A stretch of 44,805 nucleotides of DNA from Oscillibacter sp. (GTDB lineage: Bacteria > Bacillota > Clostridia > Oscillospirales > Oscillospiraceae). The DNA is taken from positions 1 through 44,805 of the forward strand of contig JAFSRH010000001.1 in the NCBI GenBank assembly GCA_017446225.1, in the 5' to 3' direction. Shown piece by piece: positions 1-44,805 of this stretch. Numbering within the stretch: the first letter of the stretch is position 1; every line of letters begins with the position of its first letter. The notes beneath the pieces were generated by a model that worked only from the letters and a program-made list of their open reading frames with translations, made no database searches and had not been told where the DNA came from. Position numbers and translations under genes: made by a program.

Positions 1-9
1 AATGTTTTC

Positions 10-1782
10 ATGATGAAAAATATGCAAATCCGCGCAAGACTGATTACCGCATTTTCTATCGTCATCGCCATGATGGTGGTTACCGGAATCGTCTCCGTTA
101 CCATGCTCTCCAGAGTTGGCAACACCTTGCAGACGTTCTACGGCTCTGTGTTCAAGACGGTGGAAAACTCGTGGGAGGGCCGCTGGGCCGCCGCCTCGCT
201 CCGCTCCAATCTGCTTCAGGGTACCCTTGAACAGAATGACGCCCTCAACTCTCAGTACGTTTCCGAAGCCCGCCAGCAGTTTCAGATCTTGCAGGCGGCC
301 GTGGACGCGCTGGAAAACACCTATACCGGTGACGCCAATGGCGACCGCTCCAAGCTCTCCGAGTTGAAAAACTACCTAACTACCCTTACCCCCGTGCTCG
401 ACCAGCTCTATGCTTACGCCTCCAACAATGATATTGATCGGGGCTATGCGTATCTGGTCAACTCTTATCAGCCCGTAGCCAACAGTATCCGGGAAGTGCT
501 TAGCACCATTGGCAGTGAGGCGGACTCCCGCGCCGCCACGCAGGTCACAGACGCTGAAAACGCCGCCCTGATTGCGAATGTCGTGGTGGTCATTCTTGTG
601 ATTCTCAGCGGCGTGGTCGGTATCGTGATGGGGATCAGCATTGCGAACGGCATTGTGACCCCGGTCAATGAAATGCAGGAAGTCACGCTGGCCGTCTCCA
701 AGGGCGACTTTGAATCCGTCATTCACTACGAGTCCAAGGACGCCCTCGGCGCTCTCGCCAACAATATGCGCCACCTGACCGCCACCATCAAGGAAATCAT
801 CACGGACGTGGAAATGCAGTTGGCCGCCATGGGCGAAGGCAACTTCAATATTCGCAGTCGTAAAGAGGAAATGTATCTCGGTTCCTTTGCCCGTTTGCAG
901 ACCGCTATGACGAAGCTGAGCATGGCCGTCAGTGAGACCATGGCACAGATTGACGTCTCCGCCGATCAGGTCAACTCCGGCGGCGAACAGATTTCCTCCA
1001 GCGCGCAGGCCATGGCGCAGGGCGCGACCGAACAGGCCTCCTCCGTACAGGAACTCGCCGCCACGATCGGCGAAATCTCCCACGCCGTTGAGGAGACCGC
1101 CGAACACGCCCAGAGCGCGAAAGCGGATAATCAGGCCTCCCATGACCAGATCGCGATCTGCTCCGCGCATATGGCCGACCTGATGAAGGCTATGAAGGCC
1201 ATTGAGGACAAGTCCGTTGAAATCAGCAAAGTTATCAAGACCATTGAGGATATCGCGTTCCAGACGAACATTCTCGCGCTGAACGCCGCGGTAGAAGCGG
1301 CCCGCGCCGGAAGCGCCGGCAAGGGATTCGCGGTTGTCGCCGATGAAGTGCGCAACCTTGCGACAAAGTCTCAGGAAGCCTCCGCGAGCACGGCTTCTCT
1401 GATTGAGGAGACGGTAAAGGCCGTCAACGAAGGAAGCCGCCTGTCCGTGGAAACCGATGACGCCCTGAAGGAAGTCGTGGTACGCGCGCAGAAGGTCATG
1501 GACGCCGTGACGCGCATTTCTCAGGCGACCGACGCGCAGTCCCACGATGTGGCGCAGGTCAGCACCGGTATTGACCAGATTTCCAGCGTGGTACAGACGA
1601 ACTCCGCCACCGCGGAAGAGTCCGCCGCCGCCAGCGAGGAACTGTCCGGACAGGCCAACCTCCTCAAGGAACTGGTCGGACGCTTCACGCTCCGGAAGGA
1701 AGTCGGAACGCCGCGTTCCGTGTCCGCCGCCTCCGGCAGTGACAGTTTCGCCGCTTCCCGTTCCGCTAACGACAAGTATTGA
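10..1782 (+). CDS. Methyl-accepting chemotaxis protein
   Basis: Transmembrane chemoreceptor that would sense an extracellular ligand and control CheA through CheW. The 590-residue product has a first membrane segment at about residues 10-32, an extracellular helical domain, a second membrane segment at about 184-211, a HAMP region with a second HAMP-like stretch after it, and a long cytoplasmic coiled coil. The signalling tip is recognisable at about 418-455, with [17 protein letters not shown] followed by [12 protein letters not shown]. There is no C-terminal NWETF-type CheR docking pentapeptide; the protein ends in SANDKY. In-frame ATGs lie at 10, 13 and 22, and the window begins too close upstream to show which has the ribosome binding site. 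The ligand is unknown. It converges on telA with a shared terminator. Confidence 0.93.
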
Positions 1783-1804
1783 TTGCCGCGCAAACTAAAA
1801 CCAG

Positions 1805-1834
1805 CCGCGCCGGGGTTTCCAAGCCCCGGCGCGG
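1805..1834. terminator. Bidirectional terminator between chemoreceptor and telA
   Basis: An 11-bp perfect GC stem (CCGCGCCGGGG / CCCCGGCGCGG) with an 8-nt loop lies between two converging genes. The flanks are only moderately T-rich on either strand. Confidence 0.75.
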
Positions 1835-1840
1835 TTCCTG

Positions 1841-3184
1841 TTATCGGTTCAACTGCATGAGTTTCTGACGCAGTTCGCCCTCAATACGGTGCAGTTCCAC
1901 TTCCGCCGCGCGGCGTTTCTCCGCGCCCTCCCGCTGAATGTTGAGTACCTCGTCAATCGTGGATATCAACTGCTGGTTCGTATGCTGTAAGGTTTCGATA
2001 TCCACCACGCCGCGTTCGGCCTCCCGGGCCGTCTCGATGGTGCCCATTTTGAGCAGGTCCGCGTTCTGCTGTAACAGGGTGTTGGTCATTTCCGTGACGG
2101 CGTTCTGGGCCGCGACCGCCCGCCGTCCGTGCTCCACGCCCAAGGCAATGACCATCTGACTTTTCCAGAGCGGGATCGTGTTCACAAGGGACGACTGGAT
2201 CTTTTCCGCCATTAACACGTCATTGTTCTGAATCAGCCGGATTTGAGGCCCCATCTGAATGGAAATCATACGCGTCAGTTCCAAATCGTGCAGTTTCTTC
2301 TCGAAGCGGTCACAGAGCTGTACCATGTCGTTAAAGCGTTGCGCGTCCTCCTGCGCGCCGGTCTGCTGGGCCTTGCGCTGGAGTTCGGCCAGCTCATGGG
2401 CGCGGATGTCCGCCAGACGCTTCTTCCCGGCCAGAATATACATGGACAGTTCTTTGTAATACTGTAAGTTCTTCTCATAGAGCTGGTCGAGCATGGCGGA
2501 GTCCTTAAGCAAGGTAATCTGGTGCTGTTGCAGTTCCCGGCTGATTTTGTCCACGTTGGTTTCGGCCTTGGAATACTGCGCTTTTAACGTCTGGATCCGG
2601 TCCTCCGACTTCTTGAAGAAGCCGAACAGGCCGCCTTTCTTTTCGCCGGTTTCGTTGATGTTGTCCAGAGAGGCGACCAGCGCGCTGAGGGACTGCCCGA
2701 CTTCCCCGAGGTCTTTCGTACGCACGGACGACAGCGCGCTTTCCGAAAATTCCGCCACGCTCTTTTGCGCGCCCGCGCCGTATTGCAGAACCAAATTCGT
2801 GTCCGTGATGTCGATTTTCCGGGAAAACTCCTCCACCGCGCGGAGTTCTTCGGGGGTAAGGCGGAGTTCTTCCGGCATGGGTTCCTCAACGGCGGGGGCG
2901 GGCGCGGGGGCGGGGGCCGCCGCCTGTTCGGCCGGTACGGTGGGATTGAGCGTCAGTTGCGGAATGGGCGCGGCCTGTGCGGCCGGTTGCGGGATCGCCT
3001 GTGCCTGTACGGGCGCCGCTTGCTGTACGGGCGCCGCTTGCTGTACGGGCGCGGGGTCCGCTGTCCGGTACTGCTCGAACAGTTCGGGGGGCGTCTCGTA
3101 GCCCACGAACACGGGGGCGTTGTCCGTAGCGGACGCGCCGGACTCGTCAGGGGTCAGCGTCAGACGGGGGATATTGTCGGGCAT
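1841..3184 (-). CDS. telA: TelA family protein (toxic anion resistance)
   Basis: Member of the TelA/KlaA family, historically linked to tellurite resistance and later to cell-envelope stress; the molecular activity is not established. The 447-residue product begins with a roughly 110-residue low-complexity linker rich in Pro, Ala and Gln, followed by the helical TelA domain (about 130-440) with KKSEDRIQ, SMYILAGKKRL and QSQMVIALG-type segments typical of the family. The start ATG at 3184 has AAAGGA about 9 nt upstream. It is the last gene of murI-DUF1934-argS-telA, 33 bp after argS. The linker is encoded partly by an 18-bp tandem repeat. Family assignment is firm, role is not. Confidence 0.9.
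   Translation of the reverse strand: MPDNIPRLTLTPDESGASATDNAPVFVGYETPPELFEQYRTADPAPVQQAAPVQQAAPVQAQAIPQPAAQAAPIPQLTLNPTVPAEQAAAPAPAPAPAVEEPMPEELRLTPEELRAVEEFSRKIDITDTNLVLQYGAGAQKSVAEFSESALSSVRTKDLGEVGQSLSALVASLDNINETGEKKGGLFGFFKKSEDRIQTLKAQYSKAETNVDKISRELQQHQITLLKDSAMLDQLYEKNLQYYKELSMYILAGKKRLADIRAHELAELQRKAQQTGAQEDAQRFNDMVQLCDRFEKKLHDLELTRMISIQMGPQIRLIQNNDVLMAEKIQSSLVNTIPLWKSQMVIALGVEHGRRAVAAQNAVTEMTNTLLQQNADLLKMGTIETAREAERGVVDIETLQHTNQQLISTIDEVLNIQREGAEKRRAAEVELHRIEGELRQKLMQLNR
3005..3052. repeat. 18-bp tandem repeat inside telA
   Basis: The unit CTGTACGGGCGCCGCTTG occurs twice in full and a third time for 12 nt. It is a multiple of three and encodes the APVQQA repeat of the TelA N-terminal linker, so copy-number change would alter linker length without a frameshift. 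Confidence 0.9.
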
Positions 3185-3217
3185 GAAAACCAGTCCTTTC
3201 TTGTTGCTCTTTACTCG

Positions 3218-4954
3218 TTACATTCTCTCGGGGGCCTCAATCCCCAACAGGCGCAGACCGTTACAGAGTACCTCGCGGGTATCGTCCGCCAGCCGGAGCC
3301 GCGCCGCCTGTACGTTCGCGGCCTCGCCCTTGATTCGGCAGGCCGTATAGAAGCGGTGGAAACACCCGGCGAGGTCCTGAAGGTAACGGTTCAGGTGACT
3401 GGGGTCGTAGTCGCGGGCACAGAGACGTACTTCTTCTCCGAAACGGGCCAAAGTCTTGATTAACGCGTGTTCCGTCTCATCAGTCAGAAGGGAGATGTCG
3501 GCGTGTTCCGGCGGGACGACCCCTTCCGCGGCCAGCGTCCGAAGGAGGGAACAAATCCGGGCGTGGGCGTACTTGACATAATAGACGGGGTTTTCGGCGT
3601 CCTCCCGGACGGCAAGGCCCAAGTCAAACTCCATCTGCGTTTCGGGGCGGGCGTTGAAGAACCAGCGCGCGGCGTCCACGGGCACTTCGTCCAGAAGGTC
3701 CGACAGGCTGATTGCCTTGCCGGTCCGCTTGCTCATACGGACCGTCTCCCCGTCCCGCAAGAGCTTGACCAACTGCATCAGCACAATGTCAAGGCGTCCG
3801 GAGCCGTCCAACCCGAGGGCGTCCAGCCCGGCCTTGAGACGCGCCACGTGCCCGTGGTGGTCCGCGCCCCAGATATTAATGACCCGGTCAAAGCCGCGCA
3901 CCGCGAACTTGTTGCGGTGGTAGGCGATATCCGCCGCGAAATAGGTATAGAACCCGTTGACGCGGCGGAGCACGTCATCTTTCAAGTCGAGTTTCTCAAT
4001 TTCCGCCGGTTTCTTGCCCGCGTTCAGGAGATTTTCCCGGAGGATTTCCGATGTTTTCAGCCAGAGCGCGCCGTCTTTTTCGTACGTCCAGCCGCGTTTC
4101 GACAGTTCGTCCACGGTCTCCGCGACATAGCCGCTTTCGTGGAGCGTGGATTCCGGAAACCACGTGTCATAGGAAATCTTGTAGCGGAGCAAATCCGACT
4201 TCATTTTCGGGAGATTGACGGCCAGTCCAAAACGGGCCAGTTCGGCGCGGCGTTCGTCCGCCGGGACCCGTAACAACTTGTCCCCGTTTTGCGCGGCGTA
4301 CGCTTCCGCCAGTTCGCGGATATCGTCCCCGTGGTAGCCGTCCTCCGGGAAGGGGACCGCGTCCTCTCCCTGAAAATATTGCAGGTAACGCGCCTCAATG
4401 GAGTGGGCGAACTTCTCAATTTGGTTTCCGGCGTCATTGACGTAAAACTCCCGCGCCACTTCCGCGCCGCACGCGCTCAAAATGGAGGCCAAGGTGTCGC
4501 CGAGCACCCCGCCGCGCGCGTTGCCCATGTGCATAGGCCCGGTCGGGTTCGCGGAGATGAATTCCACCATGATTTTCTGTCCCTGTAGGTCCGTACAGGT
4601 CCCATAATTCTTTCCTTCCGCCTCAATCGCCGATAAAACCGCGTGATACCAGCGTTCGCCCGCCCGGAAGTTCAGGAAGCCCGGTCCCGCGACTTCCACG
4701 CTCTCGAAATAAGTGCCGTTCGTGTCCATGCGTTCCCAGAGCGCGGCGGCAATGACTTTCGGGGACTTCCTCAACGCTTTGGCGGCGGCTAAGGCGAACG
4801 TTGCGCTGAAATCGCCGTTGGACGGGTCTTTCGGAATCTCAACCGCCACGGGCGGAAGGTCCGCTTCCGGAAGGGTTCCGTCCTCCACGGCGGAGCGGTA
4901 AGCGGCCAGCGTCAGGGACTGAATTTGTTGGTAAGCCTCTTGTATCATGTTCAT
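3218..4954 (-). CDS. argS: Arginyl-tRNA synthetase
   Basis: Class I synthetase that charges tRNA-Arg. The 578-residue product has the expected N-terminal additional domain, the HIGH-equivalent motif written as HMGN within GPMHMGNARGG near residue 146, the KMSKS-equivalent VRMSKRTGK near 380, and an all-helical DALR anticodon-binding domain ending in LLGIEAPERM. Length fits the family. The ATG at 4954 follows AAAAGGA by 9 nt. It starts 15 bp after DUF1934; a ywiB-like DUF1934 gene before argS is a known Firmicutes arrangement. The HMGN form of the first signature is a natural variant rather than damage, since the surrounding sequence is intact. Confidence 0.97.
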   Translation of the reverse strand: MNMIQEAYQQIQSLTLAAYRSAVEDGTLPEADLPPVAVEIPKDPSNGDFSATFALAAAKALRKSPKVIAAALWERMDTNGTYFESVEVAGPGFLNFRAGERWYHAVLSAIEAEGKNYGTCTDLQGQKIMVEFISANPTGPMHMGNARGGVLGDTLASILSACGAEVAREFYVNDAGNQIEKFAHSIEARYLQYFQGEDAVPFPEDGYHGDDIRELAEAYAAQNGDKLLRVPADERRAELARFGLAVNLPKMKSDLLRYKISYDTWFPESTLHESGYVAETVDELSKRGWTYEKDGALWLKTSEILRENLLNAGKKPAEIEKLDLKDDVLRRVNGFYTYFAADIAYHRNKFAVRGFDRVINIWGADHHGHVARLKAGLDALGLDGSGRLDIVLMQLVKLLRDGETVRMSKRTGKAISLSDLLDEVPVDAARWFFNARPETQMEFDLGLAVREDAENPVYYVKYAHARICSLLRTLAAEGVVPPEHADISLLTDETEHALIKTLARFGEEVRLCARDYDPSHLNRYLQDLAGCFHRFYTACRIKGEAANVQAARLRLADDTREVLCNGLRLLGIEAPERM

Positions 4955-4969
4955 GGTGTCAAATCCTTT

Positions 4970-5545
4970 TCAGTTTTGGATGTTGTTCCGCTTGCGCCGG
5001 ACCTTCATCCGGAAGTGGTTCTTTCCGGTGCTGGTGTGCTCCACGGAGACGGAATAACGGATTTCCAGCAGTCCGCCGCTCTCCGTGACGGAATTTCGTA
5101 AATAGCCGGTCTGGATGTCAATGGAGAGTTCGCCCATGGGGGTTTCGTACAGGGAGGTATGCTGGCGGCCCTCCTCGAAAATCATCTGGGAACTGACGGT
5201 GCCCGTACGCCGGAGCACGACTTTCGGGCCGTACATCTCAAAAACCGTAGTCGTTCCCTCCATGCCGGTCAGGGCGCTTTCGTGGTAGGTGAGCTTGAGA
5301 CACTCGGGCGTAAGGTCCATGGTGCCTTCCGTGAGAAGTTCCATTTGGTCTTGCTGGGGGCTGTCGATGTCCTGTTCGGAGTGTATGGTCAGCAGGACGG
5401 GAAGGCCGCTTGTCGGCAGGATGGAGCCGATGGTTTCGGCCTCCATAGGCTTTTGTGTGTCTGCGGCGGACACGCTTCCTTCCTGTTTCGGGGCGGGAAC
5501 GGGAGCGGCGCCGCCAAAATGTTCAGCTTTTTCAATATTGTTCAA
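4970..5545 (-). CDS. DUF1934 (YwiB-like) beta-barrel protein
   Basis: Small conserved protein of the DUF1934 family, predicted lipocalin-like beta barrel of unknown function. A TTG start at 5545 is chosen (191 aa) because GGAGG lies 7 nt before it and because it overlaps the end of murI by 14 nt, typical of translational coupling; a longer in-frame reading would begin inside murI with no ribosome site. The first 45 residues are a variable, Pro- and Ala-rich lead. The conserved barrel follows, with VLLTIHSEQDID, GTMDLTPECLKLTYHES and a C-terminal basic tail. Position directly before argS matches other Firmicutes. Confidence 0.85.
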   Translation of the reverse strand: MNNIEKAEHFGGAAPVPAPKQEGSVSAADTQKPMEAETIGSILPTSGLPVLLTIHSEQDIDSPQQDQMELLTEGTMDLTPECLKLTYHESALTGMEGTTTVFEMYGPKVVLRRTGTVSSQMIFEEGRQHTSLYETPMGELSIDIQTGYLRNSVTESGGLLEIRYSVSVEHTSTGKNHFRMKVRRKRNNIQN

Positions 5546-6353
5546 TGTCAACCCTCCGTGCAGTATGGCGCAGATTTTCCCGCAGGAAAATCGAGGCCGT
5601 GTTTTCAAAATCTTCGGTCCGGTCGCTGACGTAAAACTGTACTTCCCCGGCGCGGGAGAGGTCGCCGCGCAGGCGTTGGGCGTTGAGCAGGCGTTTTAAC
5701 TCGTAGGCGGACTCCTCCCCGGCGGAAATCATGGAAACGGACGGTCCGCAGATACCGGAAAGGACCTCTTCCAACAGCGGGTAATGGGTACAGCCAAGAA
5801 TCAGCGTATCAATATTCTGCTCGAGCAGGGGCGTGAGGTATTCGCGGGCCACGGTCTCAATGACGATGTCGCCGGGGCGAAAGCGTCCGTTTTCCACCAG
5901 CGGCACGAACAAAGGACAGGATTTGCCAATCACAGTCATTTCGGGGTCTATCTTGCGCAGGGCGGCTTCGTACGCGCCGGAACGGATCGAGGCGCGGGTC
6001 GCGATAATGCCAATACGTTTACGGGTAGTCACTTCGGCGGCGCGGCGGCAGGCCGGGGAGACGACCCCGACAAAGGGCAGGTCGGGATTTTCGGCCTGTA
6101 GGGTGTCCAAGGACGTGGTAGAGATGGTGCCGCAGGCGATGACCATGGCTTTGAGGTGGAACGAGCGCAGGAAGCGGACATCCTGTCGGGCGTACTGCAA
6201 GATGGTTTCCGGGGCGCGGTTGCCGTAGGGGACGCGGGCGGTGTCGCCGAAATAGATTAAGTTTTCTTCCGGCAGAATGCGCAGGAGGGAACGTATCGCG
6301 GTCAGGCCCCCAAGGCCGGAATCGAATACACCCACAGGTCTGGTATCGGTCAT
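5532..6353 (-). CDS. murI: Glutamate racemase
   Basis: Cofactor-independent racemase supplying D-glutamate for peptidoglycan. The 273-residue product has the N-terminal FDSGLGG and YFGDTARVPYG motifs, the first catalytic cysteine at Cys74 and the second at Cys188 in LGCTHYPLL. The residue after Cys74 is Gly (ACGT) where many racemases have Asn (ACNT). ATG at 6353 is preceded by AGGAGG 10 nt upstream; upstream in-frame codons lie within the promoter and are rejected. First gene of the operon with DUF1934, argS and telA, read from a clear sigma-A promoter. Confidence 0.95.
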   Translation of the reverse strand: MTDTRPVGVFDSGLGGLTAIRSLLRILPEENLIYFGDTARVPYGNRAPETILQYARQDVRFLRSFHLKAMVIACGTISTTSLDTLQAENPDLPFVGVVSPACRRAAEVTTRKRIGIIATRASIRSGAYEAALRKIDPEMTVIGKSCPLFVPLVENGRFRPGDIVIETVAREYLTPLLEQNIDTLILGCTHYPLLEEVLSGICGPSVSMISAGEESAYELKRLLNAQRLRGDLSRAGEVQFYVSDRTEDFENTASIFLRENLRHTARRVDIEQY

Positions 6354-6402
6354 GGTTCGCAACCTCCTGAAAATGCTGTGAGGCGTCACAATGTTCGGCC
6401 CT

Positions 6403-6431
6403 ATTATACTATGTCTCCGCCCGGGCCGCAA
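6403..6431 (-). promoter_or_regulatory. Sigma-A promoter of the murI operon
   Basis: On the minus strand TTGCGG, a 17-bp spacer, then TATAAT, about 50 bp before the murI start. Confidence 0.8.
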
Positions 6432-6465
6432 GACAGAGTTTTGTCTTTTTTCCCGGTTTTTCAGG

Positions 6466-6494
6466 TGGAAATTCCCGCGCGGGTCTGCTATAAT
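6466..6494 (+). promoter_or_regulatory. Promoter of the 138-aa hypothetical gene
   Basis: Perfect TATAAT at 6489-6494 with a weak -35 (TGGAAA) 17 bp upstream. It sits about 50 bp before the start codon. Confidence 0.6.
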
Positions 6495-6544
6495 GGAAAC
6501 AGAGAGCGTATACCGCGCCGCAGAATCAGTCAGGAGGCCTCATC

Positions 6545-6961
6545 ATGAAAATCGAACTGACGGAACAGCAGTTCCGCTATCTACTGGACCTTGTGTACAT
6601 AGGCAACTGGGTTATGAACTCCACGCGGGAAGAGACGGACCGTATCCGGGAATATGACGCGGTGGAAAGCATGATTTTTTCCCACTGCCTGCACCACCGG
6701 ATGAGCAAACTTGTGGAGCTGTACAACGGGGAGCTGATTCCGTCCCGGGCGTTCGCGGAAGGGGGCATTCATGAGGTCATAGAACAGTACGAGGACGTCA
6801 TTTTCTTTGAGATACTCGCCGAAGAGCTGGCCTTGCGCGACATGGACGGGGAACCCATGACCGGGGAAAATTACGAGGCGCTCAAGGCGCGGATTGACGC
6901 CTACCTTTCGGAGTTCGACCGCTACGGAACAGACCATATCACGGTGGACATGGAGGAATAA
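6545..6961 (+). CDS. Conserved-looking hypothetical protein, 138 aa
   Basis: I do not recognise the family. The ORF has a strong ribosome site (CAGGAGG, 7 nt before ATG), its own promoter and a terminator after it, and the same codon bias as neighbouring genes, so it is very probably expressed. The product is acidic and mostly helical, opening with KIELTEQQFRYLLDLVYIGNW and ending in DHITVDMEE. There is no signal peptide or membrane segment, so it should be cytosolic. It stands alone between the murI and flavodoxin operons. No function is proposed. Confidence 0.75.
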   Translation: MKIELTEQQFRYLLDLVYIGNWVMNSTREETDRIREYDAVESMIFSHCLHHRMSKLVELYNGELIPSRAFAEGGIHEVIEQYEDVIFFEILAEELALRDMDGEPMTGENYEALKARIDAYLSEFDRYGTDHITVDMEE

Positions 6962-6967
6962 AAAGAA

Positions 6968-6991
6968 GCGTCCCGGCGGAAACCGGGACGC
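6968..6991 (-). terminator. Terminator after flavodoxin (also faces the 138-aa gene)
   Basis: Nine-bp stem GCGTCCCGG / CCGGGACGC with a 6-nt loop. On the minus strand it is followed by TTCTTTTTATT, a good U-tract; on the plus strand the tail is not U-rich. Confidence 0.8.
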
Positions 6992-7010
6992 TGTGCCGTA
7001 CGGGAACAGG

Positions 7011-7448
7011 TTACCACTTTGCCAGCTCTTTTCCCAAGTCGCGGCAATTCTCCTGCCCTTCGTCATTCGGGGTCTCGTTAATCGTCAGGCCGTCATCGAA
7101 CAGCGTTGCTTTCGCGGCCTTGCAACGCTCGGCCCAGTCGCGCATCCACTGGCCGTCGCCCCAGCCGAAAGAGCCGAACAGCGCGATTTTTCTGCCCGAC
7201 AAGGACTCTTCCAGCGCCGTAAACATCGGCTCAAACGCGTCCTCTTCCAACTGCTCCGTCCCCTGACTGGAACAGCCGAACGCCACCACGTCATAGCCGC
7301 CGAACTGTTCGGGGGTGAAGTCGTCCGCGCCGGTGACGTTGACCACGTCCACTTCCGCGCCGCCGTCCTTGGCCCCCTCGGCGATACAGTTGGCCATCAG
7401 CTCCGTGTTGCCCGTTCCGCTCCAGTAAACGACCGCGATTTTGCTCAT
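7011..7448 (-). CDS. Flavodoxin
   Basis: Short-chain flavodoxin, an FMN one-electron carrier that can replace ferredoxin when iron is scarce. The 145-residue product starts MSKIAVVYWSGTGNTE, with the phosphate-binding loop SGTGNT at residues 10-15; GCSSQGTEQLEE and SFGWGDGQW follow in the isoalloxazine-binding loops. The ATG at 7448 follows GGAG by about 8 nt. It lies 32 bp downstream of a DUF3793 gene in one transcript whose promoter carries two matching palindromic operators. The pairing and the operators suggest induction under metal (probably iron) limitation, which is inferred. Confidence 0.95.
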   Translation of the reverse strand: MSKIAVVYWSGTGNTELMANCIAEGAKDGGAEVDVVNVTGADDFTPEQFGGYDVVAFGCSSQGTEQLEEDAFEPMFTALEESLSGRKIALFGSFGWGDGQWMRDWAERCKAAKATLFDDGLTINETPNDEGQENCRDLGKELAKW

Positions 7449-7480
7449 AATGATTCGCTCCTTTATTTCAGGATTGTTAT

Positions 7481-8053
7481 TCACACGGCGGAGGTTCCGC
7501 CGAATGAGGCGCAAATCAGCGATTCCAGCGCAACGCCCATGCGCACGTTCCGCCGGTAGATTTCCGTACAGCGGCGGTAAGAGGCGAACTTTTTACGGGC
7601 GGCTTCCGGGTCTCCGTACGCCTTCCAACAGCCGCAACAGGTGTAATTTTGTCCGCCGTTCTCGATAAATCCCCGGACGTCCTCCAACGGATAGCCCAGA
7701 AAGACGCCGATTTCATGGGGGAACGCCCCGGGGGCGTGGAACTTTTCGGAGAGACAGTCCAGCATGGATTCCACGTCACGTTCCGGGACGTACCCGCGGG
7801 AACGCAGAAAGGCGGCGTTGTCGGGGTCGGACAGAATCCGGCGGAGCCAGCGCGCCCGGTAGAGATAGAGCAGACAACCGCCGTCCGGACAGCGTTTCAG
7901 ACTCCGCAGTCCCAGCCCGAAGGACTTGAATTTCAGGCCCCACGCGTTCGGGCCGTGCGGGTCTCCGGACCAGCGGAACAGACTGGCGGGTTTCAGGGCC
8001 GCTAAAGTCGGCGCGCAGTAAGCCGCCAACGCCGTTTCAAAATTCCGGTTCAT
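7481..8053 (-). CDS. DUF3793 family protein
   Basis: Clostridial DUF3793 protein of unknown function, 190 aa, recognised by its opening (ALAAYCAPTLAALKPASLF), the central LYRARWLRRIL and HEIGVFLGYPLEDVRGFIENGG segments, and a Cys-containing YTCCGCWKAYGD stretch near residue 145. ATG at 8053 has GGGAGC about 9 nt upstream; an ATG 33 nt further upstream would overlap the proximal operator and lacks a ribosome site. Family members are often found beside flavodoxin and ferrous-iron uptake genes, which fits the operator-controlled promoter here. The clustered cysteines could bind a metal, but this is only a guess. Confidence 0.85.
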   Translation of the reverse strand: MNRNFETALAAYCAPTLAALKPASLFRWSGDPHGPNAWGLKFKSFGLGLRSLKRCPDGGCLLYLYRARWLRRILSDPDNAAFLRSRGYVPERDVESMLDCLSEKFHAPGAFPHEIGVFLGYPLEDVRGFIENGGQNYTCCGCWKAYGDPEAARKKFASYRRCTEIYRRNVRMGVALESLICASFGGTSAV

Positions 8054-8077
8054 ACTTTGTGGCTCCCTTCTCTCTGC

Positions 8078-8093
8078 GTTAGTCATTGCTAAC
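8078..8093. promoter_or_regulatory. Palindromic operator 1 of the DUF3793-flavodoxin operon
   Basis: GTTAG-TCATTG-CTAAC, five-bp arms with a 6-nt centre, followed by TTAT. It lies in the 5' leader just before the DUF3793 ribosome site. The same GTTAG-N6-CTAAC design recurs at 8135-8150 (one mismatch) and 33073-33088. Confidence 0.7.
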
Positions 8094-8134
8094 TTATATC
8101 CCGAAAGGGCGGGCGTCCAAACAACGCCCCGTCA

Positions 8135-8150
8135 GTTTGCTTTGACTAAC
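8135..8150. promoter_or_regulatory. Palindromic operator 2 at the transcription start
   Basis: GTTTG-CTTTGA-CTAAC. It begins 8 bp downstream of the -10 box, covering the predicted start site, the usual place for a repressor to act. The half-site resembles those of DtxR/IdeR family operators, but the spacing is different. Confidence 0.65.
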
Positions 8151-8157
8151 TTCCGAT

Positions 8158-8186
8158 ACTATATCACATTTGCGGGGCGTTGTCAA
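8158..8186 (-). promoter_or_regulatory. Strong sigma-A promoter of the DUF3793-flavodoxin operon
   Basis: TTGACA (8181-8186), 17-bp spacer, TATAGT (8158-8163) on the minus strand. Spacer and flanks closely match the promoter at 33099-33127, including AAATGTG before the -10. Confidence 0.85.
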
Positions 8187-8255
8187 TCCCTGTTTTTGAT
8201 TTTCCGGGCGGAGGATAGTCTTTCCGGCTCGGGCCAGTTTATACGGACGCAAAAT

Positions 8256-8279
8256 GGGACCGTCAGAAATGACGGTCCC
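8256..8279 (-). terminator. Terminator of the nagZ-tmcAL-lipoprotein operon
   Basis: Nine-bp stem GGGACCGTC / GACGGTCCC with a 6-nt loop, followed on the minus strand by ATTTTG, 13 bp past the lipoprotein stop. Confidence 0.8.
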
Positions 8280-8291
8280 GTTCGCGTATGG

Positions 8292-9188
8292 TCACGTAAA
8301 GAGCAGATGTTGCCCGTACTGGTTCATATACTGTTTCAGCCACGTCAGGGGGATGGTGAAAATCTGCTCTCCGGCGGCATAGGAGGCGATGTCGTAAGGA
8401 GAGAAGGAAACGGTCATATTGAACTCGTCAAAGGTGACCACGGCGGAACTTTCGCTCCACGCGTTGAGAATGTCCGTGTAGTCCTCCCAGAAGAATTCCT
8501 CCGGGGTCATGTTCCATTCCGCCGCGCGTTCTTGGGCCATATGGAACAACTCTTCTGTCACCGCTTCCGTATCCTGAAAGAGCTGTCCGGCGTAGAAGAA
8601 GGCGGCCTTCTCCATATCGTAATTCCAGCCCAGCAGGACGGTATTCGGATGTGCCCCGCCGGCGTAATAGTAGAAACGCCCGGAGACGCTGACAAAGCGG
8701 TTGGTCTGGTAGACACTGCTTTCCAAGCCCTGTTCGTAATGGTAATCCCACTTGACATTGTCCGACTGTTTCTGTGCGTAATCATTGCGGGCGAGTTCTT
8801 CGAGCGCGGGGAAGTCGGCCTCCGATTTCCACTGCCGGAAGGCCTGATTAAAGGTCCGGGCCATTTCCACGGCGTCCATTTCCCGTCCGGAAGCGGCGGT
8901 TTCTTCGGTGACGGGCGCGCCGTTTTTGCGGTAAATGCGCATAACCGGCAACTGATAGCTGTAGGCGGCGATGATGGACCCGTCCTCCGCGCGGGAGATG
9001 TCGCTGTCCGGCTCCGTCTCGATTTCAAAGGTCAGGTTTTCGGGGAGTCCGGGCGCGGGTTCGGACGGCGCGGAGGGCTGGACGGGGCGCAGGGCGCAGG
9101 CCGTCAGGAACAGCAGGACCAGCGCAAGCGGAAGAAGCCCATACAAAGCCCGTAAGTATGGGGAAGTCTGATGGTTTTCCGATTTCAT
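8292..9188 (-). CDS. RsiV-like lipoprotein (DUF4163 + DUF3298)
   Basis: Predicted membrane-anchored lipoprotein, 298 aa. Residues 12-30 form a signal peptide ending in a lipobox with Cys31 (FLTAC). The rest matches the DUF4163-DUF3298 pair of the RsiV/PdaC type: TAISYQLPVMRIY-like strands, then YYAGGAHPNT near 190 and a C-terminal MTVSFSPYDIASYAAGEQ motif. In Bacillus RsiV this module is the extracytoplasmic sensor of an anti-sigma factor, but here there is no cytoplasmic anti-sigma part and no sigma gene beside it. The ATG at 9188 overlaps the tmcAL stop (ATGA), so translation is probably coupled. Confidence 0.85.
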   Translation of the reverse strand: MKSENHQTSPYLRALYGLLPLALVLLFLTACALRPVQPSAPSEPAPGLPENLTFEIETEPDSDISRAEDGSIIAAYSYQLPVMRIYRKNGAPVTEETAASGREMDAVEMARTFNQAFRQWKSEADFPALEELARNDYAQKQSDNVKWDYHYEQGLESSVYQTNRFVSVSGRFYYYAGGAHPNTVLLGWNYDMEKAAFFYAGQLFQDTEAVTEELFHMAQERAAEWNMTPEEFFWEDYTDILNAWSESSAVVTFDEFNMTVSFSPYDIASYAAGEQIFTIPLTWLKQYMNQYGQHLLFT

Positions 9189-10426
9189 GGAACATCCTTT
9201 CCGAAAGAGGCGGCGTCCGCAATCCATGGCGGCTCTTTCCAGACGGCGCCGCCCAACGCGGCGGCGGTGACGGGGCAGGCCAGCGCGTACAGGTCGGCGG
9301 CACGCGCTTCAAGTTGCAGGAGCGCTTCGGCCTCGGGACCCAGCGCCGCCACGTCTCCGGCCTTGGTCAGCACGGGAAGGGCGGCGGCGGTACGCATGCG
9401 CGCCAGCAGTTTCCGGCCTGTGGCGTTCATTGCCAGCGGGCGCAGGTAGGCCGGGGGGAACGCGCGTTCCCGTCCCGTCAGGCCCAGCACGGCCCAAAGG
9501 ACCATGCGCCGCAGGCGGGCCATAGGATACCGTTTTGTTTTCGCGCGCTCCAGCGTCTGGCGTACGGAGACCGAGTCCCGGCTTGCCGCGTAAAGGCGGT
9601 TGGAGAGTCCTTCGTGTCCGTCGTCCAGCGCGGCGAACTCTTCCCGGGTCATGGACCGCAGACGGTAGAGAATGGCCCGTTCGACCGTCTCGTAGAACAC
9701 CGGCGCGCGTCCGGCGGCCTCCTCTTCCAGATAACAGGCCCGCATGGCCGGAGCCATACGCGACAGTGCCGCCGCCCGTTCCCCCCGGCGCAGGAGGGCG
9801 CGGATGGCGGTAGAGGACGGGAACGCGGCGTTCCGGAGGCGGTCCTGTCCGTGAGGCGTACCATCGCGCGGGACGGCCAGAGGACGCACGGCGGAGGCGC
9901 GGCGCAGAAGGCTTTTACAGTATTCCACGCCCAGAAGGTCATTGGGCCGGGAGAGAACGTCCGCAAGGTCGGACCCGGCCAGACCGAGAACCGCCTTCTG
10001 CCGTGCGGCGGGATAAGAGATACCGGCGGCCAGCTCTCTGCGGAGGGCGGCGGGAAAAGTCTCACGCAGCAAGACCGCGGCCGTCTGTTGGAGCGCGGCG
10101 GCGTCTCCGCGCTCGCTTCCAAACACAAGGGTATCCAGCAATCCCGTCGCCAGCAGGAGGCCCACGCCGCCTTCGGCGAATCCCTCGGCGGAGGACACGG
10201 CCCGGGGCAGGGGCAACTCCAAGACCAAGTCAACGCCGCTCATCACGGCCGCTTTCGCGCGCGCCTGCCGCCGCACAACGGCAAGGTCGCCCCGCTGGAC
10301 AAAGTCGCCGCTCATACAGCAAATGATGGCGGTATCTTGGCCCAGCTTCCGCCGGATGGTCTCCACCAGACGGAGATGTCCCGGGTGGAGCGGATTGTAC
10401 TCCGTAATCATACCCGCCACGCGCAC
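9185..10426 (-). CDS. tmcAL: tRNA(Met) cytidine acetate ligase (TmcAL, YlbM family)
   Basis: Nucleotidyltransferase-fold enzyme that uses acetate and ATP to acetylate the wobble cytidine of elongator tRNA-Met. The 413-residue product opens VRVAGMITEYNPLHPGH, giving the HxGH nucleotide-binding motif at residues 14-17, and continues with CMSGDFVQRGDLAVV and GVDLVLELPLP, both characteristic. A GTG at 10426 is chosen because AGAGG sits 8 nt upstream and because family members start at this point; a GTG 9 nt earlier falls on the ribosome site. It is followed by the lipoprotein with a 4-bp overlap and preceded by the nagZ-like gene. Confidence 0.92.
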   Translation of the reverse strand: MRVAGMITEYNPLHPGHLRLVETIRRKLGQDTAIICCMSGDFVQRGDLAVVRRQARAKAAVMSGVDLVLELPLPRAVSSAEGFAEGGVGLLLATGLLDTLVFGSERGDAAALQQTAAVLLRETFPAALRRELAAGISYPAARQKAVLGLAGSDLADVLSRPNDLLGVEYCKSLLRRASAVRPLAVPRDGTPHGQDRLRNAAFPSSTAIRALLRRGERAAALSRMAPAMRACYLEEEAAGRAPVFYETVERAILYRLRSMTREEFAALDDGHEGLSNRLYAASRDSVSVRQTLERAKTKRYPMARLRRMVLWAVLGLTGRERAFPPAYLRPLAMNATGRKLLARMRTAAALPVLTKAGDVAALGPEAEALLQLEARAADLYALACPVTAAALGGAVWKEPPWIADAASFGKDVP

Positions 10427-10477
10427 GGAATTCACCTCTTTTCGGTTACGAAAAAATGACAGTTTGGTAAAAAAACG

Positions 10478-11791
10478 TCAGCCCAGAATGCCGTAGGCTT
10501 CCTTTAACCGTAAAATTCGCTCCACGCTCCGGTCAATCCGGCTTTCGGACAGGCGTCCGTCCTCCACGGCGGAGAGCAGAGCGTCCGCGGCCGCGCTGAG
10601 GTCCTCCGGGCACAGCAACAGGTCAACGCCCGCCTCTATGGCCCGCAACGCCACTTCTCCCGGCTCGTAATGCTCCGTGACGGCCTCCATTTGCAGGCTG
10701 TCGGTGACAATCACACCCTGAAAGCCGAGTTCCTCCCGGAGCATATCCGTGACAATGACGCGGGAAATCGTGGCCGGTTCGCCGTCGATTTCCCCCGCGG
10801 TGAGGTGCCCGACCATGACGGCGTCCGCCCCTGCGGCGATTCCGGCTCGAAAAGGCTTCAGTTCCGCCTCTTCGAGCTGCTGCCATGTGCGGTAAACTTT
10901 CGCGGAGCCGTTGTGGCTGTCCTCGTAAGTATCGCCGTGTCCGGGGAAGTGCTTGAGCGTACAGGCGACTTTGCCCTCATGAAACCCTTCCACGGCCGCC
11001 CGGACGAGTTCCGCCGCCTCATCAAAATCCGTACTGTAGGCGCGGTTCCCGATAACCGAGTTCTCAGGATTGGACCACACATCCGCCACGGGCGCGAGGT
11101 CCATGTTGAACCCGCAGGAAGTCAGGCCGGCGGCGATGGTCACGGCGTTGGCCTTCGCGGTTTCCGGACCCTTGTCGTGGTAGGACAGCATGGGTCCCAC
11201 GTACGGCGTACCGATCGTTTTCATCAGGCGGTTGACGCGTCCGCCCTCTTCGTCGCAGGTCATCAGAAGCGGAATCCGGCTGAACGACTGCATATCCGCG
11301 AGCAGCGCGCAAAGCTGTTCACGGTTCTGGATGTTGTCGCGGTCGAAAAGAATCCCGGCCACCGGGTAACGGTCCAACCCGTCCCGCATGGCCTCCCCGG
11401 CCTCCGTGACCGGCGCTTTCCCGGTCAACTGGTCCGGAAAGACCATGAAAAGCTGATACGCCTTCTCCCGGACGCTCATTTCCGAGAGCAGTTTTTCCGC
11501 TTTGGTACGCGGGTTCACCAACTGCGACAACCACGACTGTTTCTCCGGTTCTTCCGGTTGCTCTTCCGGTTCCTCCGCGGGAAGGACCTCTTCCGCGTCC
11601 GGGAGTTCCTCCGGCACGTCCGGCGCGGATAACGCCTCCGACACGTTTTCAGGTTCTTGTTCCCTCAGATGGGACAGTCCCAATCCCGTCAACGCCACGA
11701 CAAACGCCGCGATTCCTATTAATGCCACAATCCGGAGCGGATTCCGTTTCCGGTGTCCCGTATAAGGTTCTCTGTCCGTCTGATATGCCAT
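10478..11791 (-). CDS. Membrane-anchored beta-N-acetylhexosaminidase (GH3, NagZ-like)
   Basis: Glycoside hydrolase family 3 enzyme expected to release N-acetylglucosamine from peptidoglycan fragments outside the cell. The 437-residue product has a basic N-terminus, a signal anchor at about 19-41, a Glu/Pro-rich spacer (about 50-90) and a full GH3 barrel. The general acid/base loop KHFPGHGDT lies near residue 280 and the nucleophile segment VIVTDSLQMEAV near 362. ATG at 11791 is preceded by AGGAGG 9 nt upstream. First gene of the three-gene minus operon ending at 8.29 kb. No separate GH3 C-terminal domain is present, as in Gram-negative NagZ. Confidence 0.92.
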   Translation of the reverse strand: MAYQTDREPYTGHRKRNPLRIVALIGIAAFVVALTGLGLSHLREQEPENVSEALSAPDVPEELPDAEEVLPAEEPEEQPEEPEKQSWLSQLVNPRTKAEKLLSEMSVREKAYQLFMVFPDQLTGKAPVTEAGEAMRDGLDRYPVAGILFDRDNIQNREQLCALLADMQSFSRIPLLMTCDEEGGRVNRLMKTIGTPYVGPMLSYHDKGPETAKANAVTIAAGLTSCGFNMDLAPVADVWSNPENSVIGNRAYSTDFDEAAELVRAAVEGFHEGKVACTLKHFPGHGDTYEDSHNGSAKVYRTWQQLEEAELKPFRAGIAAGADAVMVGHLTAGEIDGEPATISRVIVTDMLREELGFQGVIVTDSLQMEAVTEHYEPGEVALRAIEAGVDLLLCPEDLSAAADALLSAVEDGRLSESRIDRSVERILRLKEAYGILG

Positions 11792-11822
11792 AGGCGTACG
11801 CCTCCTTTTGCTTTTTCGCGCT

Positions 11823-11851
11823 ATTGTACCACAGAAACCGCGGTACGTCCA
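11823..11851 (-). promoter_or_regulatory. Promoter of the nagZ-like operon
   Basis: Minus strand TGGACG, 17-bp spacer, TACAAT, ending about 30 bp before the start codon. Confidence 0.65.
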
Positions 11852-11923
11852 GAGGCAAACGGCCCCGGAATTTTCAAAACCAATGCGCGGACGTTTCGGA
11901 CAACGTCAGCCTGACGTTTCCTC

Positions 11924-11952
11924 TTGCATTTCCGCGTCAAACCTGTTATTCT
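11924..11952 (+). promoter_or_regulatory. Promoter of the glycosyltransferase gene
   Basis: TTGCAT, 17-bp spacer, TATTCT, 48 bp before the ATG. It is divergent from the nagZ-like promoter. Confidence 0.65.
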
Positions 11953-12000
11953 TAGTCTGCCGCGCCGCGCGCGGCAACGAATACAGAGAGGTCGTGGAAT

Positions 12001-13017
12001 ATGAAATTATTAAGCGTGGCGGTGCCCTGTTACAACTCGCAGGACTACATGGAGCGCTGCATAGAAACTCTGCTTCCCGGCGGGGATGATGTCGAGATAT
12101 TGATTGTCAATGACGGCTCCTCGGACCGTACGGCGGAAATCGCCGACCGTCTGGCCGCGGAACATCCCGGTATTATCCGCGCCGTTCATCAGGCCAACGC
12201 CGGCCACGGCGGCGCCGTCTCCGCCGGACTGCGTGAGGCGTCCGGACTTTACTTCAAGGTCGTGGACAGCGATGACTGGGTAGACACGGACGCCTTGCGT
12301 ACCGTTCTGGACCGCCTCCGCGAGTTCGCCGCCATGGACCGCCCCGTGGATTTGGTCATCAGCAATTATATCTACGACAAAGTGCACGAAGGCCGTCAGC
12401 GCGTCATACGCTACACGACCGCCCTGCCCGCCGACCGCGTCCTGACTTGGAACGACATCGGCCACTTCCACAAGTGGGAAAACCTCCTCATGCACTCCAT
12501 GATTTACCGTACGGAAGTTTTGCGCCGCAGTTCCCTGCGTCTGCCCGAGCATACGTTTTATGTGGACAACCTGTACTGTTCCGTGCCTCTGGCGGTCGTC
12601 CGTACGCTCTACTATATCAACGTGGACCTGTACCATTACTACATCGGGCGGGAAGGGCAGTCCGTACAGGAACAGACCATGATCAAACGTATTGACCAGC
12701 AGATACTTGTAAACAAGCTCATGATGGAACAGGTGGACCTGCCCAACATCCGCAACCATAAGCAGAGGAAAACCATACTCAAGTACCACGACATGATTAC
12801 GGCCGTGACCACGGCGCTTCTGATTGTCGCCGGGACGCCGGAACACCTTGAGAAAAAACGCGCGCTTTGGGCGTACATCCGAAAGAATCACCCGTGGGAG
12901 TATCGCCGCTTGCGCTACGGAATATTCGGAATGTTCCTGAATCTGCCGGGACGCGCCGGACGGAAATTAGACGTCACGGCGTACCGTCTGGCGAACCGTA
13001 TCTTTCACTTTAACTGA
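12001..13017 (+). CDS. Glycosyltransferase family 2
   Basis: Inverting GT-A sugar transferase, cytosolic or membrane-associated, 338 aa. The N-terminal Rossmann-like half carries SVAVPCYNSQDY, IVNDGSSDRT and the metal-binding FKVVDSDDWVD near residue 90. The C-terminal half is helical and acceptor-specific. No membrane-spanning segment is evident. The ATG follows AGAGAGG by about 9 nt and has its own promoter. It is monocistronic, with no neighbouring polysaccharide genes, so the sugar and acceptor are unknown; this type is common in teichoic-acid-like or capsular decoration. Confidence 0.9.
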   Translation: MKLLSVAVPCYNSQDYMERCIETLLPGGDDVEILIVNDGSSDRTAEIADRLAAEHPGIIRAVHQANAGHGGAVSAGLREASGLYFKVVDSDDWVDTDALRTVLDRLREFAAMDRPVDLVISNYIYDKVHEGRQRVIRYTTALPADRVLTWNDIGHFHKWENLLMHSMIYRTEVLRRSSLRLPEHTFYVDNLYCSVPLAVVRTLYYINVDLYHYYIGREGQSVQEQTMIKRIDQQILVNKLMMEQVDLPNIRNHKQRKTILKYHDMITAVTTALLIVAGTPEHLEKKRALWAYIRKNHPWEYRRLRYGIFGMFLNLPGRAGRKLDVTAYRLANRIFHFN

Positions 13018-13151
13018 CCGTCCGGCCCTTCCCCGGTCCGCGCGCTTTTCCTTGGATTCTGTTTCTCGCGCTTTCCCGGCGTACAGGTATCACAGGCCGC
13101 CAACGTTGCTTTGGGCCGTCCCGGTACGCTCCAACGGCTGAGAAAATCCGG

Positions 13152-13179
13152 TTGACTTTCCCCGCCGGCAATCTATAAT
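13152..13179 (+). promoter_or_regulatory. Promoter of the MBL hydrolase gene
   Basis: TTGACT, 16-bp spacer, TATAAT, 30 bp before the start codon. The 130 bp between the glycosyltransferase stop and this promoter show nothing else. Confidence 0.75.
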
Positions 13180-13209
13180 AGAACCACAGACAGAAACGGA
13201 GGGGCGCGT

Positions 13210-14151
13210 ATGCTGATACTGGACTTTATCAACGTGGGCAACGGGGACTCGATCCTCGTCCGGGACACGGACGCCGATTTTGCCATGCTGGTCGACTGCG
13301 GACACGATGCCTTACAGCGTGACGACCACCCCGGCGAACTGGACCCGCGTTCGGCGCGTATCTTCGCCGGGGACTTTCTCCGGGAGGCGGGCGTGACGTA
13401 CCTTGACACGCTCCTGCTGACGCACTTCCACCGCGACCATGTCGGCGGCATGGGGCGCGTACTGGACGCCGTCCGCGTGGGACAGCTCGTGACCACCTAC
13501 GTCCCCCCGGACGGCTTCGGCGACTTACAGCCGGACGCCGACAACGGACTCAATTCCACGGCCCGGAACGTGCTCCGGTGCATGAACTTCTACGCCGGGG
13601 CCTTGCGCGCACATCCCGGGAGCATACGGGACGCGCTGGAACTCCCCGGGACGCGCTCGGAGTTTTTCCGGCTCACGGACGACCTCTCCATGGAAGTCTA
13701 CTGTTCGGAAGCGGGCCTCTACCGCGACCAGAAACAGATCTTTGACGCCGCTTTCCGGGGCGTCCGCGACCGTTATGCCCTCATGCGCTGGGGAAAGTTC
13801 ATGAACGCCAGCAGTCTGCGCCAGCGGCTGTACTACCACGGCAAACAAATCGTGCTCGGCGGCGATATGTACGGTATGCTCTGGGACCGCGACACGACCG
13901 CGCCCTGTGACATTCTCAAGGCGCCTCATCACGGCTCCCTGTCGTCCGTGAACCGAAAGTTCCTGTCACAGATTCGGCCGGAAACGGTGGTCGTCTCGGT
14001 GGCGGGGGGACGTCCGGACGAACGCCCACACCCGTACATTGTCTCGTTACTGCGGGAGTTCGCCGGACGCGTGCTCTTTACGGACGCCGTGCGCATCCCC
14101 GGACTGGTGGAACCTGTCTTTCACAAGTCCGTACATCTCGAAATCCCCTGA
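13210..14151 (+). CDS. Standalone ComEC/Rec2-type metallo-beta-lactamase-fold hydrolase
   Basis: A 313-residue MBL-fold metallo-hydrolase resembling the hydrolase domain of ComEC but without membrane segments. It opens LDFINVGNGDSILV, the typical variant of the QGDS start, then has the zinc motif LTHFHRDHVGG near residue 70, the DMYG aspartate strand near 217 and APHHGS at about 238-243. Related standalone proteins are often called competence-like hydrolases, with phosphodiesterase or nuclease activity likely but substrate unknown. The ATG follows GGAGGGG by 6 nt. There is no signal peptide, so a cytosolic location is expected. Confidence 0.88.
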   Translation: MLILDFINVGNGDSILVRDTDADFAMLVDCGHDALQRDDHPGELDPRSARIFAGDFLREAGVTYLDTLLLTHFHRDHVGGMGRVLDAVRVGQLVTTYVPPDGFGDLQPDADNGLNSTARNVLRCMNFYAGALRAHPGSIRDALELPGTRSEFFRLTDDLSMEVYCSEAGLYRDQKQIFDAAFRGVRDRYALMRWGKFMNASSLRQRLYYHGKQIVLGGDMYGMLWDRDTTAPCDILKAPHHGSLSSVNRKFLSQIRPETVVVSVAGGRPDERPHPYIVSLLREFAGRVLFTDAVRIPGLVEPVFHKSVHLEIP

Positions 14152-14160
14152 AAAAAACGC

Positions 14161-14189
14161 TTGCAATCGCGTCACGGATATGTTATCAT
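14161..14189 (+). promoter_or_regulatory. Promoter of leader A (LRR surface protein)
   Basis: TTGCAA, 17-bp spacer, TATCAT, starting 9 bp after the MBL gene stop. Predicted start of transcription is near 14196. The twin promoter upstream of the prepilin is TTGCAT-N17-TATAAT. Confidence 0.8.
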
Positions 14190-14195
14190 GTGGCA

Positions 14196-14519
14196 TGGAA
14201 ACATAATAAAGGCGGCGGACCGCCGGGTATCCTACCCCCCGGCGGTCTTGCATAGAGTGCCCAAACCACTCAACACAGCGAGTAAATCGCACCGTAGCCC
14301 TATTATATCCGCGCGTCCGATTTTTTATCAAGGACAGATTGCGGAGAAAACAGGGTCTATGTGGTATGCCTTGATAAAAAGGCGGCGTTGAGTATGGAAC
14401 TCAACGCCGTTATTGTGTTTCCGGCGGTCCGGGACGGGAGCGCGGCGGGAGCCGTTCCGCCGTTCTCCCGGGACCGGCTGTCGGACACCTTCCACTTTAT
14501 GACACAGAAAGGGGTTGCT
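14196..14519 (+). ncRNA. Leader A: candidate riboswitch/attenuator before the LRR surface protein
   Basis: A 324-nt non-coding leader homologous to leader B at 44210-44613. Outer helix 14203-14208 with 14301-14306 (AUAAUA/UAUUAU) and inner helix 14212-14215 with 14292-14295 (GCGG/CCGU) enclose three hairpins: P2 14218-14227/14238-14247, P3 GAGUG/CACUC at 14255-14259/14267-14271, and P4 14278-14281/14287-14290. The linker AACACA (14272-14277) is identical in both copies. A 12-bp helix 14322-14333/14369-14380 follows, then the terminator-like hairpin. No known riboswitch class was recognised; folds are by eye. Confidence 0.7.
14384..14408 (+). terminator. Terminator-like hairpin inside leader A
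   Basis: Ten-bp stem GGCGTTGAGT / ACTCAACGCC with a 5-nt loop, followed by a weak T-rich tail (GTTATTGTGTTT). The 5' arm can alternatively pair with ACTCAAC at 14268-14274 in the P3-linker strand, so it may be conditional. Confidence 0.6.
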
Positions 14520-15632
14520 ATGAAGAAAAGACTGTTCCCTATGGTTCTGGTGTGCTGTATGCTGGCGGCGTGGCTGGCGGTCGGCGCAATGGCGGCGGAC
14601 AATGACGTGATAGCCAAAGGCGATTGCGGCGTGAGCGGTAATAGCGTACAATGGACCTTGTACAGCGATGGAAATTTAGCCATAACTGGAAAAGGAGTCA
14701 TGAAGACTTATTCAGTCTCTCTTTACTCAGACGGAAGTATAGGCTACCAGAATTATCCATGGTACGTATACAGGACTATGATCACATCTTTGAGCGTCAG
14801 TAACGGAGTAACGGGTATCGGGTCATATGCTTTTTGTGGACTTGACAATCTGACGGAAGCTACGCTGCCGAGTAGTGTTTTGACTATTGAGGCTGGGGTG
14901 TTTCGGAATTGTTCCAATTTGCGTAGTTTTTCTATCCCTGACAGTATTACCAGTATTGGAGCAGGGGCTTTCCGTAACTGCGACCGCCTGACAAAAATGC
15001 TGATTCCCCGCAATGTGATCAATATCGGCGCGAACGCGTTCCGCGCTTCCGAGATGTTGCAGAGCGTGACAATTCTTTCGGATATTGTGGCTATCAATGA
15101 CTCAGCATTTGCATACTGTATCGCATTAAAAGAAATCACAATTCCCGACAGTGTAGTGATCATTAGGGCAAATGCCTTTTTAGAATGCGCCGCGCTGAAG
15201 AATGTGTATTTCACCGGTTCGGAAAGCCTGTGGAAAGATATCACGATAAACGATGGGAATCAGCCTCTTGAAAACGCCAAGATCAACTTTGACACGTCCG
15301 TTGAGGCCACGTACCGCATTAACGCCCTTTCCATATCCGATACGGACGGAAACCCGCTGACGGCGATTCCGGGCGGTTCTTTCCTTGTGACGCTCTCCGT
15401 CACAAACCGCGCTTCCGGCGCAACGCCTATTGTCTTTCTCGCTTCCTATGACGTCCAAGGACAGTATCAGGGGCTGATGTATGTCACGCTCCGGGAACCC
15501 GTGGGCGGGACCGTGGAAGTCACGCTCCCCGTGGACAACTCCGGCGGGAAAATTGCCCGCTTCAAGGCCTTCGCGGTCAAGTCCTTCGCCGGTATGGAAA
15601 TGGCCGGGGACCCGGTTTCGTTCCCCGCGTAA
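14520..15632 (+). CDS. Secreted BspA-type leucine-rich-repeat protein
   Basis: Exported surface protein, 370 aa, with a signal peptide (MKKRLFPMVLVCCMLAAWLAVGAMA) cleaved near residue 25. A short beta-rich domain is followed by LRR_5 repeats of about 23 residues at roughly 85-245 (for example TEATLPSSVLTIEAGVFRNCSNL, then similar units). The last 100 residues form a separate beta domain also seen at the ends of the exported proteins at 22.5 and 24.4 kb. Such proteins often mediate adhesion. ATG at 14520 follows AAAGGGG by 6 nt; an upstream in-frame extension would run through the structured leader. The gene is read from leader A and ends in a strong terminator. Confidence 0.88.
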   Translation: MKKRLFPMVLVCCMLAAWLAVGAMAADNDVIAKGDCGVSGNSVQWTLYSDGNLAITGKGVMKTYSVSLYSDGSIGYQNYPWYVYRTMITSLSVSNGVTGIGSYAFCGLDNLTEATLPSSVLTIEAGVFRNCSNLRSFSIPDSITSIGAGAFRNCDRLTKMLIPRNVINIGANAFRASEMLQSVTILSDIVAINDSAFAYCIALKEITIPDSVVIIRANAFLECAALKNVYFTGSESLWKDITINDGNQPLENAKINFDTSVEATYRINALSISDTDGNPLTAIPGGSFLVTLSVTNRASGATPIVFLASYDVQGQYQGLMYVTLREPVGGTVEVTLPVDNSGGKIARFKAFAVKSFAGMEMAGDPVSFPA

Positions 15633-15646
15633 TCGCATGGTTTCCC

Positions 15647-15669
15647 AAACCCGCCGCCAAGGCGGGTTT
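15647..15669 (+). terminator. Terminator of the LRR gene
   Basis: Nine-bp stem AAACCCGCC / GGCGGGTTT with a 5-nt loop and a continuous T-run on the plus strand. Confidence 0.9.
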
Positions 15670-15685
15670 TTTTCGCGTATTTTCC

Positions 15686-15714
15686 TTGACGCGGGGGAGA
15701 ATTGCGGCTACAAT
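15686..15714 (+). promoter_or_regulatory. Promoter of the obgE operon
   Basis: TTGACG, 17-bp spacer, TACAAT, 28 bp before the obgE start. Confidence 0.8.
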
Positions 15715-15742
15715 AGGACCAAACGCGTACAGGAGGGGCGGC

Positions 15743-17011
15743 ATGGCATTTATCGACAAGGCACAAATCACGGTCAGGGCCGGGAACGGCGGCAACGGCG
15801 CGGTCGCGTTCCACCGTGAAAAGTACGTGGCGGCGGGCGGACCGGACGGCGGGGACGGCGGAAAAGGCGGCTCCGTCATCCTCCGCGCGGACGGGAATTT
15901 GTCCACGCTGATGGACTTCCGTTACCGCCGCCACTACGCCGCCGAAAACGGCGCGGACGGTCAGGGCGGACGCAAGTCCGGCAAGGACGGCGCGGACTTG
16001 TTGATCCGCGTCCCGCGCGGGACACTCGTCCGGGACGCCGAAAGCGGACAGATTATGAAAGACCTTTCCGATGATACGCCGTGGACGCTCTGCCGGGGCG
16101 GCCGGGGCGGCTGGGGCAACGCGCATTTCGCCACCCCGACCCGTCAGGCCCCGCGCTTTGCGAAAAGCGGCCTGCCCGGGGAGACACGGGAAGTCGTTCT
16201 GGAACTGAAACTGCTGGCGGACGTGGGCCTGATTGGCTTCCCGAACGTGGGCAAGTCCACGCTGTTGAGCGTGCTGTCGAAGGCGCGGCCCAAAATCGCC
16301 AACTATCCCTTTACGACCCTGTCCCCGAACTTGGGCGTAGTGGAGACGGACGGCGGCGGGTTCGTCATGGCCGATATCCCCGGACTGATCGAGGGGGCCA
16401 GCGAGGGGATCGGGCTGGGACATGACTTCCTCCGCCACGTGGACCGGTGCCGGCTGCTGGTCCATGTCCTTGACGCGGCGGGCAGTGAGGGACGCGACCC
16501 CGCGGCCGATTTTGACGCCGTCAACGCGGAGTTGTCGCGTTACAGTCCCGCGCTGGCCGCGCGTCCGCAGATTGTCGCGGCGAACAAGGCCGACTTGTTA
16601 CAGGACCCCTCCGCGCTGGACCCGCTCCGCGCGAAGGCGGACGCGCTGGGCTTCCCGCTCTTCCTGATTTCCGCCGCCACTCATCAGGGTGTCCGGGAAC
16701 TGTTGCGGGAGATTCTCCGCGTCCTTCCCACGCTCCCGCCCGTGAGGGTGTACGAACCGGAATACGTCCCGCCCGCGCCGGAGACCAACGCCGCCCCGGA
16801 AATCCGCCGCCGGGACGATGGCGCGTGGGTCGTGGAAGGCGCGTGGCTGGAACGCCTGATGGCCGATATCAACTTTGCCGATTACGAGAGCCGGATGTAC
16901 TTTGACCGCGCGCTCCGTCAGGCGGGGTTGTACGAGCGTTTGGAGGCGCTGGGCATTGAGGACGGGGACACGGTGTCCTTGTACGGTTTCGAGTTCGAGT
17001 ATTGGAGGTAA
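15743..17011 (+). CDS. obgE: Obg GTPase (ribosome assembly)
   Basis: Essential GTPase acting in 50S maturation and stress signalling. The 422-residue product has the glycine-rich Obg fold (about 1-156; AGNGGNGAVAFHREKY, GPDGGDGG), a GTPase domain with P-loop GFPNVGKST near 163-171, DIPGLIEGA as the G3 region and NKAD as G4, and a C-terminal OCT domain (about 345-422) ending GFEFEYWR. ATG at 15743 is preceded by AGGAGGGG. First gene of obgE-tsaE-tsaB-upp. Confidence 0.97.
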   Translation: MAFIDKAQITVRAGNGGNGAVAFHREKYVAAGGPDGGDGGKGGSVILRADGNLSTLMDFRYRRHYAAENGADGQGGRKSGKDGADLLIRVPRGTLVRDAESGQIMKDLSDDTPWTLCRGGRGGWGNAHFATPTRQAPRFAKSGLPGETREVVLELKLLADVGLIGFPNVGKSTLLSVLSKARPKIANYPFTTLSPNLGVVETDGGGFVMADIPGLIEGASEGIGLGHDFLRHVDRCRLLVHVLDAAGSEGRDPAADFDAVNAELSRYSPALAARPQIVAANKADLLQDPSALDPLRAKADALGFPLFLISAATHQGVRELLREILRVLPTLPPVRVYEPEYVPPAPETNAAPEIRRRDDGAWVVEGAWLERLMADINFADYESRMYFDRALRQAGLYERLEALGIEDGDTVSLYGFEFEYWR

Positions 17012-17019
17012 GGCGCGGC

Positions 17020-17460
17020 ATGGAGTATCTTTCCCACAGCGAAGAGGAGACGGAAGCCATAGCGGCGGAACTGTCCCGGCACGTGCGGGCGGGGAACGTC
17101 ATTGCCTTCCGGGGCGGTCTGGGGATGGGCAAGACGGCGTTTGTGCGCGGCCTTGCCCGGGGCTTGGGCTACCCGGGACGCGTGACCAGTCCAACGTTTA
17201 CGATTGTGAACGAGTACGAGGGCGGCCGCCTGCCGCTGTTCCACTTTGACCTGTACCGGCTCAACGGCGCCGGGGAACTGCTGGATCTGGGCTGGGACGA
17301 GTATCAGGAACGCGGGGGCGTGTGCGCGGTGGAGTGGAGCGAACAGGCCCCGGAACTGTTCGGGCGCGGGACCATGCGCGTCACGCTCGAACGCGGGCCG
17401 GACGGCGATGCATCCCGCCGCGTCACGATCGCCAATCCGGAAGAGGGCGCGCCGGGATGA
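17020..17460 (+). CDS. tsaE: tRNA threonylcarbamoyladenosine biosynthesis ATPase TsaE
   Basis: P-loop ATPase that turns over the TsaB-TsaD complex in making t6A37 on ANN-decoding tRNAs. The 146-residue product has Walker A GGLGMGKT at residues 32-39, SPTFTIVNEYEG near 56 and HFDLYRL near 76, all family signatures. The ATG at 17020 is preferred over an in-frame one inside the obgE end because GGAGG is 11 nt upstream. It starts 8 bp after obgE and overlaps tsaB by 4 bp. tsaD and rimI, often in this cluster, are not in the window. Confidence 0.95.
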   Translation: MEYLSHSEEETEAIAAELSRHVRAGNVIAFRGGLGMGKTAFVRGLARGLGYPGRVTSPTFTIVNEYEGGRLPLFHFDLYRLNGAGELLDLGWDEYQERGGVCAVEWSEQAPELFGRGTMRVTLERGPDGDASRRVTIANPEEGAPG

Positions 17461-18176
17461 GAATTTTCGCGCTGGAAACGTCCGCGCGGGCGGTGTCCGT
17501 GGCGGCAACGGAAAACGGAAACGTGCTCGCCTCCGCCTTTCAGGACACCGGCCTGACCCACAGTCGAACGCTCATGCCGCTGGCCGAAAGCCTCCTGCAA
17601 GGAATCGGCCTGACGCCCCGTGACATGGACGCGTTCGCGGTGGCGGCGGGTCCGGGTTCGTTTACGGGCATCCGAATCGGCGTTGCGGCGGCAAAGGGAC
17701 TGGCGTTCGGCGCGGAACGTCCGGCCGTGGGCGTGTCCACGTTGGCGGCGATAGCGCGGAATGTCGCCGTTTTCGATGGGCTGGTTGTCGCGGCCATGGA
17801 CGCCCGCCGCGAACAGATTTACGAGGCCGCGTTCCGTACGAATGACGGTACGCTCCGCCGCCTGACGCCGGACCGCGCGGTGTCGCTGGCGGACTTGTCG
17901 GAGGAACTGCGCGGCGAAACGCTGCCGATACTCGTTGTGGGGGACGGCGCCGGACTTTGCGCCGGGTACCTCAACGCGCACGGGGTCGCGTGCCGGACGG
18001 CCCCGCCTCATCTGGTCATGCAGAACGCGGTCTCGGTGGCGCTGGAGGCGGAGACCATGCCCGAAAGAGAATTTGTCTCCGCGCAGGATTTGCGTCCCGT
18101 ATATCTGCGTCCGCCGCAGGCCGTGACGTTGAAGGAACGTATGGACAGGAACGTTAGAAAGGAGCGCAAGCCATGA
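17457..18176 (+). CDS. tsaB: t6A biosynthesis protein TsaB
   Basis: ASKHA-fold pseudo-enzyme that pairs with TsaD in t6A synthesis. The 239-residue product opens [16 protein letters not shown] and carries [26 protein letters not shown], the diagnostic TsaB stretch, near residues 60-85. The start overlaps the tsaE stop as ATGA and the stop overlaps the upp ATG the same way, so all three are probably translationally coupled. The C-terminal region is variable and ends in a basic tail. Confidence 0.95.
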
Positions 18177-18808
18177 ACAAAGAAACCCTGCATATCATTG
18201 AACATCCGTTGCTGGCGCACAAGATGAGCATTCTTCGCGACAAAAACACCAGCGTCAAGGACTTCCGCGAACTGGTCTCGGAAGTCGGCATGCTCATCAC
18301 TTACGAGGCCACGCGGAACCTGCCTCTGACTACGAAAACCGTAGAGACGCCGCTGTGTACGGCGGAAGTTCCCACGCTCAAGGGCAAGAAATTCGCGGTT
18401 GTGCCGATTCTGCGCGCCGGTTTGGGACTGGTTGACGGCGTGCTCCGGATGGTGCCAAGCGCCCGCGTGGGACATATCGGGATGTACCGGGACGAGAAAA
18501 CCTTACAGCCCCATGTCTACTTCTGCAAAATGCCCAAGGACATTGCCGAACGGAATATTCTGGTCGTAGACCCCATGCTGGCCACCGGCGGAAGCGCGTC
18601 CGCGGCCATTGCGGAGATGAAGAAACGGGGCTGTCGAAACATTAAGTTGATGGTACTTCTGGCCGCGCCGGAGGGCGTGGAGCGTATCCAGCAGGACCAC
18701 CCGGACGTGGAAATTTACTGCGGCGCGTTGGACAAGGGCCTGAACGAACACGGCTACATTCTGCCCGGTCTGGGCGATGCCGGGGATCGTATTTTCGGGA
18801 CCAAATAA
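18173..18808 (+). CDS. upp: Uracil phosphoribosyltransferase
   Basis: Pyrimidine salvage enzyme converting uracil and PRPP to UMP. The 211-residue product has [21 protein letters not shown] at its start, [12 protein letters not shown] near 85-96, the PRPP loop [12 protein letters not shown] near 130 and the C-terminal [22 protein letters not shown] uracil-binding loop. Length is typical. AAAGGAG lies 8 nt before the ATG, itself inside the end of tsaB. Last gene of the obgE operon. Confidence 0.97.
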
Positions 18809-18813
18809 GGAAG

Positions 18814-18842
18814 GTCCGGACAGGCCCGTAACCTGTCCGGAC
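18814..18842. terminator. Bidirectional terminator between upp and spoIIR
   Basis: Eleven-bp perfect stem GTCCGGACAGG / CCTGTCCGGAC with a 7-nt loop, followed by TTTTTC on the plus strand. Confidence 0.9.
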
Positions 18843-18846
18843 TTTT

Positions 18847-19461
18847 TCACTCCGTCCGCAATTTCTGCCGGAGCCTCTCCCAGCATTCCACGGCGCGGAA
18901 TTTCAGGACACAGGCCGTATTTTTCCGCCGTATGAGTCCGATTTCTTCCGCCGTAAAGTCTCCGGACACCGTCTCCGCGCCGCAGAGCGGGGGAAACACC
19001 ACGCACCACCAGTTTTGACCGGCTCCGTCCCCGATGACGGCGCGCAAGGCGAGATAGTGCCCGGCGGGAAGCGCGAAGGTGTCATAGCGGCGCGTGGGAA
19101 ACTCGGTCTCCCGGAGTTCGAGCGTCACGGGACAGGCACAGCCGCAGTCGGAGAGCGTCCGCCGGACGCCGTCCGCCAGTTCCGGCAGATACGCGTCAAG
19201 AAGCGTTTCCATTTCCGCGCGCGTCCGGGCGCGTTCCAGAAGCGGCGCGGTGTCGGAGAGGATCCGGTCCCGGACCAGCAGTTTCACGGACTGGTCTTCC
19301 GGGGTATCGGAGTTGGCCAGCACGTGGAGCCGGATGATCTTGTCGGACAAACGCTCCTGTGTCCGAAGGGCGGCCGCGCCGCTGTTCAGAAACAGGGCCA
19401 GCAGAAACAGTCCGGCGGCCAGTAAGAGGTCTCTTTGCCTTTGTGATGTACGGGGAAGCAT
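18847..19461 (-). CDS. spoIIR: Stage II sporulation protein R
   Basis: Forespore-made exported protein that triggers processing of pro-sigma-E in the mother cell through SpoIIGA. The 204-residue product has a single N-terminal membrane/signal segment (about 12-30) and the family core IIRLHVLANSDTPEDQSVKLLVRDRIL, followed by AGHYLALRAVIGDGAGQNWWCVVFPPLC. The ATG at 19461 lies 11 nt after AAAGGA; a GTG at 19470 is an alternative start. Monocistronic. I could not identify a convincing sigma-F promoter by eye. Shows that the host forms endospores. Confidence 0.95.
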   Translation of the reverse strand: MLPRTSQRQRDLLLAAGLFLLALFLNSGAAALRTQERLSDKIIRLHVLANSDTPEDQSVKLLVRDRILSDTAPLLERARTRAEMETLLDAYLPELADGVRRTLSDCGCACPVTLELRETEFPTRRYDTFALPAGHYLALRAVIGDGAGQNWWCVVFPPLCGAETVSGDFTAEEIGLIRRKNTACVLKFRAVECWERLRQKLRTE

Positions 19462-19712
19462 AGGTAACACCGTCCTTTCCCGGGAAGTATGGACCGTCCG
19501 CGGCGGGTTTATTCACGTTCCGGCAGAATTTTCGCCGGTACTCTCAGGGGAATGCGCAATGATTGCGCCGCGCGGAACAAACAAACTACGTCACAGAGCC
19601 ATTGTCATAAGTTGCGCTTATCAAATTGAGGAGTAACCGGAACCGATTCCGCGCTTTGCGTATGGCATTACAATGAAAACGCGTCAGGCTTTCGCAGCGA
19701 AAGGAGCCGAAC

Positions 19713-20060
19713 ATGACCCCGCAGGAATTGAAAAACAGCGTTCTGCAACGGGCGATACAGGGGAAACTTGTGGAACAGCGTCCCGAAGAGGGCACGGGGG
19801 AGGAACTGTACCGGGCGATTCAGGCGGAAAAACGCCGCCTGATACAGTCCGGGAAGCTCAAAAAAGAAAAGCCTCTGCCGGAAATTACGGAGGATGAAAT
19901 CTCGTTTGAGATTCCCGACAGTTGGAAGTGGTGCAGGATTGAAAAAATGTTGATTATCGAAAGAGGCGGTTTTCCCCGTCCTATTAAGGACTATTTGATC
20001 GAAGCGGAAAACGGCGTCAACTGGATAAAAACGGAGTTTATCATAAAATGCGCCGCTTGA
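19713..20060 (+). pseudogene. Truncated type I restriction specificity subunit (hsdS fragment)
   Basis: The 115-residue reading is the start of an HsdS protein: MTPQELKNSVLQRAIQGKLVEQRPEEGTGEELY, then KKEKPLPEITEDEISFEIPDSWKWCRIE and GGFPRPIKDYL...GVNWIK, all typical of the first target-recognition domain. It stops after about 115 residues where an intact HsdS needs about 400, and no hsdM or hsdR is nearby. AAAGGAG precedes the ATG by 7 nt. This is best read as a deletion remnant of a type I system. Its AT-richer 3' part and position at the start of the accessory patch suggest horizontal origin. Confidence 0.85.
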
Positions 20061-20116
20061 CTACTTGGAATTTATTTCCATATTTATGAAACAAACGTGA
20101 CATGGCTCTTTTCAGC

Positions 20117-20145
20117 TTGCGCTTTGCCATCGTAAGAGGTATAAT
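20117..20145 (+). promoter_or_regulatory. Promoter of the antiporter gene
   Basis: TTGCGC, 17-bp spacer, TATAAT, 30 bp before the start codon. Confidence 0.75.
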
Positions 20146-20175
20146 TACGCCATCTGAGAAAAGAGGTAATGCGCT

Positions 20176-21411
20176 ATGACCGTATTATTGTCCCTGTCCA
20201 TTGCAATTTTCGCCGGACTGATGTTGACTCGCCTGCTCAACCGCTGGCGTCTGCCGGACGTGACGGCTTATCTCATAGCGGGCGTATTGATTGGCCCCTA
20301 TCTGCTCGGCGGACTTGGCATTCCGGGAGTCGGCTTTGAGGACTATGCCAGCCTGAAGAATTTGGGGCTGATTTCCGATGTGGCCTTGGGCTTTATCGCC
20401 TTCTCCATTGGGCACGAGTTTCGGGTCGCGCAACTGAAAGCGACCGGACGGCAAGCCGTTGAGGTTGGCGTACTGCAAGCCGTCATCACTACCGTCTGTG
20501 TCGACATTGCGCTTTTCCTGTTCTACGCGTTGCGCCCCGATGTTCTGTCTTTGCCCGCCGCAATCACCCTTGGAGCCATTGCCGCCGCCACCGCTCCCGC
20601 CGCCACGCTCATGGTCGTGCGCCAGTACAAGGCCAAGGGACCGCTGGTCGATTTGCTTTTGCCGATTGTCGCGCTTGACGATGCGGTAGGCCTCGCGCTT
20701 TTCGCCGTTTCCTTTGGCGTTGCCAAGGCGCTTACTTCCGGCGCGGTCGATTTTTATACTATCGTTGTCAATCCTGTTCTGGAAATCATTGGTTCCCTTC
20801 TGCTCGGCGCGCTGGCCGGTTGGGTTCTAACGAAACTCGAAAAACTGTTCCATTCCAACCGTAACCGCGTGGCCATGACTATAGGCTTCGTATTCCTGAC
20901 CGTTGCCCTCTCAAAGCTCTCCTTCCCCATCGGACCGCTGACGCAGGGCTTTTCACCGCTGCTGGTGTGCATGATGCTCGGAAGCGTCTTTTGCAACCTT
21001 TGTCCGCTGTCTGATGAGATTATGGACCGCGCTGACAAATGGTCCTCCCCGCTGATGGTCCTCTTTTTTGTGCTCTCAGGCGCGGAACTGGAACTTGGCG
21101 TGATTGCGCAGCCCGCTTCGGCGCTGGTCGGCGTTGCGTACATTCTCTCGCGCAGTTTCGGAAAATACTTCGGCGCAAGAGAATCGAGCCTTATGGCGGG
21201 CTGTGCGCCTAAGATTGTAAAGTATCTCGGCGTTACGCTTTTTCCGCAGGCGGGCGTGGCTCTTGGTATGTGCGTGACGGCCTCGGAACTGCCGGAAGAC
21301 GGGCCGCTGATTCGCAACATTGTGCTTTTCGCTGTGCTGGTTTATGAACTGGTCGGACCCGTGATGACAAAGTGGGCGTTGACCCGCGCCGGCGATATTA
21401 CGCCCAAGTAA
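20176..21411 (+). CDS. CPA2-family cation:proton antiporter
   Basis: Integral membrane Na+ or K+/H+ antiporter of the KefB/NapA type, 411 aa with about 12 hydrophobic segments. Family signs are the N-terminal LPDVTAYLIAGVLIGPYLLG, GFIAFSIGHEF near residue 78, APAATLMVVRQYKAKGPL near 140 and the ion-binding LLPIVALDDAVGLALFA near 165-180 with two adjacent aspartates. No cytoplasmic RCK/TrkA-N domain follows, so it is the short form. AAAGAGG lies 7 nt before the ATG. It is monocistronic, between the hsdS remnant and the IS remnant, and its codon use is less GC-rich than the flanking core genes. Confidence 0.92.
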   Translation: MTVLLSLSIAIFAGLMLTRLLNRWRLPDVTAYLIAGVLIGPYLLGGLGIPGVGFEDYASLKNLGLISDVALGFIAFSIGHEFRVAQLKATGRQAVEVGVLQAVITTVCVDIALFLFYALRPDVLSLPAAITLGAIAAATAPAATLMVVRQYKAKGPLVDLLLPIVALDDAVGLALFAVSFGVAKALTSGAVDFYTIVVNPVLEIIGSLLLGALAGWVLTKLEKLFHSNRNRVAMTIGFVFLTVALSKLSFPIGPLTQGFSPLLVCMMLGSVFCNLCPLSDEIMDRADKWSSPLMVLFFVLSGAELELGVIAQPASALVGVAYILSRSFGKYFGARESSLMAGCAPKIVKYLGVTLFPQAGVALGMCVTASELPEDGPLIRNIVLFAVLVYELVGPVMTKWALTRAGDITPK

Positions 21412-21597
21412 AATGAAACGGGGCTGTCTCAAAACAGGAAAATATTGGAAATCGCTGATATTTTCTGGCTAATGACGGAAAAGCCCTCAAAAACAGGAAT
21501 GATGGGAAGTTTCTCTTAAAAAAAGCGTAAAACTACCGGAGGGGCGGAAAAGCCTCTCTGGTAGTGGAGTCTATTTGCGTTGTTTCGGACGTGGGAA

Positions 21598-21923
21598 TTA
21601 CGCGCTGCCCTCTAAAAAACCGGTTGGGACGGCCAGACAGGTTCCCAAGCGTCCCGTACTCATCTTATGGAACAGTTTCAGAATATTACAGGCAATGGCC
21701 ATGCGCGTCCATTCCGCCTCAACCTTGACGTTGCCGCGCAGAAGGAAACGCCGGAAACCCATATCCTCCTTTGAAATGGCAACGCTTGCGGGAATTTTCA
21801 CTTGATATTCTCCCTCAAAGATGTTATCATCTTCCCGCGTTTTGTTAGTGTAAATGCGCATAGCTCTATCATACGCCTTCAGCCGCTTCTTTGGAAGCGG
21901 CTGTCGTATTTTTTGATTCTCCA
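21598..21923 (-). pseudogene. Transposase C-terminal fragment
   Basis: The reading frame ending at 21598 encodes AYDRAMRIYTNKTREDDNIFEG, EYQVKIPASVAISKEDMGFRRFLLRG and VEAEWTRMAIACNILKLFHKM, the C-terminal end of a DDE transposase. The catalytic N-terminal domains are absent, so it cannot be active on its own. The upstream part of the open frame (from 21923) is probably not native coding, since it crosses a 10-bp perfect hairpin. Full-length copies elsewhere could mobilise it in trans. Confidence 0.8.
21880..21914 (+). terminator. Intrinsic terminator inside the IS remnant
   Basis: CAGCCGCTTC / GAAGCGGCTG with a 4-nt loop, then TCGTATTTTTT on the plus strand. It may block transcription entering from the antiporter side. 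Confidence 0.6.
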
Positions 21924-22109
21924 TTATATTCCAGTCAGGGGCTGCCTCAACATTTTGAGACAGCCCCATGTGTGTAGTAATCGTTGGCAAAGGGAGACAG
22001 GGGCGCATTCGGAGAAGGAAAGAGACAGAAGCGCAAAAAGACCCCTATGTTTTGCACAAACGCGAGTTAAAATGTTAAAATTTCAAATTCACAAAGGACT
22101 GACAAGCGG

Positions 22110-22277
22110 TCAAGCGTTTGAGCCATACTTCATTAGGAAGCGTGGAATGGCAATAGCATTGACCGCTTTGTTCGATTCCTGTCCGATTTTCATAAGCTGT
22201 TTCAGAACCGCCAACGTCAGTTCCGAAAAATCTGCGATATTGCTCTTGCTCAAATCTAGTTCATATGTTATAGTCAT
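22110..22277 (-). CDS. Small hypothetical protein, 55 aa
   Basis: Possible small gene. ATG at 22277 has AGCAGG 8 nt upstream. The product (opening MTITYELDLSKSNIADFSEL, ending PRFLMKYGSNA) is amphipathic and helical, without a membrane segment. It lies in the AT-rich gap between the IS remnant and the CAP gene. No partner gene and no family recognised. The size and composition would suit a small regulatory or antitoxin-like protein, but nothing supports that specifically. Confidence 0.4.
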   Translation of the reverse strand: MTITYELDLSKSNIADFSELTLAVLKQLMKIGQESNKAVNAIAIPRFLMKYGSNA

Positions 22278-22368
22278 TACGTTCGCCTGCTTTCTGCGTT
22301 TTTGACCAATCACATCATACCACAGGCGATGACTTGCCAATGAAAATTTTATACATACTCCGCGCGGC

Positions 22369-22397
22369 TTGTTTTTTTTGCCGTAATCTGCTATGAT
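22369..22397 (+). promoter_or_regulatory. Promoter of the exported CAP/BspA gene pair
   Basis: TTGTTT, 17-bp spacer, TATGAT, about 55 bp before the CAP gene. Confidence 0.6.
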
Positions 22398-22453
22398 AAA
22401 ATTAGAATAGTGTATTTCCCAAAACGATTCTCATCACAAAGGAGGAATTCCAT

Positions 22454-24394
22454 ATGACCCAAACACTTTTCCGGCGCGTCCTGCTGGCCGGATGGCTGAT
22501 TCTGACGCTCTCGGCGTGGGCGTACGCGGCGCCCTGTCTCGGCGAACCGCCCCTTATGCCCACGGAAGAGGAAGCCACGCTCTATGACGGAAACGGCGTA
22601 CAGGCGGCGTCCGGCGCCAACCTCTACAGCGGGGACAAGGACCTGTCCAAACTCTCCCGTCAGGAAATCGGCGCTCTGCTCTCGGAAAGTCCGCTCACGC
22701 TCCCGGCGGAACTCTATGATGTCACGCCTTCCCTCAAGTCCCCCTACGCCCCCGGCAAACTCAAAGCGGAAGCGTTACAGGCCGCCCTCAGACGCCTGAA
22801 CGCCCTTCGGCGTATCGCCGGACTTTCTCCCGTTGCCCTTGACGACGCCCTCAACGAAAACGCGCAATACGGCGCGGTTCTGCTGGCCGTGTCCAATTTC
22901 GCGCACTCCCCCGCCCAGCCCGCCGACATGGATGACGCGTTTTATGAGAAGGGCAAGGAGGCCGCCGCTTCCAGCAACATCGCGTGGGGCTACACGCTCA
23001 CCGGCGCCGTGGACGGCTTCATGGACGATTCCGACAGCGGCAACATTAACCGCCTCGGGCACCGCCGCTGGCAGTTGAACCCCACTATGGGCAAAATCGG
23101 TTTCGGCTACGCCAACGGCCGCAGTACGGAAAAAGTATTCGACCGGAGCGCCGCCGCCGGAAATTATGACTTTGTCGCGTGGCCCGCCTCCGGCAACTTC
23201 CCCGCCGGCCTCCTTGACGCCTCACAGGCTTGGAGCGTGTCCCTGAACAAAAGCCGTTACTCCACCCCGGTACTGTCCGACTTGACGCTTACGCTCCGGC
23301 GCGGGAGCGATGGGAAAACGTGGACGTTCTCCGGCACGGACTCGTATACAGCCGCCGACTCCGGCCCGTACTTCCACGTGGATACCGGCAACTACGGCGT
23401 TTCCAACTGTATCATCTTCCGCCCGGACGGCGTACAGAGCTATGACGGAAGCTATACCGTGACCATTACGGGCCTGAAAGACAAGTCCGGCGCGAGCCTG
23501 CAAGCGTTTTCGTATCAGGTGAACTTCTTTGACGCGGGCGCGTACTCCACGGCCGTTGTCACGGGCGTGCACGCCAGCCCGTGGCGTACGCTCCACCTCA
23601 CGTCCGCCTATACGGACGCGGACACGCTCTCCAAACTGGCCGCGCTTCTGCCCCGAAGCATCGGCGTTACCACGGAGGACAACCGCTCCCTCTCCGCCGC
23701 CGTCAAAGGAGACTGGACGCTGGACCGTACCCGTCAGCGTTGGACCGCCTCTGTGGACGTCTCCGCCCTGTCTGTCAAGCTCTCTGACCCGAACGGACTG
23801 CTTCAAAGCGTCTCCGTTCCCTATGTCGTGGACGCCCAGACCGGTATTTTCACCGTCACGCCCGCAACGCCCTACAGCGGCGCCCCCGGACAGTTCCGGC
23901 TTTGGCGTTACATGATTGGTATGGACGCCGTGGAACTCTATCAGGCAACGACTTCCGGCGGCGTCAAACGTTACGACCAGAATTCCGGGAATTACAGCGT
24001 GGACGCGGAAGGCTACTGCGTCTTTTCCGTGGACGCGTGGACGGCGGGCGACTCCGGCGACTGGTACGCCGTGTACTACAATCGGGACAACCCGGGCCTG
24101 ACAGACGCCTACCTTGCCGGGGGCGAGCGTATCACGGTTCAGGACAATTTGTCCCTCTCCGAAGCGAAGATTGTCAACGGCGTTGTGTCCGTGACCGTCA
24201 ACGGCGACCCCGGGGAAGGCGCGCGGCTGTATTTCACGGCCTTTGACGTCCAGAACCGGTTTTTACGCGTGTCCGTGCTCCGGGACATATCGGTAGCCGG
24301 AACTTACGGCGCCGCGATGGACTTGAGCGGCGCGGCGAAAGTGTCGGTGTTCCTGCTGGACGCGGACTCCAGACCGCTTGCCAAAACGCGTTGA
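22454..24394 (+). CDS. Secreted CAP-domain (SCP/PR1-like) protein
   Basis: Exported 646-residue protein. A signal peptide covers about 1-25. A CAP domain spans roughly 100-220: the helix LNALRRIAGLSPVALDDALNENAQYGAVLLA, NFAHSP with a conserved His, and GHRRWQLNPTMGKIGFGYA. Beta-rich regions of unknown type follow, with GSDGKTWTFSGTDSYTAADSG and a paired DVSALSVKLSDPNG strand. The last 80 residues match the C-terminal domain of the neighbouring BspA protein and of the LRR protein at 14.5 kb. AAAGGAGGA lies 8 nt before the ATG. The next exported gene starts 23 bp after its stop, so they form an operon. CAP proteins are often host-interaction or wall-associated; substrate unknown. Confidence 0.85.
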   Translation: MTQTLFRRVLLAGWLILTLSAWAYAAPCLGEPPLMPTEEEATLYDGNGVQAASGANLYSGDKDLSKLSRQEIGALLSESPLTLPAELYDVTPSLKSPYAPGKLKAEALQAALRRLNALRRIAGLSPVALDDALNENAQYGAVLLAVSNFAHSPAQPADMDDAFYEKGKEAAASSNIAWGYTLTGAVDGFMDDSDSGNINRLGHRRWQLNPTMGKIGFGYANGRSTEKVFDRSAAAGNYDFVAWPASGNFPAGLLDASQAWSVSLNKSRYSTPVLSDLTLTLRRGSDGKTWTFSGTDSYTAADSGPYFHVDTGNYGVSNCIIFRPDGVQSYDGSYTVTITGLKDKSGASLQAFSYQVNFFDAGAYSTAVVTGVHASPWRTLHLTSAYTDADTLSKLAALLPRSIGVTTEDNRSLSAAVKGDWTLDRTRQRWTASVDVSALSVKLSDPNGLLQSVSVPYVVDAQTGIFTVTPATPYSGAPGQFRLWRYMIGMDAVELYQATTSGGVKRYDQNSGNYSVDAEGYCVFSVDAWTAGDSGDWYAVYYNRDNPGLTDAYLAGGERITVQDNLSLSEAKIVNGVVSVTVNGDPGEGARLYFTAFDVQNRFLRVSVLRDISVAGTYGAAMDLSGAAKVSVFLLDADSRPLAKTR

Positions 24395-24417
24395 TTTTGT
24401 AAAAGGAGGCTTCTATT

Positions 24418-27400
24418 ATGCGAATATTTCAACGTCTGTTCTCCGCGCTCCTGATACTGGCCGTACTGCCGGGTATGCTGCTCCTTCCGGCGGACGCGGC
24501 CAACAGCGGCTATGAACTGACCGTTCTGAAAGTGCAGAAACTGACAGAAGGAACCGCGTTTACCGGCGAGGAAGCCGAAGTAACCCGCGCCGACAAAGGG
24601 GACATTGTGGTCCTGACGATTGGCTTCCGCAACGGCAGTACGGCGGCGGTCGATATTTCCGGATACGCGGCCACACTCTATTATGACGCGACCAAAGTCA
24701 CGCCCTACACGGGTACATCGCCGTTTGTAAGGAATCCGTACCAGATTTCCGGAGACCTGATGGATCAGGAGACTTACGCATGGTCCGGCGTGGGCAATAC
24801 GAATACGGAAAATACCGTTGTTGCCGTTGCCGCGGCCGGCACGGCGTACTATACGCTTAAGGCCGGGGAATCCTTGGTACTGGCCCGTATGGCGTTTCGG
24901 ATACTCGACAGCGGAGCGGCGTTCACGTTCGACACGGACGTGACCAAAACCAGTGTGACCGGCTCCACAGGTAAGCCCCTTTCGCTTGCGCCCCTTGCCG
25001 ACTTCCGCCTTTCCGCCGCCTCCAATGTGTACGCCCTTCTGTATACGGACGGTGCCATGGTGTTTCAGAATGGCAGTACGCCGGAAACCGGAAAAACGCT
25101 CTCTAAAGCGTACAATGTCGACTTGGAGGCGGAGTACGACTACGAAAACAGAATTCTGCCGCCGTGGCGGGACGCCCGGAAGGAAATCCGCACGGTACGC
25201 TTTGCCGCCCCCCTTGCCCCGAAATCCACGTCCCTGTGGTTTGACGAGTGCGAAAACCTGACGCGTATTGACCATATCAAAAATCTGGACACTTCGCGGG
25301 TCGTGGATATGTCCAGTATGTTTTACGGCTGTTCCGCGCTTTCCGCGCTGGACGTCTCCGGCTTCGACACGTCCAAGGTCGAGGACATGGACGGTATGTT
25401 TGTCAACTGCTCCGCGCTCAAGACGCTGGACGTCTCCGGGTTCGATACCTCCGCGGCCACGGACCTTTCTTCTATGTTCTTCGGCTGTTCTGCGCTCTCC
25501 GCGCTGAACGTCTCCGGCTGGAATACGTCCAACGCGGAGGATATGAATTATATGTTTCATGCCTGCGCGGGCCTGCGTACGCTGGACATCTCCGGCTTCG
25601 ACACGTCCAATGTCACGGACATGAGCGGAATGTTCAGCGGCTGTACGGGCCTTACCGCGCTGGACGTCTCCGGCTTCGACACGTCCAAGGTCACGGATAT
25701 GAGTTCCATGTTCTACGGCTGCTCCGCCCTGAAAACCGTGTACGCGTCCGGCAAGTTCACGACCGCCGCGGTGACAAACAGTGAAAATATGTTCGCGGGC
25801 TGCGCGGCCCTGTCCGGCGGAAACGGCGCCAAATTTGACAGCGGCCATGTCGGCGCCGAATACGCCCGCCTTGACGCGCCGTCCGCCCCCGGCTACTTTA
25901 CCGCCAAGACCGCGCAAGCGTTTGACGTTGCCCGCGATGCCTACGCCTTCGGAAACAGTATGGCCGATTTCGGCTACAGTTCGCGCGGACCCGGAAGCAA
26001 AAGCTATCCCATCCCGCCGGAATCCTTCTTCCTGATTTTCGGAAAGACGGTCGCGGGCAAAGCGCAGTACGCCCGCGTGGCGAAAACTTCGGTATGGAGC
26101 GGCAACTGCGCGGGGATGTCGGCAAGCGCGGCGCTGTTCTTTGCCGACAAGAATCTGAACCCGTCCGACTTCGGCAAGGGGAGCGTGTACGCCCTGAGCG
26201 TTGGCGACAAAAACGCGGAAATGTCCGTACGTACCTTCGTGGAGGCCATGCAGACGGCGCAGTACACGGAAGCCTTCGCCAGAGCGCGCCGTGACCGTTC
26301 CTTTTCCCACGGTCAGACGCTCAACCCGCTTTATCAGGCGGTGAAAGAGGCCGCCGGAAAAGGCCGTCCCACGCTCCTTGCCATTGTCAAAAATCGGGTG
26401 GGCGGCCACGCGCTGTTGGGAATCGGCACGGAGGACGTCAGCGACACGGAAAGCAGAATCCGGGTCTATGACTGCAACCATCCCGGCCAGTTACGCTACC
26501 TTACCCTTCGCAAGAGCGGGAACGACTGGAACGCGTGGAGCTACGACATGGGCGGCTATGGACTCTGGGGGGACGCGTCCTCTTCCATTGCGTACGTACC
26601 CTATGAAGTGCTGGAAAACATCTGGGAGAACCGCGGGAACCCGAAAGTCATGAACCAGACGCTGACCGTCAACGCCGAAAACCTGTCCATTGTGAACTAT
26701 GACGAGGAAGAGGTCGCGAAACTGGTGGACGGGCAACTGGTCACGGACCGCGCCGATGTGTTTGAAATGCCGGAGCTGTCCATGCGCTGGCCCAAGGAGC
26801 GTACCATCTTTCTGCCCAAGGACTACTACAGCATTACTTCCGGCGATGATATTACGTTAGAGGCCAGCATGACCGACCAGCGCATGAGCGCGAGCATCAC
26901 CACGAGCGCAAGTACGGTTTCGTTCGCCGTGGACGATGAGACAAAGTCAAACAGCGTCATGGTCGAAAACGCGTCCGTGACCGACACCTACTCCATCTCT
27001 CTGGAATCCGACTTTGAGGACATCCGCTACAAAAACGTCACCCTCAGCGGTACCGGACAGGGACAGACCATTGAAATTTCCTTGAATCAGGACGGCGCGC
27101 CCGCGTTTTCCAACTGTAACATTGAGTCGCTTTCCATCAACGGCGCGGCGCAGATTACCTACGTCATCACGGCGTACGCCGGAACGGGCGGCAGTATCAG
27201 CCCCGCCGGAGACACCCGCGTACCCGCCGGGGAAGAACGTAAGTTTGTGATTACGCCCGACCCGGGTTACGCGATTCAGTCCGTACGGGTGGACGGCTCG
27301 GACCTCGGCCCGTTGCCGGAATACACCTTCCGGAACGTCATCACAAAGCACAATATTTCCGTGACGTTCGTCAAAAATCCGTACGCGATTACAGCCGCCA

Positions 27401-27621
27401 CGGCGGAGAAAGTCACGGTAAGCAACCCGGAGGCCGTCACGCTGGCTGTCTCGTACTTTGACGCGGACGGAAAGTTTCTCTCCGCCTTTACGCAAAACGT
27501 ACCGGCCAACGCCGGGACCGTGTCGCACTCCGCGCCCGCCGGAACGCGGACGGCCCGCGTTATGCTTTTTGACGCCGCTTGCCGTCCGCTGTGCGCCCCG
27601 TACCCGGTTTCCATAGGATGA
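24418..27621 (+). CDS. Large exported BspA/DUF285 protein with papain-like protease domain
   Basis: Exported 1067-residue multidomain protein. In order: signal peptide (1-28), cohesin-like beta domain (about 30-195), BspA/DUF285 repeats of about 24 residues (about 255-450; LDVSGFDTSKVxDMxxMFxxCSAL), then a cysteine-protease-like domain with Cys564 in SGNCAGMSAS, His664 in GGHALLGIG and Asp685/Asn687 in YDCNHPG (about 500-740), a beta region, a divergent InlB B-repeat (about 913-986; GGSISPAG...GYAIQSVRVDG), and an 80-residue C-terminal domain shared with two other exported proteins here. AAAGGAGG precedes the ATG. Repeats point to adhesion; the catalytic triad is inferred from spacing only. 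Confidence 0.85.
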   Translation: MRIFQRLFSALLILAVLPGMLLLPADAANSGYELTVLKVQKLTEGTAFTGEEAEVTRADKGDIVVLTIGFRNGSTAAVDISGYAATLYYDATKVTPYTGTSPFVRNPYQISGDLMDQETYAWSGVGNTNTENTVVAVAAAGTAYYTLKAGESLVLARMAFRILDSGAAFTFDTDVTKTSVTGSTGKPLSLAPLADFRLSAASNVYALLYTDGAMVFQNGSTPETGKTLSKAYNVDLEAEYDYENRILPPWRDARKEIRTVRFAAPLAPKSTSLWFDECENLTRIDHIKNLDTSRVVDMSSMFYGCSALSALDVSGFDTSKVEDMDGMFVNCSALKTLDVSGFDTSAATDLSSMFFGCSALSALNVSGWNTSNAEDMNYMFHACAGLRTLDISGFDTSNVTDMSGMFSGCTGLTALDVSGFDTSKVTDMSSMFYGCSALKTVYASGKFTTAAVTNSENMFAGCAALSGGNGAKFDSGHVGAEYARLDAPSAPGYFTAKTAQAFDVARDAYAFGNSMADFGYSSRGPGSKSYPIPPESFFLIFGKTVAGKAQYARVAKTSVWSGNCAGMSASAALFFADKNLNPSDFGKGSVYALSVGDKNAEMSVRTFVEAMQTAQYTEAFARARRDRSFSHGQTLNPLYQAVKEAAGKGRPTLLAIVKNRVGGHALLGIGTEDVSDTESRIRVYDCNHPGQLRYLTLRKSGNDWNAWSYDMGGYGLWGDASSSIAYVPYEVLENIWENRGNPKVMNQTLTVNAENLSIVNYDEEEVAKLVDGQLVTDRADVFEMPELSMRWPKERTIFLPKDYYSITSGDDITLEASMTDQRMSASITTSASTVSFAVDDETKSNSVMVENASVTDTYSISLESDFEDIRYKNVTLSGTGQGQTIEISLNQDGAPAFSNCNIESLSINGAAQITYVITAYAGTGGSISPAGDTRVPAGEERKFVITPDPGYAIQSVRVDGSDLGPLPEYTFRNVITKHNISVTFVKNPYAITAATAEKVTVSNPEAVTLAVSYFDADGKFLSAFTQNVPANAGTVSHSAPAGTRTARVMLFDAACRPLCAPYPVSIG

Positions 27622-27627
27622 CGCGTA

Positions 27628-27656
27628 AAAGCCGGACTTCGAGCAAGTCCGGCTTT
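27628..27656. terminator. Bidirectional terminator between the BspA and YcdB genes
   Basis: Twelve-bp stem AAAGCCGGACTT / AAGTCCGGCTTT with a 5-nt loop; the stem supplies A and T runs on both sides. Confidence 0.85.
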
Positions 27657-27661
27657 GCGTA

Positions 27662-29902
27662 TCAAATTTCGCGCTCCATGACGCGGCAGAGCATAACGGC
27701 GGCGGTCCCGCGGCGTACCGTCTCCTTGGCGTTGTACGCGCCCCGTACCAGTCCCAAGGCCTGCGCCAGCGCCGCGTAACCCATATCCTGCGCGGCAATG
27801 CTGTCTTTGTCGGCATAGTCACAGGTGAAAATTCCGCTCAGACCGGCCACGGCACGGTATCCGCTACAGTCCAGAAGCAGTTTCACCAGTTCGCCGCGCG
27901 TCATGACGGTGTCCTCGTGGCGCGCGTCCGGGGTCATGCCGCCCATGTTGTAGATGAGGCCGTAGACGTTGTTCTTCTCCTCGGGCGTCACGTCATCGGG
28001 GTTCAGGAGCCAGCCGCGCGTGGAGGCAATCAGGCAGACCGCGTCCCACTGCGTCAGGCTGATGTTCGGGCGGAATTCCCCGCCGGTGTAGCCAACGTTA
28101 TAATCGGCCAGTTTCCGGATTTCGGCGGCCGCCTCCGCGCCGTCAAGGTCCGAATAGACAATTTCATTGTCGGCGGCTTCCGGCTCCACGGGTTTTCCGG
28201 ACTTGGCGTCAATGCCCGGACAGTGGTTTTCGCGTTCCAGTCCGTAGCTCAGGAACAGGACTTGGAAGCGTTCATAGCCCAGCGTAATCAGTTTCGACTC
28301 TATGTCACTGCCCGACAGGGGGTCCAGCTTGCGCGACTTGCTCCGGTAGGCCAGTATGACAGAGTAGGTGTCCATCCACGCGTCCAGCGCGGTTTGCTTG
28401 GAGACCAGATTTTCGGTCCCGTCAAAGTTGACGTCCTCGTCCCATGCGAACGTCAGGCCGCATACCGCGCCCGTGTCGGCGTCAATTTGAATCACGCACT
28501 GGTTTTCCGGGAAAAAGTAGCCGTTTTCTTTCCGCGTAAAGGTAAAGCTGTAGGACGGCGCGCCCTTGGCGGTCTCGTCCGCGACATCGTACAGCGGCAT
28601 TGCGTCCGCGTGGGGGGTGTAGCGCGACAGGAACGCTTCGGCGACCGTCTGCGCGCCGGACTGCCGGACAGCCGGGACGCGGTCCTCGTCCCAGCGTCCG
28701 TAACTGCTCAGGGACTTGACTTCCCCGGTCCGCGCGTCCACTTGAAAGATACGGTCCGCGCGGATGTCGCTTACTTTACGGTCGGCGGCGGCGTCCTCGC
28801 CGGTGGTGTAGCGGATGGTACAGAAAATGTCCTCGGTGTCATCGGCGTTCTTGACAAGGCGGTAATTGGACGTGGAAATTTTGTAGCCGTCCAGTTTGTA
28901 CGCGCTCTCGGCGCGGATTTTGGCATCCAAGGCGTCCGTGGACAGCACGTCCCTGAGCTTGTCAACGCCGGTCAGTTCGGTTTCGTTGAGGGACTTCCGC
29001 GCCGCGCTGCCGGACGCGCTGTCCTCCATCTCCATGGTCGCTTCCGGGACCGCCCCGCCCCGGTCGTTACGGTAATAAAACAGGTCGTCCGCGCCGTTGA
29101 GTTCGCCGGACTGCGCGTCCACGTAACGCGTCTCGTAATCCGTGGGGACGTAGCGGAGTACGGCGTGTTTGGTCTCTTTGGGGCGGTTGGCGTTGGCGGT
29201 GACGTAGAGCAATTCAAGGTCTAACGTGTCCTTGAGTTTGGCGGCGGCGCTGTCCCGCGTCACGGAAGGCGTGGCGGACGGAATCCCGCCCAGATAACGT
29301 TGTGAGGGGGCGTCGCGGCGGAAGTTGGTCACCCGGTTGTCGCTCCCCCGGACGGTGATGGAGTACGACAGCGGGGACGGCAGTCCGTTCAGGGCAATCG
29401 TACCGGAAAAGTAGGCGCCGGTACTGTTCAACTGTCCGGCGGTCTGCGGGTCCTCCAGCGTCACGGACTCAACGGACGCGTCAAGTACGCGGTCAAGAAA
29501 CGTCCGCGCGGCGGCCTTCGCGGCCTGCGCGTCCAGTTTCGGGAAGGTGGGCAGATAGGGGTTGTAGCGGTAATTCTCCTGATTGTCGTTGTACCAGTAG
29601 GAAATGACGGCGCCATCGTCCAGCGCCTCCACGTTCATGGAGGCATTGTCGCCGGACCAGTTCAGGCTCCACACAACGCCCAGTTCCTCTTCGGAGAGGT
29701 TGCCGTTGAAGTTCGTGAAGGCATCGGTGTCAAGGTCGAGCGTACCTTTGACCAGTTCCGTGACGTTTTTCAATCTGGCGTCCTGCGTGTCGGCGGCGAG
29801 CGGAAGCGGCTCCGCAACGGCCGTCTCCGGGGCCGCGAACGCCGGAAATACGCTGGTTGCCGCCATGGCCAGCCCCAGTAACAGGGATACCCATCGTTTC
29901 AT
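27662..29902 (-). CDS. Exported YcdB/YcdC-domain protein with S-layer-homology-like C-terminus
   Basis: Exported 746-residue protein. Signal peptide 1-23 (KRWVSLLLGLAMAATSVFPAFA). Repeated YcdB/YcdC propeptide-like modules fill about 40-620; each has an AxAFLDR/AEAFLSR helix and a VDAxTGEVxSL strand (for example YVDAQSGELNG, QVDARTGEVKSL, QIDADTGAVCGL). The last 110 residues resemble SLH repeats (ITLGY..., MTRGELVKLLLDCSGYR, DMGYAALAQALGLVRG, VRRGTAAVMLCRVME), suggesting non-covalent wall anchoring. ATG at 29902 has AGAGGAGGA 7 nt upstream; the longer open frame upstream overlaps cysK and is rejected. Function unknown. It follows cysK by 137 bp. Confidence 0.85.
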   Translation of the reverse strand: MKRWVSLLLGLAMAATSVFPAFAAPETAVAEPLPLAADTQDARLKNVTELVKGTLDLDTDAFTNFNGNLSEEELGVVWSLNWSGDNASMNVEALDDGAVISYWYNDNQENYRYNPYLPTFPKLDAQAAKAAARTFLDRVLDASVESVTLEDPQTAGQLNSTGAYFSGTIALNGLPSPLSYSITVRGSDNRVTNFRRDAPSQRYLGGIPSATPSVTRDSAAAKLKDTLDLELLYVTANANRPKETKHAVLRYVPTDYETRYVDAQSGELNGADDLFYYRNDRGGAVPEATMEMEDSASGSAARKSLNETELTGVDKLRDVLSTDALDAKIRAESAYKLDGYKISTSNYRLVKNADDTEDIFCTIRYTTGEDAAADRKVSDIRADRIFQVDARTGEVKSLSSYGRWDEDRVPAVRQSGAQTVAEAFLSRYTPHADAMPLYDVADETAKGAPSYSFTFTRKENGYFFPENQCVIQIDADTGAVCGLTFAWDEDVNFDGTENLVSKQTALDAWMDTYSVILAYRSKSRKLDPLSGSDIESKLITLGYERFQVLFLSYGLERENHCPGIDAKSGKPVEPEAADNEIVYSDLDGAEAAAEIRKLADYNVGYTGGEFRPNISLTQWDAVCLIASTRGWLLNPDDVTPEEKNNVYGLIYNMGGMTPDARHEDTVMTRGELVKLLLDCSGYRAVAGLSGIFTCDYADKDSIAAQDMGYAALAQALGLVRGAYNAKETVRRGTAAVMLCRVMEREI

Positions 29903-30008
29903 TGTTATCCTCCTCTTGTCATACTGACAGATATTCGTATACGGCGCGGGGTTCTGTCCCTTTAGACGTACGCGGCGGAAAAAGGTTCCCCGTTTCCGCA
30001 AAAAGTTT

Positions 30009-30032
30009 CCCCCGTCCGTCTCCGGACAGGGG
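30009..30032 (-). terminator. Terminator of cysK
   Basis: Ten-bp stem with one G-T wobble (minus strand CCCCTGTCCG / CGGACGGGGG), 4-nt loop, then AAACTTTTTG; 8 bp beyond the cysK stop. Confidence 0.8.
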
Positions 30033-30039
30033 AACGCCG

Positions 30040-30972
30040 TCAATCGGCAAACAGCGGCGTGGACAGGTAACGGTCCCCGGTATCGGGGAAGAGTACGACA
30101 ATGGTCTTGCCCGCGCTTTCGGGACGCTTCGCCACTTCCAGAGCCGCCCACAACGCCGCCCCGGACGATATCCCGACCAGTACGCCTTCCTCGCGGCCGA
30201 CCCGCCGTCCCGTGACAAAGGCGGCGTCATTCTCCACGGCAATGACTTCGTCATACACGCCCGTGTCCAGCACTTCGGGCACGAATCCCGCGCCGATTCC
30301 CTGTATCTTGTGGGACCCGCCCACGCCCTTGCTCAAAACCGGAGAACTGGCCGGTTCCACCGCAACGATGCGCACTTTCGGATTCTTTTCCCGCAGATAC
30401 GCCCCAACGCCGGTCAGCGTGCCGCCGGTCCCAACGCCGGCAACAAAGATGTCGACCTGTCCGTCCGTATCGGCCCAGATTTCCGGCCCGGTCGTGGCGC
30501 GGTGTGCCGCCGGGTTGGCCGGGTTGACGAACTGCCCCGGAATGAACGCGCCCGGGATTTCTTTGGCCAGTTCGTCCGCGCGCGCAATGGCGCCCTTCAT
30601 GCCTTTTGCGCCTTCCGTCAGGACCAGTTCCGCGCCGTACGCCTTCATAAGCTGGCGGCGTTCCAGACTCATGGTCTCCGGCATGACGATAATAATCCGG
30701 TAGCCCCGCGCCGCCGCCACGGACGCCAGTCCGATTCCCGTATTGCCGGAAGTCGGCTCAATAATCACGGAATCCGGCTTCAGGATTCCCTTTTCCTCGG
30801 CATCGTCAATCATGGCCTTGGCAATCCGGTCTTTGACGCTTCCGGCCGGGTTGAAATATTCCAGTTTTGCCAACAGTCTGACTTGCGGCGCGTCCTTGGC
30901 CTCTATGCGGCGGAGTTCGAGCAGAGGCGTGGCGCCAATGAGCTGATCGGCGGATGTGTAAATGTGAGCCAT
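30040..30972 (-). CDS. cysK: Cysteine synthase (O-acetylserine sulfhydrylase)
   Basis: PLP enzyme making L-cysteine from O-acetylserine and sulfide. The 310-residue product has ATPLLEL, the PLP lysine Lys47 in [11 protein letters not shown], the [10 protein letters not shown] loop near 75, [15 protein letters not shown], and [11 protein letters not shown] near the C-terminus. ATG at 30972 has AGGAGG 10 nt upstream; an upstream open extension lies within the leader. Read from its own strong promoter with a leader of about 50 nt, too short for a T-box or SAM riboswitch. Confidence 0.96.
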
Positions 30973-31026
30973 GTCAAAATTCCTCCTGTCCGGGCGAATA
31001 ACCAACTTTTCATACGGGTATATAGT

Positions 31027-31055
31027 ATTATAGTTCCGCACACGCGCCCTGTCAA
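31027..31055 (-). promoter_or_regulatory. Consensus promoter of cysK
   Basis: Minus strand TTGACA, 17-bp spacer, TATAAT: a perfect sigma-A promoter. Confidence 0.9.
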
Positions 31056-31077
31056 GTAAAAATTCGGACAATTTTTC

Positions 31078-31106
31078 TTGTGGAACCGGCGGATTTGTGG
31101 TAAAAT
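31078..31106 (+). promoter_or_regulatory. Promoter of the Dam-type methylase
   Basis: TTGTGG, 17-bp spacer, TAAAAT, 28 bp before the start codon and divergent from cysK. Confidence 0.65.
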
Positions 31107-31133
31107 GCGCGTTGACAAAAGGGGTGTCCGCGA

Positions 31134-31973
31134 ATGCAGAAAGGAAAACTCTCCCCGGTCCTGAAATGGGCGGGCGGCAAGACGCAGTTATTGGACCATA
31201 TCGCGGGAACCATGCCCGCCGCGTACCGCCGTTACTATGAGCCGTTCGTAGGCGGGGGCGCGGCGCTCTTTGGCCTCACGCCCGCGCGGGCGTCCGTCAA
31301 CGACCGGAACGAGCCGTTAATGAACCTGTACGCACAGATCCGCGATTCCGTGGAAGGCGTCATTGAGCGCGTCCGCGAACTGGACGCCGCGCCCTGCGGC
31401 AAAACGTCCTATTACGCCCTCCGGGAACGCTACAACGAAAAAGTGGCGGCGCGCGCCTTTGACGCCGAGTGCGCCGCCCTGATGATATGGATCAACAAGC
31501 ATTGTTACAACGGCCTGTACCGCGTCAACCGCAAGGGACGCTTCAACGTGCCTTACAACAACCGGACGGGCGGGAAATCCGTCCAAGAAAGCAACCTCCG
31601 CGCCATTTCGGACTATCTCCGGACGTCCGATGTCACGCTGACCTGTCTTGACTTTGAAGAGGCCTGCGCGGGGGTGTCGGCGGGGGATTTCGTGTACTTT
31701 GACAGTCCCTATGTCCCCGAAAGCCCCACGGCGTCCTTTACGGACTACACGACCGGCGGTTTCTCTCCCGCCGACCACGAGCGACTGGCCGCACTGTTCC
31801 GGCGTCTGGACCGTATCGGCGCGAAGGTCATGCTCTCCAACAGTGACGTCCCGCTCGTGCGGTCCCTGTACGCCGGGTACCGTGCGCAAGTCCTTGACGC
31901 GCGCCGCCAGATCAACCGGGACGCGCGTAAAAGAACCGGCCGGGAAGTCCTGATTACCAACTATGGCCCATAG
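31134..31973 (+). CDS. D12-class DNA adenine-N6 methyltransferase (Dam family)
   Basis: Solitary DNA methylase, 279 aa, of the Dam/DpnM type. SAM-binding motif I is [10 protein letters not shown] at residues 11-20; [13 protein letters not shown] follows near 36; the catalytic motif IV is DSPY at 190-193 (FVYFDSPYV), a Ser where DPPY is more usual. The central region [18 protein letters not shown] is typical of GATC-type enzymes. No restriction endonuclease gene is adjacent. GGGGTG lies 8 nt before the ATG. GATC is the likely target, by family only. The role could be regulation, repair or defence avoidance. Confidence 0.92.
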
Positions 31974-32000
31974 CCGGACCCATCGGCGCGTGACAATGTA

Positions 32001-32022
32001 CGGGAGGGGAAATCCCCTCCCG
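32001..32022. terminator. Hairpin between the methylase and gpr
   Basis: Nine-bp stem CGGGAGGGG / CCCCTCCCG with a 4-nt loop between converging genes. Neither side has a good T-run, so termination is uncertain. Confidence 0.5.
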
Positions 32023-32025
32023 CGT

Positions 32026-32922
32026 TCAGGCCAACAGGGAGCTGATGTCCTCAACTTCCAAGTCCTGCAAGGCCCAGTTGACGCCATATCCCACGACTTT
32101 GGCAAGTTCCCGGACTTTCGCGTCAATATCCTGCGGCGTGACCATCAGGCCGCCGTGGCCGGTCCGCAACGCCGTTTCATTCAGGGTCTGTCCGTGCTCT
32201 TCCAGCAAATCCGCCGCCAGCGTCACGGCGTCCACCACGGTCGGCACCCCGATGGCCAGTACCGGCACGCCAAGACTTTTACGGTCCAGCGCGGAACGGT
32301 GGTTTCCCACGCCCGAACCCGGTAAAATGCCGGTGTCCGACAACTGCACGGTGTTGCACAGGCGCGCCCCGCGGCGGGACGCCAGCGCGTCTATCGCAAT
32401 GACCAGCGCGGGCCGTATCCGCTCCGCCAGTCCCCGGACCGCTTCCGCCGTCTCCACGCCCGTGGCGCCCAGTACGCCCGTACGGAACGCCGCCACCGGG
32501 CGGAATCCCGCGAACTGACGCGGCATATCCGCGATCAGGTGGCGCGTCACCAGCACGCTTTGCGCCGCTAACGGTCCCACGGAGTCGGGCGTCATATCCG
32601 CGTTGCCGAGCGCAACGACCAGAACGGCCCCGTCCGTCCGCGGCAACATGGCCTTTAACGCGCGTCCGGTGGCGCGTACCGCGCGCGGGAAGAAGTCAGG
32701 GGTCCGCTTCCAGTAGGCGCTCAGGTCAATGGTGACATAAGTGCCGACAGGGCGTCCCAGCGCCGCTTCTCCGCGCCGGTTCAATATCTCTACCTTCGTT
32801 ACCGGGTAGCCGTCCGAGGCGCGCTCCCTTGAACGGACGCCCGTCAGACGTGTGGTGGCTTCGGCGCTTTCCCGCCAGAGTTCAAAGGCTTCGAGCGCCA
32901 AGTCCGTGCGTCTGGTCAGCAT
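32026..32922 (-). CDS. gpr: Spore germination protease GPR
   Basis: Peptidase family A25 protease that degrades small acid-soluble spore proteins during germination. The 298-residue product begins RRTDLALEAFEL, a short propeptide region, and has VTKVEILNRRGEAALGRPVGTYVTIDLS, VVALGNADMTPDSVGPLAAQSVLVTRHL (near 120-145), a VIAIDALASRR strand and NTVQLSDTGILPGSGVGNHRSAL, all highly characteristic. The start at 32922 follows GGAAGGAG by 8 nt. A sigma-G-like promoter precedes it. Monocistronic. Confidence 0.97.
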   Translation of the reverse strand: MLTRRTDLALEAFELWRESAEATTRLTGVRSRERASDGYPVTKVEILNRRGEAALGRPVGTYVTIDLSAYWKRTPDFFPRAVRATGRALKAMLPRTDGAVLVVALGNADMTPDSVGPLAAQSVLVTRHLIADMPRQFAGFRPVAAFRTGVLGATGVETAEAVRGLAERIRPALVIAIDALASRRGARLCNTVQLSDTGILPGSGVGNHRSALDRKSLGVPVLAIGVPTVVDAVTLAADLLEEHGQTLNETALRTGHGGLMVTPQDIDAKVRELAKVVGYGVNWALQDLEVEDISSLLA

Positions 32923-32968
32923 AGGGGCCGCTCCTTCCGTGGCGGATGGTTTTGTCCCGCCGCGCCAG

Positions 32969-32997
32969 TATTGTGCGCCGGACGCGCGGAAACATAC
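32969..32997 (-). promoter_or_regulatory. Candidate sigma-G promoter of gpr
   Basis: Minus strand GTATG (fits GHATR), 17-bp spacer, CACAATA (six of seven positions of CATNNTA). gpr is a sigma-G gene in Bacillus, which supports the assignment. Confidence 0.55.
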
Positions 32998-33001
32998 GCG
33001 G

Positions 33002-33036
33002 AAAAAAATGGAGCGTCCCCGGCGCGCGCCGGGGAC
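33002..33036 (-). terminator. Terminator of the candidate sRNA
   Basis: Perfect 22-bp palindrome GTCCCCGGCGC/GCGCCGGGGAC at 33015-33036, then GCTCCATTTTTTT on the minus strand. No T-run on the plus strand, so it acts on minus-strand transcripts. Confidence 0.85.
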
Positions 33037-33069
33037 GGTCTGTGAGGGGAAAGGAGATATTATGAGGCG

Positions 33070-33091
33070 TAAGTTAGCTTAAACTAACTTA
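33070..33091. promoter_or_regulatory. Palindromic operator 3, best copy
   Basis: TAAGTTAG-CTTAAA-CTAACTTA, eight-bp perfect arms around a 6-nt centre. It begins 8 bp past the -10 box of the sRNA promoter, the same position as operator 2 relative to the DUF3793 promoter. Confidence 0.75.
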
Positions 33092-33098
33092 CAGACAT

Positions 33099-33127
33099 AA
33101 GATACCACATTTCCGGCGGCTTGTCAA
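33099..33127 (-). promoter_or_regulatory. Promoter of the candidate sRNA
   Basis: Minus strand TTGACA, 17-bp spacer, TATCTT. It shares TTGACAA, a GC-rich spacer and AAATGTG-TAT with the promoter at 8158-8186. Confidence 0.8.
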
Positions 33128-33214
33128 GAGCGAATTTTCAAAAATTCAAAAAAATGTACGCGCCTGTCCCATCGGGCGGGGAAATTCGCCGCCGCGCGCA
33201 TACGGAAATTGTAA

Positions 33215-33243
33215 TTGACATTTTACAAGGAATCCTGTAAAAT
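33215..33243 (+). promoter_or_regulatory. Patatin promoter with overlapping palindrome
   Basis: TTGACA, 17-bp spacer, TAAAAT. The spacer and -10 contain an inverted repeat, ATTTTACAAGG (33220-33230) and CCTGTAAAAT (33234-33243), positioned so that a bound dimer would block RNA polymerase. Confidence 0.7.
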
Positions 33244-33282
33244 GCTCCCCGAAGATGAGGAAAAGCGCCGGAAGGACGCGAT

Positions 33283-34404
33283 ATGAAGATGAGAAAATTT
33301 TCATTTGATTCCTTGGCTTTTTGCGGCGGCGGCGGAAAAGGGGCGTATCAAATCGGCGTATGGAAGGCGCTGGACGAGCTGGGCTGTCTGACTTCCATAC
33401 GGGCCGTGTCCGGGACGTCCATAGGCGGACTGAACGCCGCCCTTTTTGCGCTCGGGGACTTTCGGAAGGCCAAACAGATATGGTATTCGGTCCGGGAGCG
33501 GGACGTCTTTCAATGGGGAGGCGCGGACGAGGACGGACTTTTTTCCAGAGACGGGCTACGTCGGATTTTACGCTCCCTGCCCTTGCGCCGGCTGTCCGAC
33601 AGCCCCCTCAACGTTTATGTCGGCGTGTTCAACGTGGACACGCTCTCGTTGGAGTGGCGCGCGTTAAACCGTCTCCCCGAACCGCAACAGATAGAATGTC
33701 TGCTGGCTACTTCGGCCCTGCCCCTTGTATATGGACGTCAGGCTATCGGAGCATCGCAATATTTAGACGGGGGCATTGCTTTTTTGTCGGACGGCAATGT
33801 CCCGATCGCGCCCCTTTATCAAAACGGATACCGGAATATCCTGCTCTCTTCCTTGGACAGTGACTTCTCCTTTGGCCCCCGGAAGAATCCGCTCAAAGGC
33901 CCGAACGTTCCGGAACGCTACCCTGACGCCCAAATTACGCCGTTACAGCCCCTCGACCACTTGGGCAACCTGTTCAGCGGGACGTTCAACTTCACGCCGT
34001 CCGCCATCCGGAACAGTATGGTCTCCGGTTACCGCGACACCATGAAACAACTCAACCGGGAGGACGTTTTCATCATGAAGAACCATTTCAGTAAAATCAA
34101 CATCCAGATTCGCAACCAGATGAAGCGGCTTTTCCCGACCGGCGCGGAAATCGGGGAGTTTATCCGGGTCACAAACTTCAGCAACATCAATCTGCGACTG
34201 CCCACCATGGGCGGGGACGTGCTCTTTACGGACATCGTCAATATTGACGGCTGGCGGGTGCAACAGCATAACCTCCCGCTCCTGAAATCGCATTACCGCA
34301 TTCTGGACCCGGACAATGTCCGCGTGGCGTGGGTGCTCAACCCGGACGACATCTTACAGGCGCTGGACGATTACGAGGCGGCGCAAAAATTTGACGCGCC
34401 ATGA
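33283..34404 (+). CDS. Patatin-like phospholipase
   Basis: Lipid acyl hydrolase, 373 aa, cytosolic by absence of a signal. The patatin signatures are all present: oxyanion loop GGGGKGAY at 15-22, nucleophile elbow GTSIG with Ser46, and the dyad aspartate Asp162 in LDGG. The region beyond about residue 290 (GGDVLFTDIVNIDGWRVQQHN) is a separate C-terminal part I do not recognise. Start at 33283 follows GAAGGA by 6 nt. Likely acts on membrane phospholipids. The promoter has an operator-like palindrome, so it may be under a dedicated repressor encoded elsewhere. Confidence 0.92.
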   Translation: MKMRKFSFDSLAFCGGGGKGAYQIGVWKALDELGCLTSIRAVSGTSIGGLNAALFALGDFRKAKQIWYSVRERDVFQWGGADEDGLFSRDGLRRILRSLPLRRLSDSPLNVYVGVFNVDTLSLEWRALNRLPEPQQIECLLATSALPLVYGRQAIGASQYLDGGIAFLSDGNVPIAPLYQNGYRNILLSSLDSDFSFGPRKNPLKGPNVPERYPDAQITPLQPLDHLGNLFSGTFNFTPSAIRNSMVSGYRDTMKQLNREDVFIMKNHFSKINIQIRNQMKRLFPTGAEIGEFIRVTNFSNINLRLPTMGGDVLFTDIVNIDGWRVQQHNLPLLKSHYRILDPDNVRVAWVLNPDDILQALDDYEAAQKFDAP

Positions 34405-34413
34405 ACAGGCTGA

Positions 34414-34440
34414 CGCCCTTCCGGAGTTTCCGAAAGGGCG
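34414..34440. terminator. Terminator between patatin and mazF
   Basis: Stem CGCCCTT-CGGA / TCCG-AAGGGCG with one mismatch, followed by CGGTTTTAT on the plus strand; the genes converge here. Confidence 0.75.
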
Positions 34441-34445
34441 CGGTT

Positions 34446-34814
34446 TTATACCAGTTGGTCGTGGGGCAGGCCAAAACTTACCGCTATGGCCGCGTCCACT
34501 TTGGTCATCATGTTCTCCTCAACGTGTCCCATCCGTTCGCGCAGACGCTTTTTATCAAGCGTCCGGATCTGCTCAAGCAGAATGACGGAGTTCCGGCTTA
34601 GGCCGGAGTTGGCGTTGACAGGAAGGTCTATGTGAGTGGGGAGGCGCGCCTTCCCGGTCTGGGAAGTAATCGCCGCCGCAATCACAGTAGGGCTGTAGCG
34701 GTTGCCGGTATCGTTCTGGATAATCAGCACGGGCCGGACGCCGCCTTGTTCGCTGCCTACCACGGGGGAGAGGTCGGCGTAGTAAATGTCGCCGCGTTTG
34801 ACAGTCGTATCCAC
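34446..34814 (-). CDS. mazF: MazF/EndoA family mRNA interferase
   Basis: Ribosome-independent endoribonuclease toxin, 122 aa, close to Bacillus Ndo[32 protein letters not shown], then [22 protein letters not shown] and a C-terminal [15 protein letters not shown]. The GTG at 34814 is chosen because homologues start here and GGTGGAG lies about 10 nt upstream; the longer open frame upstream is not coding-like. It sits downstream of alr, as in Bacillus, but the usual mazE (ndoAI) antitoxin gene between them is missing: the 180-bp gap is too short and has no such ORF. Confidence 0.93.
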
Positions 34815-34994
34815 AAAGTTCACACTCCACCGAAAGAAGTACCCGCTGTCCCGGAGACCCGCGACAGGGCCACTTTCAGTCTCCCACACAGGGACGGAAT
34901 TTATACCCGGCGGGGGACAAATTCCGTGTTGCCGCCCTGACATCCTATGTCAAGCGGGGCGGGAGGGTGCGGGGCTGAAAGACGAAAATATGTT

Positions 34995-36176
34995 TCAAGA
35001 GACAGCCTGTCCGAGAATCCGGAGGCTCCGTTCCGTTACCTTTCCCTGTTCCATGTAGAGGCGGGGGACGCGCTTGCTGACGGCGCAGACGAGTTCATAG
35101 GGAATGGTGTCCGCGAAGGCGGCGAGGGCGTTGGCGGACTGATGGGGGCCGAACACTTCCAAGGCGTCGCCGACCCGCACATCCGGCAGTCCGGACAGGT
35201 CAACCATGGTCATGTCCATGCAGATACGGCCCAGAATGGGCGCGGGTCCGTACGGACTCCAAAGCCGGAGCCGGTTCGAGAAGCTCCGGAACAGTCCGTC
35301 CGCGTAGCCAATGGGCAGTACGCCGATCCGCCGCCGGTCCGGGGTACGGTAGAGGCGTCCGTAACTGACGGGCGTGTCCGCGTCAAAGACCTTAATCGTG
35401 GAGACGCAGGAGTACAGGGACATGACCGGCCGCAGGCCGAGGGCGGGGGCATCGTCGCCGAGTCCGTAAAGGGCGATACCGGGGCGGACCATGTCAAGGT
35501 AGGTTTCCGGATAACGGGCCAGCGCGCCGCTGTTGGCGCAGTGGCGGAGCCGGAAGGAACGTCCGCGCGCGGCGAGGGCGTCCAGCACGGCGGTAAACAA
35601 GGAAAACTGCTCCATGGTATAGGAAATGTCCTCCGGGGCGTCCGAATCGGAAGAGGAAAAGTGTGTAAAGATTCCTTCCGGGTCCAGCGCGGGCAGGGCA
35701 CAGGCCGTGTCAATCGCGCGCACGCCGTCCGCGAAGTGTCCTCCCCGCACAAGGAAGCCCAGACGGGACATCCCCGTGTCCACTTTGATATGTACCCGCA
35801 GAGTACCGCCGGCCGCCTCCGCCTCCTTGCTGTAGGCCTCCGCCTTTGCCAGCGCGGAGACCGTCTGCGTCAAATCGTATTGTATCAGTTGGCGGGTCAT
35901 TTCCGGGGGCGTGTGGCCCAAAATCAGGACCGGCATGGTAATTCCGCCGCGCCGGAGTTCCCGCGCCTCATCCAGACTTGACACCGCCAGATAGTCACAG
36001 CCCAGCGTCTGGAGCTTGCGCGCGACCTGTACCGCCCCGTGGCCGTACGCGTCCGCCTTGACCACGCCCAGATATTTGACGCCGGGTCCGATTTTCTCCC
36101 GCGCGGCCCGGTAATTGTGGGACAGGGCGTCCATGTCGATTTCCGCCCATGTCCGGCGCAATATCTCTTCTTCCAT
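34995..36176 (-). CDS. alr: Alanine racemase
   Basis: PLP racemase making D-alanine for peptidoglycan and influencing spore germination. The 393-residue product has the PLP lysine Lys40 in VVKADAYGHG, KVDTGMSRLGF near 130, CANSGA near 195, PVSYGRLYRT with the opposing active-site tyrosine, and RICMDMTMVDL near 310. ATG at 36176 has AAGGAGGAG about 8 nt upstream. It follows the GerS-like lipoprotein gene, an order that recalls the gerS-alr2 pair of Clostridioides difficile. Confidence 0.96.
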   Translation of the reverse strand: MEEEILRRTWAEIDMDALSHNYRAAREKIGPGVKYLGVVKADAYGHGAVQVARKLQTLGCDYLAVSSLDEARELRRGGITMPVLILGHTPPEMTRQLIQYDLTQTVSALAKAEAYSKEAEAAGGTLRVHIKVDTGMSRLGFLVRGGHFADGVRAIDTACALPALDPEGIFTHFSSSDSDAPEDISYTMEQFSLFTAVLDALAARGRSFRLRHCANSGALARYPETYLDMVRPGIALYGLGDDAPALGLRPVMSLYSCVSTIKVFDADTPVSYGRLYRTPDRRRIGVLPIGYADGLFRSFSNRLRLWSPYGPAPILGRICMDMTMVDLSGLPDVRVGDALEVFGPHQSANALAAFADTIPYELVCAVSKRVPRLYMEQGKVTERSLRILGQAVS

Positions 36177-36220
36177 AAGAAATACTCCTCCTTCCGTTTG
36201 CGTCCGCGCGTGGCAAGGCC

Positions 36221-36826
36221 TCACCCTTCCCCCGGCGCGGATTCCTCCGCCATTATATCAGAAAACGCGAAGGATGTAAACTCCGCCGTCATGACAGTTT
36301 GCTCCTCCACGGCGATTTCCCCGCGCAACGGGGTTCCGTCCGACTGTTTGAGCCAGAGGGTGAAAAAAAGTTTCCCGCCCGCCGCGCCGGTCCGGTCCAC
36401 GGTTACGCGCGTACAGGGGACGCCGTTCCATTCCTCCGCGTTCTCCTCCAAGGTCCAGCCGTCCCGGAGCGCGTCCATCATGGCCGGGAGCGCGTCCGCC
36501 GGACTGAGCGCTTCCGGGCTGACGCGTCCGGCGTTCAGGCGTCTGCCGTCCGACTGTAACTGTCTGGAATCGCCGTCAAAAATGACCGTCACGCCCGCGA
36601 TACTCTCCGGGGAGACGACTTCCACCACGCGTTCCCCGTCCGGGACGTACCCGCACCGCAAGACGGCCTCCCATGGCGCGCCGTATTCCGTACAGCGTAC
36701 CGTTGCCGTCATGTCACAGCCGCGCATATTCTGATAGCGCGCGCGCAAAGTCGGCGTCTGTTCCCCGCCGCACCCGCACAGGATGAGGCAGAGAGTTATC
36801 ATTTGTGCGAAAATCCGCTTTCGCAC
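36221..36826 (-). CDS. Lipoprotein resembling GerS (LolA-like fold)
   Basis: Predicted lipoprotein of 201 aa: signal peptide with lipobox LCGC and Cys19, then a LolA/LolB-like antiparallel beta domain (MTATVRCTEYGAPWEAVLRCGYVPDGERVVEVVSP, ITVIFDG-like strands, WNGVPCTRVTVDRTG, KLFFTLWLKQSDGTPLRGEI). GTG at 36826 follows GGGAGG by 7 nt. It lies directly before alr. In C. difficile the lipoprotein GerS, needed with CwlD for cortex modification and germination, is encoded beside alr2. The fold, size and neighbour make GerS a good working name, but identity is inferred from context rather than a recognised signature. Confidence 0.65.
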   Translation of the reverse strand: MRKRIFAQMITLCLILCGCGGEQTPTLRARYQNMRGCDMTATVRCTEYGAPWEAVLRCGYVPDGERVVEVVSPESIAGVTVIFDGDSRQLQSDGRRLNAGRVSPEALSPADALPAMMDALRDGWTLEENAEEWNGVPCTRVTVDRTGAAGGKLFFTLWLKQSDGTPLRGEIAVEEQTVMTAEFTSFAFSDIMAEESAPGEG

Positions 36827-36841
36827 GTTTGAGCCTCCCGT

Positions 36842-37744
36842 TCATTCCGTCTCCATGAGTTCCGCGAACACCGGCGGGAACGCGCCGATCACGTCCATGG
36901 GCGTCACGGCGTAGGGCGTCAGGGTGGCGGAAGCGTAATCGGCGGCGCGGCCGTGAATCCAGACGCCCCCGGCGGCGGCCTGTACGGGCGTGGCGCCCTG
37001 CGCCAGCAGAGACGCGATTAAGCCCGTGAGCACGTCCCCGCTCCCGCCCTTGGACAGGCCCGAGTTGCCGGTCGTGTTGACCAGCACGGTACCGTACGGC
37101 GTGGCGGTGATCGTACGGTGTCCCTTGAGGACCAGTATACAGCCATGTTGCGAGGCGAAGTCCCGCGCCAGCCGCACGCGGTCCGCGCGCGCGACGTCTT
37201 CCGGCGTCATGCCGTTGTTCAGCAGACGCGCGAACTCCCCGTTGTGGGGCGTCAGAATCGTGACCTGTCCGCGCCGTTCCGACAGTACATCTATATGTCC
37301 GCTGAGCGCGTTTATGCCGTCCGCGTCCAGAACGACCGGTTTGTCAGTCGCGCGCAGAAGGGCAAGGACGGTATCGGCAACGCCGTCAAAGCGTCCGAGA
37401 CCCGGCCCGATCGCCAGCACATCGCAGGCTTCCGCCTGTCCGGTGAGGGCCGGGAGCGCGTCCGGCGCGAGGGAATCGGCGCTTCCCAGCGCGACGGGAA
37501 TCGCCGAGATGCACCGCGACGCCTCCACGGCCCAGATACCGTGCGGGACGCCTAAAAAGACCAGTCCGCACCCGGACCCGACCGCCGCCGCCGCCATCAG
37601 GTACGGCGCGCCGGTGTAGGCCCGCGAACCGCCGATGAGAAACGCCTTCCCGAAGTCGCCCTTATGCCCGTCCGGTTTCCGCGGCGGCAGGGCGCAGCGC
37701 GCGAACGATACGCCCACATTGACAATGTCCCGGCTCTGCTCCAT
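36842..37744 (-). CDS. nnrD: ADP-dependent NAD(P)H-hydrate dehydratase
   Basis: Metabolite-repair enzyme that dehydrates S-NAD(P)HX. The 300-residue ribokinase-like product shows KGDFGKAFLIGGSRAYTGAPYLMA, LAIGPGLGRF, VVLDADGINALSG, ILTPHNGEFARLL and NTTGNSGLSKGGSGDVLTGLIAS, the full set of dehydratase motifs. There is no N-terminal NnrE epimerase domain, so this is a single-domain form. ATG at 37744 follows GGGAGGGG. It lies 19 bp after cls and 15 bp before the GerS-like gene. Confidence 0.95.
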   Translation of the reverse strand: MEQSRDIVNVGVSFARCALPPRKPDGHKGDFGKAFLIGGSRAYTGAPYLMAAAAVGSGCGLVFLGVPHGIWAVEASRCISAIPVALGSADSLAPDALPALTGQAEACDVLAIGPGLGRFDGVADTVLALLRATDKPVVLDADGINALSGHIDVLSERRGQVTILTPHNGEFARLLNNGMTPEDVARADRVRLARDFASQHGCILVLKGHRTITATPYGTVLVNTTGNSGLSKGGSGDVLTGLIASLLAQGATPVQAAAGGVWIHGRAADYASATLTPYAVTPMDVIGAFPPVFAELMETE

Positions 37745-37763
37745 GATGTCCCCTCCCGTGTCT

Positions 37764-39341
37764 TTACAGCCAGATTGCGCCTAATTTCAGCACGGACGCG
37801 GCCAGACGGCGTGTCCACGGCCGCGCCTCCCACGTTTCCAGCGTATAGCGTTCGCTCTGTTCCATCACGCGTTCCAAGTCGTCCCGGATGTCCCGAATCA
37901 CGGGCATATGGTAGAGCAGTACGCCGCACTCGTGGTGCAGTTGGAAGGTACGGTAATCCATATTGGTGGACCCGACCAACGCTACTTCCCCGTCCGCAAG
38001 CACGCTTTTGGCGTGAAGGAACCCGGGGGCGTAGCGGTAAATGCGCACGCCGTGGCGCAGAAGCTGGCCCCAGTAGGTTTCGGCGACCAGATAGGCAAGT
38101 TTGTGGTCCGGAATCGCCGGGACGCACAGACGCACATCAACGCCCGCGTCCGCCGCGATACATAACGCCGTCTGCATGGACTCTTCCACGGCGTAATAGG
38201 GCGTGGTCATATACAGGGTCTTTTGCGCGGAGGAAATTAACTGTAAATACGTCTCCTCAATGGGGCAATCGGGATTGCGGAGGGGTCCGTCCGCGAACGG
38301 CTGACAATAGCCGCGCGCCGCCGGAAACGTACGTCCCGGGCGGTACTCGTCCTCAGGCCGCCGGAGCGCGCGGCCCAGCATCTTCCAGAGCTGGATAAAG
38401 TACGCGGCGAACCCCCACGCCGCCGGACCGTGCAGACGGACCGCGCTGTCTTTCCAGTGCCCGAAGCGTTCCACGAGATTGGCGTACTCGTCCGCCAGAT
38501 TGATTCCGCCCGTGTAGGCGGTCTCCCCGTCTATGACGGCGATTTTACGGTGATCGCGGTAATTGAAGTAGACGCGGCCGATATAACGGTGCACGGGGTT
38601 AAACATTTCAACCCCTATATGGGCGTCTTGCAGGGCTTTGAGCGCATTGCCGGAGAAACGGAACAGATTCCCGAAATCGTCAAAAATGATACAGATTTCC
38701 ACGCCGGCGGCGGCGCGCTCCCGCAAGGCGGAAAACAGCGCGTCCCATACCCGCCCCTCCGCTAAAATATAATACTCCAAAAAGACGTAGCGTCTGGCGC
38801 GGCGGATATCGGCGATCAGGCTTTGGAAAAAAACCGCGCCGTCCGGGAAGTAACGCGCGGTCGTGTCGCGGAAGAGCCAGCAGTCCCGTTTCATGAGGTA
38901 GGCGGCCAGCCGCCCCCACGCGGGGGAACGTCCCCGGAGCGCGGAGAGGTTGCGGACGTAGTCAAGGCGGCGTTCGTGGCTCTCCGGCGCCGGCGGGACG
39001 TACTTTAAACTGAGGCGTTTCGACTGCCGGGTACCGCCCCAGAGACAGAACAGAATCATGCCGGGAACGGGAGTGGCCGTCAGCAGGCACATCCACGCCA
39101 GTTTGTAACTCGGACTGCCCGGCCGCTGGTAGACCCACAACGCCACCGCCACCGCCGCGATTTCCAGACACAGGTAAACGTACCCGGCGTTTTCGCGTAA
39201 AAAGGACGTCAGAAGAAGCGTGATGGAAATCTGTCCGACAATGGTCAGGGCGCAGACGGAAACGGACACGGCCGCGGAAATACGGCGTTCAAAACGCTGT
39301 TCCTCTTCCTGTCTGTGGCGCGTGGTCTCGTACGCTGACAT
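37764..39341 (-). CDS. cls: Cardiolipin synthase
   Basis: Membrane phospholipase-D-family enzyme condensing phosphatidylglycerol to cardiolipin. The 525-residue product has two or three N-terminal membrane helices (about 25-85) and both HKD motifs: HRKIAVID with GGINLADEY near 260, and HAKSVLADGEVALVGSTNMDYR near 443. The length fits Cls. ATG at 39341 follows AAAGGAA by 7 nt. It starts the nnrD/gerS-like/alr run and follows a small lipoprotein gene by 49 bp. Confidence 0.95.
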   Translation of the reverse strand: MSAYETTRHRQEEEQRFERRISAAVSVSVCALTIVGQISITLLLTSFLRENAGYVYLCLEIAAVAVALWVYQRPGSPSYKLAWMCLLTATPVPGMILFCLWGGTRQSKRLSLKYVPPAPESHERRLDYVRNLSALRGRSPAWGRLAAYLMKRDCWLFRDTTARYFPDGAVFFQSLIADIRRARRYVFLEYYILAEGRVWDALFSALRERAAAGVEICIIFDDFGNLFRFSGNALKALQDAHIGVEMFNPVHRYIGRVYFNYRDHRKIAVIDGETAYTGGINLADEYANLVERFGHWKDSAVRLHGPAAWGFAAYFIQLWKMLGRALRRPEDEYRPGRTFPAARGYCQPFADGPLRNPDCPIEETYLQLISSAQKTLYMTTPYYAVEESMQTALCIAADAGVDVRLCVPAIPDHKLAYLVAETYWGQLLRHGVRIYRYAPGFLHAKSVLADGEVALVGSTNMDYRTFQLHHECGVLLYHMPVIRDIRDDLERVMEQSERYTLETWEARPWTRRLAASVLKLGAIWL

Positions 39342-39390
39342 AGATTCGTTCCTTTCCTGACTCCCCCTCTCTCTGTCTTATCCTTCGCGG

Positions 39391-39888
39391 TTATGGCTCT
39401 CCCGGGCTGTCCCGCAGTTCGGGAGAGATGTTATCGCCGCGGATTTCGTATAGTTCCGTGGCGGGTTCCATGGTGACGTTCATCCGTAAGGCCTGACTGG
39501 GCGCGATCGTGTAAGTGAGTTTCCCCTTTTTGTAAGTAAATTCCTTGTTGGCGTCCCGGGAAGCGTAACGGAACAGCCGGGGACTGATGTTCTTCGGAAG
39601 GTTGTTTTCGGATACCCACACATACGGCTCTTTCCCGTCCTCCGGCGGCGTAAAGGTTCCGTACCAATACAGGTTTGTGCTCTGGTCCGCTGTGTAGTAG
39701 TAGTAAATCTCGATATAGTCGCCCGTGATATTGGCAATGTGGTAATACTCCGGCTCTTCGCCGTCCTCGCTCAAAATCTGCCGCCACTGTCCGCGCAAAT
39801 CGGGCGGTTCCTTGGGTTCGCTCTTACAGGCGGAGAGCGGCAGACAGAACAAAAACATCAGAATCAGCAATACATGACGCGCTTTCAT
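39391..39888 (-). CDS. Hypothetical lipoprotein, 165 aa
   Basis: Signal peptide with lipobox LSAC and lipidated Cys21. The mature part opens KSEPKEPPDLRGQWRQI, followed by a compact beta domain (YYHIANITGDYIEIYYYYTADQ, NLYWYGTF, VWVSENNL, KGKLTYTIA) resembling small calycin-like lipoproteins. No catalytic motif. ATG at 39888 is 12 nt after GGGAGG and just past the stop of the beta-CASP gene, so the two are probably cotranscribed. Function unknown. Confidence 0.75.
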   Translation of the reverse strand: MKARHVLLILMFLFCLPLSACKSEPKEPPDLRGQWRQILSEDGEEPEYYHIANITGDYIEIYYYYTADQSTNLYWYGTFTPPEDGKEPYVWVSENNLPKNISPRLFRYASRDANKEFTYKKGKLTYTIAPSQALRMNVTMEPATELYEIRGDNISPELRDSPGEP

Positions 39889-39895
39889 GAACTTT

Positions 39896-41497
39896 TTAGG
39901 CCTCCCATTTTTCAAGCAACTGTTTCAACTGGTCCGCGAAACGGGCCAAAGACTTGTTGTCACGCCCTCTGGAACGCTTGATAGACTCGTTAAGAATCTG
40001 TCCCATTTTGATCAGCCGCTCGTACGGGGCGCTGAATCTGCCGCTTCCGGAGACTTTCGGCTTCCGGGCGGGCAGATATCCCGGCTCTAACATGGTATTT
40101 GTGATCAGGTCGTAAACTTCCGTATACTGCGCCGCGTGGGCCGGAATATTCCTCGCGTTGAGCGACTGCGCGAAATACGGCGCTACCTCCCGGTCCCCGT
40201 GCACCACAAACACCTGTTGGGGCTTCGGATTGGTAAAGTCCCCGATCCAAGCAAGCAGGTGATCGCGGTCGGCGTGGGACGACATCCCCTGAAGGTTCAT
40301 AATCTTTGCGTGAACCGCGATTTCCTCCCCGAACAGTTTGACGCTCTGCGCGCCTTCCAACAGCGTCCGGCCCAGCGTGCCTTCCCCCTGATAGCCCACG
40401 AACAGCACGGTACATTCCGGCCGCCAGAGGTTATGCTTCAGATGGTGCCGAATGCGTCCGGCCTCGCACATCCCGGAAGCGGAGAGTATGACTTTCGGCG
40501 TGGGGTCGGCGTTCAGGTCCCGTGACTCCTCCACGCTTTCGGTCATACGCAAGCCGTCAAAGGAGAACATATGCGTTCCGTCCTTGACCAGTTTCATGGC
40601 GTCGTCGTCAAGGTAGCCGTGCAAGTCGCCCTTAAAGATTTCGGTAGCGCGGTGGGCAAGGGGGGAGTCAAGGTAGACTTCAAAGTTGGGTCTGCTCCGC
40701 ACTTCGCGCCGGTCCTTGATTTCGCGGATAAAGTAGAGCAGTTCCTGCGTACGCCCGACCGCGAAAGACGGAATGATCAGGTTCCCGCCGCGGGCCATGG
40801 TGTCGTTAATGATGGCGGAGAGGTTGTCGCGGTAGTTCCACACGCCGGAGTGGTTACGGTCGCCGTACGTGGATTCCATAACGACATAGTCGGCGCCGTG
40901 GATGTGCACGGGGTCGCGGATGATGGGCTGGTTGATGTTGCCGAGGTCGCCGGAAAAGACGATTCGTTTGGACACGCCGTTTTCCGTCAGCTCCATGGCG
41001 ATACAGGACGATCCGAGCAGATGTCCGGCGTCCACGAACTCGACTTCCACGCCGTCATAAAGGTCGATCACCTGTCCGTATTCACAGGTAGTCATGTACT
41101 TCATGACCGCTTCGGCGTCCTCCGCGGTGTAGAGCGGCTCCACGGGAGGCAGTCCGGAACGTTCGGCCTTACGGTTTTTCCATTCGGCGTCCTGCATTTG
41201 AATATAGGCGGAATCCAGAAGCATGATTTCGAGCAAGTCGGCGGTAACGCGTGTGGTGAGAATGCGGCCGTGAAAGCCCTGTTTGACCAGCAGGGGCAGA
41301 CGTCCGGAGTGGTCGATATGGGCGTGTGTGACGAGCACGCAGTCAATGTCGGGCGGGTTGAAGGGAAACTCGTGGTTTGAGATTTCGTCCCGGCCCTGTT
41401 GCAGACCGCAGTCGATGAGGATGTTCTTTCCGTTGACCTCCAAGCAGTGACAGCTTCCGGTCACACAGCGGTCCGCGCCGTAAAAATTGAGTGTCAT
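39896..41497 (-). CDS. Beta-CASP metallo-beta-lactamase RNase
   Basis: Predicted zinc-dependent ribonuclease of the CPSF73/beta-CASP class, 533 aa. The zinc motif is THAHIDHSG (His58, His60, Asp62, His63), followed by GHLLGSS, the SGDLG motif, MESTYGDRNH, the beta-CASP insert with PSFAVGRTQEL, and the C-terminal RMMBL region with SSHADRDHLLAW and FVVHGD. ATG at 41497 follows AAAGGAGG; an earlier in-frame start lies in the promoter region. A C-terminal tail of about 70 residues after residue 460 is an extension of unknown role. Likely acts in RNA processing or decay. Confidence 0.93.
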   Translation of the reverse strand: MTLNFYGADRCVTGSCHCLEVNGKNILIDCGLQQGRDEISNHEFPFNPPDIDCVLVTHAHIDHSGRLPLLVKQGFHGRILTTRVTADLLEIMLLDSAYIQMQDAEWKNRKAERSGLPPVEPLYTAEDAEAVMKYMTTCEYGQVIDLYDGVEVEFVDAGHLLGSSCIAMELTENGVSKRIVFSGDLGNINQPIIRDPVHIHGADYVVMESTYGDRNHSGVWNYRDNLSAIINDTMARGGNLIIPSFAVGRTQELLYFIREIKDRREVRSRPNFEVYLDSPLAHRATEIFKGDLHGYLDDDAMKLVKDGTHMFSFDGLRMTESVEESRDLNADPTPKVILSASGMCEAGRIRHHLKHNLWRPECTVLFVGYQGEGTLGRTLLEGAQSVKLFGEEIAVHAKIMNLQGMSSHADRDHLLAWIGDFTNPKPQQVFVVHGDREVAPYFAQSLNARNIPAHAAQYTEVYDLITNTMLEPGYLPARKPKVSGSGRFSAPYERLIKMGQILNESIKRSRGRDNKSLARFADQLKQLLEKWEA

Positions 41498-41553
41498 TTG
41501 AAATGCGCCTCCTTTCCGTGGCATGGCGTCCTGTCCGTACAATGGGTATGTCG

Positions 41554-41582
41554 ATTCTAACACATTTCTTTGGGAACCGCAA
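41554..41582 (-). promoter_or_regulatory. Promoter of the beta-CASP gene
   Basis: Minus strand TTGCGG, 17-bp spacer, TAGAAT, about 57 bp before the start. Confidence 0.65.
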
Positions 41583-41619
41583 GGGGAAATTTTGTACGGA
41601 TTGCACAAGCCGCGGCATG

Positions 41620-42459
41620 TTACGGAAACAGGGTTTCGTCAAAGACTTCGCCCTTGGCCACGATGTTGGTCGGACCGGTCAGCAACAGTCCGGCAACGCG
41701 CGCTCCGTCCCGTTGCACGTCCGTATAGAGCGTCCCGCCGGTCATCTCCGCGCGGACGCGGTTTCCGGAGACCTCCCCGCGCAGGGTCAGGACCGCCGCC
41801 ACGGACGCCGTACCGGTCCCACAGGCGTAAGTGAAGTCCTCTACGCCGCGTTCAAAGGTACGTTCGTAGAAGGTATCCGGCCCGGTGAGGTCGTAAAAGT
41901 TGACATTGGCGCCTTTGGGGAAATCGGGGTGCCAGCGGAAGGCGCGTCCGAGTTCGCGCAGGGCGTTTTCTTCGGCGTCGCGCAGTCCGGGATAGGCGAT
42001 GACCGCGTGGGGCAGGCCGGGACTGCCTAACTCCACGTACGCGCACGGCCACGCTTTCCCGTCCAGTTCCACCACGCGGCGCAGGTCCATGACGGTCGGG
42101 TCGTTGAGGCGGACGCGGTACAGGCGGCGGTCGATACGCTCTCCCGTGACCGGTCCGGCGGTCGTCTCCACGCGCTGGCGCGGCCCGGCAAGGCCCGTCT
42201 CGTAGCCGTAGCGGCACACGCACCGCGCCCCGTTGCCGCACATCTCCCCCGGACTGCCGTCCGAGTTATAGAACCACATCCGGAAATCCCCGTCCCCCGC
42301 GGGCGCGTCCACGACCATGAGGCCGTCCGCGCCGATGGAAAGGCGCCGTTCGCACAGCGTTTTCGCAATGCGCGGGAAGTCCTCCGGGGAAAGATGTTCC
42401 TCCAGATTGTTGAGAATCAAAAAATCGTTGCCCGCTCCGTTCATTTTCCAGAATCGCAC
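41620..42459 (-). CDS. dapF: Diaminopimelate epimerase
   Basis: Converts LL- to meso-diaminopimelate for lysine and peptidoglycan. The 279-residue product starts VRFWKMNGAGNDF; both catalytic cysteine motifs are present, MCGNGARC near 80 and DFTYACGTGTASV near 222. The GTG at 42459 matches the family start, though its ribosome site (GGGGGCGG) is poor; an ATG 15 nt downstream is an alternative but removes the conserved first strand. Read from its own promoter, divergent from pncB. Confidence 0.95.
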   Translation of the reverse strand: MRFWKMNGAGNDFLILNNLEEHLSPEDFPRIAKTLCERRLSIGADGLMVVDAPAGDGDFRMWFYNSDGSPGEMCGNGARCVCRYGYETGLAGPRQRVETTAGPVTGERIDRRLYRVRLNDPTVMDLRRVVELDGKAWPCAYVELGSPGLPHAVIAYPGLRDAEENALRELGRAFRWHPDFPKGANVNFYDLTGPDTFYERTFERGVEDFTYACGTGTASVAAVLTLRGEVSGNRVRAEMTGGTLYTDVQRDGARVAGLLLTGPTNIVAKGEVFDETLFP

Positions 42460-42489
42460 GCCGCCGCCCCCGTTCTTTAGGATGGGTCC

Positions 42490-42518
42490 ATTATAGCACG
42501 GTTTTCCGCGGGGGGCAA
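42490..42518 (-). promoter_or_regulatory. Promoter of dapF
   Basis: Minus strand TTGCCC, 17-bp spacer, TATAAT, about 30 bp before the start. Confidence 0.75.
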
Positions 42519-42557
42519 TCGAAAATACTGTACTTCCATAAAATTTACGCGCGGTCA

Positions 42558-42586
42558 TTGATTTTTCGCGTCCCGCGTTGTATAAT
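42558..42586 (+). promoter_or_regulatory. Promoter of pncB
   Basis: TTGATT, 17-bp spacer, TATAAT, 32 bp before the ATG. Confidence 0.8.
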
Positions 42587-42618
42587 CAGCGGAAATCGCC
42601 GTTTCAGAGGTGCTGACT

Positions 42619-44067
42619 ATGAATACAACCAAAGTCCCGAATATGACCATGCTTTGTGACTTCTACGAACTGACCATGGCCAACGGCTACTTCCGCTCCG
42701 GACAGAAAGAGCGGATCACGTACTTCGACCTCTTTTTCCGGGACGTTCCGGACAACGGCGGCTTCGCCATCTGCGCCGGTCTGCAACAGGTCATTGACTA
42801 TATCCGGAATCTGCATTTCGAGGAAGAGGACATTTCCTATCTGCGCGGACGGAACCTCTTTACGGAAGAGTTCCTTTCGTACCTCCGCACGTTCCGCTTC
42901 ACCGGCGACCTGTGGGCGATTCCGGAGGGGACGCCGATTTTCCCCCGCGAACCGGTCATTACCGTCCGCGCCCCCGCGATTCAGGCCCAGTTAATCGAGA
43001 CCTTCCTTCTGCTGACCGTCAACCATCAAAGCCTGATCGCCACGAAAGCCAACCGCATTACGCGCGCCGCCGAGGGCCGGACCGTACTGGAATTCGGCTC
43101 GCGCCGCGCGCAGGGCATTGACGCCGCGATTGTCGGGGCGCGTTCGGCGTACATTGGCGGCTGTAAGGGCACGGCCTGTACGATTTCCGACCAGATTTAC
43201 GGCGTCCCGGCGGGCGGGACCATGGCCCACTCGTGGGTGCAGATGTTCGACACCCAGTACGACGCCTTCCGGACCTACTGCGAACTCTACCCCAACAACG
43301 CCACGCTGCTGGTCGACACCTATAATACGCTCAAGTCCGGCGTACCGGACGCGATACGCGCCTTTAACGAGGTCTTGCGGCCGCGGGGAATCACATCGTG
43401 CGGAATCCGGCTGGATTCGGGCGACATTGCGTGGCTGTCGCGGGAGGCGCGGCGTATGCTGGACGAGGCCGGCTGGACGGGGTGCAAAATTTCCGCGTCC
43501 AACTCGCTGGACGAATACATCATCCGGGACCTGTCGCGGCAGGGGGCGCGCATTGACCTTTACGGCGTGGGCGAACGCCTGATTACGTCCAGCAGTACGC
43601 CGTATTTCGGCGGCGTGTACAAGCTCGTGGGCGTGGAGAACGAGGACGGCACGATTATGCCCAAAATCAAAGTCAGCGAAAACGTGGACAAGATTACCGT
43701 CCCGCATTTCAAAAAGGTGTACCGCCTGTACAATCCGGAGAGCGGCAAGGCGGAGGCGGACTATATCTGCCTCCGGGACGAAACCCTTGACGGCGTGGAC
43801 GAGCTGGAACTGTTCGACCCCTTCGCCACGTGGAAGCGGAACACGTACCGGAATTTCGTGGCCAAGGAGCTGATGGAGCCGGTCTTTCTGGGCGGGGAAC
43901 TGGTCATGAAGGAGCGGACGCTGAACGAGATTCAAGGCTACTGTCAGCGGCAGGTCGATTCCCTGTGGGACGAGGTCAAGCGCTTCGACAATCCGCACCA
44001 CTACTATGTGGACCTGTCGCAAAAGCTCTGGGACATCCAGAACGCCCTCTTGCAGAACAGGCGCTGA
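42619..44067 (+). CDS. pncB: Nicotinate phosphoribosyltransferase
   Basis: First step of the Preiss-Handler route to NAD from nicotinate and PRPP. The 482-residue product shows MLCDFYELTMANGYF near 10, FAICAGLQQVIDYI, VLEFGSRRAQG near 158, MAHSWVQMF near 205 and IRLDSGDIAWLS near 260, ending in a C-terminal domain with FDNPHHYYVDLSQKLWD. AGAGGTG lies 6 nt before the ATG at 42619. Monocistronic with a terminator. Confidence 0.96.
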   Translation: MNTTKVPNMTMLCDFYELTMANGYFRSGQKERITYFDLFFRDVPDNGGFAICAGLQQVIDYIRNLHFEEEDISYLRGRNLFTEEFLSYLRTFRFTGDLWAIPEGTPIFPREPVITVRAPAIQAQLIETFLLLTVNHQSLIATKANRITRAAEGRTVLEFGSRRAQGIDAAIVGARSAYIGGCKGTACTISDQIYGVPAGGTMAHSWVQMFDTQYDAFRTYCELYPNNATLLVDTYNTLKSGVPDAIRAFNEVLRPRGITSCGIRLDSGDIAWLSREARRMLDEAGWTGCKISASNSLDEYIIRDLSRQGARIDLYGVGERLITSSSTPYFGGVYKLVGVENEDGTIMPKIKVSENVDKITVPHFKKVYRLYNPESGKAEADYICLRDETLDGVDELELFDPFATWKRNTYRNFVAKELMEPVFLGGELVMKERTLNEIQGYCQRQVDSLWDEVKRFDNPHHYYVDLSQKLWDIQNALLQNRR

Positions 44068-44074
44068 CAGTACG

Positions 44075-44104
44075 GCCCCCTGATTCCGCGCGGAATCGGG
44101 GGGC
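44075..44104 (+). terminator. Terminator of pncB
   Basis: Stem GCCCCC-GATTCCG / CGGAATC-GGGGGC with one mismatch, then TTT; 8 bp after the stop. Confidence 0.8.
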
Positions 44105-44115
44105 TTTCGTAAGTA

Positions 44116-44152
44116 TTTACAAATTGTTTCCGGAATTGTTTACAAACTGTTT
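44116..44152. repeat. Direct repeat upstream of the pilin promoter
   Basis: TTTACAAATTGTTT (44116-44129) and TTTACAAACTGTTT (44139-44152) differ at one base and start 23 bp apart, about two helical turns, in an AT-rich stretch 23 bp before the -35 box. Confidence 0.6.
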
Positions 44153-44174
44153 ATATTTTTTTTGGAAAAATCCC

Positions 44175-44203
44175 TTGCATTTTGTCGAAGAATGGGGTAT
44201 AAT
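44175..44203 (+). promoter_or_regulatory. Promoter of leader B (prepilin)
   Basis: TTGCAT, 17-bp spacer, TATAAT. Its spacer contains TGTCGAA (44183-44189), identical to a Spo0A half-box; this may be chance. Confidence 0.8.
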
Positions 44204-44209
44204 CAGGCT

Positions 44210-44613
44210 ACAGAACACATAGAGCGGCAGTCTTTGAAATGTTCGCACCATTCCAAAGACCTGTACTGAGTGGACGTTGTTAAGATAAGCACTCAACACA
44301 CCGGAGTTTTCCGGACCGCAGGGACTATTATACCCGTTTTTCCATATCTTTTGCAAGGCTCATTACCGTTTTTTTTCGGCGCCGTCGAGTTCGGGCGGCG
44401 GAAACTGACGGGGTTCATGGATGGGCCGCGCAAGAGGCGGGACTGCGTGGCGTGATAGGCTTTTGCGGCACGCTTTGATAGCCATATCAAGCGGCGTTGA
44501 GGTTCACTCAACGCCGCTTTTGTGTGTTCTGGCAGAGCCGCCGGAGGGAGCAGTGACGTATGCTTCCCTTCCGGGTCCGGCCTGTCAGATCATGCCAAAG
44601 GAGGCTATCAAAG
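44210..44613 (+). ncRNA. Leader B: second copy of the candidate riboswitch/attenuator
   Basis: Homologue of leader A. Outer helix AUAG/CUAU (44219-44222, 44325-44328) and inner GCGG/CCGC (44224-44227, 44316-44319) enclose P2 (44230-44236/44254-44260), P3 GAGUG/CACUC (44268-44272/44290-44294), the fixed linker AACACA (44295-44300) and P4 CCGGA/UCCGG (44301-44305/44310-44314). P2, P4 and the closing helices differ in sequence from leader A yet still pair. A longer variable section (44330-44480) precedes the terminator-like hairpin, and a further hairpin with GGGAGC...GCUUCCC precedes the prepilin ribosome site. Confidence 0.7.
44491..44521 (+). terminator. Terminator-like hairpin inside leader B
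   Basis: Eleven-bp perfect stem GCGGCGTTGAG / CTCAACGCCGC with a 5-nt loop, then TTTTGTGTG. The 5' arm GTTGAG could alternatively pair with CTCAAC at 44292-44297. Confidence 0.7.
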
Positions 44614-44805
44614 ATGAAGAAATGGAACAAAGGCGGCTTTACGCTTGCCGAGTTGCTCATCGTGGTGGCGATTATCGCCATTCTGGTGGCGATCGGCATT
44701 CCGGCCTTCTCCACGGCTATGGAGCGTTCGCGCGAAGCGGTGGACCTTGCCAACATGCGCGCCGCCTACGCGGAGTTCATGGCCGGTACGCTGGGGGATG
44801 ACTAC
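44614..44805 (+). CDS. Type IV prepilin-like protein (cut by window end)
   Basis: The first 64 residues are a classic type IV pilin or pseudopilin N-terminus: a short basic leader MKKWNKGG, prepilin-peptidase cleavage after the second Gly, then FTLAELLIVVAIIAILVAIGIPAF with Glu at position 5 of the mature protein. The following helix continues STAMERSREAVDLANMRAAY. AAAGGAGG is 8 nt before the ATG. The rest of the gene lies beyond the window, so major pilin and minor pseudopilin cannot be told apart. It is read through structured leader B. Confidence 0.92.
   Translation, partial: MKKWNKGGFTLAELLIVVAIIAILVAIGIPAFSTAMERSREAVDLANMRAAYAEFMAGTLGDDY

Follow-up and report, generated by a model that had tools for sequence, protein, structure and literature searches.

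The window analysed here, a stretch of 44,805 nucleotides from an Oscillibacter sp. contig, carries the same compact element in the leaders of two genes, one coding for a secreted leucine-rich-repeat protein and the other for a prepilin-like protein, and it may be asked what kind of RNA this element encodes, on which strand it is encoded and how it could act on the genes that follow. The first-pass annotation had read it on the coding strand, as a junction with conserved single-stranded linkers forming a ligand-binding aptamer. Our comparison of sequences and predicted folds instead favours, with a probability of roughly 84 %, the view that each copy is a cis-encoded antisense-RNA transcription attenuator, belonging to a multi-copy chromosomal family.

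Two leaders and their relatives

Both leader copies, A and B, were located by sequence where the annotation had placed them. The inner GCGG/CCGY helix, the three hairpins, the AACACA linker and CUAUUAUA are all found in both, and the differences between A and B preserve pairing, confirming the compensatory changes noticed earlier. The window contains two matches to a pattern combining the linker and CUAUUAUA, and 100 shuffles gave none; the sense strand of both copies out-folds its shuffles (z -3.9 and -2.5). In copy A the feature extends beyond the junction first described, as far as the attenuator terminator (Table 1). The proposed outer helix (14203-14208/14301-14306) did not hold up: all 6 bp could form in 19 of 168 unique loci, and reversing the left half as a control still gave 18; the 3' half is in fact a promoter -10 box belonging to the other strand. 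An alternative outer helix drawn by RNAalifold (helix 1) was paired in only 57 % of cells and was omitted from the refined model.

The annotation had expected the element to recur ahead of surface and pilus genes, to covary strongly and to match nothing in Rfam, and this was borne out. Further homologues proved abundant in covariance-model searches of the genus, family, order, class and phylum, for which a first model (R1), a refined model (R2) and an antisense-strand model built from 50 sequences (R3) were available. The genome from which the window comes holds 3 copies by exact pattern, 7 with R1 and 8 with R2 and R3. With R1 (E <= 0.01), 36 of 61 genomes of the genus were positive, with up to 13 copies in one, as were 79 of 300 genomes of the family, from 41 of 106 genera. 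With R2 (E <= 0.001), and counting the own genome each time, 34 of 245 genomes sampled from the order carried the element, as did 11 of 291 from the class (10 of 291 with R3) and 5 of 299 from the phylum. The eighth own-genome copy (G000:C38:3107-3237) is weak with the sense model at 35.4 bits and clear with the antisense model at 51.4 bits. At another locus (L235:292-422) a second element lies about 1.2 kb upstream of the first, scoring 38.1 bits with the sense and 38.2 bits with the antisense model. A pattern scan of contigs matched at least 116 stretches; L007 and L037 are true members by R2 amongst the first 100 loci, L114 is also true amongst the other 16, and the remaining 15 were judged by the P3 test alone. 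The named public records amongst the true members are uncultured Oscillospiraceae MAGs (L007, L037), and similarity would place the window near these.

As the annotation had supposed, the element matches no known Rfam family: no Rfam 15 family reached its gathering cut-off on either strand of the whole window, and none did so on either strand of 20 loci with homologues. Relaxing the cmscan threshold to E 5 for the two leaders gave weak matches to unrelated families only, with no ctRNA family among them; a weak RAGATH-25 match (E 0.97) overlaps P4 of copy B. The ctRNA_pT181 model (RF00242) had no match in the own genome, and control genomes were equally without a match. A tRNA-like gene, considered for the cloverleaf resemblance, was rejected as ARAGORN called 0 genes in the window, and a plasmid search with one distant member as query returned no matches. 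No account of this RNA family was found in searches of the open-access literature. PMC8040213 is a microbiome survey presenting thousands of candidate structured RNAs; names beginning with Oscillospir- and the name Ruminococcaceae are absent from its main text, and its tables may hold an entry. To judge from these searches, the element appears to be undescribed.

Strand of the conserved structure and a facing promoter

Covariation within the family is extensive, with 29 of 32 modelled pairs varying on both sides and none of 500 shuffles reaching the covariation score. Pairs of P2, P3 and P4 top the list of covarying columns in an alignment of 98 of the 103 matches, from which near-duplicates had been removed. 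One of the sets drawn on comprised 100 sources, without L037, L178 and L200 and without the places repeated at L002, L003, L005 and L122. Covariation by itself is silent on the strand; the count of A.C against G.U tells it, for an A.C mismatch becomes a G.U pair in the complementary strand, so that an excess of A.C in the sense reading points to pairing kept on the antisense strand. In the sense reading, the P2-P4 stems fill 2408 cells, with 2177 Watson-Crick pairs, 166 A.C, 22 G.U and 43 mismatches of other kinds; A.C outnumbers G.U at 15 stem pairs and is outnumbered at 3. In contrast, 87 terminator hairpins, which are sense-only, hold 221 G.U and 4 A.C, the latter count being biased low since the terminator finder takes G.U and at most one mismatch.

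Consensus folding agrees with this asymmetry. For 50 loci, RNAalifold built a complete four-way junction on the antisense strand, with 30 pairs at -39.2 kcal/mol and double changes in 22 of them, whereas on the sense strand of the same loci it returned P2 and part of P4 only (15 pairs, -20.5 kcal/mol). Part of the difference between 30 and 15 pairs stems from a misaligned P3 in the sense alignment, which had been made independently of the antisense one. Counted within the antisense alignment, 29 of these 30 pairs give 1172 Watson-Crick pairs, 223 G.U, 10 A.C and 29 others. The structure labelled A6 is an antisense-strand prediction, and the stem pairs used for covariation and A.C counts were predicted on the sense strand, the inner P1 pairs being added by hand; the same strand bias is obtained from both the sense-derived and the antisense-derived stem sets. 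In single-sequence folds, the antisense strand is the more stable in 172 of 172 unique elements, with a mean advantage over 166 loci of 11.9 kcal/mol against 6.0 in shuffles, so that about half of the advantage reflects base composition. Taken individually, copy A folds no better than its own shuffles on the antisense strand (z -1.2; sense strand z -2.9), and the antisense fold of copy B has z -3.0. The pairing is thus not kept on the sense strand, as it would be in a riboswitch. Judged from these comparisons, the element is a real structured RNA, but its conserved structure sits on the minus, not the plus, strand.

The region that the first-pass annotation had taken for a conserved single-stranded linker, CUAUUAUA, is likewise better read from the other side, as a promoter -10 box in reverse. 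When 129 unique windows were aligned on ATTATA, a second conserved block, TTTTNCAAG, appeared, with weak conservation between the two blocks (at most 1.0 bits at the -35 edge and 0.8 elsewhere). On the opposite strand the blocks read CTTGNAAAA, a spacer and TATAAT, which by its sequence is a standard, near-consensus promoter of the sigma-A type lying inside the leader; CUAUUAUA and CAAG together are this promoter. The -10 served as the anchor of the alignment and the -35 is therefore the independent part of the evidence: of 166 unique loci, 163 carry a -35 TTG at a distance of 16-18 nt (7 at 16, 136 at 17 and 20 at 18), 3 have no TTG at those spacings, and 4 more matches have no -10 match at all.

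From this promoter an antisense RNA of about 105 nt is predicted, the complement of the leader's initial ~105 nt, ordered as P1, P4, P3, P2 and the closing P1 strand, followed by a U-rich tail such as CCGCAAUUUAUGUUUCC in locus L154. Its 3' end is U-rich after a hairpin, though not a textbook terminator in every copy. AACACA is present as annotated, but the simple role of a single-stranded linker is not supported: its complement UGUGUU pairs below P3 in the antisense consensus fold, as one strand of the helix there, and AACACA itself belongs to the antiterminator strand described below. With its four-way junction and variable loops L2 and L3, the modelled molecule would have the make-up of a structured antisense RNA with recognition loops. 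The possibility that the minus-strand transcript is simply the leader of a divergent upstream gene was rejected, upstream genes being co-directional in 36, divergent in 21 and unclear in 36 of 93 cases. Long plus-strand ORFs terminate just upstream of both window copies.

Table 1. Positions in the window of the features assigned to leader copies A and B
Copy	Feature	Position	Strand	Support
A	mRNA promoter, -35 TTGCAA 14161-14166, -10 TATCAT 14184-14189	14161..14189	+	
A	Predicted antisense RNA, four-way junction (P1, P4, P3, P2) and U-rich 3' tail	14192..14296	-	R3 73.5 bits (copy is among the 50 training sequences)
A	Leader 5' end, complementary to terminator tail	14197..14215	+	
A	Hairpin P2 with loop L2	14217..14247	-	consensus fold
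A	Hairpin P3 and its 7-nt loop L3, proposed to serve in recognition	14255..14271	-	fold and loop comparison
A	Antiterminator strand CACUCAACACA (P3 3' strand and linker)	14267..14277	+	7 bp with terminator 5' arm, MFE
A	Hairpin P4	14278..14290	-	consensus fold
A	Antisense promoter, -10 TATAAT 14302-14307, -35 TTGATA 14326-14331, 18-nt spacer	14302..14331	-	
A	Attenuator terminator hairpin and U-rich tail	14381..14422	+	
A	Gene presumed to be controlled, secreted BspA-type leucine-rich-repeat protein	14520..15632	+	Pfam LRR_5 E 2.3e-37
B	mRNA promoter, -35 TTGCAT 44175-44180, -10 TATAAT 44198-44203	44175..44203	+	
B	Predicted antisense RNA, four-way junction and U-rich 3' tail	44206..44320	-	R3 75.0 bits (copy is among the 50 training sequences)
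B	Antiterminator strand CACUCAACACA	44290..44300	+	8 bp with terminator 5' arm, MFE
B	Antisense promoter, -10 TATAAT 44327-44332, -35 TTGCAA 44351-44356, 18-nt spacer	44327..44356	-	
B	Attenuator terminator hairpin and U-rich tail	44489..44531	+	
B	Gene presumed to be controlled, prepilin-like protein, truncated at the end of the window	44614..44805	+	Pfam N_methyl E 5.5e-07

Leader, terminator and the proposed switch

The leader itself follows a forward promoter of the TTGCAA-17-TATAAT type, which ends about 4 nt before the element, has a 17-nt spacer in 121 of 134 loci and scores on average 11.7 in these loci as compared with 8.3 for the next stretch upstream. An intrinsic terminator was called downstream in 96 of 103 matches, at a median of 51 nt past the element; the range of -14 to 165 includes a few mis-picks, and some of the 96 calls (for example at L177, L209 and L215) probably miss the terminator of the family. 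Amongst the 7 matches without a call, 5 had at most 112 nt of sequence downstream, and at L212 and L219 there was enough but none was called.

The 5' arm of this terminator tracks the P3 strand of its own copy, with GUGUUGAG accompanying CACUCAACACA, GGUGCUGAG or GGUGUUGAG accompanying CACUCAGCACA, GUGUAGG accompanying CACCUACACA and UGUAUGGG accompanying CACCAUACACA. Over the 96 of 103 matches, pairing of the arm with its own P3 strand and AACACA amounts to -12.2 kcal/mol, compared with -9.9 on permutation (0 of 5000 as good), and pairing of the leader 5' end with the base and tail of its own terminator 3' arm amounts to -22.6 kcal/mol, compared with -16.7 (0 of 5000, 96 copies), the relatedness of the copies being left uncorrected in both permutations. 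The terminator region hence looks like the antisense RNA twice over, once in the P3 strand and once in the 3' tail. When leaders were folded up to the terminator loop, an antiterminator helix of at least 5 bp belonged to the MFE structure of 69 of the 96, both window copies among them, and was missing from it in 27, including L007, L190 and L208. Between leader and gene there is an intrinsic terminator, and the target of the predicted antisense RNA contains the antiterminator that excludes it. The helix between leader and tail needs a finished tail, and may therefore act after the termination decision.

In the mechanism that we propose, transcription from the forward promoter would yield the mRNA leader, and the opposite-strand promoter within it would yield the four-way-junction antisense RNA. 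In a leader left alone, the P3 3' strand with AACACA would capture the terminator 5' arm, so that the antiterminator forms and the polymerase reads through into the gene. The antisense RNA would pair with the leader, a process probably begun by contacts of the loops L2 and L3, and would occupy the antiterminator strand, whereupon the terminator would form and transcription would stop early. Sequence analysis shows the anatomy, the opposite-strand promoter, the structured strand and the complementarity between terminator and leader; that the antisense RNA is made, that it acts in the OFF direction and that recognition runs through the loops is what we infer. Past the attenuator terminator, a second GC-rich hairpin can be seen by eye (window ~14418-14490 and 44525-44590; loci L007 and L114), often starting with UUUCCGGC and closing before the ribosome-binding site, which may perhaps serve mRNA stability or compete with the leader-tail pairing.

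If copies within one genome are to act separately, it is the loops that could keep them apart. L3 has a length of 7 nt in 56 of 82 copies and is distinct among the fetched copies within each of 14 genomes (82 copies in total, the minus-strand echoes L207:1555 and L203:476 left out; some of the genomes have more copies than were fetched). Pairs of copies with stems at least 90 % identical (24 within and 20 between genomes, with unequal loop lengths set aside) were compared loop by loop. Within genomes, identity is 0.43 for L3 (n=19) and 0.45 for L2 (n=16), as against 0.74 for the promoter spacer (n=19) and 0.97 for L4 (n=18); between genomes the values are 0.72 (n=8), 0.82 (n=17), 0.81 (n=19) and 0.91 (n=11), respectively. 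At a threshold of 80 %, identical L3 loops occur in 0 of 33 pairs within and 4 of 35 pairs between genomes, a weak difference (p 0.16), and the collapse of identical copies in MAG assembly may affect such counts. The related copies L181:806-970, L187:1174-1341 and L190:806-973 illustrate near-identical stems with different L3. A U-turn-like YUNR on the 5' side of L2 is present in 34 of 82 antisense readings versus 10 of 82 sense readings. These observations suggest that L2 and L3 are private addresses and the copies insulated switches. According to PMC3753616, a set of engineered attenuators sharing one loop stayed orthogonal, so that loops alone may not set specificity.

Amongst the genes downstream, 119 of 163 (repeats removed) look secreted or membrane-bound at the N-terminus by a crude test; the same hydrophobicity rule, with another ORF caller, selects 12 of the window's 33 genes and 15 of 45 genes in nine clostridial loci (<=8 kb). 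The choice of downstream ORF was heuristic, and all but 20 genes were judged from their N-termini. Pfam matches for these 20 comprise LRR_5 (window gene, L007), N_methyl (window gene, L182), SLH, WG repeats, MCP, PDZ with Cu_amine_oxidN1, SymE (L252), serine recombinase (L258), NOV_C and OrfB_IS605 with Cas12f1-like TNB (L226), with DUF6809 and DUF6264 below cut-offs and no match in five. None of the 20 is a replication protein by Pfam, and membership in a plasmid-replication system is not indicated. SymE, recombinase, TnpB-like and DUF6809-like genes follow distant members (L252, L254-L256, L258, L261, L226), the serine recombinase at L261 standing after a SymE-like ORF, which suggests that the element also belongs to mobile elements. 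By eye, an integrase-like ORF lies downstream at L151. The copies at L181, L187 and L190 precede proteins of 55-56 aa with a CxxC pair, a proline-rich middle and an end of the form DKKH...WVR; the one tested of this group, from L181, has no Pfam match.

Competing explanations and known attenuators

Other explanations account for part of these observations. A sense leader acting as an aptamer for some ligand, with the terminator as its expression platform, would present a covarying junction and a mutually exclusive terminator and antiterminator in the manner of OFF riboswitches, and the many homologues ahead of secreted-protein genes could be accommodated as well. This riboswitch is nevertheless very improbable, as the supposed linker with CAAG is a promoter of the opposite strand, the stems tolerate A.C above G.U, which is wrong for a sense aptamer, and the sense strand yields half the pairs at the same loci. 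Moreover, L2 and L3 vary among near-identical copies of one genome, a variation for which a shared ligand pocket would have no need, and the distant members before recombinase, SymE and TnpB-like genes show no metabolic theme.

It is also unlikely, although somewhat less so, that an antisense RNA exists but regulates mainly by RNase III cleavage, by interference between facing promoters or in trans. The copy-specific complementarity between terminator and leader would be purposeless under these routes, and trans action in general sits poorly with L3 being distinct among the fetched copies of each genome; the arrangement itself permits all three, the facing -10 boxes of the window copies being separated by 112 and 123 nt and the RNAs being fully complementary. 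Up to 13 dispersed copies per genome, inverted repeats formed by leader start and terminator tail, and recombinases behind some distant members could bring to mind a MITE-like element working at the DNA level, the leader 5' end and terminator tail being its terminal inverted repeats. That account is hardly tenable: the end repeats differ between copies and match within a copy, which fits RNA pairing and not one shared transposase, and two promoters, terminators and covarying stems are all maintained.

The preferred reading, attenuation by a cis-encoded antisense RNA, has precedents in plasmids. The pT181 system controls plasmid copy number through a replication gene, with one antisense-target pair per plasmid. 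In the RNAIII-repR systems of pIP501, pAMbeta1 and pSM19035, an antisense RNA induces premature termination of the leader in Gram-positive bacteria, again as plasmid replication control, and the element here is likened to them by this mechanism. According to PMC4878617, the antiterminator of pT181 sequesters the terminator 5' arm and antisense binding, begun by loop-loop contact, frees it. The repC attenuator of this Staphylococcus aureus plasmid thus resembles the present family in an antisense RNA that matches the 5' portion of its leader by complementarity, in an antiterminator at the base of the sensing hairpin that captures the terminator 5' arm and in a loop-loop start of binding. Unlike pT181, the family is chromosomal or in mobile elements, reaches 13 copies per genome and stands mostly before secreted-protein genes, and it has a predicted four-way-junction antisense RNA and a second contact between leader 5' end and terminator tail. 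With OFF riboswitches that use a terminator platform it shares the terminator/antiterminator logic, but the proposed trigger is an antisense RNA rather than a ligand and the structure lies on the other strand.

It is about an even bet that the family is a natural self-insulating set of switches, which would have spread in Clostridia and beyond, perhaps from mobile elements, and been adopted to gate secreted and surface proteins singly. The loop of about 7 nt would then be a private address driven apart after duplication, and the terminator region a built-in mimic of the antisense RNA that competes for the same two leader sites. If so, the expression of surface genes in these bacteria would be decided by private antisense RNAs, and the family would supply hundreds of natural variants for learning what makes attenuator pairs independent. 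A man-made counterpart to such a natural set exists in the engineered pT181 chimeras, in which a changed recognition hairpin gave independent attenuators and, according to PMC3753616, the loop-loop chimeras all carry TTGGCG. This chimera loop is also present among the L2 loops here, in 4 antisense and 2 sense readings (n=82).
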